Shown here: positions 1 to 64,000 of the stretch, in pieces
How positions within the stretch are numbered: position 1 is the stretch's first letter
How the letters are laid out: every line of letters begins with the position of its first letter
Assembly: GCF_000803215.1 (NCBI RefSeq)
Contig: NZ_JSXC01000043.1
Location: 1 to 64,000 of the forward strand
Direction of reading: 5' to 3'
Source: Pectobacterium fontis
Lineage (GTDB): Bacteria > Pseudomonadota > Gammaproteobacteria > Enterobacterales > Enterobacteriaceae
Length of the DNA: 64,000 nt
Program-made: the position numbers and the translations under genes
Notes under the pieces: model-generated
What the model was told of the DNA's origin: nothing
The model's input: the letters and a program-made list of their open reading frames with translations, nothing else
The model's database searches: none

Positions 1-51
1 ATGCGGGTGGTTATGATTTAAAAAGACAGACGTATTAAAGAGATAAAAACG

Positions 52-624
52 TTATTGCAGGTAGGTAAAGGCGGTCGTAACGTGCTTCACGCCGCCCACT
101 TTACTGGCGATTTCCGCGGCGGAGGCTCCTTCACGCTGTGTCACCAACCCTAGCAGGAAGACTTCACCGTTTTCTGTTGTGACTTTGACGTTAGAGGATT
201 TAACCGTGTCGCTTGCCAGAATCTGCGAGCGAACTTTGGTGGTGATCCAGGTATCCATGGATGCGGTTCCCATTGAAACCGGCGTGCCTTGGCGTATCTC
301 GTTGTAGACTTCGGCTGCACCTTCCACGCCAAGGGCGATTTGTTTAGCCCGACTTGCCAGTTCTGTGCTCGGCGCTTGCCCTGTTAACAATACTTTCCCC
401 TGATAAGCCGTCGCAACGATACGAGCCTCTTTTTTCAACTGCTCGTCTTTGCTGATTGCATTCGTCACACGGACTTCCAGTGTGCCATCGTCAACCTGCG
501 TGCCAACAGTACGCGGGTCTGTGGCCGTTTTGGTTGCCACAGCACTGCCAACAGCAACAACCCCGACACAGCCTTGTAGCAGCAGGGCGATAGACAGCAC
601 GGCAAATGCAGAACTTATCCTCAT
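52..624 (-). CDS. dolP: DolP (YraP), outer-membrane BON-domain lipoprotein
   Basis: The product is a 190-residue lipoprotein whose signal peptide ends in a lipobox with the acylated cysteine at residue 19. Two BON domains follow, roughly residues 45-110 and 120-190. The family (E. coli DolP/YraP) binds anionic phospholipid at division sites and helps keep the outer membrane intact. I chose the ATG at 624 rather than one five codons upstream because an AAGGAG site sits about 6 bases before it and because it fits the lipoprotein signal. It follows diaA on the same strand with an 11-base gap, the usual enterobacterial arrangement. Identification is from recalled similarity to E. coli YraP. Confidence 0.95.
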   Translation of the reverse strand: MRISSAFAVLSIALLLQGCVGVVAVGSAVATKTATDPRTVGTQVDDGTLEVRVTNAISKDEQLKKEARIVATAYQGKVLLTGQAPSTELASRAKQIALGVEGAAEVYNEIRQGTPVSMGTASMDTWITTKVRSQILASDTVKSSNVKVTTENGEVFLLGLVTQREGASAAEIASKVGGVKHVTTAFTYLQ

Positions 625-635
625 GTAGTGCTCCT

Positions 636-1226
636 TCAATCGTTCTGGTGTGGAAAAAGTGTGTTATCAATCAAATCGCACAAGCAGTTTACTGTCAGCA
701 TGTGCATTTCCTGAATACGGGCGCTACGGTGTGACGGGATGCGGATCTCCACATCCTGTGGCCCGAGCAGCCCAGCCAGTTCTCCGCCGTCGTAGCCCGT
801 TAAGGCGACAATCGTCATGTCGCGTGTCACGGCAGACTCTACGGCTTTAACAATATCGCGGCTATTACCACGGGTTGAAATTGCCAGTAAGACATCGCCA
901 GCCTGGCCTAACGCTCTGACCTGTTTGGCATAGACTTCTTCATGCAAGCGGTCATTGGCTATCGCAGTTAAGACCACGTTATCCGCATTAAGTGCGATCG
1001 CCGGTAGGCTAGGGCGCTCGGCTTCAAAGCGGTTAATCATGCTGGCGGCGAAATGCTGTGCATTGGCGGCCGATGTTCCGTTACCACAGCACAGAATTTT
1101 GTTGCCGTTCAGCAGAGATTGCACCATGGCAATCGCCCCACGGGAAATGGCGTCAGGCAAGGCTTCTGCCGCTGCAATCTGCGTTTGAATACTCTCGGTA
1201 AAACAAACCTTTATTCTATCCAGCAC
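636..1226 (-). CDS. diaA: DiaA, DnaA initiator-associating protein
   Basis: This 196-residue protein is a single SIS (phosphosugar isomerase-type) domain and matches E. coli DiaA almost position for position, including the [12 protein letters not shown] segment and the C-terminal LFPHQ. DiaA forms tetramers that bind DnaA and promote orderly assembly at oriC, so initiation stays synchronous. The SIS fold resembles GmhA (sedoheptulose-7-phosphate isomerase), but the length and sequence favour DiaA. It lies between yraN and dolP on the same strand, as in E. coli, and is probably co-transcribed with them. Confidence 0.97.
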
Positions 1227-1278
1227 GTTGAATTAGCCTAAGTAAATTGAAGTCCATCAAGGATGGGATGTAAATATG

Positions 1279-1698
1279 CTATCCCTGTGCAGCGAAGGCA
1301 TTGGGGATCCAGTTGAACTGCTCGCCCGTAATTGCCAGCACGTCAAAACGGCAATCCACCGTGTCAAAGCTGGCACCTCGCTGCGCCAGCCACACGGCGG
1401 CGGTATGCAGCAACCGCTGCTGTTTACGTCGGGTGACGCTGGCTGCTGCATCGCCAAAATGCGCATTGCGCCGATAGCGCACTTCGACAAACACCCAGAT
1501 ATGCCGATCGCGCATGATCAAATCCAGTTCACCGCCGCGTAGCGTAACATTTGCGGCGGTGAAGATCAGACCCGCACGTTCAAGATAGCGTCGAGCCTGT
1601 TGTTCGTAAACTGTACCCGCCGCTCGCGAATTCAGAGAACAGGCACCAACTGACCCTGACGATATTGCTGCCAGGTTAACTGCCGGTTGATGGTGCAA
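1279..1698 (-). CDS. yraN: YraN, UPF0102 nuclease-fold protein
   Basis: The 139-residue product belongs to UPF0102, a family with a PD-(D/E)XK-like nuclease fold. The [10 protein letters not shown] and VFVEVRYR segments carry the acidic residues expected of that fold. No function is firmly established for the family. The ATG at 1698 lies inside the 3' end of lpoA, giving a 67-base overlap in a different frame. The first 25 residues or so are poorly conserved, so a later start cannot be excluded. It is translated in series with lpoA, diaA and dolP. Confidence 0.9.
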
Positions 1699-3653
1699 TC
1701 CTGCCCTGCGCTTAGCATCCCTGTTGCGCCGGGGATTTGGTGACCCGGAATCTGGCGCATTTCACCAAAGTGGCTGGCGAGCGTCCAGGCATCCATCCCC
1801 ATGGCATACAGGCGAACTAACGAATAATCATTTTTAAACTGGCTGCTGACCTGTTGCATCAGTGCTGGGTTTGCGCCAGCTAACAGTGGGATATCGCTGA
1901 ACTGCAATCCTTCCATTTCGAGGCGGAAGTCTGGCCCTAATCCCGCCTGGAAGCTGCGTGAGCTGGCATAGAGCGCCGGGCGAGAGCGTGAAGTGGTACG
2001 CATGTCGATCATCGGCTTAATCAGCGCCAACTCGTCCGGTGTGGCGATGATATAGACCGCATCAATATTGCCGCTAACGGATGAACTAGCCGTCGGTTGA
2101 ACCTGTGATGGAATGGTTAAGCCGCCGATGGTGGTGCCCGGCTGAGCCTGCGTCTGTGACATGCTAACAGGTTGACCGCTCAGGCTTAAGCCCGCACCGC
2201 TATTGATGGCTTGTTTTAACTCCGCCGTGTTGCCAACGCGCTGTTGCAGCGTGCTGCTGCTGCCGCTTTGCTGGTTCCAGGCCTGAGCGAAGGCGTTGAC
2301 GATACGGTCGCCCAGTGCGCCGCGAGGGGCTAAGACCAGCGGCTGCTGTTTACCCTGTTGGTGGATGAATTTTGCGGCGTCTCTGGCTTCGTCTTCTGGC
2401 GAGAGGGCGAAATAGCAGATGTTAGGGCTATTTTCGACGTGTTCCGGCTGGTTCAGTGCCAAAATATTCAGGGGTGACTGGCTATTCACCAACTGATCTA
2501 CTTCATTTTTCAGCAATGGGCCGATGACCAGCGAGGCGCCATCCTGTTGTGCCTGTGTGAGAATATTAGCCAGCGGCTGCGAAGAGGTGTCATACACTTT
2601 CACTGGCAGCGAGCTGGACAGCTCTGCGCCTGTTGCCTGTGCTTCTGGTGCTGGTGTCGTCGATGCGACCGTCTGATCGCTGTACGGTGCGGGCGATTGG
2701 GCATTCTGCCCATCGGATGATGGCGTTACCTGCCCGTCTTGCGCCGTGTTTGTTGCCGGGGCAGCAGGCGCAGATACGGGCGCGGTGGCTATCTGACCGT
2801 TCTTTGCTGCGTTAAAGCCTTGTTGGATGGCATTGGCGAAAACCTGCGCCTGACCGTTAAGCGGTAATAGCAGCGCGATGCTGTTTACCGAAGACTGCTG
2901 GTAGTTGACTACCTGATTCAACTGCGTAGGCAGCGTTTTCGCAGCCGGGTGATGCGGGTAGCGCGTCTGCCAGTCTTGGAGCGCACTCTTTAACTGGTCG
3001 GGAGAGGTACGGTTGTCCTGATAGTTATTGAGCAGGTCTACCCAACCTTGCAGCACATTTTCATTCGCATTAATCAGCAGCGAGTTGGATTCCTGCGGTG
3101 GCATCTGCGTCAACGTCAGCCAGGTTTGATCGATATTGACCTGATGCTCGTCGCCTTTCAGCAGCGGTTCCTGAGCGATATACGCACGCAGCAGTTCAAT
3201 GGAAGGACGCCCTTGTGCCGTTTTGATTTGCGCCTGGTAGTAACGCTGCTTTTGCTGATCGGAAAGCGCGCCCATATCAAGCTGACTCAGTGCGGCTTTG
3301 GCTGCCTCCATATTGTTTTGGGCGATGGACAGCTCCACACTGAGTAACTGTTGTTCTTGCTTTTGCGCTGGGCTTAATTTTTCTGGCAGCGTGTTGAACT
3401 GCTGACTTGCCTGAGGGGCTTTCCCTTCCTGTAACAGGGAACGAATAGCAAGTAATTGCCAGTCAGCCTTGTTATTATCGCTACTTTGCTGCATCTGTTG
3501 CAGATAATAATCAGATGATGCGTCAGCTTTGCCCTGAACCTCGGATGGCGGGCTCTGCGGTGCGTGGCTTGGACAGCCTGCGAGAAACAGTGCCGCTAAC
3601 AAAACAGGAATAACACGCCCTGCCTGGGTACGGACGAAATGAAAGGGAAGCAT
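1632..3653 (-). CDS. lpoA: LpoA, outer-membrane lipoprotein activator of PBP1a
   Basis: At 673 residues this is the expected size for enterobacterial LpoA. A type II signal peptide ends in LAGC with the lipidated cysteine at residue 27. A TPR-like N-terminal domain (about 35-250) is followed by a Pro/Ala/Gln-rich linker near residues 280-345 and a periplasmic-binding-protein-like C-terminal domain containing the conserved [10 protein letters not shown] and [17 protein letters not shown] segments. LpoA reaches from the outer membrane through the peptidoglycan to stimulate the transpeptidase of PBP1a. It is divergent from rsmI with about 60 bases between the starts, so the promoters are probably back to back. 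Confidence 0.97.
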
Positions 3654-3714
3654 ACTGTATCCAGTGGTTTTTTAAAAAGATGCTCAATATTAAATCGGCA
3701 ACCCGGATGAAACA

Positions 3715-4602
3715 ATGAATCAAGACCAACAAGCAGACATTTCTGCATCTACCCTCTACATTGTCCCCACGCCAATCGGTAATCTGGGCGACATCACGCA
3801 GCGCGCGCTGGCGGTATTGGCGAGCGTTGATCTGATCGCCGCAGAGGATACCCGTCATACCGGTCTGCTGTTACAACATTTTGCGATTAATGCGCGGCTG
3901 TTCGCATTACACGATCACAACGAACAACAAAAAGCGGATGTGTTACTGGCTAAATTGCAGGCAGGGCAAAGCATCGCGCTGGTTTCAGATGCGGGCACGC
4001 CGCTGATTAACGACCCCGGTTACCATGTGGTTCGACGCTGCCGCGAAGCGGGCGTGCGCGTGGTGCCGCTGCCGGGGGCTTGCGCCGCGATAACAGCGCT
4101 TTCCGCGTCCGGCTTGGCATCCGATCGCTTTTGCTATGAAGGGTTCCTGCCTGCCAAGACCAAGGCGCGAAAAGATACGTTGCGCGATCTGGGGGAAGAA
4201 ACCCGCACGCTAATTTTCTACGAATCCACCCATCGTCTCTTAGACAGCCTACAGGATATCAGCGAGGTGCTGGGCGCGGGTCGCTATGTGGTGCTCGCGC
4301 GTGAAATCACCAAAACCTGGGAGTCGATTCACGGCGCGCCCGTGGGTGAATTACTGGCCTGGGTGAAGGAAGATGAGAACCGCCGTAAAGGAGAGATGGT
4401 GCTGATCGTGGAAGGCCATCGGGTTGATGACAGTGCGCTATCCTCCGAAGCGCTGCGCACGCTGGCGCTATTGCGCGCCGAGCTACCGCTGAAGAAGGCG
4501 GCGGCGTTAGCGGCTGAAATTCACGGCGTGAAGAAGAACGCGCTTTATCGCTATGGATTGGAACAAGAAGGTAATGGCGGTGAATCGGGGGATGACAAGT
4601 AA
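3715..4602 (+). CDS. rsmI: RsmI, 16S rRNA C1402 ribose 2'-O-methyltransferase
   Basis: This 295-residue protein has the tetrapyrrole-methylase fold: [11 protein letters not shown] at residues 18-28, [13 protein letters not shown] near residue 95, and the [10 protein letters not shown] segment that follows the catalytic core. RsmI uses S-adenosylmethionine to methylate the ribose of C1402 in the decoding centre of 16S rRNA. The gene is divergent from lpoA. Its last codons overlap the probable -35 element of rnpB, so the two loci are tightly packed. Confidence 0.97.
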
Positions 4603-4620
4603 GGCAATTTACCCTATTAT
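4592..4620 (+). promoter_or_regulatory. Probable sigma-70 promoter of rnpB
   Basis: An ATGACA hexamer (5 of 6 to TTGACA) at 4592-4597, a 17-base spacer and TATTAT at 4615-4620 lie 7 bases before the expected first base of RNase P RNA. The -35 element is within the last codons of rsmI. Confidence 0.7.
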
Positions 4621-4627
4621 CCGCGCC

Positions 4628-5005
<378 letters not shown>

Positions 5006-5011
5006 CATCAT

Positions 5012-5040
5012 AAAACCCTGCTTCGGCAGGGTTTTGCTTT
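5012..5040 (+). terminator. First rnpB terminator
   Basis: A perfect AAAACCCTGC / GCAGGGTTTT hairpin with a TTCG loop is followed by GCTTT. It lies directly downstream of the RNase P RNA. Confidence 0.92.
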
Positions 5041-5119
5041 ATGGGGCAGGTAAGATGAATGACTGTCCACGACGCTTTTTATGAAAGAAAGCGGCTTAAC
5101 GGTCAACTCCCCTCATCAT

Positions 5120-5148
5120 AAAACCCTGCTTCGGCAGGGTTTTGCTTT
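5120..5148 (+). terminator. Second, duplicated rnpB terminator
   Basis: This is an exact copy of the first rnpB terminator, 108 bases downstream, and part of the duplicated tail. It would act as a back-up terminator ahead of ygiD. Confidence 0.85.
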
Positions 5149-5314
5149 ATGGGGCAGGCAAGATGAATGACTGTCCACGACGCTTTTTATTACCTTTCAA
5201 ATTAATTGATGTTCTCCATCACATAACTCTGACTTTTTCTGTGTCATAAAGCGCGTAAAGTAAGGCTATCGCGTGCTGCGGCACGTTCGCTGACATCTTT
5301 CAGAGGATATGACT

Positions 5315-6103
5315 ATGAACAACACGTCCCGGATGCCTGCACTGTTCCTCGGCCACGGTAGCCCGATGAACGTGTTGGAAAACAATGCGTATACTCAGGC
5401 ATGGCAAATGCTGGGTGAGACGTTGCCACGTCCGAAAGCGATTATTGCGGTTTCTGCCCACTGGTATACTCGTGGCACGGCGGTGACGGCGATGGAAAAT
5501 CCACGTACCATCCATGATTTCGGTGGCTTCCCACAGGCGCTGTTTGATACCCAGTATCCGGCACCAGGCTCGCCAGCGTTGGCGGCGCGAATTCAGGATG
5601 TTCTGTCGCCGATATCGGTGGTAGCCGATCAAAGCCAATGGGGGCTGGATCATGGTTCCTGGGGCGTACTGATTAAGATGTATCCTGATGCGGATATTCC
5701 CGTCGTGCAACTGAGCGTGGATGGCACGCAGCCTGCGGCGTATCACTACGAATTAGGGCGCAAGCTGGCGGCGCTACGCGATGAGGGATACATGATCGTG
5801 GCGAGTGGTAATGTCGTGCATAACCTGCGGATGGTGAAATGGGATGGCGATGCAGAGCCGTATCCGTGGGCTGTCTCATTCAATCAATTTGTACGTGATA
5901 ACCTGACTTATCAGGGCGACGATCACCCGTTGGTGAATTTCATGCAGCACGAGGGCGCTGCGCTATCTAACCCGACTCCCGATCACTATTTTCCGCTGCT
6001 CTATGTATTGGGAAGCTGGGACGGTCAAGAACCCATCAGCATTCCAGTTGATGGGCTCGAAATGGGATCGTTGAGTATGCTGTCGGTGCAGGTGGGGAGC
6101 TAA
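5315..6103 (+). CDS. ygiD: YgiD, DODA-type extradiol ring-cleavage dioxygenase
   Basis: The 262-residue product closely matches E. coli YgiD, which cleaves L-DOPA at the 4,5 position in vitro. It has the LigB/DODA fold with metal-binding histidines in LGHGSPMN (N-terminus), VSAHWYTRG, and ASGNVVHN (about residue 170). The natural substrate in enterobacteria is not known. I prefer the ATG at 5315 because the AGAGG site is only 2 bases from the upstream in-frame ATG at 5309 but 8 from this one. It is convergent with ygiC. Confidence 0.93.
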   Translation: MNNTSRMPALFLGHGSPMNVLENNAYTQAWQMLGETLPRPKAIIAVSAHWYTRGTAVTAMENPRTIHDFGGFPQALFDTQYPAPGSPALAARIQDVLSPISVVADQSQWGLDHGSWGVLIKMYPDADIPVVQLSVDGTQPAAYHYELGRKLAALRDEGYMIVASGNVVHNLRMVKWDGDAEPYPWAVSFNQFVRDNLTYQGDDHPLVNFMQHEGAALSNPTPDHYFPLLYVLGSWDGQEPISIPVDGLEMGSLSMLSVQVGS

Positions 6104-6113
6104 GCGCCATCTG

Positions 6114-6138
6114 AAAAAGGCACGGTTTCCGCCGTGTC
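6114..6138 (-). terminator. Terminator of ygiBC, possibly bidirectional
   Basis: Read on the minus strand, a GACACGGCGG / CCGTGCC hairpin is followed by TTTTT. It sits between the convergent ygiD and ygiC stops. Confidence 0.65.
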
Positions 6139-6159
6139 TTCTGACAGTTAATTTTCTGC

Positions 6160-7320
6160 TTAATCCAAAATAGTGTGCGGATAGAAGCGCGAGAGATCTT
6201 GCGTGATGAGGGCGCGATCTTCACGTACGCCGATACCGCAGGGCTGATCGTTCACCAGCCAGCTACCAATCAGCGTGTAGCTGTCGCCGAACTTTGGCAG
6301 TGGGTGATATTGCTGGACGATCATGCCTTCTTCACCATATGGGCCGTCGGCTGATGCAATCTCTTTGCCGTTCTCGATGATTTGGATGTTCGCCCCTTCG
6401 CGTGAAAACAGCGGTTTGATGACATAGCTGTCCAGCTTAGGATGTTCATCTCCCGCGAAATAGGCAGGAAGCAGGTTAGGATGATTTGGGAACATGTCCC
6501 ACAGCATCGGCAGCAGCGCTTTATTGGAAATAATGCTTTTCCAGGCCGGCTCTAGCCAGCGCACGCCCGCATCTTCCAGCTTGGTGGAAAACATCTCGCG
6601 CAGCATGAATTCCCACGGATACAGCTTGAACAGGTTACTAATCACCTGGTTTTCAGGATCGGTAAACTGGCCTTTCTCTCCGAGGCCGATTTCCTCAATG
6701 TACAGAAACTCGCTCGGCAGACCCGCTTCCAGCGCGCAATCCTGTAGGTATTGCACCGTACCGCGATCTTCTTCCGTATCCTGACAGCAGGCGAAATGCA
6801 GCAAGCCAAAACCGTGATTCAGCTTCAACTCCTCAAAGCGTTCAATCAGCTTTTCCTGAATGCTGTTGTACTGGTCGGAATGTGGCGGCAGCTTCCCGGC
6901 ATTGATTTGATCTTCCAGCCAGAGCCATTGGAAAAAGGCGGCTTCGTACAGCGATGTGGGCGTATCGGCATTGTTTTCCAGCAGCTTAGCAGGGGACTTG
7001 CCGTCATACGCCAGATCGAGGCGCGAATACAGCGAAGGCTGATGGGTGCGCCATGACTGTCTGACAAATTCCCAAGTGTGTTTAGGTATTTGGAATTTAG
7101 CCAGCAGCGCGTCGCTATTGATGACCTTTTCTACCACTTGCAGACACATCTGGTGCAGCTCTGCTGTGGTTTCTTCCAACTCTTCAATCTGAGCCAGCGT
7201 GAACTGGTAGTAAGCCTCTTCGCTCCAGTAAGGCTCGCCGTACATGGTGTGAAAACGAAAACCAAACTCGGCGGCTTTTTCCTGCCAGTCAGGACGCGCG
7301 GTAATCTCTATCCGTTTCAT
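6160..7320 (-). CDS. ygiC: YgiC, glutathionylspermidine-synthase-like ATP-grasp protein
   Basis: The 386-residue protein is a GSP_synth family (ATP-grasp fold) member and matches E. coli YgiC. Such proteins share the C-terminal ligase domain of glutathionylspermidine synthase but lack its amidase domain; the substrate of YgiC is not established. [13 protein letters not shown] near residue 295 is the likely nucleotide- and metal-binding strand, and the [11 protein letters not shown] segment follows it. It lies 10 bases behind ygiB, so the two are almost certainly co-transcribed. Confidence 0.9.
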
Positions 7321-7330
7321 TCAATACACC

Positions 7331-7996
7331 TCAGCCGCCCATGCTACGGGAAGAGCTGGAACTTGAACTGGCACTGCTGCGCTGCATGCTGTTTTGCTTC
7401 GCGACGGTTTCACCAAAGCCACCGCGCGTGATGGTCGAGGTGGTAGCGGGTTTTGGTGCCAGTGCGGTTTTTGGCACCGTTATCGTGCGGCCTGTTGTCG
7501 CACTGCCGTAGCTTTTACCTGTCGCATCAACAAATTTGCCGTTGGCTGGACTGGTCGGCGATGTTGAACTGAATAAAGGCTGTTGTGTAAAGCCCGCGCC
7601 GCCACTCATCATACGGCCCATCATGTAACCAGCCATCAATGGCATCCAGGACATACCGCTCTGCTGTGATTCTGCTGCCGTGCCCGCCTGTGCAGGTGTT
7701 TGAGTACACTGTGCTTCGCCGAATTCCGCTACGCAGTCTTCTTTCGTTGCATATTTCGGTGCCGTTTTTTCTGCTTCTTTTAATGCTGTATTGTAGGCGT
7801 TAGTGCACTGTGCGCTCATTGAAGGGTTGGCCGCTGAACAGTCATCTGCATTCTGATAGAGAGAGACGGTTTCATCGGTTTTTTCGCAGCCAGCGAGGAG
7901 AAATACGGTGCTGACGGCCAAAGCGACAGGTGCCAAACGGTACGTTCGCCACTCCTTACGGAATGTTTCCTGATTAATATTTTTTGTACGTTTCAT
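7331..7996 (-). CDS. ygiB: YgiB, DUF1190 lipoprotein
   Basis: This is a 221-residue DUF1190 protein. A long basic N-terminus leads into a hydrophobic stretch ending LLAGC, with the putative lipidated cysteine at residue 37. The mature part has several conserved cysteines (for example [24 protein letters not shown]), a Met/Gly-rich hydrophobic patch ([16 protein letters not shown]) and a Ser-rich tail. No function is established. In E. coli ygiBC lie downstream of tolC and are co-regulated with it; here the order is the same, but a strong hairpin lies between tolC and ygiB. Confidence 0.88.
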
Positions 7997-8108
7997 TTAT
8001 TTATCCCAGAGCAAAACCACGGTCAATAACCGATAAGTGCGTGTAAGGATAGGAGAATGTTGCTTGAATTTAAAGCAACATTAGGTGTAACTGACGGTAT
8101 TTTTATGT

Positions 8109-8240
8109 TGCTATACCCATCCTATTTCAGGTTGGCTGTGTTCGTCCTTCGCCCCATCTCCTGGGTCTCACCTCTAACGAGGCCACCGGCAAGCGGCGTT
8201 CGACGACTGGTCACCCGAATCACATACTTGTGTAAGCGCA
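8109..8240. repeat. Degenerate intergenic repeat of a dispersed family
   Basis: The element starts TATACCCATC-TATTTCAGGTTG and ends with CACCCGAATCAC followed by a small palindrome (CATACTTGTGTAAG). The head resembles the elements near 62.6 and 63.2 kb, so these look like members of one dispersed enterobacterial intergenic repeat family. The middle is too diverged to align by eye. With flanks it fills most of the ygiB-tolC gap; I see no gene there. Confidence 0.55.
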
Positions 8241-8246
8241 TCGACA

Positions 8247-8275
8247 TAAAAAGGGGAAGTGCACTTCCCCTTTTT
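8247..8275 (-). terminator. tolC terminator
   Basis: A perfect AAAAAGGGGAAGT / ACTTCCCCTTTTT hairpin with a GC loop lies 23 bases beyond the tolC stop. It is symmetric and could stop transcription from either side. Confidence 0.9.
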
Positions 8276-8297
8276 ATCGATAAACGCGGCTCGCAGA

Positions 8298-9686
8298 CTA
8301 GCGCTGAGCTGAGGTGGCCTGTGGTGCGGCGTTGTCGGTTATGGCTGGCGTGGTTGACACTGGTTGACCTAATGACGCATTGAGCGCCTGAAGATCATTT
8401 TCATTCAGCGTACCCTGCGCGGATTTGATGTTTAACTGGTTGATCAGGTAATCATAACGTGCGCTGGAGAGCTGCTGTTTAGCGTTATACAGCGTGGTCG
8501 TGGCATCCAGTACGTCAACGATGGTGCGAGTACCGACCTGATAGCCCGCTTCTGTTGCATCCAGAGAGCTTTGTGCAGACACTTCAGCCTGTTTGTAAGC
8601 GTTGATGCTGCTGATGGAGGCAGAGATATTGTTAAACGATGAGCGTACCGTCTGGATAACAGAACGGTGGGCGCTTTCCAGTAGCTCACTGGCGCTGACG
8701 TAGCTGTGCTGCGCCTGTTTCACCTGAGAATTGGTAGCACCACCGCTGTAAAGCGGCAGAGTAAAGTTGATGCCAACTCGATGTTGACCCGCGTCTGAAT
8801 CGTTAAACGAGTTGCTGTTCTGTGTTCTTGCGCCAGAATAGCGGGTATCGCTCACGCCCGTCGATGCCGTGAGATCCAGCGTTGGCATATAGCCTGTTTC
8901 GGCGGAGCGAATCTGTTCACGCGCCAAATCCTGGCTCAACCGCGCAGACAACAGGTTCAGGTTGCGGCTTTCGGCTTCTTTCAGCAGGTTGTTAACCGCT
9001 TCTGGTTTCTGGGTAGAAAAATGTTCGATGTTCAAACTAGCCAACTGCGGATAGACGTTACCAGTAATCTGACGTAGAGATTCCAGCGCGTTATCCAGCG
9101 TATTACGCGCTAACACTTCATTGGCCAACACGCTGTCATACTGTGCGCGGGCGTTCTGGACGTCAGTAATGGCGACCAGACCGACGTTGAAGCGTTGTGT
9201 GGTTTGATCCAACTGACGATAAATTGCCTGCTTCTGCGCATTGATATAAGACAGCGAGTCAATCGCGCGCAGCACATTGAAATAAGCGGTCGCGGTGTTC
9301 AGCATCAGGTTTTGCTGGGCGGTCTGATAGGTGACGTCTTCAATACCCGCTTGTTTTTCCTGTAACGTCAGCGCACGCCATTTGGACATGTCGAATAGCG
9401 TTTGGGTGAGCTGCAAGGCTGCGCTTTTTTCGTTACTGTTGACGCCATTACTATCGCGGTAACCCTTGTTATAGGTATAACCCGCGTTGATTCCCAACTG
9501 TGGCAGTAACGGGCTGCGCGCTTCGTTGATTTTTTCAAACGCGGCATCACGGGTTGCGGCCGCGCTGCGTAAATCGGGGTTGGTGTTTTTTGCCTGCTGG
9601 TAGACCTGCAACAGGTTTTCTGCCTGGCTCATGGCGCTAAAGCCGCCCAGGCTCAGACCAATCAGAAGAGGGAGCAATTTCTTCAT
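8298..9686 (-). CDS. tolC: TolC, outer-membrane efflux channel
   Basis: The 462-residue precursor has a cleavable signal peptide (MKKLLPLLIGLSLGGFSAMSQA) followed by ENLLQVYQQA, the conserved TolC N-terminus. The two structural repeats of the outer-membrane factor family each provide beta strands and long helices. TolC is the shared exit duct for AcrAB-type pumps and type I secretion systems. The start is the second of two close ATGs (9686), placed 7 bases after AAGGA. The gene is divergent from nudF and followed by its own terminator before ygiBC. Confidence 0.98.
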   Translation of the reverse strand: MKKLLPLLIGLSLGGFSAMSQAENLLQVYQQAKNTNPDLRSAAATRDAAFEKINEARSPLLPQLGINAGYTYNKGYRDSNGVNSNEKSAALQLTQTLFDMSKWRALTLQEKQAGIEDVTYQTAQQNLMLNTATAYFNVLRAIDSLSYINAQKQAIYRQLDQTTQRFNVGLVAITDVQNARAQYDSVLANEVLARNTLDNALESLRQITGNVYPQLASLNIEHFSTQKPEAVNNLLKEAESRNLNLLSARLSQDLAREQIRSAETGYMPTLDLTASTGVSDTRYSGARTQNSNSFNDSDAGQHRVGINFTLPLYSGGATNSQVKQAQHSYVSASELLESAHRSVIQTVRSSFNNISASISSINAYKQAEVSAQSSLDATEAGYQVGTRTIVDVLDATTTLYNAKQQLSSARYDYLINQLNIKSAQGTLNENDLQALNASLGQPVSTTPAITDNAAPQATSAQR

Positions 9687-10025
9687 TTGCATTCCTTGTT
9701 GTGCAGCAATCTCGCGATGATAGCACTGTCTGTAGACGAATAATTGTCGATTCTATCAGAATCTGCCAATAGGATAAGGTGGCTGAACGTGCCATCTTTC
9801 AGCGGAATCTGCCCAAATGGTCAGGAAAATCGACTCATTGGGTGATTTAGTTCGACGTTTCTCGGTTTGGTAAAGTACCGAAAAACGATGGCGTGGGCGA
9901 GTGTAGTCTCACTGCGCTGACGTCATGCCTGATAAAGGTTCAAAAACCATGGTGCGTATAACGACTGTGGATTCCGCCATACAATACCGGATTCCATTAA
10001 TATTTGTTACAGGAGTACAGCCATA
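9687..10025. other. tolC-nudF divergent intergenic region
   Basis: This 339-base gap must hold the tolC and nudF promoters. E. coli tolC is activated by MarA/SoxS/Rob, but I could not place a convincing marbox by eye. I see no open frame or repeat in it. Confidence 0.6.
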
Positions 10026-10655
10026 GTGTCTTCCGTATCCGATTCAGTGACTTTCACCAAAGATGATGTAGAAATTATTGCACGCGAAACGCTGTACGAC
10101 GGTTTTTTTTCGCTGGAACGTTACCGTTTCCGTCATCGCCTGTTTAATGGTGGGATGAGCGGCGAAGTCAGCCGTGAGATTTTAGAGCGTGGCCATGCCG
10201 TGGTACTGCTGCCTTACGATCCTGTGCGTGATGAAGTGGTATTAATCGAACAGATTCGTATCGCAGCCTACGACACCAGTGCGTCTCCCTGGCTGTTTGA
10301 ACTGGTGGCTGGCATGATTGAACCAGGAGAAAGCCACGAAGAGGTGGCGCGGCGCGAAGCGCAGGAAGAGGCCGGATTACGGGTGGGCCGTTGCCGACCG
10401 ATAATCAACTATCTCGCCAGCCCTGGCGGCACCAGTGAACGTCTGGCGGTGATGGTCGGCGAAGTGGATACCCGCACGGCGACAGGGATTCACGGTCTGG
10501 CGGAAGAGAATGAAGATATCCGCGTACATGTGGTTAGCCGGGAACAAAGTTATCAATGGGTTGAAGAAGGCATTGTTGATAACGCTGCATCTGTCATTGC
10601 CTTGCAATGGTTAGCGTTGCACCATGAAGAACTGAAACGCGCGTGGGTGGATTGA
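10026..10655 (+). CDS. nudF: NudF, ADP-ribose pyrophosphatase
   Basis: The 209-residue protein has a complete Nudix box, from GMIEPGE through the REAQEEAGL core near residues 98-120. It hydrolyses ADP-ribose to AMP and ribose 5-phosphate. The start is GTG at 10026, preceded by AGGAG; no in-frame ATG exists upstream of the conserved fold. It opens the series nudF-yqiB-cpdA-yqiA-parE, which has the same order in E. coli. Confidence 0.96.
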
Positions 10656-10659
10656 ATTG

Positions 10660-11091
10660 ATGAAACGTTATACACCGGATTTCCCGGCCATGATGAGGCT
10701 ATGTGAAACTAACTTCATGCAATTGCGACGTTTGTTGCCAAAAATTGATGAAGTTGGCGAAATCGCGGTTTATCACGTTGATAATGCGGTCTATCAACTG
10801 ACGATCCTTGAGTCTACCCGCTATACCTCGTTGGTCGAAATTAAGCAGACTGCGCCTGCTGTGAGCTACTGGAGCCTGCCAATGATGAGCGTTAGGTTGT
10901 ATCATGACGCGTTGGTTGCGGAAGTGTGTGCCAGCCAGCAGATCTTTCGCTTCAAAGCACGTTATGATTATCCTAATAAGAAGTTACACCAGCGTGACGA
11001 AAAGCATCAAATTAATCAGTTTCTTGCTGATTGGCTAAAATATTGTTTGGCGTATGGTTCGATGTCGATACCGGTTTTCGATACCCAATAG
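10660..11091 (+). CDS. yqiB: YqiB, DUF1249 protein
   Basis: The 143-residue product is a DUF1249 protein very similar to E. coli YqiB, for example at [20 protein letters not shown] and near its C-terminus at [20 protein letters not shown]. The family has no assigned activity. The ATG at 10660, 4 bases beyond the nudF stop, agrees with the E. coli N-terminus; a TTG codon just before it is in frame but unnecessary. It is tightly coupled to nudF. Confidence 0.93.
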
Positions 11092-11197
11092 ATTTCGACG
11101 TGCAGGAAAGTGGCTTGCGAGCCACCGGGGAAACCAACGTATCCTGCACGTTGAAAGATGACGGGTTGAGACAGATTTACGTAACCAAGGACACCAT

Positions 11198-12025
11198 TTG
11201 GAAAGCCTGTTGACACTGCCTGTGGCGAGTGGCGCCAGAGTCAGGATTTTACAAATAACCGATACCCATCTTTTTGCGGGCGAGCATGAAACCTTGCTGG
11301 GTATCAACACTTATCGTAGCTATCACGCGGTGCTGGATGCCATCAAGGCCAGGCAGGATGCGTTTGATTTGATCGTGGCGACGGGTGACTTAGCGCAGGA
11401 TCATACGCTGGAAGCCTACCGCCATTTCTCGCGTGGGATTGCACAACTCCCCGCGCCTTGCGTATGGCTTCCGGGTAATCATGACTTCCAACCCGCGATG
11501 GTAGACGCGCTGGCCGATGCGGGTATTGCACCGTCCAAGCATGTGTTGCTGGGTGACAAGTGGCAGATCATCCTGTTGGACAGCCAGGTATTCGGCGTGC
11601 CGCACGGTGAACTGAGCGAATACCAGCTTGAATGGCTGGAGCGTAGCCTGAAAAGTCAGCCCGATCGCTTTACGTTGCTGTTGCTGCATCATCACCCGCA
11701 TCCTTCCGGCTGTACCTGGCTCGATCAACATAGCCTGCGTAACGCGCACCATCTTTCTGCGGTACTGGATCGCTATCCACAGGTCAACACCGTGCTATGC
11801 GGGCACATTCATCAGGAGATGGACTTTGACTGGCATGGTCGCCGTTTGCTGGCGACCCCCTCGACCTGCGTGCAGTTCAAACCGCACTGCACCAACTTCA
11901 CCATTGATGACGTCGCACCGGGATGGCGCTATCTGGACTTACTGCCGGAGGGGCGTCTGGAAACGGAGGTTTATCGTCTGTCGGGTAGCGAATTCCTGCC
12001 TGACATGGATTCGGACGGTTACTAA
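11198..12025 (+). CDS. cpdA: CpdA, 3',5'-cyclic AMP phosphodiesterase
   Basis: The 275-residue protein is a class III cAMP phosphodiesterase with all metallophosphoesterase motifs in order: DTH near residue 22, GDLAQD near 65, GNHD near 96, the HHHPHP cluster near 165 and CGHIH near 206. It lowers intracellular cAMP and so tempers CRP-dependent expression. Translation starts at TTG (11198) behind AAGGA; the N-terminus MESLLTLP matches E. coli CpdA, supporting that codon. Its stop overlaps the yqiA start (TAATG). Confidence 0.97.
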
Positions 12026-12606
12026 TGCCCACGCTTCTTTATCTGCATGGCTTTAACAGTACGCCGCAGTCGGCGAAAGCGACGGCACTGAAAACGTGGC
12101 TGGCAGAACAGCACCCTGAAATTGACATGCTGACCCCCCAGCTTCCACCTTATCCGGCGGAGGCCGCCGAGATGATGGAATCGTTGATTATGGCGCGAGC
12201 TGGCCATCCGGTGGGGATTGTTGGCTCTTCCCTCGGTGGTTATTATGCTACCTGGTTATCTCAGTGCTTTATGCTGCCTGCCGTGGTGGTGAATCCTGCC
12301 GTGAAGCCGTTTGAACTGCTGCTGGACCATCTGGGAGAATACCAGAACCCCTACACCGGTGAGCAATATGTGCTAGAGTCTCGGCACGTTTACGATCTGA
12401 AGGTCATGCAGATTGACCGACTGGAATCGCCGGATTTGCTCTGGCTGCTGTTGCAGACGGGGGATGAGGTTCTGGACTATCGTCAGGCAGTCGCGTATTA
12501 CACGGCCTGCCGTCAAACTGTGGAGTCAGGGGGCAACCATGCCTTTGTCGGGTTTGAGCACTTTTTCACGCCGATTGTGAATTTTTTAGGGCTTACGACA
12601 GACTGA
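12025..12606 (+). CDS. yqiA: YqiA, alpha/beta-hydrolase esterase
   Basis: The 193-residue protein has the compact alpha/beta-hydrolase fold of UPF0227. It shows YLHGFNSTP near the N-terminus, the nucleophile elbow GSSLGG near residue 73 and a C-terminal GGNHAF histidine. E. coli YqiA has esterase activity on short acyl substrates; the natural substrate is not known. The start codon overlaps the cpdA stop, indicating translational coupling, and parE follows after 84 bases. Confidence 0.94.
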
Positions 12607-12654
12607 ATCGCCGCGTATGCATTGAAAAACGAATCGCCCAATGCGGTTCGTTAA

Positions 12655-14586
<1,932 letters not shown>

Positions 14587-14756
14587 TGCCTGGGCCTATG
14601 CCGAAAAGGATATCGGCATAATGAAATAGAATACGGCGTGACGCCGCTCGTATGAGAAAATCAAAAGGCAAGAAAGCCGTGGTGCGCGTTCTTGCCTGAG
14701 TGACGGCGATGCCTGAATAGCGCATCGCCTGTGCCATACCGCGTGAGTAAAGCGGA

Positions 14757-17159
14757 TTAGAAATCGACATTCACACCCAGTTGGAAGGAACGCCCAGGCT
14801 GCACGGCGAGTGCGCGGTCATACTGTCCCTGCCGATCGTTAGTTTCAATCTGGCGGCTGCTGAGATAATCCCAATATTTACGGTCAGTCAGGTTATATAC
14901 GCCCCCATTGACTTTCACGTTCTTGCTGATGCGATAGTAAGCTGTCAGGTCAACCATGCCATAGCCGGGAATCCGCATATATTCGGTACTTGATGTGGTG
15001 ATAGCGCTGCCCGTGTTGGTATAGCTTTCACGGCTGGTATCCTGCGCCTGCTTCCCTTTCTGGAAGGTGGAGGTTAGGGCGGCACCGTAACGCTGGGAAG
15101 GATCGTCATAGGCGATACCGATAACTGCTTTCATCGGAGCAACGCTGTCTAGGTCGACATAACGGTCGCCAAGGTAGCGGGATTGCGATTGGCCTTTGGT
15201 ATAGCCAAACGCCAGCGTGGTGCTGAGTCCATCAACGGATGGGAACCAGGTGCCTAGCTGTATTTTGCTGCTGACTTCACCACCGTAGATATAAGCCTTA
15301 TCACGGTTTTCCGCCTGATATATCGTATTGATATTACTCGGAACATTGGTAAATTTATCGGGGTTGGCGCTACGGCGGTAGCGGGTGTTGGCGATAAAAT
15401 TCTTATAGGTGTTGTAGAACAAGGCAGTACGGAAGGTAATTCCTTCTGTTGCTTCACCTTTTAAGCCCCATTCTACATTGTTGCTGGTTTCCGTTTTGAG
15501 ATCGCTATTGCCGATAAAGGCATACTGGAACGGCCCGGCATAGTTGGCGTTAAGATTGGTGCTGCCATAAAGCTGACTGGCATCCGGGAACTGTGCACCG
15601 CGACGGTACTGCACATAGGTTGTCAGCGTCGGAGTGATGTCATAGAGGAAGCTCAGAGAAGGCAGGATTTGCGTATCACTGTTGGCTTTACCGTACAGTG
15701 TGTTGACATCGGATTCATTGATGACGCTGCCGTCACCGCTCAGGCTAACCGTATTCGTTGGTTTAGTACGTTGATGAATGGCGCGTACGGCAGGGACAAC
15801 CGAGAAGGCATGCCCCGCCAGATCCCACGTCACGGTATCCTGCACGAAGCCCCCAACGGTATAGCTGTTGCTATCGGCTTCCGGCTGCATGATGTTATTG
15901 GCACCCGTTTGATTAGGCGATTGCCTGAACGGGCGCTCTGTTTTGCTTTGGCTGGCATTCAGACCCCAACTGAATTCGTGGCGATCCCAGCTTTTCACCA
16001 TATGAGTATCAAAGCCGTAGGTGGTGACATTGTAATCGGAATAGACCCGATGGCTATCTGCCGCGGCTTGCCCTGTGGTGGCGGGTAGCCAGGTATTGTC
16101 GTGTGATTCGCTATTCTGGAAGTAAATGCGGCTATCAACCAAATCGACTAGCGTGTTGTTGACGGGCGTCCAGCGATCTTTCAGGCTGGCGGTCCAGCGG
16201 CGTGTCTGGCTGCTCTGTTGCGCCGTGCCGTAAATGGTGTTGTTGCCGCTTGGCAGACTCCCCCAGTAGTCATAATGGGTATGATTGGTTTTATGGTAAT
16301 AATCCAGCGTCCCGGTGAGCTGATGCTCGTCGTTGGCCTGCCAAATACCGGACGCCAACATGGCGTTAGAGTGCCAGTTCGCAGGGTAAGCGGCGATTTC
16401 GTCGCTGTTATTGCGTGTTTGCTGGCCGTCACGGCGGCTGAGTACGACAATGCCGCGCAGTTCGTCATCACCGCCTGCGGCGGTGATGCCATTATGCCAA
16501 CCATGGTTGGCAGAGTCGTAATCACTCTGGAAACCGAAGTAGTCCTGCTTGCCCGCTTTCAGGTAGTCATTGGCCGATTTGGGGCGAAAGGAGACGCTGC
16601 CGCCAAGGGCGTTGATGGTATTTTCGGCGGAAGTGACGCCTGATTCAATATCGACGCTACTGTACAGATAAGGGTCGATATAGTCGCGTCCCATACCGAA
16701 CGTATTGAATCCGGCGCGGCTGGCGTAGCTACGGCCTGTGGCATTGGGCAGGGCGATACCATCGGTATCGATCGCCACACGGTTGCTTTCAATGCCGCGA
16801 ATGTTGTAGCCCGTGTAACCACCGCGGTCAAAGCCGCTTTTCCCGGTATTGCTGCCGCCGCTGGCTCCTGTTGCGCTCACCAGAGGTTGATAACGCATGA
16901 TGGTGCCAAAATTGTTGCCGCCTTCTTTTTGCATATCTGCGGCGGTTAGCGTTGTTTTTGATCCCGCTTTCTTCTCGATTTTCGGCGAGTTAACTATCAT
17001 CACGTCGTCGGTCTGTTCCGTTTTTGCCGCTGACGTGTCTGTATTCTTCCCGCTGAGTGTATTGTTACCCGTGGTGCTATCCGCTGCCATGCTGTTTAGC
17101 GCGACGCCAGTCAAGATGCCGGTGAGAAGAATTTTATTTAAATTCTTGTTAATTAACAT
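14757..17159 (-). CDS. TonB-dependent receptor, haem/haemoglobin-type
   Basis: This 800-residue outer-membrane receptor has a signal peptide ending near SMAA. A TonB-box-like DDVMIVNSP segment and a plug domain with the signature YNIRGIESNRVAIDTDGI follow, and then a 22-strand-type barrel ending in the aromatic FQLGVNVDF. The layout fits the haemoglobin/transferrin/lactoferrin or HasR-like group. The FRAP box is altered to GAQFPDASQLY and the NPNL box to GNSDLKTETS, so the ligand is uncertain. No haemophore or haem ABC genes adjoin it. Two Fur-like boxes lie just upstream, so iron-repressed expression is likely. It is convergent with parE. Confidence 0.85.
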   Translation of the reverse strand: MLINKNLNKILLTGILTGVALNSMAADSTTGNNTLSGKNTDTSAAKTEQTDDVMIVNSPKIEKKAGSKTTLTAADMQKEGGNNFGTIMRYQPLVSATGASGGSNTGKSGFDRGGYTGYNIRGIESNRVAIDTDGIALPNATGRSYASRAGFNTFGMGRDYIDPYLYSSVDIESGVTSAENTINALGGSVSFRPKSANDYLKAGKQDYFGFQSDYDSANHGWHNGITAAGGDDELRGIVVLSRRDGQQTRNNSDEIAAYPANWHSNAMLASGIWQANDEHQLTGTLDYYHKTNHTHYDYWGSLPSGNNTIYGTAQQSSQTRRWTASLKDRWTPVNNTLVDLVDSRIYFQNSESHDNTWLPATTGQAAADSHRVYSDYNVTTYGFDTHMVKSWDRHEFSWGLNASQSKTERPFRQSPNQTGANNIMQPEADSNSYTVGGFVQDTVTWDLAGHAFSVVPAVRAIHQRTKPTNTVSLSGDGSVINESDVNTLYGKANSDTQILPSLSFLYDITPTLTTYVQYRRGAQFPDASQLYGSTNLNANYAGPFQYAFIGNSDLKTETSNNVEWGLKGEATEGITFRTALFYNTYKNFIANTRYRRSANPDKFTNVPSNINTIYQAENRDKAYIYGGEVSSKIQLGTWFPSVDGLSTTLAFGYTKGQSQSRYLGDRYVDLDSVAPMKAVIGIAYDDPSQRYGAALTSTFQKGKQAQDTSRESYTNTGSAITTSSTEYMRIPGYGMVDLTAYYRISKNVKVNGGVYNLTDRKYWDYLSSRQIETNDRQGQYDRALAVQPGRSFQLGVNVDF

Positions 17160-17260
17160 AATGATACTCTGCTATAAGGTTGTTCTGGCCAGCGGCGTTG
17201 GGGAAACATGGCGTGCTGGTCGCTAACGTCTGCAAAGGAAATACAAACGGCGAATAACAT

Positions 17261-17317
17261 TCATTATCATGTGGTAATGATAACTATTATCAACATGCTA
17301 AGCATTATCATTTAATG
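17261..17317 (-). promoter_or_regulatory. Fur-like boxes upstream of the TonB-dependent receptor
   Basis: The segment contains overlapping A/T-rich palindromes close to the Fur consensus: TCATTATCATGTGGTAATGA at 17261-17280, TAATGATAACTATTATCA at 17275-17292, and AGCATTATCATTTAATG at 17301-17317. They lie 100-160 bases before the receptor start. The parC start is more than 200 bases away on the other side, so regulation of the receptor is the simpler reading. Confidence 0.75.
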
Positions 17318-17544
17318 TTGCAATGAAGATGAATAATTCTTAATGAAACGGGATCGTGGCGATCGATACCGCTGTCGAATTCACATCCGTTATCGCCAGC
17401 ATAAAGCGTCGGCACGGCTCTGTGCGCTATTGTTCCCTGTGACATCACCTCATCAGATAAGGTACTATTCCCGCCAAACATACCGCCGCTATGGCGTGCC
17501 GGAAAGCGTAATAATCGCGCCGCGATGTGAGGGAAGTGAGATAA

Positions 17545-19815
17545 ATGAGTGAGATGACTCATGACGGCGCAGAAAGCCTTGCGCTGCGCACGTTTACCGA
17601 AAATGCATACCTGAATTATTCCATGTACGTCATCATGGACAGGGCATTGCCGTTCATTGGTGATGGCCTGAAGCCGGTGCAGCGTCGCATTGTGTATGCG
17701 ATGTCCGAGCTGGGCCTGAATGCCAACGCCAAGTTTAAAAAATCCGCCCGTACCGTGGGTGACGTGCTGGGTAAATACCACCCACATGGCGACAGCGCCT
17801 GCTATGAAGCGATGGTGCTGATGGCGCAGCCGTTCTCTTACCGTTATCCGCTGGTGGATGGTCAGGGGAACTGGGGGGCGCCGGACGATCCGAAATCGTT
17901 CGCCGCTATGCGTTATACCGAATCGCGGTTGTCTAAATACGCGGAAGTGCTGCTGTCAGAGTTAGGGCAGGGCACGGTCGATTACACCCCGAATTTTGAC
18001 GGTACGATGCAGGAACCGAAGATGCTGCCTGCGCGTCTTCCCAATATTCTGCTGAATGGCACCACGGGCATCGCCGTCGGGATGGCAACGGATATTCCGC
18101 CGCACAACGTGCGCGAAGTCGCGGCGGCAGCGGTGATGCTGCTGGAAAACCCGAAAGCCTCGCTGGATGATCTATTGCAGCATGTACAGGGGCCGGATTT
18201 CCCGACGGAAGCTGAAATCATCACGCCGCGCGATGAAGTACGCAAGCTCTACCAGAATGGTCGTGGCTCGGTGCGTATGCGTGCGGTCTGGAAAAAAGAA
18301 GACGGTGATGTGGTGATTACCGCACTGCCGCATCAGGTTTCCGGTGCCAAAGTGTTGGAGCAGATTGCCAGCCAGATGCGTGCGAAGAAGCTACCGATGG
18401 TGGAAGACCTGCGTGATGAATCCGATCACGAGAATCCAACCCGCTTGGTGCTGGTGCCGCGCTCGAACCGTATCGATATGGATCAGGTGATGAACCATCT
18501 GTTTGCCACGACCGATCTGGAAAAGAGCTATCGCGTTAACATGAACATGATCGGTCTGGATGGCCGCCCCAGCGTGAAAGGGCTGGTCGAGATCCTGAGC
18601 GAGTGGCTGGTATTCCGTCGCGACACGGTGTGCCGCCGTCTGAATTACCGTCTGGAAAAAGTGCTCAAGCGCCTGCATATCCTTGAAGGTTTGCTGATTG
18701 CGTTCCTGAATATTGATGAAGTCATTCATATCATTCGTACGGAAGATGAGCCGAAGCCTGTTCTGATGCGCCAGTTCAGCCTGAGTGAAACACAGGCTGA
18801 AGCCATCCTTGAACTGAAATTGCGTCACCTTGCCAAGCTGGAAGAGATGAAAATCCGCGGCGAGCAGGACGATCTGGCGAAAGAGCGCGATAATCTTCAG
18901 GCGCTGCTGGCGTCAGAGCGCAAGCTCAGCAACCTGATTAAGAAAGAAATTCAGGCGGATGCCCAAGCTTATGGCGACGATCGTCGTTCGCCGCTGCATG
19001 AACGCGGCGAAGCGAAAGCGATGAGCGAGCATGACTTTGTGCCGTCTGAGCCAGTCACCATTGTGCTGTCGGAAATGGGCTGGGTTCGCAGCGCCAAAGG
19101 CCATGACATCGATCCTGCTGGATTGAGCTATAAAGCAGGCGATAGCTTCCGCGCCGCCGTGAAAGGCAAAAGCAATCAGCCCGTGGTGTTTATTGACTCT
19201 ACTGGTCGCAGCTACGCGCTGGATCCGATCACGCTGCCTTCCGCCCGCGGTCAGGGTGAGCCGCTGACGGGCAAATTGACGCCTCCGCCGGGCGCGACGA
19301 TTGAACAGGTACTGATGGCCGCAGACGATCAGCCGCTGCTGATGGCATCGGATGCGGGTTACGGGTTTGTGTGTACTTTCAACGATCTGGTGGCGCGTAA
19401 TCGTGCAGGTAAAGCGATTATAACGCTGCCGGATAACGCGAAGGCGCTGACACCGATTGAGATCAAGGGTGACGATCACCTGCTGATGGCGATTACTGCG
19501 GCTGGCAGAATGCTGCTGTTCCCGGTTTCCGATCTGCCGCAGTTGTCAAAAGGCAAGGGGAATAAGATTGTGTCCATTTCTTCGGCTGATTTTGCGGAAG
19601 GTAAAGACCGTCTGACCTGGCTGTATCTGCTGCCGCCACAGGCTTCCGTCACGCTCTACTTCGGTAAGCGTAAGCTGGTGTTGCGTCCGAATGAGCTTCA
19701 AAAGTATCAGGGCGAACGCGGGCGGAAAGGCACGTTGCTACGTGGGCTACAGCGTATCGACCGAATTGAGGTAGATGCACCGCAGCAGGCTGATGTTGGC
19801 AGCAGCGAAGAATAA
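17545..19815 (+). CDS. parC: ParC, topoisomerase IV breakage-reunion subunit
   Basis: The 756-residue protein is ParC. Its winged-helix/tower part carries the catalytic tyrosine at residue 124 (RYTESRL), and the C-terminal half has the beta-pinwheel repeats typical of the family. The quinolone-resistance region reads [10 protein letters not shown]: Ser84 and Glu88, equivalent to E. coli Ser80 and Glu84, are the wild-type residues. The N-terminus is four residues longer than in E. coli if the ATG at 17545 is used; an alternative ATG lies at 17554. ParC pairs with the ParE encoded 3 kb upstream. Confidence 0.98.
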
Positions 19816-19841
19816 ATCCTCCGTATCATAAGTGCATATCA

Positions 19842-19869
19842 GAAAGGCGGTGTCATACCGCCTTTCTTT
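19842..19869 (+). terminator. parC terminator
   Basis: A GAAAGGCGGT / ACCGCCTTTC hairpin with a 5-base loop is followed by TTTG. It lies 27 bases after the parC stop and before plsC. Confidence 0.85.
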
Positions 19870-19963
19870 GATATCTGGTTGCCATCCCGCTGCAAATTGA
19901 ATCACCGTGTGTTTTAGCGCGAAATCGCTATACTAGCGGCGGCTTTCGGCTAATGAGGTTGCT

Positions 19964-20701
19964 ATGTTATCCATTTTGCGTTTTTTTATTGTCGTTATAT
20001 TTTCGATTTTGATCTGTGTTTTTGGCTTGTTTTACTGTCTGTTCAGCCCTCGAAATCCCCGCCATGTAGCGACCTTCGGTCATCTTTTTGGGCGCTTGTC
20101 CGTGGTGTTTGGCCTGAAAGTAGAAATGCGGATACCGGAAGACGTGGCGCGTTACGGCAACTGCATCTATATTGCGAATCATCAGAACAATTACGATATG
20201 GTCACGGTATCCAGAGCGGTTCAGCCTCGTACCGTTACCGTGGGTAAGAAAAGCCTGTTGTGGGTTCCGTTTTTCGGGCCGCTTTATTGGCTGACGGGTA
20301 ATCTGCTGATTGACCGTGAAAACCGCGCCAAAGCGCATGGCACCATCGCACAGGTGGTGAAACATATTAAAGAGCGCAATGCGTCGATCTGGATGTTTCC
20401 CGAAGGTACACGCAGCCGTGGACGCGGCCTGCTACCATTCAAAACCGGTGCGTTTCATGCCGCGATTAGCGCAGAAGTGCCGATTGTACCGATTTGTGTT
20501 TCTACCACCAGTAATAAGGTGAAACTGAACCGCTGGAATAACGGTTTGGTTATCGTCGAAATGTTGCCGCCTATTGATACCCGCGCATATACCAAAGATC
20601 AGGTTCGTGAGCTGGCGACACATTGCCATGACGTGATGGCCGCCAAGATTGCGGAGTTGGATGCAGAAGTTGCGGTGCGCGAAGCCGCAGACAAAAAATA
20701 A
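19964..20701 (+). CDS. plsC: PlsC, 1-acyl-sn-glycerol-3-phosphate acyltransferase
   Basis: The 245-residue inner-membrane enzyme converts lysophosphatidic acid to phosphatidic acid in phospholipid synthesis. An N-terminal membrane segment (about residues 3-26) precedes the acyltransferase motifs NHQNNYD (HX4D) near residue 72, the FPEGTRSRG glycerophosphate-binding motif near 145, and VPIVPI near 172. Its position between parC and ftsP is conserved in enterobacteria. It carries its own upstream region after the parC terminator. Confidence 0.97.
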   Translation: MLSILRFFIVVIFSILICVFGLFYCLFSPRNPRHVATFGHLFGRLSVVFGLKVEMRIPEDVARYGNCIYIANHQNNYDMVTVSRAVQPRTVTVGKKSLLWVPFFGPLYWLTGNLLIDRENRAKAHGTIAQVVKHIKERNASIWMFPEGTRSRGRGLLPFKTGAFHAAISAEVPIVPICVSTTSNKVKLNRWNNGLVIVEMLPPIDTRAYTKDQVRELATHCHDVMAAKIAELDAEVAVREAADKK

Positions 20702-20805
20702 ATTTACCCTATTTGTGTTATGCGATTATTTCTTTCGAATACATCGTCGAAATAATTAATCGGCATTTAAACTTTGCTTACGGTTAATGGATTTACGGAG
20801 TCATT

Positions 20806-22221
20806 ATGTCACTCAGCCGACGTCAGTTTATTCAGGCATCGGGCCTTGCGTTATGTGCGGGTATGACGCCGCTGGCGGCAAAGGCCAGTGGTAACCCCAT
20901 CGCATTGCCGATACCGCCATTACTGGAGTCGCGCCGAGGCCAGCCTCTTTTCCTGACCATGCAGCGTGCTCATTGGGCATTTTCTGGCGATCGTAAGACG
21001 TCTATTTGGGGCATCAATGGCCGTTATTTAGGGCCGACGGTACGGGTGTATGACAGTGACGACGTTAAGCTGATTTACAGTAACCGCCTGAATGAGCCGG
21101 TCGCGATGACGATCGGCGGGTTGCAGGTGCCGGGGCCGCTCATGGGCGGCGCGGCGCGTATGATTTCTCCAGGCACCGACTGGTCGCCGGTGCTGCCTAT
21201 TCGTCAGCCATCTGCCACCTGCTGGTATCATGCGAATACCCCGAACCGTATGGCTCCGCATATCTATAACGGGCTGGCCGGACTCTGGCTAGTGGAAGAT
21301 CGCGCCAGTAAATCTTTGCCACTTCCTAATCACTACGGTGTGGATGATTTCCCGTTGATTATTCAGGATAAACGGCTGGATAACTTTGGCGTCCCTATCT
21401 ATAGCCCGCCCTCTAACGGTGGATTTGTGGGGGACTCTCTGTTAATCAACGGTGTCCAGAATCCCTTTGTTGAAGTGTCCCGTGGCTGGGTTCGCCTGAG
21501 GTTGCTGAACGCGTCGAACGCCCGGCGTTACGTGATGCGGTTGAGCGATGGGCGGGCGATGCATGTGATCGCCAGCGATCAAGGGCTGCTCCCTGCTCCG
21601 ATGGCAGTGAACCAGCTTTCTCTTTCCCCCGGTGAACGACGCGAGATTTTGATCGACATGTCGCAAGGTGAGGATGTCACGCTGACGGCAGGCGAGTCGG
21701 CTGGGATTATGGATCGCCTGCGTGGTCTATTTGAGCCTTCCAGTATCCTGATTTCCACCCAGATACTCACGCTGAAGCCGACGGGCCTGTTGCCATTGGT
21801 CACGGATAACCTGCCGATGCGCCTGCTGGCTGACAACATCATTGAAGGCAGCATCAGCCGCACGCGCGAATTCCGTCTGGGTGATAGTTTACCCGGCATC
21901 AACGGCGCGATGTGGGACATGACGCGTGTCGATGTACAAACCCAACTAGGCCGCTGTGAACGCTGGATTATTCACGCTGATACGCCGCAGGCGTTTCATA
22001 TCCAGGGCGTCAAATTCCTGGTGCGTAGTGCGAACGGTGGCCGACCTGCGGTGGAAGACAGCGGCTGGAAAGACACCGTGTGGGTGGATAACGATGTCGA
22101 GCTGCTAGTTTATTTCACGCAGCCATCCTCACTGGCGTTCCCCTTCCTGTATTACAGCCAGACGTTGGAACTGGCCGATCGCGGCTCGACAGGGCAGCTC
22201 ATCGTACAGTCTGCGATGTAA
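20806..22221 (+). CDS. ftsP: FtsP (SufI), Tat-exported cell-division protein
   Basis: The 471-residue precursor starts with a twin-arginine signal (SRRQFIQASG, cleavage near AKA at residue 27). The rest is a three-domain multicopper-oxidase fold that has lost the copper-binding histidine motifs, as in E. coli SufI/FtsP. FtsP is a periplasmic divisome protein that supports division under stress and a classical Tat substrate. It follows plsC by 104 bases and is probably in the same transcription unit. Confidence 0.95.
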   Translation: MSLSRRQFIQASGLALCAGMTPLAAKASGNPIALPIPPLLESRRGQPLFLTMQRAHWAFSGDRKTSIWGINGRYLGPTVRVYDSDDVKLIYSNRLNEPVAMTIGGLQVPGPLMGGAARMISPGTDWSPVLPIRQPSATCWYHANTPNRMAPHIYNGLAGLWLVEDRASKSLPLPNHYGVDDFPLIIQDKRLDNFGVPIYSPPSNGGFVGDSLLINGVQNPFVEVSRGWVRLRLLNASNARRYVMRLSDGRAMHVIASDQGLLPAPMAVNQLSLSPGERREILIDMSQGEDVTLTAGESAGIMDRLRGLFEPSSILISTQILTLKPTGLLPLVTDNLPMRLLADNIIEGSISRTREFRLGDSLPGINGAMWDMTRVDVQTQLGRCERWIIHADTPQAFHIQGVKFLVRSANGGRPAVEDSGWKDTVWVDNDVELLVYFTQPSSLAFPFLYYSQTLELADRGSTGQLIVQSAM

Positions 22222-22551
22222 GCAAGTCTTACCGTTCCCTCTCTTGCTAACCGTCTGACGCGCGGCTTGCTCGTCAGACGGATCTGCTACATGCTTATTG
22301 TGTCAACCGTGCTTCACACAAACCAAAATTAAAGATGCGGAGCCGCGTGGACGATACCTTATAGATGTTGCTATGAATTAAAGGTGAATCGTTGTTTGGC
22401 GGGTGTGCTGTCTCAAGTCTGATGGGTATTAACAACATTTTTTATTACAATAATCTCAGCGTCAGTGCGTTTTGTTTCGCCAGTAAATCAGGTTCACTTT
22501 TGTCTTAACCGGCACGCAGCCAGAATGCTGCGTCACTGAAAAGGCTGCACT
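22222..22551. other. ftsP-GntR intergenic region with hairpin
   Basis: A CCGTCTGAC / GTCAGACGG hairpin at 22251-22281 lies 29 bases past the ftsP stop without a T-run; it may be a 3' stabiliser or weak terminator. The remainder up to 22551 is A/T-rich and presumably holds the GntR promoter. I see no gene. Confidence 0.6.
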
Positions 22552-23289
22552 ATGCGGGAATTACTGCTTTGGGTCAGAGATCAACTGTCTGGAGCGCCGT
22601 CGGCGCCTCGCTATATGCAGCTCGCCTCGTTGCTTGAATCAGGACTCGGCCGCCGGAAGACGTTATCCGGCCAGTTCTTACCCGCGGAAAGATTGATTGC
22701 ACAGCAGTTGGGATTGTCGCGCGTAACGGTTTCCCGTTCTCTGTCGCTGCTGGAAGAAAAAGGGATGATTGTGCGCCAGCAGGGGGTAGGAACCCGCGTG
22801 GCTCAACGGCTGAATTATGCGTTAAGTGCCGACGATGAAGGGTTCACCGCGCTAATTCTGAAACAAGGTGGCGTGGCGGGTAGTCTCTGGCTGGAAAAGG
22901 CAATACAGGTTCCGCCTGCGGCTATTGCCGCAAAAATGTCTTTGCCGGAAGGCGAGGCTGTCACCTATCTGCGACGTGTCCGGCTCAGCAATGGTGAGCC
23001 GGTTTCGCTGGAAACTACCTGGATACCGCAAAAATTCCTCTCCGATCCAGAAGCCCTTGAGCAGTCCCTCTATCAATACTGGATAAGGCACGGGATTACG
23101 CCGGACAAAAAGCGCTATCGCTTCAAAGCGATCTCTTGTGTGGAAGAGGTGGCTGAACTGCTTGGTATCGCGCTGGCGTCACCCGTGCTGTATTGCCAAC
23201 TGCACGTTTATAACGAACGAGGTGAACTGCTGGAATACAGCGAGGCGCATTGCCGTAGCGATGTCTATGAGATTCAGTTTGCCGATTAG
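22552..23289 (+). CDS. GntR/HutC-family transcriptional regulator
   Basis: The 245-residue protein has an N-terminal GntR winged helix (about residues 15-85, with ERLIAQQLGLSRVTVSRSLSLLEEKGMIVRQQGVGTRV) and a C-terminal UTRA effector domain (about 100-240, including EPVSLETTWIP). HutC-subfamily regulators usually sense sugars, phosphosugars or amino-acid derivatives. No catabolic or transport operon adjoins it, so its target cannot be named from context. It is convergent with dkgA across a terminator hairpin. Confidence 0.88.
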   Translation: MRELLLWVRDQLSGAPSAPRYMQLASLLESGLGRRKTLSGQFLPAERLIAQQLGLSRVTVSRSLSLLEEKGMIVRQQGVGTRVAQRLNYALSADDEGFTALILKQGGVAGSLWLEKAIQVPPAAIAAKMSLPEGEAVTYLRRVRLSNGEPVSLETTWIPQKFLSDPEALEQSLYQYWIRHGITPDKKRYRFKAISCVEEVAELLGIALASPVLYCQLHVYNERGELLEYSEAHCRSDVYEIQFAD

Positions 23290-23297
23290 AAAGAAAA

Positions 23298-23322
23298 ATG
23301 CCAGCACGGTGAGGGCTGGCAT
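23298..23322 (-). terminator. dkgA terminator
   Basis: An ATGCCAGC / GCTGGCAT hairpin, read on the minus strand, is followed by TTTTTC. It lies 10 bases beyond the dkgA stop. Confidence 0.82.
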
Positions 23323-23332
23323 CAAAGACGGA

Positions 23333-24160
23333 TTAGTTGTTTTTTGGCTCGTCAGGGTCTGAACCCAGACGCTTCCCGCAGTCGAGCTTGGCGATTTCAC
23401 TCAGTTCGTCTTTATCCAGACGGAAATCAAATACTTCAAAGTTTTCCTTGATACGCGCAGGCGTCACCGATTTAGGGATCACCACCAGCCCAGTGTCCAG
23501 ATGCCAGCGGATCACGATCTGTGCCGGTGTTTTTCCGTATTTGCTCGCCAGTTTACGGATAGTGGGATGGTCGAAAACCCCTTCGCCGCCCTGTGCCAAC
23601 GGGCTCCAGGATTCCGTCTGGATGTGGTGCGTGGCGTTCCAGGAATGGAGCTGTCTTTGCTGGAGAAGCGGGTGCAGTTCGACCTGATCGATAACCGGTA
23701 ATACACCCGTTTCTTCTTTGAGTCGCTGTAAATGGTGAATATGGAAATTACTGACACCGATGCTTTTTGCCAGACCTTGTTCCTGGAGTTTGATTAGCCC
23801 GCGCCAGGCATCCACGAAGGTATTCTGTTGCGGGAGCGGCCAGTGAATCAGGTAGAGATCGACATAGTCTAACCGAAGCTTTTGCAGGCTCTCTTCCAGC
23901 GCTTGTTGAGGAGCGGTGTGATCGCCATTCCACAGCTTGGTAGTGATGAATACCTCTTCACGCGGCAGATTCGCGGAGCGTAGCGCCTGACCGACGGCTT
24001 CTTCGTTCTTATAAATCGCGGCGGTATCAATCGCCCGATAGCCGATGGACAAGGCTTCGGTTACGGCGGTTACTGTGTCCTCACTGCTTGCTCGCCAGAC
24101 ACCCAACCCCAACTGGGGCATGATATTGCCGTCTGCCAGTTTCACTTTCGGTTGCGTCAT
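23333..24160 (-). CDS. dkgA: DkgA (YqhE), 2,5-diketo-D-gluconate reductase A
   Basis: The 275-residue aldo/keto reductase has the family hallmarks: GYRAIDTAAIYKNEEAVG near residues 41-58 (catalytic Asp and Tyr), ITTKLW (catalytic Lys), DLYLIHWP near 105 and the NADPH-binding VIPKSVTPARIKEN near 225. DkgA reduces 2,5-diketogluconate, methylglyoxal and related aldehydes in the cytoplasm. In E. coli it lies beside yqhD and yqhC; here no yqhD is present, and the yqhC-type regulator is 2 kb away, beyond two unrelated genes. Confidence 0.93.
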   Translation of the reverse strand: MTQPKVKLADGNIMPQLGLGVWRASSEDTVTAVTEALSIGYRAIDTAAIYKNEEAVGQALRSANLPREEVFITTKLWNGDHTAPQQALEESLQKLRLDYVDLYLIHWPLPQQNTFVDAWRGLIKLQEQGLAKSIGVSNFHIHHLQRLKEETGVLPVIDQVELHPLLQQRQLHSWNATHHIQTESWSPLAQGGEGVFDHPTIRKLASKYGKTPAQIVIRWHLDTGLVVIPKSVTPARIKENFEVFDFRLDKDELSEIAKLDCGKRLGSDPDEPKNN

Positions 24161-24543
24161 ATCATTCTCCTTTTATATCCGTTAATCCATAAACGTATCA
24201 TAGGGTTAACTGGATGGGGGCCTGTTCATATCACAGACATAAAGGAATGTGATCCCTCACAGGAACAGGCATATGATTTCAGTCTAGTAGAAAATGTGAG
24301 TAGAGAATCAATGGCCCAGTAAATAACAATCGAATCACAACGGGGAAATGAGTATCAACACAGGCTATGCGCACAGCATAAGAATCTGAATGTTACACCC
24401 AATTAAACGCATTGGCATGGCACCCACTCATCGTTGGATATTCATAATCTTCGTCGTATCATGTGGATATCATCATATTGCCTTCTTAGAAAGGATAGTA
24501 TGATAGTGAACAGGAATAGTTCAAATGTAACAGGAGTGTTTAA
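24161..24543. other. A/T-rich region with a nested inverted repeat (dkgA promoter side)
   Basis: This 383-base gap contains an inverted repeat at 24220-24270: outer arms GCCTGTTC (24220-24227) and GAACAGGC (24263-24270), inner arms ATCACA (24230-24235) and TGTGAT (24248-24253). It lies about 60 bases before dkgA, in the place of a promoter or operator. The rest is low-GC and without visible genes; the last 20 bases hold an AGGAG site for the downstream TTG-started gene. Confidence 0.5.
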
Positions 24544-25128
24544 TTGAAACGTTTTATGGGATTATTTTTGGTTTTATTATTAACAGGATGTTCTACAGTT
24601 TCTGACTATAATAAAAACTTAACAGATTATACTGGAGATAAAAAATCGGGTATTGCATTTAATATTGGTTACAATCAGGTCAGGGTTTATCCAGAAACAA
24701 AGAACTGTATTGATCTCTATTCGAAAAATAATGGTTTTATACCGAGAAATGTATTTTCTGGTAGAAAAAATATAGGTATTCCTGACGCCGTAGGGATGAA
24801 AAAAGATAACCAGGAATATTGGGTTAGTGCTAATGACAATCTTGCTATTAGAGTGCTTTATACCGGGGAAACCGGTAGCAAGAATTTATTTTTATCTAAA
24901 GCAACCGTCTCTGAGAGCATCATCACTTTCAAACCTCAGCCTGGCGCATTCTATTATGTTACCGTTGATTTTGAAAATCATAATTTGGCAACGGGAAAAT
25001 ATCTTAGGATTTATCAAATTATTGATGGCGATACAGGGGAGAAACAGCTTAAGCATGTGGAAATCTTGAATATAAAGAACTGTTCTGGACAACGACCTTG
25101 GTATATGAAAGGCGGTGCTGTGATCTAG
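24544..25128 (+). CDS. Orphan A/T-rich putative lipoprotein
   Basis: The 194-residue product begins with a short lipoprotein signal (MKRFMGLFLVLLLTGC, cysteine at residue 16). I do not recognise the mature part. It is moderately charged, predicted mixed alpha/beta, with paired cysteines late in the chain (NC...GQRPW). Translation starts at TTG, 7 bases after AGGAG; the next ATG would remove part of the signal. Codon use is markedly A/T-rich (many AAT, ATT, TTA) compared with its neighbours, suggesting recent transfer. It is isolated between dkgA and the nitroreductase gene, with two hairpins downstream. Confidence 0.75.
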   Translation: MKRFMGLFLVLLLTGCSTVSDYNKNLTDYTGDKKSGIAFNIGYNQVRVYPETKNCIDLYSKNNGFIPRNVFSGRKNIGIPDAVGMKKDNQEYWVSANDNLAIRVLYTGETGSKNLFLSKATVSESIITFKPQPGAFYYVTVDFENHNLATGKYLRIYQIIDGDTGEKQLKHVEILNIKNCSGQRPWYMKGGAVI

Positions 25129-25153
25129 TGGGTTTATTCCCCTATGCCTCATT

Positions 25154-25238
25154 GTATCGGCATGTTATTAAATAGATGACATGTCGATACTATATGAATA
25201 ATTAAAAATCCCGTTTAAATGTTATTAAACAGGATTTT
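25154..25238 (+). terminator. Two consecutive hairpins after the orphan lipoprotein gene
   Basis: The first hairpin (25154-25190) has a 12-base stem, GTATCGGCATGT / ACATGTCGATAC, with one G-U pair. The second (25205-25238) pairs AAAATCC.GTTTAA with TTAAAC.GGATTTT and resembles a terminator usable in both directions. They separate the convergent lipoprotein and nitroreductase genes. Confidence 0.6.
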
Positions 25239-25294
25239 CTAAAAAAGCACGTCGATAGCGATGATTTCACCGTCAAGGTGAACGTTAATATCGG

Positions 25295-26035
25295 TTATTT
25301 GTCCAGTTTAAAGCCTTGTTGGAGGATCGCAGGTAAGACTTTCGGGAAATAAATGTGCTGATAGTAGCTGGCGGTGTTGTCACCCCAGTTGTCGCCGTCT
25401 GTGCGGCCAGTTTGCTGCCAGTGTGTCACCAACGTGTGGTTATATTGTTCAATCGCCGTAGGCAGAACATCCTGATGGTAAGTTTCATCATGGCGGAAGG
25501 AGTTGAGCGGCAGACGTGGTTTCTGATGCGCTGGAGTATCCACATAGCCGATGGCGACGCCCGCGACGGGAAACGTCAGTTCAGGAAGCGCCAGTAAGTC
25601 GATCATCGCTTGCGGGTCGCGGCGAATGCCGCCAATTGGCACGATGCCCAATCCAAATGAGCGTGCCGCGGCCATCAGCGTGCCGAGCGCAATGCCAACG
25701 TCCGTTGTGCCAGCGATCAGGCTTTCAATACTTTCATGGGCATGCTGTTGTTTACCGCTCATGGCAATTCCGACCTGCGTTTTATGCATGTCCAACACCA
25801 CAGTAATGAAGACGGGAGCCTTAGCAATCCATGGCTGGCCGCCAGCCAGTTCGGCAATGCGAGCTTTGCGTTCCGGGTCGCGGGTGACGACGAGCGACAC
25901 CTGCTGAGAGTTTACGGATGTCGGTGCCAGATGGGCTGACTGAATAATGGCATCCAGCACGTCATCAGGAATCGTTTTATCAAGATAGCTACGTTCACTG
26001 CGGTGTGAGGTGAACAGTTCAATGGTTTTATTCAT
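25295..26035 (-). CDS. Nitroreductase-family (NfsA-like) flavoprotein
   Basis: The 246-residue protein belongs to the FMN-dependent NfsA/FRP group: the SHRSERSYLDKTIPDD N-terminus, the SAHLAPTSVNSQQ segment that contacts FMN, GTTDVGIALGTLMAAARSFGLGIVPIGGIR in the middle, and a C-terminal tail specific to NADPH-dependent members. It probably reduces quinones, nitroaromatics or flavins. I place the start at MNKTIELFTSHRS (26035), because it aligns with NfsA and has a GGGAAAAG site; the frame stays open for 23 codons upstream. It is divergent from the AraC-type regulator, a likely controller. Confidence 0.87.
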   Translation of the reverse strand: MNKTIELFTSHRSERSYLDKTIPDDVLDAIIQSAHLAPTSVNSQQVSLVVTRDPERKARIAELAGGQPWIAKAPVFITVVLDMHKTQVGIAMSGKQQHAHESIESLIAGTTDVGIALGTLMAAARSFGLGIVPIGGIRRDPQAMIDLLALPELTFPVAGVAIGYVDTPAHQKPRLPLNSFRHDETYHQDVLPTAIEQYNHTLVTHWQQTGRTDGDNWGDNTASYYQHIYFPKVLPAILQQGFKLDK

Positions 26036-26246
26036 GTCTTTTCCCGTGAGATGAGGGGATGAATGTATGCTCAGTATTGTCATCAACCTTGGGAAGCGCT
26101 TCAATGCACATTTCTGTTTGCTTGTTGCCTATTTCTACAAAGCAGAGGAGAAAATGATGATAATGATTCGCGGGTGTGTCATTTTGCTTCTTCTGCCAGG
26201 AGAGAGGCTCCAGGCAGGAAATGTGAACCAGTAGCGAGATAACACC

Positions 26247-27188
26247 ATGTCGATGGAAGGTCAGCCACAACATACAACGCCGCAGACCGTGCGGCAACGC
26301 ATCGTGCAGCAGGCAATACGTTGCTCAACCAAAAGCTGGGTCACGCCTTCGCCGGTGCCACAGGTCAGTATCCTTTATACCGAGCAGCATTATCCGCGTG
26401 TGCCCGTGATGTATGAACCGACGATCGTCATTATTTTTCAGGGAAAAAAAATTGGCTATCTGGGGGGCAAAACGTTCCAGTACGACTCAGAAAACTACCT
26501 ATTGATGACAGTACCACTGCCGTTCGAATGCGAGACGATAGCCAGTGTTGAGAACCCGCTGGTCGGTATCGCCATCCGTATTGATATCCAGATGCTACAG
26601 GATTTGCTAATCGACATCGGCGATGATGACAGCGTGATCCGCCCCAGTTCGGGTACATGTGGGGTAAATAGCGCGCCGCTGACCGATGAGATTCTGTGTG
26701 CCGTGGAACGGCTGCTGGATGCGATGGGGAACCCGCGTGATGCCCGCGTGCTGGGACCGACGGTGGTGCGCGAGATTATCTATCATATGCTTTGCGGTAA
26801 ACGTGGTGCGGCATTACAGGCGCTGGTGAGTCGGCATACGCACTTCAGCCAGATTGCCAAATCTCTGCGACGTATCGAAAATCACTATGCTGATAGCTTG
26901 AGTGTTGAACAACTGGCGGCGGAAGTGAACATGAGCGTCTCTGCGTTTCATCACAACTTCAAGGCTGTCACCAATACATCGCCATTGCAGTACCTGAAAT
27001 CTTACCGCTTGCACAAAGCTCGCGTGATGATGATCAACGAGGGGCTGAGAGCGGGCGTCGCGGCCACTCGTGTTGGTTATGAGAGCGTGTCGCAGTTTAG
27101 CCGGGAATTTAAGCGCTATTTCGGCGCGACGCCGAGCGATGAAATCACGAGATTAAATGCCAGTAATCTGGCGGTTGAGGAAAACTGA
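26247..27188 (+). CDS. yqhC: AraC-family regulator in the yqhC position
   Basis: The 313-residue protein combines an AraC_N cupin-like domain (about residues 30-180, PF06719 type) with two C-terminal AraC helix-turn-helix units (about 205-300: [23 protein letters not shown] and [24 protein letters not shown]). E. coli YqhC has this architecture, sits just before yghB and activates yqhD-dkgA in response to aldehydes. Here it also precedes yghB, but the divergent neighbour is a nitroreductase gene. The symbol rests on position and domain type and is less sure than the family. Confidence 0.72.
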
Positions 27189-27214
27189 AGGCAAAAACGC
27201 GTGTGGTTACCTGC

Positions 27215-27874
27215 TTAGGCGATTGCGCGTTTTTTACGCCACACCATGACCGCCATGCCGACAAGACCGCTGACCAGTAAAATAACGGGGAGCAGGATCA
27301 GCGCCGTCATGACCTGATCTTCATAGCGTTTGACCAGCGGGATATGGCTAAGCGCATAGCCGAGCGTGACAATGCCCCCGACCCACAGCAGCCCGCTGAG
27401 CCAGTTGAAAATCTGAAAGCGCGTATTGTTTAATCCAGAAATGCCCGCCATCGTTGGCAGCAGCGTGCGGATGAACGCTAAAAAGCGACCAACCAACAGC
27501 GCCATCAGGCCGTGGCGGTGGAACAGATGGTGGGCGCGCTGGTGGTAATGGGCGGGAAGCTGTAACAGCCAACCTTTTACCAACCGGGTATCGCTCAGCC
27601 AGCGCCCTTGCAGGTAGCTGAGCCAGCAGCCGAGGCTGGCGGCGATCGTGAGCAGAATCATTGTGGGTAAAAAGCTCATCACGCCTTTGGCAATCATGGC
27701 GCCAGTGAGCAATAGCAGGCTATCACCGGGCAAAAAAGAAGCGGGCAGCAGGCCATTCTCCAGAAACAGCGTCGTAAACAAAATGCCGTAAATCACCCAA
27801 ATAACATGGGGATCGGTCAATGCAGTAAAATCTTGCTGCCAGAGCGCCTGAATAATGTCGTGAACCACACTCAT
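27215..27874 (-). CDS. yghB: YghB, DedA-family membrane protein
   Basis: This 219-residue integral membrane protein is very close to E. coli YghB. It has [23 protein letters not shown] in the first third and [19 protein letters not shown] near residue 130, the two reentrant-type DedA signatures with the conserved Glu and Arg. YghB and its paralogue YqjA are needed for envelope integrity, drug resistance and normal division, probably acting as proton-dependent or lipid-linked transporters. It is convergent with the AraC regulator and lies between that gene and metC. Confidence 0.94.
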
Positions 27875-28117
27875 ATTACTTCTCGCCAGTGACGATATAC
27901 ACTATCTCTCAGGCCATGGCGATGAAACGCTGGGTCACCTGAAATTTACTGTCTATCATGCCCTAAAATCGGTTGGGCAAAACGCCTTGCCGCATGATGA
28001 GAATACGGCAGGGGGTTAATGCTAAATTTGGGTTAAGATAACGCCGTTTTTTGGTAGGCGTTGACTCATGACTATCATAACGCATTACCCACCACACCGC
28101 AGAGGAAATCAAGGCGC

Positions 28118-28135
28118 GACGGCTTTATGGCCGTC
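28118..28135 (-). terminator. Hairpin downstream of metC
   Basis: A GACGGC / GCCGTC hairpin with a 6-base loop lies 22 bases beyond the metC stop. No T-run follows on the minus strand, so it is only a candidate 3'-end structure. Confidence 0.4.
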
Positions 28136-28157
28136 ACACTTCCTATATTTTTTCTTC

Positions 28158-29372
28158 CTATTCTTTGCCAGCGTGTGGTGTAAGGGAGTGCAGCCTGCTG
28201 AACCCCGCCGCCAGATCGTCGATCAGATCGTCACTGTCTTCAAGTCCAATATGTAACCGAATAAGTGTACCGGTAAAGTCCACACCGCTTACCGGGCGGA
28301 TGGCTGCCAGCTCTTCAGGCTGATTCGCCAGAATCAGTGATTCAAAGCCGCCCCAGGAGTACGCCATGCTGAAGTGTTCAAAATGATCCAGATAGTGAGC
28401 CAACGCTTCTTTGCTTAATTTCTCTTTCAACACAAAGGAGAACAAGCCGTTGCAGCCGTTAAAATCGCGAACGTAAAACTCATGCCCTTTGCATTCAGGT
28501 AAAGCTGGGTGGTTAACCACGGCCACTTCTGGTTGCTCGGCCAGCCATGTCGCAATGCGGATGCTGCTTTCCTGATGCTGTTTGAGTCTAACGCCCAGAG
28601 TGCGCAGGCCACGGCTGGCGACATACGCGGTATCTGCATCCACCATTTGTCCCATTAGGTAAGAATGCTCACGAAGTTGCGCCCAGCAGCGTTCGTTAGC
28701 GACAGCCGTACCTATCATGGCATCGGAATGACCGACAATATATTTGGTGGCAGACTGAATGGAGATATCAATATCGAAGTCGAGTGCTTTGAATAAAATA
28801 CCCGCCGCCCAGGTATTATCAATCATGACAATAATCTCGGGATTGATGCGGCGTACGGCTTGGACGATGGCTGGCACATCGTGTACTTCCATGGTGATGG
28901 AGCCGGGCGATTCGAGAAAGACGACTGTGGTATTGGGCTGGATCAGCCCGGCAATATCGGCACCAATGAGCGGATCGAAATAGGTGGTGCTGACGTTCAT
29001 CTTACTGAGGACTTTATTACAGAAATCCTGCGTGGGTTCATAGGCCGAACCCGTTACCAGCACATGATCGCCCGCGGCGACGAAAGAGAGAATCGCGTTA
29101 GAGATAGCCGCGGCACCGCACGGGTACAACACACAGCCTGCACCGCCTTCCAGTTCCACCATCGCTTCCTGAAACGAAAAGTGAGTCAGCGTGCCGCGAC
29201 GACCATAGAACAGTGCGCCTTTGGCACGGTTAATGGTCGCGTGTTTTTTGTCCTGCACGGTATCGAATACCAGAGAGGACGCGCGCTGAATAACGGGGTT
29301 TACGGAGCCGTGAGTGAATGCCTTGCGGCGTCCTGCGGCGACTAGTGCAGTTGCCGTTTTTTTGCTTGTCAT
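28158..29372 (-). CDS. metC: MetC, cystathionine beta-lyase
   Basis: The 404-residue PLP enzyme of the Cys/Met metabolism family converts cystathionine to homocysteine, ammonia and pyruvate in methionine synthesis. The PLP-binding lysine lies in [11 protein letters not shown] near residue 210, and the N-terminal [14 protein letters not shown] matches E. coli MetC. The ATG at 29372 aligns with the E. coli start; an in-frame GTG two codons upstream is better spaced from AAGG and remains possible. It is divergent from exbB, the same arrangement as in E. coli. Confidence 0.96.
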
Positions 29373-29799
29373 AACCACTATTACCTTTTCTATTCGATCC
29401 TGCCGGATGACCCAACACGCCAGATATTCCCGACAGTGACAGTGTGAGGAAACAAGGGTGCGTTATTCGATGTATTAACCTACGTTATCACGGCTTGGGC
29501 GGTGTGTGGGTTTGAGTGGAATAAGATTGGGTGTAGATGAAAACATTTCAGGTAACCACCGGTAGGAAAGTGTGGTGGCGACGCCAATTAGTCGAGTGTA
29601 TGTTTTTCCTGCCGATAGGCAGGTAATACCCCCAGCAACCCTTACAGAATGCAAGGAAAAGTGTGTTATCTGGCGTAAATAATAATGAGAACAACTATCA
29701 ATTCGTTCAGGGTTTGGTATCATTTCAGGCTGCGTTATTGCGGCATTATACCTGTGGGTATGTGCGGATATGGTACTGAATGAATGGTGGAGGCACAGC
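29373..29799. other. metC-exbB divergent regulatory region
   Basis: This 427-base gap holds the metC promoter at its left end and the exbB promoter with a Fur-like box near its right end. I found no convincing MetJ box by eye and no gene; the long opposite-strand frame entering it is antisense to exbB. Confidence 0.6.
29681..29699 (+). promoter_or_regulatory. Fur-like box of exbBD
   Basis: The 19 bases AATAATGAGAACAACTATC match the Fur consensus at 14 positions by my count. The site lies about 120 bases before the exbB start, where an iron-repressed operator is expected. Confidence 0.65.
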
Positions 29800-30810
29800 G
29801 TGAAGACGGCTGTCAGTAATATGACTCGCCAGGTGTTAACAACCTGGCAAAAAATATGTGGCGCGTTTAGCGCATTTTCCCGTAGCGTGTTAGTTATCCT
29901 GCTATGTTCGGCGGGACTAAGTGGAAATGCGTTGGCGGCTCCGGCAAGCACGCCGTTGTCGACACAGAATGCTGCGCCAGCCGCGCAGCCTGCGGCTACG
30001 TCCCCTTCTGCTCGTGTGACGACCGATGCACAAGCTCCGGCGTCAGCGCTCACGCTTCCTGCCAGTGCGGCACCGGGCACCAATAACCTGATGAAAACCG
30101 ATTTGTCCGTTTGGGGCATGTACCAGCACGCGGATGCCGTGGTGAAAACGGTGATGATCGGTTTGCTGCTGGCTTCCGTCATTACCTGGGCGATCTTCTT
30201 CAGCAAAAGCGTCACCATGTCTGGTGCGAAACGTCGTCTGCGCCGTGAATATCTGGCGCTGGAACAGGCGAAAACATTGGATGATGCGCTGGAAACCGCA
30301 GAGATATTCAAAGCAGGCAGCGTCGCGCAGCAACTGCTGGTGGATGCGCAGAACGAACTGGAACTTTCCGCACGTTCGGATGACAACAACGGAATTAAAG
30401 AACGCACCGCATTTCGTCTGGAACGTCGCGTGGCGGCTACCGGTCGTCATATGGGGCGTGGCAATGGCTATCTGGCAACGGTTGGGGCGGTTGCACCGTT
30501 CGTGGGGCTGTTTGGTACGGTATGGGGCATCATGAACAGCTTCATCGGTATCGCACAGACGCAAACCACCAACCTGGCGGTGGTCGCGCCGGGGATCGCG
30601 GAAGCGCTGCTGGCGACGGCAATCGGTCTGGTTGCTGCTATTCCTGCGGTAGTCATCTATAACGTCTTCGCGCGCGCCATTGCGAGCTACAAAGCGATAG
30701 TCGGCGATGTGGCGGCTCAGGTGCTGCTGCTGCAAAGTCGCGATCTCGACGTGGCGGCCAGCAGTGATAACCGGACGTCTTCGGCGGCGCAAAAATTGCG
30801 GGTGGGTTAA
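29800..30810 (+). CDS. exbB: ExbB, TonB-system proton-channel subunit with long N-terminus
   Basis: The 336-residue product has an N-terminal export signal-like segment (about residues 24-44, ending ALAAPAS) and an Ala/Pro/Thr-rich spacer to about residue 95. The MotA/TolQ/ExbB core follows with three membrane helices (MIGLLLASVITWAIFFSKS; YLATVGAVAPFVGLFGTVWGIM; EALLATAIGLVAAIPAVVIYN). With ExbD it uses the proton gradient to energise TonB. I chose GTG at 29800 because GGTGGAGG precedes it at good spacing; an ATG at 29770 lacks a clear site. It is longer than E. coli ExbB (244 residues). Confidence 0.92.
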   Translation: MKTAVSNMTRQVLTTWQKICGAFSAFSRSVLVILLCSAGLSGNALAAPASTPLSTQNAAPAAQPAATSPSARVTTDAQAPASALTLPASAAPGTNNLMKTDLSVWGMYQHADAVVKTVMIGLLLASVITWAIFFSKSVTMSGAKRRLRREYLALEQAKTLDDALETAEIFKAGSVAQQLLVDAQNELELSARSDDNNGIKERTAFRLERRVAATGRHMGRGNGYLATVGAVAPFVGLFGTVWGIMNSFIGIAQTQTTNLAVVAPGIAEALLATAIGLVAAIPAVVIYNVFARAIASYKAIVGDVAAQVLLLQSRDLDVAASSDNRTSSAAQKLRVG

Positions 30811-30813
30811 GTC

Positions 30814-31239
30814 ATGGCGATGCATTTGAAGGAGGACGTGAGTGGTGACGGTGAAATGCATGACATTAACGTCACGCCGTTCATTGACGTCATGCTGGTT
30901 CTGCTGATTATCTTCATGGTGGCTGCGCCGCTGGCAACGGTGGACATTCGTGTCGATCTGCCAGCCTCATCGGCCGCCCCGCAGCCTCGACCGGAAAAAC
31001 CACTTTACCTGACGGTAAAAGCGGATAAACAAATGTTTCTGGGAGAAGAGGCGATTAACGAGCAGTCTCTGGCTCAGATGCTGGATGCAAAAACCAGTGC
31101 CAATAAAGAAACGACAATCTTCTTTCAGGCAGATAAAAGCGTGGATTATGAAACCATCATGAGCGTGATGGATTCACTGCGTAAAGCGGGCTACCTTAAG
31201 GTTGGTTTGGTTGGTGCGGAAACTGCTGCCGCTAAATAG
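30814..31239 (+). CDS. exbD: ExbD, TonB-system energiser subunit
   Basis: The 141-residue protein matches E. coli ExbD. One membrane helix (about residues 24-43) carries the essential proton-path aspartate in TPFIDVMLVLLIIFMV, and a periplasmic domain follows. It partners ExbB in the inner membrane. The gene starts 3 bases after the exbB stop, so the two are translationally coupled, and a terminator lies 25 bases downstream. Confidence 0.98.
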   Translation: MAMHLKEDVSGDGEMHDINVTPFIDVMLVLLIIFMVAAPLATVDIRVDLPASSAAPQPRPEKPLYLTVKADKQMFLGEEAINEQSLAQMLDAKTSANKETTIFFQADKSVDYETIMSVMDSLRKAGYLKVGLVGAETAAAK

Positions 31240-31263
31240 CGCTTGAATGTGGTGTTTTAAGAA

Positions 31264-31301
31264 GGAATGCGGGTGAACACTCAAACCGCATTCCTTTTTT
31301 T
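31264..31301 (+). terminator. exbBD terminator
   Basis: A GGAATGCGG / CCGCATTCC hairpin with a 13-base loop is followed by a run of seven T. Confidence 0.92.
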
Positions 31302-31386
31302 ATTTCACTGACTCCAGTGCCAGTCTCGTACTCAAACAGGCCTACGCAGATTTCACTTGCGTGCGTTCGCCAAGTGATGGCGTGAA

Positions 31387-32418
31387 TTAGCGCTGGCGGT
31401 TGCTGCTGTCTATCAGAGAGTTGTAGTTTCTGATGAGCTTATCGGCACTGCCATGTACCATCCAACCTGAATTGTTTGAAATCAAACTACGCTCACCTTG
31501 GCTATAGGGCGTTTTATCGCGTACCCGGCGCAGGCGCTCCTTAGCGGCCATACGATAATTTTCCAATGGTAGACTCATCATTGACCACATCGCGGGTTTC
31601 GCGGTTTCGGGTTTTTTGGCCAGTTCGATCAGCGCATCGGCGTTGTCTTCATAGGCCTTGAGCCGAGCCGTGGCGGTGTTGATGTCGAAGTCATCCTGCG
31701 TCAGCACATTCACCAGTTGCTTGGCACTGAGCATGGTGGCCATATACCAGTAATTGAACTGGCGGCCTTCTTTCTTCTCGATGTCTGCCAGTTGAGTCAG
31801 TTGGCGCTGGTCGTTAGCGTCTTCCAGAGCCTGATTGAACTGGTGACTGGTCGTGTTGAATGCCGCATAGTGTTTGACGATGTCACCATGCATTGCCTTG
31901 CCGCGGGCCATCGCGTCATCTTTATAGTTCTCGCGACCGTAGTAAGTCCCGGCCTCTTCTAACGTCTTGCCCCAGGCCGTAACGGCGGCGGAGTAGTCCT
32001 TGGCAACCGTATCCAGCGCGGGCATCGCGGGTTCGCTCTGGGCCGCGTTGAGTACGGGTTCACCGCAGCTTTTCAGGGAAGGTTCACCTACTGTGTAGAT
32101 GCCGTAAATGATGCGCTCCTTGCCTGTCGGGCCGACCTTCATATCTTTCACCCAGGATGTGTAGCGTTCCATCGCTTTGTGGGCTGACACATAGGTGCTG
32201 TTGAAGCATTCGATGTAGATATTGAGCTTTTGGGTCGCATCGAGCTGAGGTTTCGCCGCAGGGGCGGGTGATGGCGCGGGGGCTGTACTGGCGGCGGCAG
32301 ATTCAGGCTGGGCTGGCTCGACCGCTCTTTCGGGCTTGTCATCGCAGGCCGTCAAGCTGATGACAGCAGCAATGAGTGCAGCCAGTCCGGCTGGCGTCTT
32401 GATGTTGCGAACGTTCAT
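31387..32418 (-). CDS. DUF3829 (YiiG-like) lipoprotein
   Basis: The 343-residue product has a lipoprotein signal ending LTAC (cysteine at residue 25), an Ala/Pro-rich tether to about residue 55, and a largely helical DUF3829 domain beginning LDATQKLNIYIECFNSTY. E. coli YiiG has the same architecture; no function is known. It stands alone, convergent with exbBD, with 149 bases between its start and the scrR stop. I infer a periplasmic, membrane-anchored location. Confidence 0.8.
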   Translation of the reverse strand: MNVRNIKTPAGLAALIAAVISLTACDDKPERAVEPAQPESAAASTAPAPSPAPAAKPQLDATQKLNIYIECFNSTYVSAHKAMERYTSWVKDMKVGPTGKERIIYGIYTVGEPSLKSCGEPVLNAAQSEPAMPALDTVAKDYSAAVTAWGKTLEEAGTYYGRENYKDDAMARGKAMHGDIVKHYAAFNTTSHQFNQALEDANDQRQLTQLADIEKKEGRQFNYWYMATMLSAKQLVNVLTQDDFDINTATARLKAYEDNADALIELAKKPETAKPAMWSMMSLPLENYRMAAKERLRRVRDKTPYSQGERSLISNNSGWMVHGSADKLIRNYNSLIDSSNRQR

Positions 32419-32567
32419 GTGAAACTTCCTTTTCTTCGATCGTGATGTATGGTGGTTATGCCGTCACATCAGGGTTGTCGTTAAACACCTTATTCAAGTG
32501 GGGTACTGGATAATGCGCCATAGCAATAGAGGATTGTCGTCAATAACGGCTTGAGAACAGCGTTGTC

Positions 32568-33587
32568 CTACGCCCGTGAGTCAGGGTGACGCCAGTGAAT
32601 ACGCGTCGGGATATAGCGGCGATCGTCTTCAAGCGGCTGTTGTGCAATTAAACGCGTAATCATTTCAAAGCTGTTACGCGCCAGATTCTCACAATCCTGT
32701 GCCACAGTATCGATTTTCAGCGGCAAGCAATCAAACAGGTAGTGATCGTCAAAGCAGCACAGACGGATGCCGCTTTCCATCAGGTTGTGCTGGTTCATAT
32801 AACGCAGCACGCCTTCCATCAGGCCACAGGCGGCAACAAACAGCGCTTTGGGTGGACGCCCCAGCGTCGCGCACAGTTGCGCAAACATTTCATAACCCGC
32901 ACTGGGGTGATAGCTGCCGTGAAGGATCCACTCCGGCTGGCAAACGATGCCTGCTCGCGCTAACCCAAGCTGGAAGCCTTCCAGACGGTGACGAGTCGGG
33001 GAAATACGCGGCTGGCCGCCAAGGAAATAGAACTCATCACGATGCTGGCGGGCGATACGCTCGACCATTTCCGCCGTGGATTCTATCGCTTCGGAAATGA
33101 CCATCGGTAGTGTGGAGTCGCCAATCACCCGATCAAATTGTACGACGGGTAACTGCTGGTTAATTTTCTGATACTCGACATCGCTCAACAGGCTGGAGGC
33201 GACAATCAGGCCATCGACCTGGCGCTGCACCAGACTGTTGACGGCCATCATCTCCTGACTGGCATTTTCATCGGTACAGGCAATCAGCAACTGTAGCCCC
33301 GCTTCACGGCACAGCATCTCCAACTCGCGGGAAATCACGGCGAAACCATAGTTGGTCATTTCCGGCACCACCAGCCCTAGCGTATTGCTACGTGAGGAAC
33401 GCAGCGAACGGGCGTGAATACTAGGTTGATAACGCTGTTCATGCGCGATGGCTAAAATGCGATCGCGCGTTTCATCAGAAACACGAAATTCTTTGCTACG
33501 TCCATTGAGTACCAGACTGGCGGTGGATTTCGAGACACCAGCCAGCGCGGCGAGGTCACTGATTGTTATGCGTTTGGTCGGTTTCAC
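32568..33587 (-). CDS. scrR: ScrR, LacI-family repressor of the sucrose regulon
   Basis: The 339-residue regulator has an N-terminal LacI helix-turn-helix ([21 protein letters not shown], about residues 9-29), a hinge helix, and a sugar-binding core. It is the last gene of the scr cluster, 30 bases behind scrB. ScrR homologues are inactivated by fructose or fructose 1-phosphate and repress scrK and scrYAB. A shared 12-base word in front of scrK and scrY is the probable operator. Confidence 0.94.
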
Positions 33588-33617
33588 CGCGAGGTCTGCT
33601 ATCAGAAAAAAGGGACG

Positions 33618-35027
33618 TTATTCTATCACGCATGACGCTAACAGCCAGTGTTGTAGCATTAATCGCCCGGAGCCACTGAACGTCATGATTGGCTCGCTTT
33701 CTGGGAAATAGCGGGCAGATAGCACCGCTTCTCCCTCGTTGATGAAAATTTCAATACTGGAGCGATCGCACAGTATCTGCAATTGATGCAGGTCGCCACG
33801 CCAGTAGCGATGTTCGGGTTCACCAGTGCGACGGTTATGGCGGCTTAGCGTCACACGCTCACCATCCCAGCAGAGCACAAGTTGAGAAGCGAGGCTGCAC
33901 TGGAATTCCCCCTGTACGGTGATGAGGATTTCCGCGCTGCTGGCATTTAATGGCGATGCATAGTCTGCGGCACCCTGCCAGGCGTAATGTTGTCTGCGCA
34001 GTTGTTGCAGCTCGCGCGCAGGGCGCTGATAAACGCGATCGCCATGCAGCGTGAGTTCACGCGGGCAGGTCATGATATGGATCCAGCCGTGTTCGATCGT
34101 CGGCTCAAAAAACTCATTGTCATCAGGAATCGACATCCAGCCAAACAGCAGGCGTCGTCCGTCTGCACTCAGCGTGGTTTGCGGCGCGTAAAATTCGAAG
34201 CCGAGATCCAGTTCGTGGAAGCCCTGATGCGGATAAGTCCCGTTTTCGTAATTAAGCGAGCCGATGAAATAGCCTGCCTGAAAGGTATTCAGGTAGCGTT
34301 CTTCTTCGGCGGGCACGCCCTGTGGGCAGCAAATCAGCACGTCTTTGCCCGCCAGCGGGAACAGATCCGGGCATTCCCACATGTAGCCAAAATCACCTAG
34401 CCCGCCCAAACGTGAACCGGCGATTTCGGCGATCTTCTCCCATGCCAGCAGATCGGCAGAACGGTAGAGCAGTACCTTCCCCTGAAGATCCCGATCCTGT
34501 GCGCCGAGCACCATGTACCAGTGGTCTTCATGACGCCAGACTTTCGGATCGCGAACGTGGCCGGTGTAACCGTCGGGAAGCGTGAGCACAGGCCCCAGCT
34601 TGTCATATTCGCCGTTAACGTTTTCACGGGCGAGGCATTGAAACGCGGTGCGTGATCCATCGTCGTATTTCACGTTACCCGTGTACATCAGCATGATCGC
34701 GCCTTGATCCACCACGGCAGAGCCGGAGTAACAGCCGTGACTTTCATAGCTTTCGCTGGGCACCAACGCGACGGGCTCATGCATCCAGTTCACCAAATCG
34801 GCGGAACTCCAATGCCCCCAGAATTTCGCTCCGTGGGCACAGGACAAAGGATTCCACTGATAAAACAGATGGTAACGCCCACTATGATGAATGAATCCGT
34901 TCGGATCGTTGAGCAAACCTACGCACGGCGACAGATGCCATTCCGGGCGATACGGGTCGTCTTTTTTCCGTGAGTGACCTGACATCAGGGCGTGCGCCAT
35001 GCGCTTTAGTAAGTGGATTTCCTTCAT
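33618..35027 (-). CDS. scrB: ScrB, sucrose-6-phosphate hydrolase
   Basis: The 469-residue protein is a GH32 invertase. It shows the nucleophile motif LLNDPNG near residue 38, HVRDPKVW near 155 (transition-state Asp) and the acid/base motif MWECPDLF near 215, followed by the C-terminal beta-sandwich. It splits intracellular sucrose 6-phosphate into glucose 6-phosphate and fructose. Its ATG overlaps the scrA stop by one base, indicating coupling of import and hydrolysis. Confidence 0.97.
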   Translation of the reverse strand: MKEIHLLKRMAHALMSGHSRKKDDPYRPEWHLSPCVGLLNDPNGFIHHSGRYHLFYQWNPLSCAHGAKFWGHWSSADLVNWMHEPVALVPSESYESHGCYSGSAVVDQGAIMLMYTGNVKYDDGSRTAFQCLARENVNGEYDKLGPVLTLPDGYTGHVRDPKVWRHEDHWYMVLGAQDRDLQGKVLLYRSADLLAWEKIAEIAGSRLGGLGDFGYMWECPDLFPLAGKDVLICCPQGVPAEEERYLNTFQAGYFIGSLNYENGTYPHQGFHELDLGFEFYAPQTTLSADGRRLLFGWMSIPDDNEFFEPTIEHGWIHIMTCPRELTLHGDRVYQRPARELQQLRRQHYAWQGAADYASPLNASSAEILITVQGEFQCSLASQLVLCWDGERVTLSRHNRRTGEPEHRYWRGDLHQLQILCDRSSIEIFINEGEAVLSARYFPESEPIMTFSGSGRLMLQHWLLASCVIE

Positions 35028-36397
35028 TATTCGCTATCCGTTTTGTATTTCAGCAGTAAGGAAATGACAAAGGCGGCACCGAATGCAATCAACATTCCAA
35101 TCAGGTAGTTAAGCATCGACCCGCCCTGCACAATGGCTAGCCCCGGAAAACCGGTCAGTCCAACGGCTGTCATATTGACGTGATTGAAAACGACCCATGC
35201 GCCGCCGAGCGCACCGCCTGCCAGCGCCGCCAGGAACGGTTTAATGAAGCGTAGGTTGATACCGAATATCGCCGCTTCCGTGATGCCCAGCAGACAAGAC
35301 AGCCCCGCCGGAACGGCAATCGCTCGGGTTTTGGCATCGCGAATTTTGAAGTACACCGCCAGACACGCGCCACCTTGTGCGACGTTTGCCATCGCCCAAA
35401 TCGGCAGCAGGAAGTTGACGCCGATGTTCGGATTGCCAAGCAGTCCGGCTTCAATGGCATGGAAGCTGTGATGGACGCCGGTGATGACAATAGCGGAGTA
35501 GAGGCCGCCGAACAGCAAGCCTGCTAGCCAGCCCGCGTGAGCAATCAAGGTGCTGAGTAAGAAAGAGATACCGTCGCCCAGCGCACGCCCCGCTGGCCCG
35601 ATGAGCAGCATCGCGACAAAGCCGGAGATGATGACCGTCAGGAATGGCGTGACGATGATGTCCAGCGCATCCGGTACGATTTTACGCAGGCGCTTTTCCA
35701 CCATGCTCATGAACCAGACAGCGAGCAAAACCGGGAACACGGTGCCTTGATAGCCGATCATGGCGATGTCCATGCCGAAGAAATGCATGGTCTGGAAGCC
35801 CCCGGCGACGCCCCAGGCGTTGGTCAGCGCGGGATGCGTCAGGATACCGCCCAGCGTTGCACCCAGATAGGGGTTAGCACCGAATTCCCGTGCGGCGGTA
35901 AAACCGATAAGCACCGGAAGGATAATAAATGCCGCAGAGCTGAACATATCCAGCATCACGAAGATCGCGCTGCTGGCATCGACCCAGCCGTACGTCTTGA
36001 TCATACCGAGCAATCCCATCAACAGGCCGGACGCGATGATCGCCGGCATGATAGGGACAAAGATGTTCGAGAGCAGACGCGCCAGGCGTTGCAGCGGGTT
36101 TAATTTTTGTGCGGCGAGGGAAGCCGCTTCGGACTTGCTCGATTCACTGATGCCAGCGATTTTGATGAATTCGGCATACACTTTGTTGACGAGTCCCATG
36201 CCGAAAATGATCTGCATCTGTCCAGCGTTGTGGAAGCAGCCTTTAACGCCGTCAATGTTCTCGATCGCTTTCTTGTCGGCCAGGCTGTCGTCATTCAGCA
36301 CCAGACGCAGGCGAGTGGCGCAGTGCGCAGCACTGGCGATATTTTCTTTCCCGCCAAGCAGAGGGATGAGCGCGGCGGCAGTAGCGTTGATATCCAT
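35027..36397 (-). CDS. scrA: ScrA, sucrose-specific PTS EIIBC permease
   Basis: The 456-residue protein has an N-terminal EIIB domain with the phospho-accepting cysteine in SAAHCATRLRLV near residue 26. A ten-helix-type EIIC domain follows from about residue 105, including the HHSFHAIE segment. It lacks an EIIA domain, so it must draw phosphate from EIIA-Glc (Crr), as known for ScrA. I start it at MDINATAAAL (36397), which gives the usual length; the frame runs 14 codons further upstream. It imports sucrose as sucrose 6-phosphate. Confidence 0.96.
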   Translation of the reverse strand: MDINATAAALIPLLGGKENIASAAHCATRLRLVLNDDSLADKKAIENIDGVKGCFHNAGQMQIIFGMGLVNKVYAEFIKIAGISESSKSEAASLAAQKLNPLQRLARLLSNIFVPIMPAIIASGLLMGLLGMIKTYGWVDASSAIFVMLDMFSSAAFIILPVLIGFTAAREFGANPYLGATLGGILTHPALTNAWGVAGGFQTMHFFGMDIAMIGYQGTVFPVLLAVWFMSMVEKRLRKIVPDALDIIVTPFLTVIISGFVAMLLIGPAGRALGDGISFLLSTLIAHAGWLAGLLFGGLYSAIVITGVHHSFHAIEAGLLGNPNIGVNFLLPIWAMANVAQGGACLAVYFKIRDAKTRAIAVPAGLSCLLGITEAAIFGINLRFIKPFLAALAGGALGGAWVVFNHVNMTAVGLTGFPGLAIVQGGSMLNYLIGMLIAFGAAFVISLLLKYKTDSE

Positions 36398-36476
36398 GTT
36401 ATTCCTCTTTTTCAATAGGATATGCCGTTCCCTTGGCATCGATTAGCGCGTAATCGACGCCAAGGTCAGGCAATGA

Positions 36477-38039
<1,563 letters not shown>

Positions 38040-38061
38040 TTATTGTTGTTGGATTTTTCAT

Positions 38062-38090
38062 GTTTAGCTAAATTGCTAAACCGATTTTTC
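38062..38090 (-). promoter_or_regulatory. Probable ScrR operator upstream of scrY
   Basis: The stretch contains TTAGC, GCTAA and the 12-base word GCTAAACCGATT (38075-38086). The same word, in the opposite orientation, precedes scrK. It lies about 60 bases before the scrY start. Confidence 0.72.
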
Positions 38091-38212
38091 AAGAGAAAAA
38101 TAAAAGCCGGAAGGAGGGTTAGCAAGGAATTTTACTCGCCCGATTCTGTAACTGTGATCCTGACGACAAAACCGGGCGGTAGATGGGCTAAATGGAGGGA
38201 CTTAGGACTGGG

Positions 38213-39136
38213 TTAAGGGAGCCTGTGTAACTGTTCAGCGTAAGGGAGCGCCGTCATTGCCCCTTTTGCCGTGGTCGCCAGTGCGCCACACCGCTGTGCC
38301 TGTTCGATAATCGGATCCCAACTCAGCGGCTGTGAGAGATCGTCGTATTCCGCCAGGCCATGTAGTAAACCCGCCACAAAGGCATCACCTGCCCCCGTGG
38401 TATCGACAGGCGTCACCGACGGCGCGGCAAAGTGCCGTTGCTGGCGACGATCGTGCAGCCAGACGCCTTCGCTGCCCAGCGTCACCAGCAATAGCCGAGT
38501 CGGGTAGCGCTGCATGAACTGCTGAATTCCGGCTTCAACGTCCGGTGTTGAACAGAGAAAGGCCAGTTCTTCACGCGATAATTTCACCACATCGGCCAGC
38601 ATCAACGCCTGGGTCAGGCAGTCGCGCAGTTCCTGCTCGCTCTGCCAGAGGTCGTCGCGGATATTGGGATCGAAGCTGACACTTCCCCGTGCGGCCTTCA
38701 TCTGTCGCATCGCTCCAAACGCCGTACTGCGTGAAGGCTCCTGCGACAGGGCGATGGAGCAGAGGTGCAGCCACTCTCCTTGGTTGAACACCGGCAAATC
38801 TTCCGGTTGCAAAAACAGGTCGGCACTTGGGCGTACCATAAACGTGAAGGTGCGTTCCCCGGCATCATCAAGGCTGACGACCACGGTTGATGTCCGGTGG
38901 AATCTATCGTGAACCATGTGGCGGGTATCGACATTTTCCTGTTCCAGCACGGTTTTTAGAAAATGACCAAAAACGTCGTCACCGACGCGACCGATGAACG
39001 CGCTGTTTCCCCCCAGTCTGGCAATGCCGACCGCGACATTGGCGGGGGCACCACCGGGACATTTCAGATAGCGTTCCGTATCTTCCGGGATGAGATCGAC
39101 AACCGCATCGCCCATGACCCAAATTCTGTTTGTCAT
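38213..39136 (-). CDS. scrK: ScrK, fructokinase
   Basis: The 307-residue PfkB-family sugar kinase has GGAPANVAVGIARLGG near residue 28 and the ATP/anion-hole signature DTTGAGDAFVAGLL near residue 245. It phosphorylates the fructose released by ScrB to fructose 6-phosphate. It lies upstream of scrY on the same strand, 200 bases away, with its own operator-like site. This separate scrK promoter is the arrangement known from enteric scr regulons. Confidence 0.95.
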   Translation of the reverse strand: MTNRIWVMGDAVVDLIPEDTERYLKCPGGAPANVAVGIARLGGNSAFIGRVGDDVFGHFLKTVLEQENVDTRHMVHDRFHRTSTVVVSLDDAGERTFTFMVRPSADLFLQPEDLPVFNQGEWLHLCSIALSQEPSRSTAFGAMRQMKAARGSVSFDPNIRDDLWQSEQELRDCLTQALMLADVVKLSREELAFLCSTPDVEAGIQQFMQRYPTRLLLVTLGSEGVWLHDRRQQRHFAAPSVTPVDTTGAGDAFVAGLLHGLAEYDDLSQPLSWDPIIEQAQRCGALATTAKGAMTALPYAEQLHRLP

Positions 39137-39170
39137 AAAGTTACTCTTATCAACGATAGTCAGACTGTTT

Positions 39171-39200
39171 GCTAAAATAGAAGAATCGGTTTAGCTAAGC
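39171..39200 (-). promoter_or_regulatory. Probable ScrR operator upstream of scrK
   Basis: AATCGGTTTAGC at 39184-39195 is the exact reverse complement of the word in front of scrY, flanked by GCTAAAA on the left and TAAGC on the right. It lies about 48 bases before the scrK start. Confidence 0.72.
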
Positions 39201-39416
39201 AATACTCTTCACCGCAGAGAGATACCCACATCAACAAAACAGACTTTTTCACACCGTATTGGCGAAAATTTATGCGATAGCCATCACGTTGCTACGGTCA
39301 TCGGACTAAATAAAAGTGCTCGCCATCCGATAGTTATGAAGCGACGACATGAAGACGTAAAAAAGGACGAATGGAGAAGGATATGCATTACCCCACCTCT
39401 TTCCGGGGGGATCCCG

Positions 39417-40136
39417 ATGCGTAATTACAACCTGCTTTGGGGAATATGGGCGATATGGGCTGTATTCGTTATCGTCTGGTTTGTTGATATTTATAGCGAA
39501 TTCCCCCTTCGATACTACGTTCAGGGAGTAGTTGCCGCATTAGCTGCGAGTGTAGCAATCGTATTTTTCTATACTGTTAAAAGGCACAACACGATGTTTT
39601 CATTTGATAAAAACAAAAAAGATGCAAAAGAACAGCAAGGGCGCAGTGAAATATCCCCTCCTCTCACTGTCATCCCATCGAACGAATTGATGAATTCAGT
39701 GAACTCTGTGCGTGTGAAAAAAGACACCTTCGTTTCTCAGGGGGCACGTATGACAGGCTCTCTGACTGTGGATGGCAACATTACCGTGGAAGGCCGGGTA
39801 GAAGGTGATGTGCAGTGTGATAACACGATTAAGGTGGAGCACACAGGTCAGGTCAACGGTGAAATGAAATCGCAGCAGATCGTCATCAACGGTCGCGTTG
39901 AAGGGCGCATCGCCGCCAGCGTCGTAGCCATTCTGGCGCAGGGCAAAGTGTTCGGCGATATTTTTACTGATGAACTCTCCATCGAAAAAGGCGGCGTTTT
40001 TACTGGTCAGTCCCACCCGCTGACCCCGAACCAGGAAAAACAGGGCTACGCTGAAAAGAAAAAAGAGAAAACCAGTAAGACACCTGCCGGGCAAGAAAAC
40101 GTTGTGATCCTAGAGAGCAACGTACCGACGGCGTGA
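39417..40136 (+). CDS. Membrane-anchored bactofilin (polymer-forming cytoskeletal family)
   Basis: The 239-residue product has two N-terminal hydrophobic segments (about residues 7-24 and 35-53), a linker, and a bactofilin beta-helix domain (about 105-190) with repeating Val/Ile-Gly turns such as GSLTVDGNITVEGRVEGDV. A Lys/Glu/Gln-rich tail follows. Bactofilins self-assemble without nucleotide and scaffold cell-wall or secretion enzymes. The ATG at 39417 is preceded by a GGGGGGAT site; the frame is open 27 codons upstream, but those codons look untranslated. No partner peptidase adjoins it, so its job is unknown here. Confidence 0.85.
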   Translation: MRNYNLLWGIWAIWAVFVIVWFVDIYSEFPLRYYVQGVVAALAASVAIVFFYTVKRHNTMFSFDKNKKDAKEQQGRSEISPPLTVIPSNELMNSVNSVRVKKDTFVSQGARMTGSLTVDGNITVEGRVEGDVQCDNTIKVEHTGQVNGEMKSQQIVINGRVEGRIAASVVAILAQGKVFGDIFTDELSIEKGGVFTGQSHPLTPNQEKQGYAEKKKEKTSKTPAGQENVVILESNVPTA

Positions 40137-40209
40137 GACGTGTTTTTATGCTTTGAATTCCTGCTAATTCCCCGCGCCAGCGGGGATGTCGATTATAACG
40201 GTTTCCTTA

Positions 40210-40255
40210 TTGTCAACTCGTTCCATTTTCGGCATATTGTTTCCAATCTGGAAAC
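40210..40255 (+). promoter_or_regulatory. Promoter and candidate HigA operator of higBA
   Basis: TTGTCA (40210-40215), a 17-base spacer and CATATT (40233-40238) form a promoter. It is directly followed by the palindrome GTTTCCAATCTGGAAAC (40239-40255), arms of 6 and a 5-base centre. The palindrome ends 18 bases before higB and would sit over the transcription start, a good position for autorepression. Confidence 0.68.
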
Positions 40256-40273
40256 CTCAGGGAGTGAATCCAG

Positions 40274-40585
40274 ATGCATGTTATTTCTCGGGTATTTTTC
40301 GTCACTGCAACCACTCAGTTTCCGAATCAGGCGGCAGCACTTGCTGATCTATATCGGGTTATCAAACGCGAAATGTATGCAACACCGGACGATATGAAGA
40401 AACGCTTCCCTAGCCTAGATAGAATGAAATATCGGGAAAAGTGGTGGGTTATTGATATTGGTGGCGGGCATCTTCGGGTGATGTTTTTTGCTGATTTTGA
40501 GCGGGGGAATATCTTCATCAAGCACATCACATCCCATGCAGAGTATGACAGGCTGACCGAGTATTACCGGAGGAATAAAGAATGA
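40274..40585 (+). CDS. higB: HigB-type toxin, mRNA interferase
   Basis: The 103-residue protein matches the E. coli HigB (YgjN) group of the RelE superfamily. The common features are the KRFPSLDRMKY segment near residue 45, WVIDIGGGHLRVMFFADFE in the middle, IKHITSHAEYDRLTEYY near the end, and basic residues at the C-terminus. HigB cleaves mRNA on the ribosome. The toxin gene comes first and overlaps the antitoxin by 4 bases (ATGA), the inverted order typical of hig modules. Confidence 0.92.
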   Translation: MHVISRVFFVTATTQFPNQAAALADLYRVIKREMYATPDDMKKRFPSLDRMKYREKWWVIDIGGGHLRVMFFADFERGNIFIKHITSHAEYDRLTEYYRRNKE

Positions 40586-40998
40586 TGTACGCAGATGCCA
40601 TCAAGGCAGCTAACAACCTGACGAGTATCGTACCCTTCCTCGGAGGTAGCACCTCTCGTAAGGATTATGAGGATGCGCTGAAACTCACTGAATACCTGAT
40701 CGAGAGTGAGCCTGATAGTCCGTTAATCGATATGCTGACTGCCAAAATTGACAAATACGAAGATGATGCGCCGGAGTTTGCTGCCTTCAACGAACGTATG
40801 AAAGCACTCCCAGCCGGTATCGCTTTACTGCGCGTCCTCATGGATCAGCACCAGCTAACGCAGAGTGATTTTGAAGCTGAGATCGGTAAAAAGTCACTGG
40901 TATCCCGCATTCTAAATGGTGAGCGCACTCTAACGCTTGATCACATGAGAGCGCTTGCTAAACGATTCGATATTCCTGTGAGTGCTTTTGTTGATTGA
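40582..40998 (+). CDS. higA: HigA-type antitoxin with XRE helix-turn-helix
   Basis: The 138-residue protein resembles E. coli HigA (YgjM). A helical N-terminal region starts with the ANNLTSIVPFLGGSTS segment. A C-terminal Xre-type domain (about 85-137) contains LTQSDFEAEIGKKSLVSRILNGERTLTLDHMRALAKRF. It neutralises HigB and with it represses the operon. GGAGGA lies 7 bases before its start. The palindrome upstream of higB is the likely binding site. Confidence 0.93.
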   Translation: MMYADAIKAANNLTSIVPFLGGSTSRKDYEDALKLTEYLIESEPDSPLIDMLTAKIDKYEDDAPEFAAFNERMKALPAGIALLRVLMDQHQLTQSDFEAEIGKKSLVSRILNGERTLTLDHMRALAKRFDIPVSAFVD

Positions 40999-41007
40999 CA
41001 CGATGGT

Positions 41008-41624
<617 letters not shown>

Positions 41625-41710
41625 CTGGCTTTGAGACAAAACAGTTTCATAGAAAATCACAGAAACGTAAAAAGATGGGAAAGTAAAGAAACAGAACAAG
41701 GGGGAAATCC

Positions 41711-42364
41711 ATGAGCCGGGTACTGTTATTAGGTGCAACGGGGTTAGTGGGGCATGAGCTGTTAGCGTTGTTGAAAGCCAATAATCGGGTCGAGACTATC
41801 TATGCGCCGACCCGCAAGCCGCTGATACCTTACGAAAAAGTCGTTAATCCACACGATCCCGATCTGTCTGCCGCGCTGGCACAATTGACTGAACCTGTCG
41901 ATATTGCATTTTGCTGTCTGGGTTCGACGCTAAAGACGGCAGGCAGTAAGCAGGCTTTCCGCTATGTGGATTACACGCTGGTGGTGGAAGGGGCAAAAGT
42001 GGCATTAGCGTTGGGGGCGACACACCTTTTGGTGGTCAGTTCGCTGAGTGCAAATGCAACGTCACCGTTCTTCTATTCACGAGTAAAAGGAGAAACGGAA
42101 AAATCATTGCGTCAGCAAGGTTGGCAGCATCTGACGCTGGCGCAACCGTCGATGTTGCTGGGGGAAAGAGAAGATAGTCGCCTGCTAGAAAGCCTGTCTG
42201 CGCCGCTGTTCCGCCTGTTTCCGGCAAAGTGGCGGGCGATTGAGGGGAAAACGGTCGCGCAGGCGCTGCTGAATCAAGCGTTTTCGCCCGAACCAAAAGC
42301 ACGGGTCACGGTATTGGAATCCGATCAATTACGTTCATTGGGTAAGTCGCAGCCGCTTCACTAA
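41711..42364 (+). CDS. yraR: YraR, NAD(P)-binding Rossmann-fold protein
   Basis: The 217-residue protein is an atypical short-chain dehydrogenase-like protein. It has the nucleotide-binding GATGLVGHELL at residues 8-18, FCCLGSTLKTAGSKQAF near 82, and SPFFYSRVKGETE near 118, containing the YxxxK-like pair. It matches E. coli YraR, whose role is not known. It follows yhbP by 86 bases and is convergent with nrdG, whose stop is 11 bases away. Confidence 0.88.
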   Translation: MSRVLLLGATGLVGHELLALLKANNRVETIYAPTRKPLIPYEKVVNPHDPDLSAALAQLTEPVDIAFCCLGSTLKTAGSKQAFRYVDYTLVVEGAKVALALGATHLLVVSSLSANATSPFFYSRVKGETEKSLRQQGWQHLTLAQPSMLLGEREDSRLLESLSAPLFRLFPAKWRAIEGKTVAQALLNQAFSPEPKARVTVLESDQLRSLGKSQPLH

Positions 42365-42375
42365 TCTCTTGTCGT

Positions 42376-42840
42376 TCAGCGTAAGTGGTGGACAACCTGA
42401 TTACTGCTGCCACGCCAGATCAGTGCAGGATCTTTTAGGTCTTGCACAAATTTTCCATCGACCAGCACGTTGATGAGATCGACCACTCGCTGTTGCTCCG
42501 GCGTGAGTGCTGCCAGCACATAGCCTGTCCAGACCCAAATATCTTTGTTTGGGCATTCCGCACGTATGCGTTCCACCAGCCGCAGGATATCGGGCACATT
42601 TTGTGGATGTAGCGGATCGCCGCCGGACAGCGAAATCCCCTGTCGGGGTATCACCGTATCCTGAAGATCGGCAATGATCCGATCTTCCTGTTCCTGCGTA
42701 AACGGCTGACCGGAGTTGAGCCGCCAGGTGCTTTTGTTGTAACACCCAACGCACTCATGCGCGCAGCCTGCGACAAACAGCGTGCAGCGGGTGCCGGGGC
42801 CGTTGACGACATCAACGGGATAGTACTGGTGGTAATTCAT
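42376..42840 (-). CDS. nrdG: NrdG, anaerobic ribonucleotide reductase activase
   Basis: The 154-residue radical-SAM enzyme has the iron-sulfur motif CAHECVGC (CX3CX2C) near residue 26 and the glycine-rich ISLSGGDPLHP SAM-binding segment near 77. It generates the glycyl radical on NrdD. It lies 80 bases behind nrdD and is co-transcribed from the FNR/NrdR-controlled promoter. Confidence 0.97.
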   Translation of the reverse strand: MNYHQYYPVDVVNGPGTRCTLFVAGCAHECVGCYNKSTWRLNSGQPFTQEQEDRIIADLQDTVIPRQGISLSGGDPLHPQNVPDILRLVERIRAECPNKDIWVWTGYVLAALTPEQQRVVDLINVLVDGKFVQDLKDPALIWRGSSNQVVHHLR

Positions 42841-42920
42841 ACTGTAGAGCCATGTTATGAAGCGGGCGCGTGTTGACGGTGCCGCGAAAGGTGGGCCGTA
42901 TTGCTACGGCCCGACAGGGA

Positions 42921-45059
42921 TCACCCCAGTTGGCCGTTGCCCAGGTGTTTAATCCGGCGTTTCACTTCTTCCTGCTTACCGGCGTTGAACGGGCGTGCAT
43001 CCGGGCTGCCGAGGTAGCCGCACACACGGCGCGTGACGGAAACGCGCGCCGAATCGTGGTTGCCGCATTTCGGGCAGGTGAAGCCTTTGCTGGTACACTC
43101 GAATTCACCGGTGAAGCCACACTCGTAGCATTCGTCGATCGGCGTATTGGTGCCGTAGTAAGGCACGCGGCTGTAGCTGTAATCCCATACGTCTTCCAGC
43201 GCTTTGAGGTTATGTTGCAGATTCGGGTATTCGCCGTAGCAAATGAAGCCACCGTTAGCCAACGGTGGATAGGGCAGCTCGAAGTCGATTTTCTGGTAAG
43301 GGTTCACCTTCTTCTCCACATCGAGGTGGAAACTGTTGGTGTAGTACCCTTTGTCCGTCACGCCCGGTACGACGCCAAACTCGGCGGTATCCAGACGGCA
43401 AAAACGGTCACACAGGTTTTCACTTGGCGTGCTGTAGAGGCTGAAGCCGTAACCCGTTTCGTCTTTCCACTGTTCGGTGGCCGTTTTCAGGCGCGCGATG
43501 ATGGCTACGGCTTTGGCGCGCAGCGCTCCATCATCAAATACGTGCGTTTGGTTGCCGAAAAGCGCATTAATCGTTTCATGCAGGCCGATATAGCCCAGCG
43601 AAATCGAGGCGCGTCCGTTCTTGAAGATGTCTGCCACGTTGTCATCTGCTTTTAAGCGTACGCCGCAGGCGCCTTCCATATACAAGATGGGCGCGACACG
43701 AGCCTTCACACTTTCCATCCGTGCAATGCGTGTCATCAGCGCTTTCTTCGCCAGCGCCAGACGCTGGTCGAGCAGCGTCCAGAAGCGAGTTTCACTGCCT
43801 TCCGCTTCTAACGCGATACGTGGCAGGTTCAGGCTGATCACGCCCAGATTATTGCGACCGTCATGAAGCTGCTGACCGTCTTCTTCATAGACGCCGAGGA
43901 AGCTGCGGCAGCCCATTGGCGTTTTGAACGAACCGGTGACGTTCACGACCTGATCGTAATTCAGGATATCTGGATACATGCGTTTGCTGGCACATTCCAG
44001 CGCGAGCTGTTTGATATCGTAATTCGCATCGCCTGCCTTATGGTTCAGGCCATCGCGGATGGCGAAGACCAGTTTCGGGAACACCGCCGTTTTGTGGTTT
44101 TTACCCAGCCCGGCAATGCGGTTGCGCAGAATAGATTCCTGAATCAGGCGTGATTCCCAACTGGTGCCAAGCCCGAAGCCAAAGGTCACGAACGGCGTCT
44201 GGCCGTTAGCGGTGTGCAGCGTGTTGACCTCGTATTCCAGCGACTGAAAAGCGTCGTAGCACTCTTTTTCCGTGCGGGTCAGGGCATAGTTTTCTGCATC
44301 GGGGATCTGCCACTCTTCTGCCACGGCTTTATGTTTCGCATGGCTGGCGGTGACGAACGGTGCCAGAATTTCATCAATGCGGTTAATCGTGGTGCCGCCA
44401 TAAATGTGGCTGGCGACCTGCGCGATAATCTGCGCGGTGACGGCGGTGGCGGTGGAGATGGATTTCGGCGGCTCAATCTCCGCGTTGCCCATCTTGAAGC
44501 CGTTGGTCAGCATACCGTTCAGGTCGATCAGCATGCAGTTGAACATCGGGAAAAAAGGTGAATAGTCGAGATCGTGATAGTGAATCTCGCCGCGCTCGTG
44601 CGCCAAGACTACATCGCGCGGCAGAATGTACTGTTTGGCGTAATGCTTGGCGACAATACCGGCCAGCAGATCGCGCTGGGTGGGGATCACTTTACTGTCT
44701 TTGTTGGCATTCTCGTTGAGCAGCGCCATGTTGCTTTGCTCGACCAGACCGCGAATGTCCTGATTCAAGCGACCGTGGCGCTCACGCGCAATGTCTCGGT
44801 CATGACGGTATTCGATGTAGGTACGTGCCAGTTGCTTATACTTGCCGGACATCAACAGGTTTTCAACCGTATCCTGAATATCGCGGATATCTACACGCGA
44901 TTTATCCTGCATTTGTTGAGCGACCGCACAGGCGACCGTTGCGCAATAGTCTGCATCATCGACACCGGCTGCATGCGCCGCACGTTCGACCGCCTCTTTG
45001 ATGCGAACTGCATCAAAAGGCACTTGGCAACCGTCCCGTTTAATCACTACTGGTTTCAC
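42921..45059 (-). CDS. nrdD: NrdD, anaerobic ribonucleoside-triphosphate reductase
   Basis: The 712-residue class III reductase has an N-terminal ATP-cone (about residues 3-95), the reductase barrel, and a C-terminal zinc site (CYEC near 645, CPKC near 663). The glycyl-radical loop RRVCGYLGSPDARPFN lies near residue 685. It makes dNTPs without oxygen and needs NrdG for activation. The upstream region carries two NrdR-box-like sites and a perfect FNR site. Confidence 0.98.
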   Translation of the reverse strand: MKPVVIKRDGCQVPFDAVRIKEAVERAAHAAGVDDADYCATVACAVAQQMQDKSRVDIRDIQDTVENLLMSGKYKQLARTYIEYRHDRDIARERHGRLNQDIRGLVEQSNMALLNENANKDSKVIPTQRDLLAGIVAKHYAKQYILPRDVVLAHERGEIHYHDLDYSPFFPMFNCMLIDLNGMLTNGFKMGNAEIEPPKSISTATAVTAQIIAQVASHIYGGTTINRIDEILAPFVTASHAKHKAVAEEWQIPDAENYALTRTEKECYDAFQSLEYEVNTLHTANGQTPFVTFGFGLGTSWESRLIQESILRNRIAGLGKNHKTAVFPKLVFAIRDGLNHKAGDANYDIKQLALECASKRMYPDILNYDQVVNVTGSFKTPMGCRSFLGVYEEDGQQLHDGRNNLGVISLNLPRIALEAEGSETRFWTLLDQRLALAKKALMTRIARMESVKARVAPILYMEGACGVRLKADDNVADIFKNGRASISLGYIGLHETINALFGNQTHVFDDGALRAKAVAIIARLKTATEQWKDETGYGFSLYSTPSENLCDRFCRLDTAEFGVVPGVTDKGYYTNSFHLDVEKKVNPYQKIDFELPYPPLANGGFICYGEYPNLQHNLKALEDVWDYSYSRVPYYGTNTPIDECYECGFTGEFECTSKGFTCPKCGNHDSARVSVTRRVCGYLGSPDARPFNAGKQEEVKRRIKHLGNGQLG

Positions 45060-45144
45060 GTTTTCTTCCTCTCGAAAGGTTATCCACAGGCGAAAGCCTT
45101 AGCCAACAAGGGTTACGGAGGGGTGTGGATGATTTTGTGGATAA

Positions 45145-45189
45145 TCACTATATGTGGGTCGTGTTTATAGGATAGACACTATATATTGA
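45145..45189 (-). promoter_or_regulatory. Pair of NrdR-box-like sites
   Basis: CACTATATGTG at 45146-45156 and ACACTATATATTG at 45176-45188 share the CACTATAT core 31 bases apart, about three helical turns, as known for NrdR boxes. They lie 85-130 bases before nrdD. Confidence 0.78.
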
Positions 45190-45216
45190 ATTTTTAACGT
45201 TGGGTCTGATATTTTG

Positions 45217-45230
45217 TTGATGTGGATCAA
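45217..45230 (-). promoter_or_regulatory. FNR site upstream of nrdDG
   Basis: TTGATGTGGATCAA is a perfect match to the FNR consensus TTGATNNNNATCAA. It lies upstream of the NrdR boxes relative to nrdD, fitting anaerobic activation. Confidence 0.88.
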
Positions 45231-45424
45231 GGAAGGTTATTCGTCGTGGATAAAGTGTTCTTGTCTAAAAAATAGACAAAATAACATGAATATGCGTGGA
45301 GTCCCGATGGCACAGGGTTCTCAGAAGGAGTGCGATAGATTGGCTACAATATCGACACAATAGATTAACGTGAAAAGAGCGGGGACATCGTGTTTCACAT
45401 CCCCGGAGGATAAATAAGTCAGAG
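45231..45424. other. Remainder of the nrdD-Anbu intergenic region
   Basis: Together with the regulatory sites above, the gap between nrdD and the Anbu gene spans 365 bases. This part is A/T-rich without visible genes. An imperfect CCCCGC / TCACATCCCCGG stretch near 45380-45410 may be the 3' end of the Anbu transcript. Confidence 0.4.
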
Positions 45425-46162
45425 TTACTGCGGTGAATTCGGGAACGGGGGAAGTTGGCGGAATGTGCTCAGCAACCCTTCAGACCACGCTTTACGGATA
45501 GTGGAAAAATAGGCGTTGTTTTCAGTGATGCGATGCTGTTCGCTGCTGGCAAAACTGCCCGTGCGGTACATCATGACATCCAGCGGCAGGCCGACAGACA
45601 GGTTACTGCGCAGGGTCGAGTCGATAGAAATCAGCGCACAGCACATGGCTTGCTCCAGCGGCGTATCCATGGTCAATACGCGATCGATAATCGGTTTACC
45701 GTATTTACTCTCGCCAATTTGAAAGTAAGGAGTATCCGATGTTGCCTCGATGAAGTTGCCTTCTGGGTAAATATGAAACAACCGATGGGTGTCGCCGCCG
45801 ATTTGTCCACCCAATAGCAGATTACAGCCAAAGTTGGTGTTGCTACCGTTCTGCTGTGCACTGCTATCGCGATGGATGACTTCTCGCACCGTTTCCCCAA
45901 GCAACATGGCGGCATCATACATCGATCCCATCTGCATCAGGTTTGGCGTGTGTTGCGTATTGATTCGGGCACTGAGCAGGCTGATGATGCTTTGCGTGGT
46001 GGCCAGATTTCCCGCGCATTGGATCACGAAAACCCGTTCTGCGTCGTGTTGAAAGACATGCAACTTTTTGAACGTTGCGATGTGGTCAACGCCTGCATTG
46101 GTGCGGGAGTCAGAAGCAAAAACCAGACCGTCAGACAGACACATGGCGACACAGTACGTCAT
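45425..46162 (-). CDS. Anbu, ancestral beta-type proteasome homologue
   Basis: The 245-residue protein is an Ntn-hydrolase of the Anbu family. Starting at MTYCVAMCLSDGLVFASDSR, the second residue is the Thr nucleophile and Asp17 (counted from Thr1) lies in the canonical S-D-S-R turn; Lys31/Lys32 occupy the place of catalytic Lys33. Published Anbu structures form open helical or lock-washer rings rather than closed proteasomes, and no physiological substrate is agreed. I start at 46162, not 21 bases upstream, because the Met-Thr start exposes the nucleophile. It is last in a four-gene operon with transglutaminase, alpha-E and ATP-grasp proteins. Confidence 0.9.
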   Translation of the reverse strand: MTYCVAMCLSDGLVFASDSRTNAGVDHIATFKKLHVFQHDAERVFVIQCAGNLATTQSIISLLSARINTQHTPNLMQMGSMYDAAMLLGETVREVIHRDSSAQQNGSNTNFGCNLLLGGQIGGDTHRLFHIYPEGNFIEATSDTPYFQIGESKYGKPIIDRVLTMDTPLEQAMCCALISIDSTLRSNLSVGLPLDVMMYRTGSFASSEQHRITENNAYFSTIRKAWSEGLLSTFRQLPPFPNSPQ

Positions 46163-46185
46163 AAAGTACCTTTTTGTTAACAATT

Positions 46186-47007
46186 CTACTGTTGCTGCTG
46201 TACCTGCTGTTGCCGTGCAAACAAACGTACCTCAGCTTCTGAAAACATCTCTTCACATCCGCCTCCCAGCCGCGTACCGCGTACCGGACAGGCATCTAGA
46301 TAATCCATCCCCACGGCCAGCCACAGATGCTGGTGGAGTTGGCGGGTGCTATTGGTAATGTCGAACCCTTGCCATGTTCCGTTCAGCCACACTTCCGCCC
46401 AGGCATGCATCGCAACATGCTGGGTATCCTGGCTGTATACGTAACCGCTGACATAGCGTGCCGGAATACTCAGGCTACGGCAACAGGCCAGAAAGACATG
46501 AGTATGATCCTGACAAACGCCTTTCTGCATAGCAAACGCGGCTGCGGCGGTATCCTGAACCTGCGTGGCGCCGGGAGTATACGGCATTTTTAACCGCAAT
46601 TCCGCCATCAGCGTATTCAGGCTCTCTTCCGGTGCCTCCTGACGATAATAACGCTGGGCGAACGCCCGAATATCGCTGTCGGCCTCGGTGAGCGGCGTCA
46701 TGCGTAAAAACACCAGCGGCGATAGGCCATCTGGTACGTTTGGTTTTTCACCGTCGTCGCTGTCGATGATATCGACGATGCCTTCCGCATGGATTGTAAT
46801 GTCATGGTGCGGGTGGTCGAGCGTCAGCACATGCAACACATTACCATACGCATCGGTCGTTTGAACGGCAGGAACGGGCAGCGTCAGGTTCCATTCCCGT
46901 ATCCTCTGGTGTGCCGAGTTTTGCGGGGTCAGGCGCAGATACTGGGTGCTGAACTTCACTTCTTCATCATAGCGATAGTGCGTAAGGTGATTGATGGTCA
47001 GTTTCAT
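46186..47007 (-). CDS. Transglutaminase-like cysteine protease of the Anbu cluster
   Basis: The 273-residue protein has a beta-rich bacterial transglutaminase N-terminal region (starting MKLTINHLTHYRYDEEVKFS) and a papain-like core. The catalytic triad is visible: Cys in QKGVCQDHTH near residue 168, His in HVAMHAWAEVW near 204, and Asp in QGFDITNS near 220. The family may cleave or ligate peptide bonds. It lies between the alpha-E and Anbu genes: it overlaps the former by 4 bases and is 23 bases from the latter. Confidence 0.88.
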   Translation of the reverse strand: MKLTINHLTHYRYDEEVKFSTQYLRLTPQNSAHQRIREWNLTLPVPAVQTTDAYGNVLHVLTLDHPHHDITIHAEGIVDIIDSDDGEKPNVPDGLSPLVFLRMTPLTEADSDIRAFAQRYYRQEAPEESLNTLMAELRLKMPYTPGATQVQDTAAAAFAMQKGVCQDHTHVFLACCRSLSIPARYVSGYVYSQDTQHVAMHAWAEVWLNGTWQGFDITNSTRQLHQHLWLAVGMDYLDACPVRGTRLGGGCEEMFSEAEVRLFARQQQVQQQQ

Positions 47008-47933
47008 AACGCCTCCAGATAGGTGTGACGAATGCTATCAGCCAGTTCGTTAATTTTGCCGATAAAGTGGTTGAGGTAGGCGGGGAGATCCTGCGCCAGA
47101 ATGTCGTCTAGCGTGCTGAAACGCAGCTCGACGTGTAGCAGGTGGGCAAGCCGATGCGGCACTCTGGCGCGCGGGCTGCCGATGGCTTCGAGTTGCAGAA
47201 CCAGATCGCTGACGCAGGCGTGCAGAGAACGCGGTATGTCCTCACGCAAGACGAGCAGTTCGGTTACGGTTTCCGGGCTGATCGGCTGGCGATAGATGCT
47301 GTGATAGGCTTCGCGTGCGCTCACCGCGCGCAGCAAGGTATCCAGACGATAATACTCGCGTACCGGGTCGGGGTCGTTATGGAGTTGTTGATGTTTGATA
47401 CTCAGCAGTTGTGCGGTCGCATAGGCGCGTTCAATCAGCGTACCAAGGCGGATAAAGCACTGGGCATCATTGCGCAGCAGGGTGCCAAACATCGCGCCGC
47501 GAAACAGGTGAGAACGCTCTTTTACCCAGTCAAAAAACGCATCAATACCGATGGTATCCACGCCCTGATGCCGCAGATTGCGAATGTCGATGCGGGTGGC
47601 GTTGATGCATTCCCACACCTCGGAAGAGAGGCTGCCACGCACGGCATGTGCATTATTCCACGCCATTTCGATGCAGTTATAGATACTGCTCGGGTTCTGG
47701 TTATCCAGCGCGAAGAAATTTAGCAGGTTATTCATCGAAAAGTGGGCGTAGCGCTGCTGAAATAATTCATGCGTCATCGTCAGATTCAGCGGCAACGCCA
47801 GATCGTGTTGCTGCTGACTGTGGCTCGGCATCATCGAGAGTTTGTAGGTCACATCCAGCACGCGGGCGAGGCTTTCTGCCCGCTCCAGATAGCGAGCCAT
47901 CCAATACAGTTCACTGGCAGTACGGCTTAGCAT
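47004..47933 (-). CDS. Alpha-E (DUF403) helical protein of the Anbu cluster
   Basis: The 309-residue, almost wholly helical protein belongs to the alpha-E family, beginning MLSRTASELYWMARYLERAESLARVLDV. The family always keeps company with circularly permuted ATP-grasp and transglutaminase proteins, and no biochemical role is proven. The ATG at 47933 has a GGAGGGGG site and overlaps the ATP-grasp gene by 7 bases; the frame is open 8 codons further upstream. Its own end overlaps the transglutaminase start. Confidence 0.87.
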   Translation of the reverse strand: MLSRTASELYWMARYLERAESLARVLDVTYKLSMMPSHSQQQHDLALPLNLTMTHELFQQRYAHFSMNNLLNFFALDNQNPSSIYNCIEMAWNNAHAVRGSLSSEVWECINATRIDIRNLRHQGVDTIGIDAFFDWVKERSHLFRGAMFGTLLRNDAQCFIRLGTLIERAYATAQLLSIKHQQLHNDPDPVREYYRLDTLLRAVSAREAYHSIYRQPISPETVTELLVLREDIPRSLHACVSDLVLQLEAIGSPRARVPHRLAHLLHVELRFSTLDDILAQDLPAYLNHFIGKINELADSIRHTYLEAL

Positions 47934-49366
47934 GATTCGTCCCCCTCCATGACCCACGTATCTTTGGTGCCACCGCCTTGCGATGAGTTGACGACCAGCG
48001 AGCCTTCGGTCAGGGCAACACGCGTCAGGCCGCCGGGAACCAGACGGATCTCCTCGCCGGAGAGCGCAAAGGGGCGAAGATCGATATGGCGAGGTGCTAA
48101 GCCATCATCAATAAACGTCGGGCAGGTAGAGAGCGCCAACGTTTCCTGACCGATATAATTGTGCGGATGGGCGATTAAACGCTGGCGGAACGTCTCGATT
48201 TCCTGACGTGTCGCACGCGGGCCGACCAGCATGCCATAGCCGCCCGCACCGTGAACTTCTTTCACCACCATGCTGTCCAGATGGTCGAGCACATAGCGGA
48301 GATCTTTGGGATCGCGGCACTGCCAGGTGGGAATGTTGCTGAGGATCGGTTCTTCAGAAAGGTAGAAGCGGATCATCTCCGGCACATAGGGATAAATGGA
48401 TTTATCGTCAGCGACGCCAGTACCGATGGCGTTTGCTAACACGACGCCACCAGCACGATAGACGGACAAGAGACCAGGGACGCCAAGCATCGAATCGGCG
48501 CGAAATGCTAACGGGTCAAGGAAAGCATCATCAATACGGCGATAAATCACATCCACCTGACAAGGCCCTTCGGTGGTGCGCATATAGACGGCACCTGCTT
48601 TGACGAACAAGTCGGCACTTTCTACCAGCTCGACCCCCATTTGCTGTGCCAGAAAGCTGTGCTCAAAGTAGGCGCTGTTGAAGCGTCCTGGCGTCAGTAC
48701 AACCACCGTGGGGTCGTCGACCTGCGTACTTTCACGCAACGTTTGCAACAGGTAGCTGGGGTAGCGTTCGACGGGCGCGATGTGCTGGCTGGCAAACAAA
48801 TCCGGGTAAAGGCGCATCATCATTTTGCGATTTTCCAGCATATAAGAGACGCCGGAGGGAGTACGCAGATTGTCTTCCAGCACGTAATAATTGCCGTCGC
48901 TGTTACGTACCATATCAATTCCCGTGATATGGGCATAAATATTGTTATGCAGGTTTACCCCCTGCATGCAGGGCTGATATTGCTCGTTCGCCAGCACCTG
49001 TTCACGGGGAATGATGCCCGCGTTGAGGATGTGTTGCTGGTGGTAAATATCGTAGAGAAACGCGTTCAGCGCCTGTACCCGCTGGCGAATGCCACGATCG
49101 AGCAACTGCCATTCATTCGCCGGAATAATGCGCGGTACGCTATCGAACGGAATGAGGCGCTCGGTGCCGCCTTCTTCACCATAAACGTTAAAAGTAATAC
49201 CGACGCGGTGAAAGAGCAGTTCTGCCTGCTCCTTCTTTTGTCGGATGGCCTGCTGGTCGGTTTGTTGTAACCACTGCCAATAAGAATTGTAGTGTTGACG
49301 TTGTTTGCCTTCGGACGAGAGCATCTCGTCGTAATAAGGCGCAGTCGGAAGCTTCATTTTTATCAT
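47927..49366 (-). CDS. Circularly permuted ATP-grasp protein of the Anbu cluster
   Basis: The 479-residue protein is a type 2 circularly permuted ATP-grasp ligase (DUF404/DUF407 region). It shows YHQQHILNAGIIPREQVLANEQYQP near residue 110, YYVLEDNLRTPSGVSYMLENR near 160, and the ATP-binding KEVHGAGGYGMLVGP near 365. ATP-grasp enzymes join carboxylates to amines through acyl phosphates. It is the first gene of the Anbu operon. Several Met codons crowd the start; I use ATG 49366 because GGGG lies 7-8 bases upstream, but starts up to 49384 are possible. Confidence 0.87.
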   Translation of the reverse strand: MIKMKLPTAPYYDEMLSSEGKQRQHYNSYWQWLQQTDQQAIRQKKEQAELLFHRVGITFNVYGEEGGTERLIPFDSVPRIIPANEWQLLDRGIRQRVQALNAFLYDIYHQQHILNAGIIPREQVLANEQYQPCMQGVNLHNNIYAHITGIDMVRNSDGNYYVLEDNLRTPSGVSYMLENRKMMMRLYPDLFASQHIAPVERYPSYLLQTLRESTQVDDPTVVVLTPGRFNSAYFEHSFLAQQMGVELVESADLFVKAGAVYMRTTEGPCQVDVIYRRIDDAFLDPLAFRADSMLGVPGLLSVYRAGGVVLANAIGTGVADDKSIYPYVPEMIRFYLSEEPILSNIPTWQCRDPKDLRYVLDHLDSMVVKEVHGAGGYGMLVGPRATRQEIETFRQRLIAHPHNYIGQETLALSTCPTFIDDGLAPRHIDLRPFALSGEEIRLVPGGLTRVALTEGSLVVNSSQGGGTKDTWVMEGDESC

Positions 49367-49533
49367 TGTCATCCCCAGCATCACGCTTAATAGCGATAAT
49401 AGGACAATGCATAAAATGCGCCATTGTGAAAAAGCACGCTGTGGTCGGAGAATGCGGGGCGTTTTGCTCTTTATTGGTGCAATACGCGACGATGTTGCAC
49501 TGGAATGAGGGAAGAAAAGGGCTAAAAATCAAC

Positions 49534-49559
49534 AAGACGCAGCCACGATGGTGCGTCTT
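49534..49559 (-). terminator. ridA terminator candidate
   Basis: An AAGACGCA / TGCGTCTT hairpin with a 10-base loop lies about 25 bases beyond the ridA stop. A TTTTT run follows a few bases later on the minus strand. Confidence 0.6.
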
Positions 49560-49584
49560 GTGAGACGGTGATGAAAAGCGAACG

Positions 49585-49971
49585 TTAGCGACGAACCGCG
49601 ATCGCTTCTATTTCAATTTTTACATCTTTTGGCAAGCGTGCGACTTCAACGCAAGAACGCGCGGGGAACGGGGCATCGTGCTCGTTGAAGAAGGCTTCAT
49701 ATGCGGTATTGACCAGAGTGAAGTCGTGCAGGTCTTTCACGAATACGGTAGTTTTCACGATATCGGAAACTTTCAGGCCAGCGGCTTCCACAATCGCCTG
49801 CACGTTTTCCAGTGACTGACGCGTTTGAGCGGTGATGTTATCGGCGACCAGACCGCTTTTTGGGTTCACCGGAATCTGGCCAGAAGTGATGATCATGCTG
49901 CCGAGATCGACGCCCTGAACATAAGGGCCGATAGCGGCAGGGGCGTGCTCAGTGCTGATAGTGCGTGACAT
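49585..49971 (-). CDS. ridA: RidA, enamine/imine deaminase
   Basis: The 128-residue protein is a RidA (YjgF/YER057c/UK114) member with the catalytic PARSCVEVARLPKDVKIEIEAIA segment at the C-terminus; the Arg in PARS binds the substrate carboxylate. It hydrolyses 2-aminoacrylate released by PLP enzymes and so protects other PLP enzymes. It lies downstream of pyrI on the same strand, as in E. coli. Confidence 0.96.
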   Translation of the reverse strand: MSRTISTEHAPAAIGPYVQGVDLGSMIITSGQIPVNPKSGLVADNITAQTRQSLENVQAIVEAAGLKVSDIVKTTVFVKDLHDFTLVNTAYEAFFNEHDAPFPARSCVEVARLPKDVKIEIEAIAVRR

Positions 49972-50142
49972 GGTATCTCCTTGATGGGGGCGTAAAAGGA
50001 ACGCGACGCAGAATGCCAGTCACTTAAGTATGGATAGAGGGGAAACACGGTAATGAGGTTCCCGCAGGAATGCCTCATGCCGTGGTCGCCCCGGTATCTC
50101 GATCCTTAAACGATCGGTATTGCGCGAACGTCGCTATTATTC

Positions 50143-50179
50143 AAAAAAGCCCCGCCGCAGGCAATGTCCATCGCGGGGC
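50143..50179 (-). terminator. pyrBI terminator
   Basis: On the minus strand a GCCCCGC / GCGGGGC hairpin with additional inner pairing is followed by TTTTTT. It lies 12 bases past the pyrI stop. Confidence 0.9.
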
Positions 50180-50190
50180 ACAGTAGAAAA

Positions 50191-50670
<480 letters not shown>

Positions 50671-51606
50671 TTACAGAACCAGTTCGCGATTCAGGACTAG
50701 CGCCAGCAGCGCCTGACGCGCGTAAATACCGTTGCCCGCTTGTTGGAAATAGTAGGCGTAGGGCGTGGCATCCACATCAATGGTGATCTCATCGACGCGC
50801 GGCAGCGGGTGCAGCACTTTCAAATTCGGACGTGCGCTGTGCAGGTCGGCGGCGCGCAGCACAAACTGGGATTTGATGTTGATGTACTCGGATGGATCCA
50901 GACGCTCTTTCTGCACGCGCGTCATATACAGAATATCTAATTCGCCGACGACCTCGTCGATGCTGTTGTGCAGGCTATAAGCAATATTCTTCTCTTTCAG
51001 CATGCTCAGAATGTAGTCCGGCATCGCCAGCGCGTCCGGGGCGATGAAGTAGAAGCGATTGCCTTCAAACTTCGCCAGCGCCTGCGTGAGTGAGTGCACG
51101 GTGCGGCCATATTTCAAATCACCGACCATCGCGATATTGATGTTATTCAGCCGGCCTTGCGTTTCCTGAATGGTGAACAAATCAAGCAGGGTTTGTGTCG
51201 GATGCTGGTTCGCACCGTCGCCCGCGTTCAGGACGGGAATACCGCCGGAAAACTCGGTCGCGAGGCGGGAAGCCCCTTCCTGTGGGTGACGCATCACGAT
51301 GGCATCAACGTATTGGCTGATGACGGAAATGGTGTCGGCCAGCGTTTCGCCCTTTTTCCCCAACGAGGTGTTGTTGCTGTCGGCGAAACCAACCACGGAG
51401 GCACCGAGACGGTGCATCGCGGTTTCAAAGGAGAGACGCGTCCGGGTTGAGGCCTCGAAGAAGCAACTGGCAATCACTTTATGCTTTAACAATTCAGGCT
51501 GAGGCTTGGCTTTCAGGCTGGCGGCTACGCTCAGCGCCAGTTCCAAATCTTCCCGACTGAGGTCGTTAATCGAAATAATATGTTTTTGATAGAGCGGATT
51601 AACCAT
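50671..51606 (-). CDS. pyrB: PyrB, aspartate carbamoyltransferase catalytic subunit
   Basis: The 311-residue enzyme joins carbamoyl phosphate and aspartate, the committed step of pyrimidine synthesis. Motifs in order: [10 protein letters not shown] near residue 52, HPQEGASR near 106, HPTQTLLDL near 134, and [10 protein letters not shown] near 265. The start [10 protein letters not shown] at 51606 gives the standard length; the frame stays open upstream, but only because it runs through the leader region. It is preceded by the pyrL leader and attenuator. Confidence 0.98.
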
Positions 51607-51738
51607 GGTGTCTTTCTCCTCACGAGTAAACAGGAAATGTCGTATCTGGCTGCCCGAGCTGTCGGCAAATATGCCTGAACGCTTTTTGATGCCACAGCGT
51701 GACGGCCAGTAAGGTGACCGTCGTGGACGATAGGGCAC

Positions 51739-51767
51739 AAAAAAAAGCCCCTCATTGAGGGGCTTTC
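51739..51767 (-). terminator. pyrL attenuator terminator
   Basis: On the minus strand AGCCCCTCAATGAGGGGCT forms a compact hairpin followed by eight T. The pyrL stop codon TGA lies inside the hairpin, so a ribosome close behind RNA polymerase would block it. Confidence 0.93.
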
Positions 51768-51874
51768 TTAATGGAATCATTGAGCAACGGAAAGGAAAAC
51801 GCTGGCTGGCTGCCGGATGGCAGTTGTGGTAGAGAACCAACATAAGCAGCGGATTTTTTGGTGTAACGGTGCAT
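51752..51874 (-). CDS. pyrL: PyrL, leader peptide of pyrBI
   Basis: A 40-codon leader frame starts at ATG 51874 behind GGGAGGGG and stops within the attenuator hairpin at 51752-51754. The peptide begins [16 protein letters not shown] and ends SIKKAPQ. It is not similar to E. coli PyrL except in position and design. In E. coli, low UTP makes RNA polymerase pause in a U-rich tract so that the translating ribosome prevents terminator formation; here the GCGTTTTCCTTTCCG tract could serve as that sensor. It is too short for automatic gene calls. Confidence 0.88.
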
Positions 51875-51899
51875 GACCCCTCCCGGCAAACTGTCGGGA

Positions 51900-51927
51900 A
51901 TTATACGCGCCGACTAGGCTATTTCAA
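51900..51927 (-). promoter_or_regulatory. pyrLBI promoter
   Basis: On the minus strand TTGAAA, a 16-base spacer and a perfect TATAAT end 26 bases before the pyrL start. Confidence 0.82.
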
Positions 51928-52091
51928 GCAGAAAACGTGGTTTTTTACGCATCGCAATCGGTTGCGGATAGTGTGGTGCCAGCATTATGCGCGTAGGCCG
52001 CAGAGGGTTAATTGGCAAGAGTGATGGGCAGTTCACTTTTTCGAATTAACGCGCTGGCGGGCGTCACATTTGGAGAGTATAAGGATTATAA

Positions 52092-52595
<504 letters not shown>

Positions 52596-52610
52596 ACCGG
52601 CGGCAAAGTA

Positions 52611-52633
52611 TCCCTCCCCGCGCAGGGGAGGGA
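52611..52633. terminator. Hairpin between tabA and the OTC gene
   Basis: A TCCCTCCCC / GGGGAGGGA stem with a 5-base loop lies between the two convergent stops. There is no T-run on either side, so termination would depend on the stem alone. Confidence 0.5.
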
Positions 52634-52641
52634 AGCAAACC

Positions 52642-53649
52642 TTAATCCTGCGCCAGCGTGGCGACCATCACCGCTTTAATGGTGTGCATACGGTTTTCCG
52701 CCTGATCGAATACGATACTGTGCGCGGATTCAAAGACCTCGTCCGTGACTTCCATTCCACCGTGCAGACCATACTGTTCTGCCATTTGTTGGCCCATCGT
52801 CGTCTGGTCATCATGGAATGCGGGCAGGCAGTGCAGGAACTTCACCTGCGGATTACCCGTCGCGGCGATCATCGCCATATTCACCTGATACGGTTTCAGC
52901 AGCGCGATACGCTCTTTCCAGGTCTCTTTCGGTTCCCCCATGGAAACCCACACATCGGTATAAATGAAATCGGCACCCGCGACGCCTGCGGCGATATCTT
53001 CCGTCAGCGTAATACTACCGCCAGTTTGTTCTGCCGCCGCCTGACACTCAGCGACCAGACCCGCATCCGGCCAACAGGCTTTGGGCGCCACAAGACGCAA
53101 ATCCAGCCCGGTCAGTGCCGCTGCTTCCAGCATGGTATTGCCCATGTTGTTGCGCGCATCGCCCGCGTAGACGAGCGTCATCTCTGACAGCGGTTTACCC
53201 GGCAAATGCTCCTGCATCGTCAGCAGATCCGCCAGCAACTGCGTGGGGTGGAATTCGTTCGTCAGCCCGTTCCACACCGGCACGCCCGCATGTTGCGCCA
53301 GCGTTTCGACAATGTGCTGACCGTAGCCGCGGTATTGAATGCCGTCGTACATTCTTCCCAGTACGCGAGCGGTATCTTTGATGGATTCTTTATGGCCGAT
53401 TTGGCTGCCGCTTGGGCCGAGATAGGTCACTTGCGCGCCCTGATCGTATGCAGCAACTTCGAAAGAGCAGCGAGTACGAGTCGAATCTTTTTCGAAGATG
53501 AGTGCGATGTTTTTACCTTGCAGGCGGCGAACTTCTGTCCCGTTTTTTTTATCGGCCTTGAGTTTCGTTGACAGGGCTAAAAGATTGGCAATTTCTGCGG
53601 ATGTAAAATCCATTAACCTTAAAAAATGACGCTTATAGAACGGTTGCAT
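52642..53649 (-). CDS. argI: Ornithine carbamoyltransferase
   Basis: The 335-residue enzyme converts ornithine and carbamoyl phosphate to citrulline in arginine synthesis. Motifs: [14 protein letters not shown] near residue 56, [12 protein letters not shown] near 135, and [10 protein letters not shown] near 270. The start [16 protein letters not shown] (53649) aligns with the E. coli ArgI N-terminus; ten upstream codons are ignored. ARG boxes precede it. I use the symbol argI because of its place between tabA and rraB; in species with a single copy it may be called argF. Confidence 0.96.
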
Positions 53650-53680
53650 GCTGTACTTCTCCATGTGGCTCAACACCATT

Positions 53681-53720
53681 GGTTGAATTAAAATTCACTT
53701 TATATGTGTAAATATTCAAA
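53681..53720 (-). promoter_or_regulatory. Tandem ARG boxes
   Basis: TGAATTAAAATTCA (53684-53697) matches the ArgR half-site palindrome at every position of the TGAAT/ATTCA arms. A weaker TGTGTAAATATTCA begins 21 bases later (53705-53718), the spacing known for paired ARG boxes. They lie 30-70 bases before the gene. Confidence 0.85.
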
Positions 53721-53810
53721 TTCAAGTGGTGATAGCAAACTTTGTGGTGGAGCAAGCCGCAGGGCTGTGTGACAATAAGCAATATTACGTCGATTAATGA
53801 GGACTGAGGC

Positions 53811-54236
53811 ATGGCAAACCGCGAATTACTGGAAGAGCAACGGGAAGAGACACGCCAGATCATTGAAGAACTGCTGGATGATGGCAGCGACCCTGACGCA
53901 CTCTATACCATTGAACACCATTTCTCTGCTGAGAAGTTTGACGTGTTGGAAAAAGTCGCCGTAGACGCGTTCAAGCTGGGCTATGAAGTGACAGATGCGG
54001 AAGAACTGGAAGTCGAAGATGGCGTATTGCTGATGTGCTGTGATGCGATCAGTGAAGTCGCGCTGAATGCGGAGCTGATCGACGCACAAGTAGAACAGCT
54101 ATTAGCGCTGGCAGAACGCCACGGTGTGAATTACGACGGTTGGGGGACTTACTTCGAGGATCCAGATGGTGAAGGCGAAGAAGATGGGGATGATGAAGAT
54201 TTTTATGACGAAGATGATGACGGTAAACGCCACTAA
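53811..54236 (+). CDS. rraB: RraB, RNase E inhibitor protein
   Basis: The 141-residue acidic protein matches E. coli RraB (YjgD). The N-terminus [38 protein letters not shown] is characteristic, and the tail is an Asp/Glu-rich stretch. RraB binds the C-terminal half of RNase E and changes which transcripts it degrades. It is divergent from the OTC gene and ends in a clear terminator. Confidence 0.97.
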
Positions 54237-54269
54237 GTCATTAATCTCGACAGTCACGCCTCACCGAAT

Positions 54270-54300
54270 GCCGCAGGAAGACCCTGCGGCGTTTTTTTTG
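54270..54300 (+). terminator. rraB terminator
   Basis: A GCCGCAGG / CCTGCGGC hairpin with a short loop is followed by eight T. Confidence 0.92.
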
Positions 54301-54378
54301 TTTTTACTCGATAGTGATGTCGATGGCTTACGCGCAGGCTTCCCCGGTATGTCGATCCTGAAAAAATACGTATGGATT

Positions 54379-54882
54379 TTACAGCACCTTCAGCATTGTC
54401 ACTTCACAATCGGTATGACCGGTATTGCCCATTGAATGAGGAATAGGCTCGAAACCCAGCGACTCATACAGTCGGATCGCGCTGGTCAGGTGGCCGGTTG
54501 TTTCCAGATAGCAGCGGCGAAAGCCGTGCTGACGAGCAAAATCAAGCGCCTGTATCGCTAACTGACGTGCCAGCCCTTTACCACGCACGATGGGTAGGAA
54601 ATACATTTTCTGCAATTCACACACATCTTCTTCACCCGCCACCAGTGGCGCAATGCCGCCGCCGCCCACCACGCGGCCTTCATATTCAATCACCCAGTAG
54701 GCGCTTTGCGGCTGACTATATAGGGCAAACAGCGCATCCAAATTTGGGTCGGAAACGGTGTAGCCTTTATCAGCCGTCAAACCAAATTCGGCGGAAACGT
54801 GACGGATGACCTGTGCGATAGCGGCATCATCCTGCTCTGTGATTGGGCGTACCTGAAGATCGGTGGCGGTCGCGGTTGTCAT
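54379..54882 (-). CDS. yjgM: YjgM (OatA), GNAT N-acetyltransferase
   Basis: The 167-residue protein is a GNAT acetyltransferase with the acetyl-CoA-binding loop [15 protein letters not shown] near residue 108 and the [10 protein letters not shown] strand near 125. It corresponds to E. coli YjgM, recently linked to O-acetylserine/amino-acid acetylation (OatA); the substrate here is inferred only. It is convergent with rraB, and 295 bases separate it from the divergent yjgN, with no gene visible in that A/T-rich gap. Confidence 0.88.
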
Positions 54883-55177
54883 AATACTTACTCTTGTTCT
54901 TACGGTTTACGAGGGTAATCATCCTGGCCGATTGTAATACCACTTCAGACCACATTGATGCAACGTCTATACTTATTGTACTTCATATGGCCTAGGTGTT
55001 GGTTGTTTACGGAGTCTCCCTGTTCCTTTTAATTAATAAGTATATGGGCGTGTTTAATTACCGTTAACTTTTATTGTTGTCATTAACAAGACATGCTTAA
55101 ATAAGTCGCTTTTTGTATGCTGATAACATATAGAATGACACATGTATTAGGCTTATTTCTTTTAGGATGAAAGGGTT

Positions 55178-56359
55178 ATGACAATTAATACTTCAGAAAA
55201 TAACACGCAGCATCGCGTGAAATTTCATGGTAAAGCTGGGGAATATTTTGCAATTTGGTTGGTGAATGCGTTATTAACGGCCATCACACTGGGTATTTAT
55301 TCTGCCTGGGCCACCGTGCGTCGTCGCCGTTATTTCTACGGTAATACAGAAATCAATGGCGACCGTTTTGACTACCATGCACAGCCCATTCAGATCCTTA
55401 AAGGACGCTTGCTGGTTATCGCGGGTCTGGTTCTGTTTTATATTGTGTTAGCGATGTCACCCACGTTGGGAACCATTCTCGCATTGGCATTTGCGGCACT
55501 CATTCCGGTTATTGTAATCCGCAACTGGCGTTATGATGCCATCATGTCCAGCTACCGTGGGATCCGTTTTAACTATCACTGCCAGACGGGAAAAGCGTAT
55601 TGGGTATTGCTGCTTTGCCCTATTCTGCTGATGCTGGCTGTTTACGTCGTCGTGTTTGGCCTGCTGTTTATTGGCTCGCAGAGTAATAGTCAAGTGCTGT
55701 TGGTATTCATTGCGATGGCCATTGCTATTCCAGGGTTTCCTGCGGTAAATGGCATCATTAAAATGATGCAGCTTGATTTTTATGTGAATAATCTGTTCTT
55801 CGGCAAAACGGCATTTAAAGCCGAGTTGACGAAGGCGGCGTTTGTTAAATTCAGTCTGATCAGCATGGTAATTTTGATTCCTTTCCTGATCGTATCACTG
55901 TCATTCATGGGCTCATTCTTTATCAGCCTATACCAAATGATGGTGATGGAAGGTGTAAATGAAGAACAGGCGTCTATGATGCTGTTAAACAACGCTTTCA
56001 ATGTAAGCATGATGGTCATCGTTATGGCGATGGGTGTGCTGGTTTCCACCAGTTATACGGTGGTCGCACAGCGTAATTATCTGTTTAACCGGACCTCGTT
56101 GAATGGTGGAGTGAAATTACATTCTTCTATGAAAACGCTGTCTTTCATGGGATTGCTGATAACAAATAGCCTGATCACCATTTTCTCTTTGGGTTGGGCT
56201 GCACCTGTGGCAGAAATTCGTTATGCGCGCTATCTTGCCAATGCGACGGTAGTTGAAGGCGATCTGGAACTGCTGCACGTACAGGCTCATCACGACACAG
56301 CAAACAGCGCACTGGCCGAAGAAGCTGTGCAGGCGCTCGATTTGGGTGTCGGTCTTTAA
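55178..56359 (+). CDS. yjgN: YjgN, DUF898 multi-pass membrane protein
   Basis: The 393-residue inner-membrane protein is a DUF898 (YjgN) member. It starts with the family signature VKFHGKAGEYFAIWLVNALLTAITLGIYSAWATVRRRRYFYGNT and repeats a related motif near residue 300 (MGLLITNSLITIFSLGWAAPVAEIRYARYL), suggesting an internal duplication. I count seven or eight hydrophobic segments. Its function is unknown. It is followed after 9 bases by an M48 peptidase gene, so the two are probably one operon. Confidence 0.9.
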   Translation: MTINTSENNTQHRVKFHGKAGEYFAIWLVNALLTAITLGIYSAWATVRRRRYFYGNTEINGDRFDYHAQPIQILKGRLLVIAGLVLFYIVLAMSPTLGTILALAFAALIPVIVIRNWRYDAIMSSYRGIRFNYHCQTGKAYWVLLLCPILLMLAVYVVVFGLLFIGSQSNSQVLLVFIAMAIAIPGFPAVNGIIKMMQLDFYVNNLFFGKTAFKAELTKAAFVKFSLISMVILIPFLIVSLSFMGSFFISLYQMMVMEGVNEEQASMMLLNNAFNVSMMVIVMAMGVLVSTSYTVVAQRNYLFNRTSLNGGVKLHSSMKTLSFMGLLITNSLITIFSLGWAAPVAEIRYARYLANATVVEGDLELLHVQAHHDTANSALAEEAVQALDLGVGL

Positions 56360-56368
56360 GGCAGGAAT

Positions 56369-57412
56369 ATGAATATTGAGGGGCATTATCAATACCCCGG
56401 ATTGGCGGCCCGCGTGGCCGCTTCTCTTCATTTAACGGATAATGGTTCGATGATGGTGTTGAACACCGGTTCATCGAACACGACATTTGTACTGGATCAG
56501 GTCACGGTCTCCGATGCGTTGGGCTCCATTCCCCTGACGCTAACCTTTCCTGACGGTGGCCGTTTTGTTCCTGCTGACGATCCCACCTTTCGCGCGTGGT
56601 ATTCCGCACGACGTCGGCCGGGGCTTGTCCATCGCCTGGAGCGCCATAAGCGTGGCGTGCTTCTCACTCTATTCGCCACGATTTTGATGGTGATAAACTA
56701 CATATACGTGGTGTTGCCTTGGGCGAGTTCTGTTCTGGCGCTACGCATTCCTACCGCTATCGAACAGCAACTGGGACAACATACGTTGAAGCTGTTGCAG
56801 CACGGTGATTTTAAGCCTTCTACATTGCCTATTGAGCGCCAGCGGGCGATGCAGGCTCTGTTTCAACAGGTTATGCCTGCCAATATGCGGGAAGATAAAA
56901 CGCCGCTGCGGCTGGAAATCATGTCTGCGCCGATCGGGCCGAATGCGTTTATGTTGGCGGATGGCACGCTGATTATCAGTGACGATCTGGTGAAACTGGC
57001 GAAGAATGACAACGAACTGGCTGCGGTGATGTTGCATGAAATGGGGCACCATGCTTATCGTCACCCCATGCGTATGGTGGTGCGCTCATCGCTGGTATCG
57101 CTGACGTTCATGTGGATGACGGGAGATGTGAGCGGGGTGGGGGATACCTTGTTGCAGTCTGCTGCGTTTATCAATGAGATGCAGTTTTCCCGTGATATGG
57201 AACGGGAAGCCGATGCATGGGCAATAGCAGAAATGCAGCAACAGGGACGTTCGCTTCAGGCGATGCAGGCAATGTATCGAGCCTTGATGAATCATGATCA
57301 CAGCCATGATGAAGTGGAATCGTTGGATTTACCGGACTGGCTGAGTACACACCCTAATATGGATGAGCGTCTGAAAACGATTGAAAGGGAGATGGATAAA
57401 AGTAACCCTTAG
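56369..57412 (+). CDS. Membrane-anchored M48-family metallopeptidase
   Basis: The 347-residue protein has an N-terminal beta-rich domain (about residues 1-85), one strong membrane segment (about 97-122) and a C-terminal M48 peptidase domain. The zinc motif HEMGHH starts at residue 223, and the third ligand is Glu280 in MEREADAWA. Relatives include HtpX/BepA-type quality-control proteases and DUF898-linked peptidases. The catalytic domain probably faces the periplasm, but topology cannot be settled by eye. AGGCAGGA precedes the ATG. It is coupled to yjgN. Confidence 0.87.
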   Translation: MNIEGHYQYPGLAARVAASLHLTDNGSMMVLNTGSSNTTFVLDQVTVSDALGSIPLTLTFPDGGRFVPADDPTFRAWYSARRRPGLVHRLERHKRGVLLTLFATILMVINYIYVVLPWASSVLALRIPTAIEQQLGQHTLKLLQHGDFKPSTLPIERQRAMQALFQQVMPANMREDKTPLRLEIMSAPIGPNAFMLADGTLIISDDLVKLAKNDNELAAVMLHEMGHHAYRHPMRMVVRSSLVSLTFMWMTGDVSGVGDTLLQSAAFINEMQFSRDMEREADAWAIAEMQQQGRSLQAMQAMYRALMNHDHSHDEVESLDLPDWLSTHPNMDERLKTIEREMDKSNP

Positions 57413-57827
57413 TCCCTGAATCATCGTTTTACGGGTCGAGAACCGGTGTGAGCACGGAGTGATATAGCCCAGTGGGCGCTTCACTCCGGGCTTCCCCAAT
57501 TTATGTTGTAGTGAGCAGTATTACGTCCTGCTCCCCGCCTTTATGCCCGCTGTGCTCAACTTCCCTTTTTTATTCTCGATAAAAACAAAAAGCGCATTTT
57601 GCTGTTTTTATATGCGACGTTTTGCATTGAAGATACGAGCAATGCGGTAAAGCGCTTAGACGCTAATCCGTTAAATATTATCCTATTAAAAATTTCTTGC
57701 AGAATGCTCTGTAGTAACTAAAAAAGTCAGATAATAATCTCTTTTTATTATTAGCTCGCTTATGTTTATTGGGATTTTTCCTAATAAACATTAAGATCAC
57801 GACTTCATAACTATCGAAGAGTTATTT
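57413..57827. other. Intergenic region with a large hairpin
   Basis: A CGGAGTGA / TCACTCCG stem (57455-57462 with 57481-57488) encloses an inner GCCC/GGGC stem and lies 42 bases after the peptidase stop. A second A/T-rich inverted repeat near 57590-57622 (AAAAACA..AGCG / TGCT.GTTTTT) may terminate transcription. The right half is strongly A/T-rich and should hold the promoter of the next gene. No gene is seen. Confidence 0.55.
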
Positions 57828-58907
57828 ATGGTTAATCAAATTTTATCAGGGATAGTGGGTGCATTTCTGTTAATGCTGTCACCATTAGTGCAGGCACATG
57901 CTCATTTCCCAGAGCCGAAAGAAGGTGATTGGATCGCATCCGAATTTACCTTCAACAGTGGCGAAAAATTAAAAGACTTGCGTATTCACTATTACACGAT
58001 CGGCGATAAATCCAAGCCCGCGGTGTTATTACTGCATGGGACAAATCAGCCGATTAACGCTCTGTTAGCCAATGGTTTTGGCGGAGAGCTTTTTGGGCCA
58101 GGCCAGGCACTGGATAGCAGTAAATACTTTATTATTATGCCGGAGAGTATTGGCTCTGGAAAATCATCTAAACCGTCAGACGGCTTACGGATGAAATTCC
58201 CTCAGTATGATTATAACGATATGGTGCAGGCACAATATCGCTTAGTCAAAGAAGGGCTGGGCATTAACCACTTGCGTCTGGTGATGGGATATTCCATGGG
58301 CGGCATGCAAACCTGGCTCTGGGGGGAAAAATACCCGGACATGATGGATGCGCTGGTGCCAATGGCATCGCTGCCAAATGAGTTGTCTGGCCGTAATTGG
58401 ATGATGCGTCGCATCTTGATTGAATCTATCAAGAACGATCCTACCTGGAATAATGGTGATTATACCCAGCAGCCGCCAACGCTGAAAACGGCCAGCATTA
58501 TGTTCAGTATCGCCACCACGGGCGGCACACTGGCCTATCAGAGCAAAGCGCCGACGCGTGCACAGGCCGATAAATGGGTAGAAGATCGCCTTTCTGCGCC
58601 GTCGAACAGCGATGCCAATGACTTTATTTATATCTGGGGATCGTCTGCAAATTATAACGCGGCACCGGAACTGAATAAAATTAAGGCTCCTGTATTGGTG
58701 ATTAACTCTGCGGATGATGAGCGTAATCCTGTTGAAACCGGCATTCTGGAGAGTGAGCTTAAGAAAATTAAGCAGGCGACACTGTTCCTTATTCCCGCCA
58801 GTAAAGAAACCAGCGGGCATGGCACGATGATGTCGGCGAAATTTTATAAAGATGAGTTGCAACATTTCTTAGAAAATAATCCGTCTCAGAAAAATAATAA
58901 AAAGTAA
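57828..58907 (+). CDS. Exported alpha/beta-hydrolase, MetX-like
   Basis: The 359-residue precursor has a signal peptide (cleavage near VQAHA, residue 23-25) and an alpha/beta-hydrolase domain of the homoserine acetyltransferase-like group. It shows LLLHGTNQP near residue 67, the nucleophile elbow GYSMGG with Ser156, an Asp in VINSADDERNP near 300, and a His in KETSGHGTMM near 330. True MetX enzymes are cytoplasmic, so the export signal points to a periplasmic or secreted esterase/hydrolase with an unknown substrate. It stands alone, with A/T-rich flanks. Confidence 0.82.
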   Translation: MVNQILSGIVGAFLLMLSPLVQAHAHFPEPKEGDWIASEFTFNSGEKLKDLRIHYYTIGDKSKPAVLLLHGTNQPINALLANGFGGELFGPGQALDSSKYFIIMPESIGSGKSSKPSDGLRMKFPQYDYNDMVQAQYRLVKEGLGINHLRLVMGYSMGGMQTWLWGEKYPDMMDALVPMASLPNELSGRNWMMRRILIESIKNDPTWNNGDYTQQPPTLKTASIMFSIATTGGTLAYQSKAPTRAQADKWVEDRLSAPSNSDANDFIYIWGSSANYNAAPELNKIKAPVLVINSADDERNPVETGILESELKKIKQATLFLIPASKETSGHGTMMSAKFYKDELQHFLENNPSQKNNKK

Positions 58908-59108
58908 GTCCTAATGACCGATAGACGATAAATTTGCTGTCGGTCATTTTTTCTTTATTCGTTCCTTTATTTATTACGAATTTATTTCATTTCATGGGGA
59001 TTAACGCGTCTGAAAATTGACGTATAGCCACAATGACATAAATAGCTGAACGGCTCCGCTGTAGCGCGAGTGCTTACCCTTTCTTATTTCAGACCACAGG
59101 GAAAAATT

Positions 59109-60728
59109 ATGTTTCGTAAGATAAAGATCCGTACTGCACTTAGCATGATGGTATTTTCGTTAGCGGCGTTACTGCTTTTTGTCGGTATCTTAGGCTTGAT
59201 TGCCGTTCAGTCAGGGAATAAATCTTTTGCCCGCGTCGATATAGAAGTGTTGCCGGGGCTGGTCGCGCTGAATGACAGCTCCGAACTGCTGTTGCGCGGT
59301 CGGTTGGATTTGCGTCTGTACGAATCATTAATGGGTAAAGGGGATATCGAAGCGGCTAAAGTTGCACTGGGGCGGGCCAGGGGCAAGGTCGACGGCGCGA
59401 GCGAAAAATGGCAGGAATACCTGAAATATCCACAGTCTGAAGAGGAAAAAGTCATTTCCGCAGACATGGCCGAGAAACGCAAGACGCTGATGCAGGATTT
59501 TATCGATCCGGCATTTGCGGCGCTTAACGCGGGGAATCTGGATGAATATCGCCAGCGTGCCGGAAAATCGACGGTGCTGTATGCCGCGTTTGATAAATCC
59601 TCTAAAGCGCTGGTTGCCTTCAAGTTGAAGAACATTGATGAAGCTTACGCAGAGTCGAATGGACGTGTGGAACTGATGGAAACCATCTTATGCGGTGCGC
59701 TTGCCTGTGCATTGCTGCTAGCCGCGCTGGCTTGGTCTGTGATGACCAATATGATCGTGAAACCGCTGAATCAGGCGATCGCCGTCTTTGACCGTATTGC
59801 TGAAGGTGACCTACGGGCACAGATCGATAGCAGTGGGAAAAATGAAATCGCACAGTTGTTTGCTGCCGTTCAGCGTATGCGTGACGGGCTGGAAAATATG
59901 GTGCGCGTAGTGCGTAACGGCACCGACGCGATAAGCGTAGGCGTTGAGGAAATTGCCTCCGGTAATATCGATCTTTCCAGTCGTACCGAGCAGCAGGCGG
60001 CTTCGTTGGATGAAACCGCATCAAGCATGGAACAAATCATGTCAACGGTGCATAACAACGAAGACAACACGCGTAAGGCCAACGATTTGGCGCTGAAAGC
60101 TTCTAATTCGGCTTCTCGCGGCGGGAATGTTGTCTCTGAAGTCATTGATACCATGCGTTCCATTAAGCATAGCTCAGCGAAAATCTCGGATATTGTTGGT
60201 GTGATTGATGGCATCGCCTTCCAGACTAACCTGCTGGCGTTGAATGCTGCGGTGGAGTCTGCGCGTGCAGGTCAATACGGTAAAGGCTTTGCGGTAGTTG
60301 CCTCTGAAGTGCGGATGCTCGCTGCGCGTAGCGCGACGGCAGCGAAAGAGATAGGCACAATGATTGATGATTCTCTCAGCCGTATTGAAAAGGGCGCGGG
60401 ACTGGTGGAAGTGGCCGGCAACACCATGGACGAAGTGCTGATGGATGTGAAAAAGGTGGTCGATATTATGGATGAGATCACGCTGGCTTCCAGCGAGCAG
60501 AGCCGCGGCATTTCTCAAATCAATATCGCCATCAACCAGATGGATGGAGTAACGCAGCAAAATGCGTCATTGGTATCAGAAGTGGCGACATCTGCGAATT
60601 CACTTCACGAACAGGTGGTTAATCTGCAACAGTCCGTGTCCCGTTTCCAGATCGCAAGAGAAAACAAGGACATGGATAACGTGCTATCCAGCTTACGCCA
60701 GAGAGTGGCGCTAGCCGATGCCCGTTAA
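59109..60728 (+). CDS. Methyl-accepting chemotaxis protein with Tar-like sensor
   Basis: The 539-residue receptor has a membrane segment (about 12-33), a TarH-type four-helix periplasmic sensor (about 34-190), a second membrane segment (about 193-216), HAMP (about 215-270) and a cytoplasmic signalling coiled coil. The hairpin tip reads IAFQTNLLALNAAVESARAGQYGKGF rather than the usual EAARAGEQGRGF. It ends VALADAR without a CheR-binding pentapeptide. ATG 59109 is chosen for its AGGGA site. The ligand is unknown. It is convergent with a second receptor gene. Confidence 0.92.
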   Translation: MFRKIKIRTALSMMVFSLAALLLFVGILGLIAVQSGNKSFARVDIEVLPGLVALNDSSELLLRGRLDLRLYESLMGKGDIEAAKVALGRARGKVDGASEKWQEYLKYPQSEEEKVISADMAEKRKTLMQDFIDPAFAALNAGNLDEYRQRAGKSTVLYAAFDKSSKALVAFKLKNIDEAYAESNGRVELMETILCGALACALLLAALAWSVMTNMIVKPLNQAIAVFDRIAEGDLRAQIDSSGKNEIAQLFAAVQRMRDGLENMVRVVRNGTDAISVGVEEIASGNIDLSSRTEQQAASLDETASSMEQIMSTVHNNEDNTRKANDLALKASNSASRGGNVVSEVIDTMRSIKHSSAKISDIVGVIDGIAFQTNLLALNAAVESARAGQYGKGFAVVASEVRMLAARSATAAKEIGTMIDDSLSRIEKGAGLVEVAGNTMDEVLMDVKKVVDIMDEITLASSEQSRGISQINIAINQMDGVTQQNASLVSEVATSANSLHEQVVNLQQSVSRFQIARENKDMDNVLSSLRQRVALADAR

Positions 60729-60789
60729 TCGTTGAATGAGTCATGGTCTGCTTTGACCCCTGACAAACGGGTTTGTCAGGGGGGAAAAA

Positions 60790-62454
60790 TCAGAAGCTCG
60801 TCCAGTCTCCTGAGTGTGTTGCTCCGGAAACGGCAGGAAGCATGACTTTTGGTGATGAGAGCTGGGAAGGAAAGCGTGGTGCAGTGACTGACGACCGATC
60901 GCCTGACACTTTGAATACGGAGACCGCTTTGACAAGCAGGTCGGCCTGTTCTTGCAGGCTGAGTGCCGCCGCGGCGGATTCTTCCACGAGCGCGGCATTC
61001 TGCTGTGTTGTCTGGTCCATCTGATTGACGGCGATGCCGACCTGATCAACGCCCGTAGCTTGCTCCGCGCTGGCAGAGCTAATTTCTGCCACCGTATCTG
61101 TCAACTGGCGAATAGATATCACAACTTGTTGCATGGTTTCCCCTGCTTTATTCGCCAGTTCGGAGCCTTGTCCTGCGCGCTCTACGCTTGCCATAATCAG
61201 GTTTTTAATCTCTTTTGCCGCCTCCGCACTGCGCTGCGCCAGATTACGCACTTCCCCAGCGACAACCGCAAACCCACGCCCTTGCTCGCCTGCTCGGGCT
61301 GCTTCTACTGCGGCGTTGAGAGCCAGTATGTTGGTTTGAAAGGCAATACTGTCAATGACATTGATGATATCAGCAATGCTGTGGGAACTTTCATTAATGG
61401 TTTTCATCGTTTCTACGACGTCATTAACGACTTCTCCCCCTTGCTGTGCCACCGTACTGGCATTTTTGGCAAGTTGGTCTGCCTGACGAGCGTTATCGGC
61501 GTTATTCTTCACCGTCATGCCCAGTTGAGTCATTGTGGAAGAGGTTTCTTCTAGTGCGCTTGCCTGTTCCTCGGTTCGGGAAGACAGATCGGCGTTGCCT
61601 TGGGCTATTTGTATACTTGCGGTGGCGACACTTTCTGCATTATCCCTGACGGTGACGACCGTTCTGGTCAGAGAGGATTGCATGTCCCGCATTGCGGTCA
61701 GCAACTGGCCTACCTCATCACGGCTATCAACGTCAATCGTTCCGCGCAGGTCACCTTCGCCAATGCGTTGGGCGGAAGATAACGCAAGGGATAGCGGGGC
61801 TGTCACACTACGAGTCAGCAGCCAGGCAATCAGGACTCCCAAAATGGCTGAGAATATGGACAATAATATTGTCCAGAAAAGTGCTTCGGAAATATATGAT
61901 GCCGTATCACCTTTGGCCTCATGGAGATTCTTTTGTTGATAATCGATCAGTTCACCCAGTGTGGCGAAGTAGATTTTCTGAATTTTAGCGACGTCATTGA
62001 ATAAGAACGCTGTGGCTTGTTCATCTGTTCCGTCAAGTGCATAGGCTAACGCTTGATTAATGGTGACGCCATATTGCTTTCTTATATCAAGTAGTTGTTC
62101 GAATAGTTCTCGGCCTTTACCAAATTTTATTATATTGTCCAGATGTTTGTATATATCGGCTGAGTTATTCGTTGTTGCCTCGATAATTTTCATTAAATCC
62201 TGTTTTTCCTGACGTTTATCGCTGGGAAGCAGGATAATATCTCGTACTGTTCGGACGTTCTCATTCAAATGATCTCTGATATCACGTAACAGATTGGATT
62301 TAACCATTCTGTCTTCTGTGATGATATCAACCTCTTTCCCGATATTTTTCATAAAGAAATATTCGAGAGATGACAACGTTAACGTTAGCGTAATCAGTAA
62401 CCCAAATCCCAGAAAGAGTCGGCTGCCAATTTTCATATTTTTCAAAAAATTCAT
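60790..62454 (-). CDS. Methyl-accepting chemotaxis protein with C-terminal DWTSF
   Basis: The 554-residue receptor has a membrane segment (about 10-32), a 4HB_MCP-type sensor (about 33-190), a second membrane segment (about 190-213), HAMP (about 212-267) and a canonical signalling domain with IAFQTNILALNAAVEAARAGEQGRGF. The C-terminus is GDWTSF, fitting the xWxxF pentapeptide that tethers CheR and CheB. It should therefore support adaptation of itself and of tail-less neighbours. The ligand is unknown. It is convergent with the other receptor gene, 61 bases away. Confidence 0.93.
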   Translation of the reverse strand: MNFLKNMKIGSRLFLGFGLLITLTLTLSSLEYFFMKNIGKEVDIITEDRMVKSNLLRDIRDHLNENVRTVRDIILLPSDKRQEKQDLMKIIEATTNNSADIYKHLDNIIKFGKGRELFEQLLDIRKQYGVTINQALAYALDGTDEQATAFLFNDVAKIQKIYFATLGELIDYQQKNLHEAKGDTASYISEALFWTILLSIFSAILGVLIAWLLTRSVTAPLSLALSSAQRIGEGDLRGTIDVDSRDEVGQLLTAMRDMQSSLTRTVVTVRDNAESVATASIQIAQGNADLSSRTEEQASALEETSSTMTQLGMTVKNNADNARQADQLAKNASTVAQQGGEVVNDVVETMKTINESSHSIADIINVIDSIAFQTNILALNAAVEAARAGEQGRGFAVVAGEVRNLAQRSAEAAKEIKNLIMASVERAGQGSELANKAGETMQQVVISIRQLTDTVAEISSASAEQATGVDQVGIAVNQMDQTTQQNAALVEESAAAALSLQEQADLLVKAVSVFKVSGDRSSVTAPRFPSQLSSPKVMLPAVSGATHSGDWTSF

Positions 62455-62516
62455 TATGGGTATTCATCCTTCTTTATACTATGCATATTTTTTTCACACA
62501 TAATGATCTTTCTAAA

Positions 62517-62704
62517 GTATATATCCTAAATAATTCGAGTTTCAGAACAAAACGTTAGCGTTTTGAATAACGCAACGCCTTGGCACGCAAGGACGAGGCT
62601 GATTTATAAGCTTCGTAACGCGGCAATCGCAGGAATCTCAGGTTAGTGATTCGGAGGACTGAAGGCGGCCAACGCACATGCAACTTGAAATATGACGGGT
62701 ATAG
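62517..62704. repeat. Dispersed intergenic repeat, best-preserved copy
   Basis: Read on the minus strand it starts TATACCCGTCATATTTCAAG and continues through GCATGTGCGTTGGCCGCC and CCTCCGAATCACTAACCTGAG. It finishes with a small hairpin (AAAACGCTAACGTTTT) and CTCGAATTATTTAGGATAT. The two ends are A/T-rich and imperfectly complementary. The type occurs widely between genes in enterobacteria; it is non-coding. Confidence 0.7.
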
Positions 62705-63226
62705 AAAGACTCATCTTTTACGTTGCAATGGAATCTATCACCCTGATATTGAGGTCAGGGTTGATGAATTAGCCGTATTCTTTTCCTTCCGTAGGCATTT
62801 CCCTGGCGTTATTCTCCTATTCAATTTAACGCCACTGGATGTGATGGCAGCGGATTGTTTTTTCTCATTATATTTCATTGTATTAGTTTTCCCATGGTGT
62901 TGGCTGAAAGGTCAGTTAAGGCCTGTGCAAGTTTGAAACATGAGCCGAGTATTATTTTTATACAGATACGAAAAGGTGCATTATCTGTTAATTTATAGTC
63001 TATCGCTATAGTAATCTTATTATTGATCGAATTCACCAATCATTAAGCCGTTTAATTTTTCATATTCGATCGTTAATTTCTATCAAAAAATAAGCAGCTA
63101 AACGATTAGGCGTGAAATGGAATTTTTTGTAACGTTATTTTTACAATTTTAGGTGGTGAATTTTTACTTAAGGAGACAGAGATAGCGGTAACCATGTGAG
63201 TCAACAGGCAAATAACGGATATAAAA

Positions 63227-63300
63227 TATATCCGTCATGCTTCACGCCGCAGGTGTATTAATCGCGTTACGTGGGCATCGTCCTAAAGAGCAGACGCTTC
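63227..63300. repeat. Partial copy of the intergenic repeat
   Basis: TATATCCGTCATGCTTCACG followed by CCGCAGGTGT resembles the head of the element at 62.5-62.7 kb. Only the head is present; it abuts the valS terminator region. Confidence 0.5.
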
Positions 63301-63305
63301 GCAAT

Positions 63306-63333
63306 GAAAAAGCCCCGTTTTGCAACGAGGCTT
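63306..63333 (-). terminator. valS terminator
   Basis: On the minus strand AAGCCTCGTT / AACGGGGCTT, with a GCAA loop, is followed by TTT. It lies about 38 bases after the valS stop. Confidence 0.82.
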
Positions 63334-63370
63334 CAGTACGCTTCATGCTATCGCTGAAGCCGATTAGTGG

Positions 63371-64000
63371 TTACAACGCAGCGATAACCGTTTGCTGTTC
63401 CAGCAGTTTGGCTTTCGCGACGGCGTAGCCGTCCAGTTTCTCACGCTCTTTGGCAACGACGGCTTCCGGTGCGCGCGCCACAAAACCTTCGTTGGACAGC
63501 TTGCTTTCGATGCGGCCAATCTCGGCTTCGATTTTCGCCACTTCTTTCGCCAGACGATCCAACTCTGCGTCTTTGTCGATCAGACCCGCCATCGGGATTA
63601 ACAGCTCGGCGCCATCAATGAGTTTTGTGACGGAAACCGGACCTTTATCGCCCGCAGGTAGCAACGTGATGCTTTCCAGACGCGCCAGCGTTTGAATGAA
63701 GCTACGATTCTCTTCCACGCGACGTTGCGCTTCAGCCGTGGCATCACGCAGCAACACTTCGAGTGGTTTACCCGGCGCAATGTTCATTTCCGCACGAATA
63801 TTACGTACCGCGATAATCGCCTGCTTGATCCACTCCAGATCGTTCAACGCCAGCGTATCTTCCTGCGCAGCATCGAACTCAGGGAACGGTTGCAGCATGA
63901 TGGTGTCTGCACTGATGCCTTTCAGCGCTTTGACGCGCAGCCAGATGGTTTCGGTAATGAACGGAATAATCGGGTGTGCCAGACGTAGCAGTGCTTCCAG
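63371..64000 (-). CDS. valS: ValS, valyl-tRNA synthetase (C-terminal part, continues beyond the window)
   Basis: The last 209 codons of valS are present; the frame is open to the window edge. The visible part covers the end of the anticodon-binding domain ([17 protein letters not shown]) and the C-terminal coiled-coil arm typical of ValRS ([47 protein letters not shown]), ending VIAAL. ValRS charges tRNA-Val and edits mischarged threonine. In E. coli valS lies near yjgN; here about 6 kb of accessory genes intervene. Confidence 0.97.

Follow-up and report, generated by a model that had tools for sequence, protein, structure and literature searches.

What is a lone A/T-rich lipoprotein gene doing between dkgA and a yqhC-like regulator gene in Pectobacterium fontis, how did it come to stand there, and what might it do? 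The locus lies in the window, the 64-kb stretch of contig NZ_JSXC01000043.1 to which all open reading frame (ORF) calls and coordinates refer; the genome is labelled G000 and is compared here with those of 24 congeners. The features at issue are listed below, with the names dkgA and yqhC taken from the first-pass annotation, the former having no model search behind it.

23333..24160, minus strand: dkgA, aldo-keto reductase gene, native flank (protein 94-95% identical in G016, G011, and G015)
24295..25290, no strand: foreign segment of 35.5% GC occupying the yqhD site and some of the yqhD-dkgA spacer (blastn boundaries against congeners)
24531..24536, plus strand: Shine-Dalgarno site CAGGAG (from sequence; aligned in two relatives)
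24544..25128, plus strand: lipoprotein gene with TTG start, 194 aa (Cys16 lipobox, Ser17 at +2, Cys55, Cys180)
25149..25197, no strand: long hairpin 3' of the focal ORF (25126-25250 folded as one stretch, z -7.3)
25204..25239, minus strand: terminator-like hairpin followed by a T-rich tail, 3' of the nitroreductase gene (fold and sequence matches)
25298..26035, minus strand: nitroreductase gene, native flank (Pfam Nitroreductase, 2.6e-20; 93-97% identical in 24/24 congeners)
26247..27188, plus strand: AraC-type regulator gene, yqhC-like (Pfam AraC_N and HTH_18)

The reading of this gene as a lipoprotein gene with a TTG start and its own Shine-Dalgarno site, put forward by the first-pass annotation, holds up. 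The N-terminus, MKRFMGLFLVLLLTGC, has the basic n-region, hydrophobic stretch, and cysteine-bearing lipobox (L-T-G-C16) of a type II signal peptide; G15-C16 is invariant in all 18 aligned family members, and the Pfam model LPAM_1 scores 15.2 bits, under its cut-off of 20. The basic n-region is present only with TTG as the start, AGGAG lies 7 nt ahead of this codon, and the same TTG start is common to both closest relatives (G002 and G019), preceded by AGGAG or GGGAG and opening the basic n-regions MKFL and MRFF, although the G002 gene has a further in-frame ATG upstream, which was taken for alignment A1. The composition of the focal ORF sets it apart from its neighbours, as had been claimed: its GC (34.7%) and third-position GC (29.9%) are the lowest among 50 ORFs of the window (150 aa or longer, overlaps removed; mean GC 53.3%, sd 3.7, focal ORF included), the next lowest GC being 45.9%. 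The frame is open over 194 codons, and simple counting gives dN/dS values of 0.154 against G019 and 0.193 against G002; the ORF is more than a chance one, and the gene is under purifying selection, in line with the earlier view that it is intact rather than decayed. Promoter-like matches number 7, about what chance gives (shuffled mean 5.2).

To establish what occupies this place elsewhere, the nitroreductase locus was compared across all 25 genomes of the genus. In each of the 24 congeners, the gene next after the nitroreductase gene encodes a 387-aa YqhD, 97.4-100% identical to the query, yet yqhD is absent from the window, with no remnant by tblastn, and a true YqhD is absent from the entire G000 assembly, in which the best YqhD-like proteins are 29%, 28%, and 23% identical. 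On the dkgA side, blastn homology ends at 24294 in 19/24 congener loci, the other 5 having no match there; with wider DNA, the same end is found in 3 of these 5 (G016, G011, and G015), the sequence compared for G007 and G001 falling short of dkgA. On the other side, all 24 congeners match again from 25278 or 25290 on, at the first codons of yqhD. Given these boundaries, about 1.0 kb fills the stretch where congeners have yqhD and some of the spacer, and the lipoprotein gene very probably stands where yqhD was in this species, which is represented by one genome. The first-pass annotation, which had the gene splitting a dkgA-yqhC neighbourhood, was right that it lies between those genes but missed both the loss of yqhD and the island hot spot described below. 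According to PMC8262776, yqhD and dkgA of E. coli are activated by YqhC, and E. coli YqhD guards against glutaraldehyde and, by the work cited, against other aldehydes. Compared with this operon, dkgA, the nitroreductase gene, and the AraC-type regulator gene remain here, but yqhD is gone, replaced by a lipoprotein gene that points the other way. An exchange of this kind is not described in the titles and abstract openings of the literature surveyed.

Within the foreign segment, the 125 nt that begin with the stop codon (25126-25250) fold at -39.6 kcal/mol (z -7.3) and contain two hairpins, in agreement with the downstream hairpins noted earlier. The terminator-like one, read on the minus strand, may part dkgA from upstream transcription. 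Look-alikes of this terminator-like sequence of about 40 nt (25204-25243) occur in 14/24 congeners, several per genome in some, counting matches that cover query positions 76-115 or nearly so. The upstream 256 nt of the segment have no match elsewhere in the 25 genus genomes, and short matches of its downstream part to LysR-type genes were judged to be chance. A short frame, MSINTGYAHSIRI, at 24348-24389, 5' of the focal gene, looks like a remnant.

The same spot is occupied by other DNA in several congeners. The dkgA-yqhD spacer is short in 19/24; past yqhD, the five congeners unmatched on the dkgA side have different DNA, and in four of the 24, genes of type VI islands (Hcp, VgrG, PAAR, or Rhs) adjoin yqhD on the dkgA side (loci L157, L158, L159, and L161 for G016, G011, G007, and G001). 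The order in G016 is dkgA, Hcp, VgrG, further ORFs, a PAAR-type protein, and yqhD, and that in G011 is dkgA, Hcp, VgrG, further ORFs, and yqhD; G007 has part of a VgrG and further ORFs ahead of yqhD up to the contig start, and G001 has an Rhs protein, more Rhs pieces, and transposase-like ORFs (by eye) ahead of yqhD, dkgA not being reached. The fifth, G015, has a 519-bp spacer free of Hcp-, VgrG-, PAAR-, and Rhs-type genes. Identities were assigned by PDB sequence matches and by tblastn between islands, the best PDB chains reaching 1.4e-92 for Hcp, 1.4e-103 for VgrG, 1.1e-61 for the VgrG part, 1.2e-122 for Rhs, and 1.4e-27 for the PAAR-type tip (4jiw_D, which we take to be a PAAR protein). The named island genes and the focal gene share the plus strand. 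On this comparison, the dkgA-yqhD site in Pectobacterium is a type VI island hot spot. Since yqhD is full length in all four island congeners, its loss is a separate step. The foreign segment has no DNA in common with the congener islands apart from the native flanks, and no relatives of Hcp, VgrG, PAAR, or Rhs were found by tblastn in the window, in two further 20-kb stretches of the contig, or around five relatives of the focal subtype.

The mature sequence matched no known family in the scans made, in keeping with the first description: neither the focal protein (Pfam, NCBIfam, PHROGs, PADLOC, and PDB sequences) nor 18 family members (Pfam) gave a convincing match, the focal profile had no useful match among PDB sequences, and no clear homologue in a known family emerged from the family-model scans. 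Hits to Mu-transpos_C (14/18 members, best 0.003; L033 scoring 17.2 bits, below the cut-off of 21.7) and Fungal_lectin (0.0013, one member) were taken as chance, and that to NCBIfam LvhB7 (0.0038, 16.9 bits against 70, residues 1-22) as signal-peptide similarity. The gene is nevertheless no orphan, contrary to its first description, since relatives occur in 22/24 other Pectobacterium genomes, in a sample of the bacterial family (19/392 genomes at E <= 0.001, spanning 14/154 genera, own genus included), and on 12 plasmid records. Within the genus, family matches are found in 23/25 genomes, own included, G009 and G013 being without. Samples of the order and of the class, which overlap with each other and with the family sample, gave matches in 4/394 genomes and in 1/369 (the own genome). 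The lipoprotein family seems to be centred in Enterobacterales. No useful match was returned by tblastn searches of plasmids and phages with the focal protein, by plasmid searches with a Pantoea sister or the partner lipoprotein described below, by searches of viral contigs, or by DNA searches of E. coli genomes.

The focal subtype is found in G000, G002, and G019 within the genus and in three more genera (L121-L123, one of these genomes being 49% complete). In a tree of 24 chosen rows, for which long-branch warnings were issued with L123 among the flagged rows, these six form one clade (98/97), and a branch of 15 rows has support of 100/100. A sister form is present in 22/24 congeners (the G014 copy is truncated) and absent from G000; it also occurs in Samsonia, Dickeya, two Pantoea, and Pseudomonas marginalis. 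These sister lipoproteins, 31-37% identical to the focal protein, share its lipobox and cysteine layout and mostly its FKPxxGxxYY motif (FRP in some), but they are shorter (183 aa), usually paired with a second lipoprotein gene, located elsewhere, and less A/T-rich. GC is 35.6% and 37.8% in the two closest relatives and 40.5-49.0% in 14 measured sister and distant genes; because the subtype members from other genera have 37.7%, 43.6%, and 49.5%, A/T-richness was rejected as a trait of the whole subtype. The two mature cysteines are retained in 23/24 chosen rows. Judged by the shared clade and this cysteine layout, the focal protein belongs to an undescribed lipoprotein family.

A distant branch, found in part on plasmids, accounts for the 12 plasmid records; these are the 'SLEDYKGSDAARIR' lipoproteins encoded on plasmids of Pantoea, Rahnella, Citrobacter, and Mixta (annotated hypothetical protein). 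It is very divergent, stands apart in the tree, and keeps the cysteine layout except in Mixta; its kinship with the focal family is given by an hhalign probability of 97.5 over 145 columns, the signal peptide being part of the match, and by the two mature cysteines kept in 23/24 rows. Members lie within about 1 kb of repA in 2/5 plasmid regions read, namely, L100 (6001-6555) and L101 (5956-6474), on IncF-type plasmids of Citrobacter and Mixta.

The subtype seems mobile as well, its closest relatives occupying different sites. In G002 and G019, the copies sit between a MerR gene and yaiL (Pfam names; we take yaiL to be the name that goes with DUF2058), and no subtype copy is present within 1.5 kb on each side of 23 other yaiL loci. 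Homology of the focal DNA to these copies is restricted to the Shine-Dalgarno site and the ORF.

The two AlphaFold models are strand-rich, but pLDDT is 58.1 for the focal protein and 63.9 for the Pseudomonas marginalis sister (34% identical), and Foldseek gave no match at E <= 0.001 for either. In VIA-align, the top row is human HGSNAT (Z 7.3 for the focal and 6.3 for the sister model), followed among others by transthyretin (5.4 and 4.7) and TssJ1 (3zhn; Z 5.4, rmsd 3.4, 94 aligned, and Z 6.0, rmsd 3.2, 95 aligned). None of these model comparisons reaches a trusted level, and the rows for HGSNAT, PepT, and pore-forming toxins were put down to widespread beta-sandwich arrangements. Low-confidence as they are, the models suggest that the mature part is a transthyretin-like beta-sandwich.

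What, then, might the protein do? The account tentatively preferred here, given a little less than an even chance, is that an orphan immunity lipoprotein, anchored in the outer membrane, was gained at an island hot spot and that yqhD was the price. In this view, yqhD would have given way at the type VI island site to one mobile lipoprotein gene, left behind or landed without its toxin. Cleavage and lipidation at Cys16 would be followed by sorting to the outer membrane, as directed by a Ser at position +2; the mature beta-sandwich, closed by a Cys55-Cys180 disulfide, would bind and block in the periplasm a toxin delivered by neighbours. A lipoprotein gene at the spot of sister toxin islands may be a lone immunity gene, its location being that expected of one, with island genes on the same side of yqhD in 4/24 congeners, and it is because congeners carry other DNA and type VI islands at this site that this account is rated higher. 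No toxin gene was recognised by eye beside the focal gene among the ORFs of 20000-30000. Some relatives do lie in or near toxin arrays. In L034, a PT-VENN pre-toxin protein (Pfam 5.4e-20) is encoded about 4 kb upstream of the member, three ORFs without a Pfam match lying between; L164, of the focal clade, and L130 are downstream of VENN/VDNN-type ORFs (by eye); G002 has an Hcp-like gene (30% identical, 7e-18) about 4 kb from its sister gene; and a Fic protein is encoded in G019. Similar membrane proteins of 72-76 aa (by eye) are encoded upstream of members of two branches (L034 4870-5100 and L130 727-945). Orphan immunity genes gained without a toxin system are known, and those of type VI or contact-dependent systems are described, in PMC8632748, for Bacteroidales and Vibrio. 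The focal gene is likewise single and mobile, with no toxin system nearby, and stands at an island hot spot; it differs in that its sister form is broadly present and no cognate toxin was recognised near it.

The breadth of the sister form, in 22/24 congeners, is wide for an immunity gene and speaks for another account, in which gene and replacement are the same but the lipoprotein has a general envelope or stress role with no link to toxins, its sister form working with a second lipoprotein marked by an FDKYA motif. This is the main rival, although we would sooner expect it to be wrong. The second lipoprotein gene is convergent with the sister gene, across a gap of 43-51 bp, in 12/14 loci from five genera (L043 is without it and L046 has a fragment) and is present also in L120; several members, moreover, have ordinary neighbour genes (L162, L163, L165, L166, and L033, by eye), and beside the sister pair of Pantoea agglomerans (L033), none of the genes was recognised as a toxin gene. 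However, the partner is missing beside all six focal-subtype members within the sequence compared, G002 and G019 having it with their sister copy, and it is absent altogether from G000; G013 has the partner without a family lipoprotein, and the two families are unrelated (hhalign probability 7.1, signal peptide only). Of the partner ORFs (loci L033-L045), 3 were compared with Pfam and gave nothing significant, as did 2 compared with NCBIfam. At the ydiK locus of G000 (contig C34, L111 2056-2442), the 128-aa neighbour is kept, and the lipoprotein pair of the congeners is missing.

A broader form of the preferred immunity account takes the three branches as one family of stand-alone mobile transthyretin-like lipoproteins, a portable periplasmic shield against injected toxins that would shuttle among toxin-island hot spots and plasmids of the IncF type and have been fixed here at the price of YqhD; so much together is rather unlikely.

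That the protein instead serves a secretion machine as a TssJ-like accessory lipoprotein is improbable. The lipobox, the weak predicted likeness to TssJ1 given above, and the island hot spot could be read in this way, TssJ being, according to PMC3213119, an outer-membrane lipoprotein with a transthyretin fold. Nevertheless, the Z scores are at the level of common arrangements, the gene lies outside a secretion cluster, and the Hcp, VgrG, and PAAR searches around subtype members were negative. The TssJ/SciN family is missing from the Pfam scans of 18 members. Least credible of all is an assembly artefact behind the yqhD exchange, for although the assembly is a draft of 105 contigs, the segment lies inside a 115-kb contig, each junction meets the native genes in register, the nearest relatives of the lipoprotein are from Pectobacterium, and contamination is listed as 0.05.

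What the locus adds is a lipoprotein family that is constrained yet mobile and has no curated model, a hot spot for type VI islands at dkgA-yqhD, and the clean loss of a gene kept by 24/24 congeners. The loss of YqhD should lower the aldehyde tolerance of P. fontis, and if the protective role holds, several 'hypothetical protein' entries would gain meaning.
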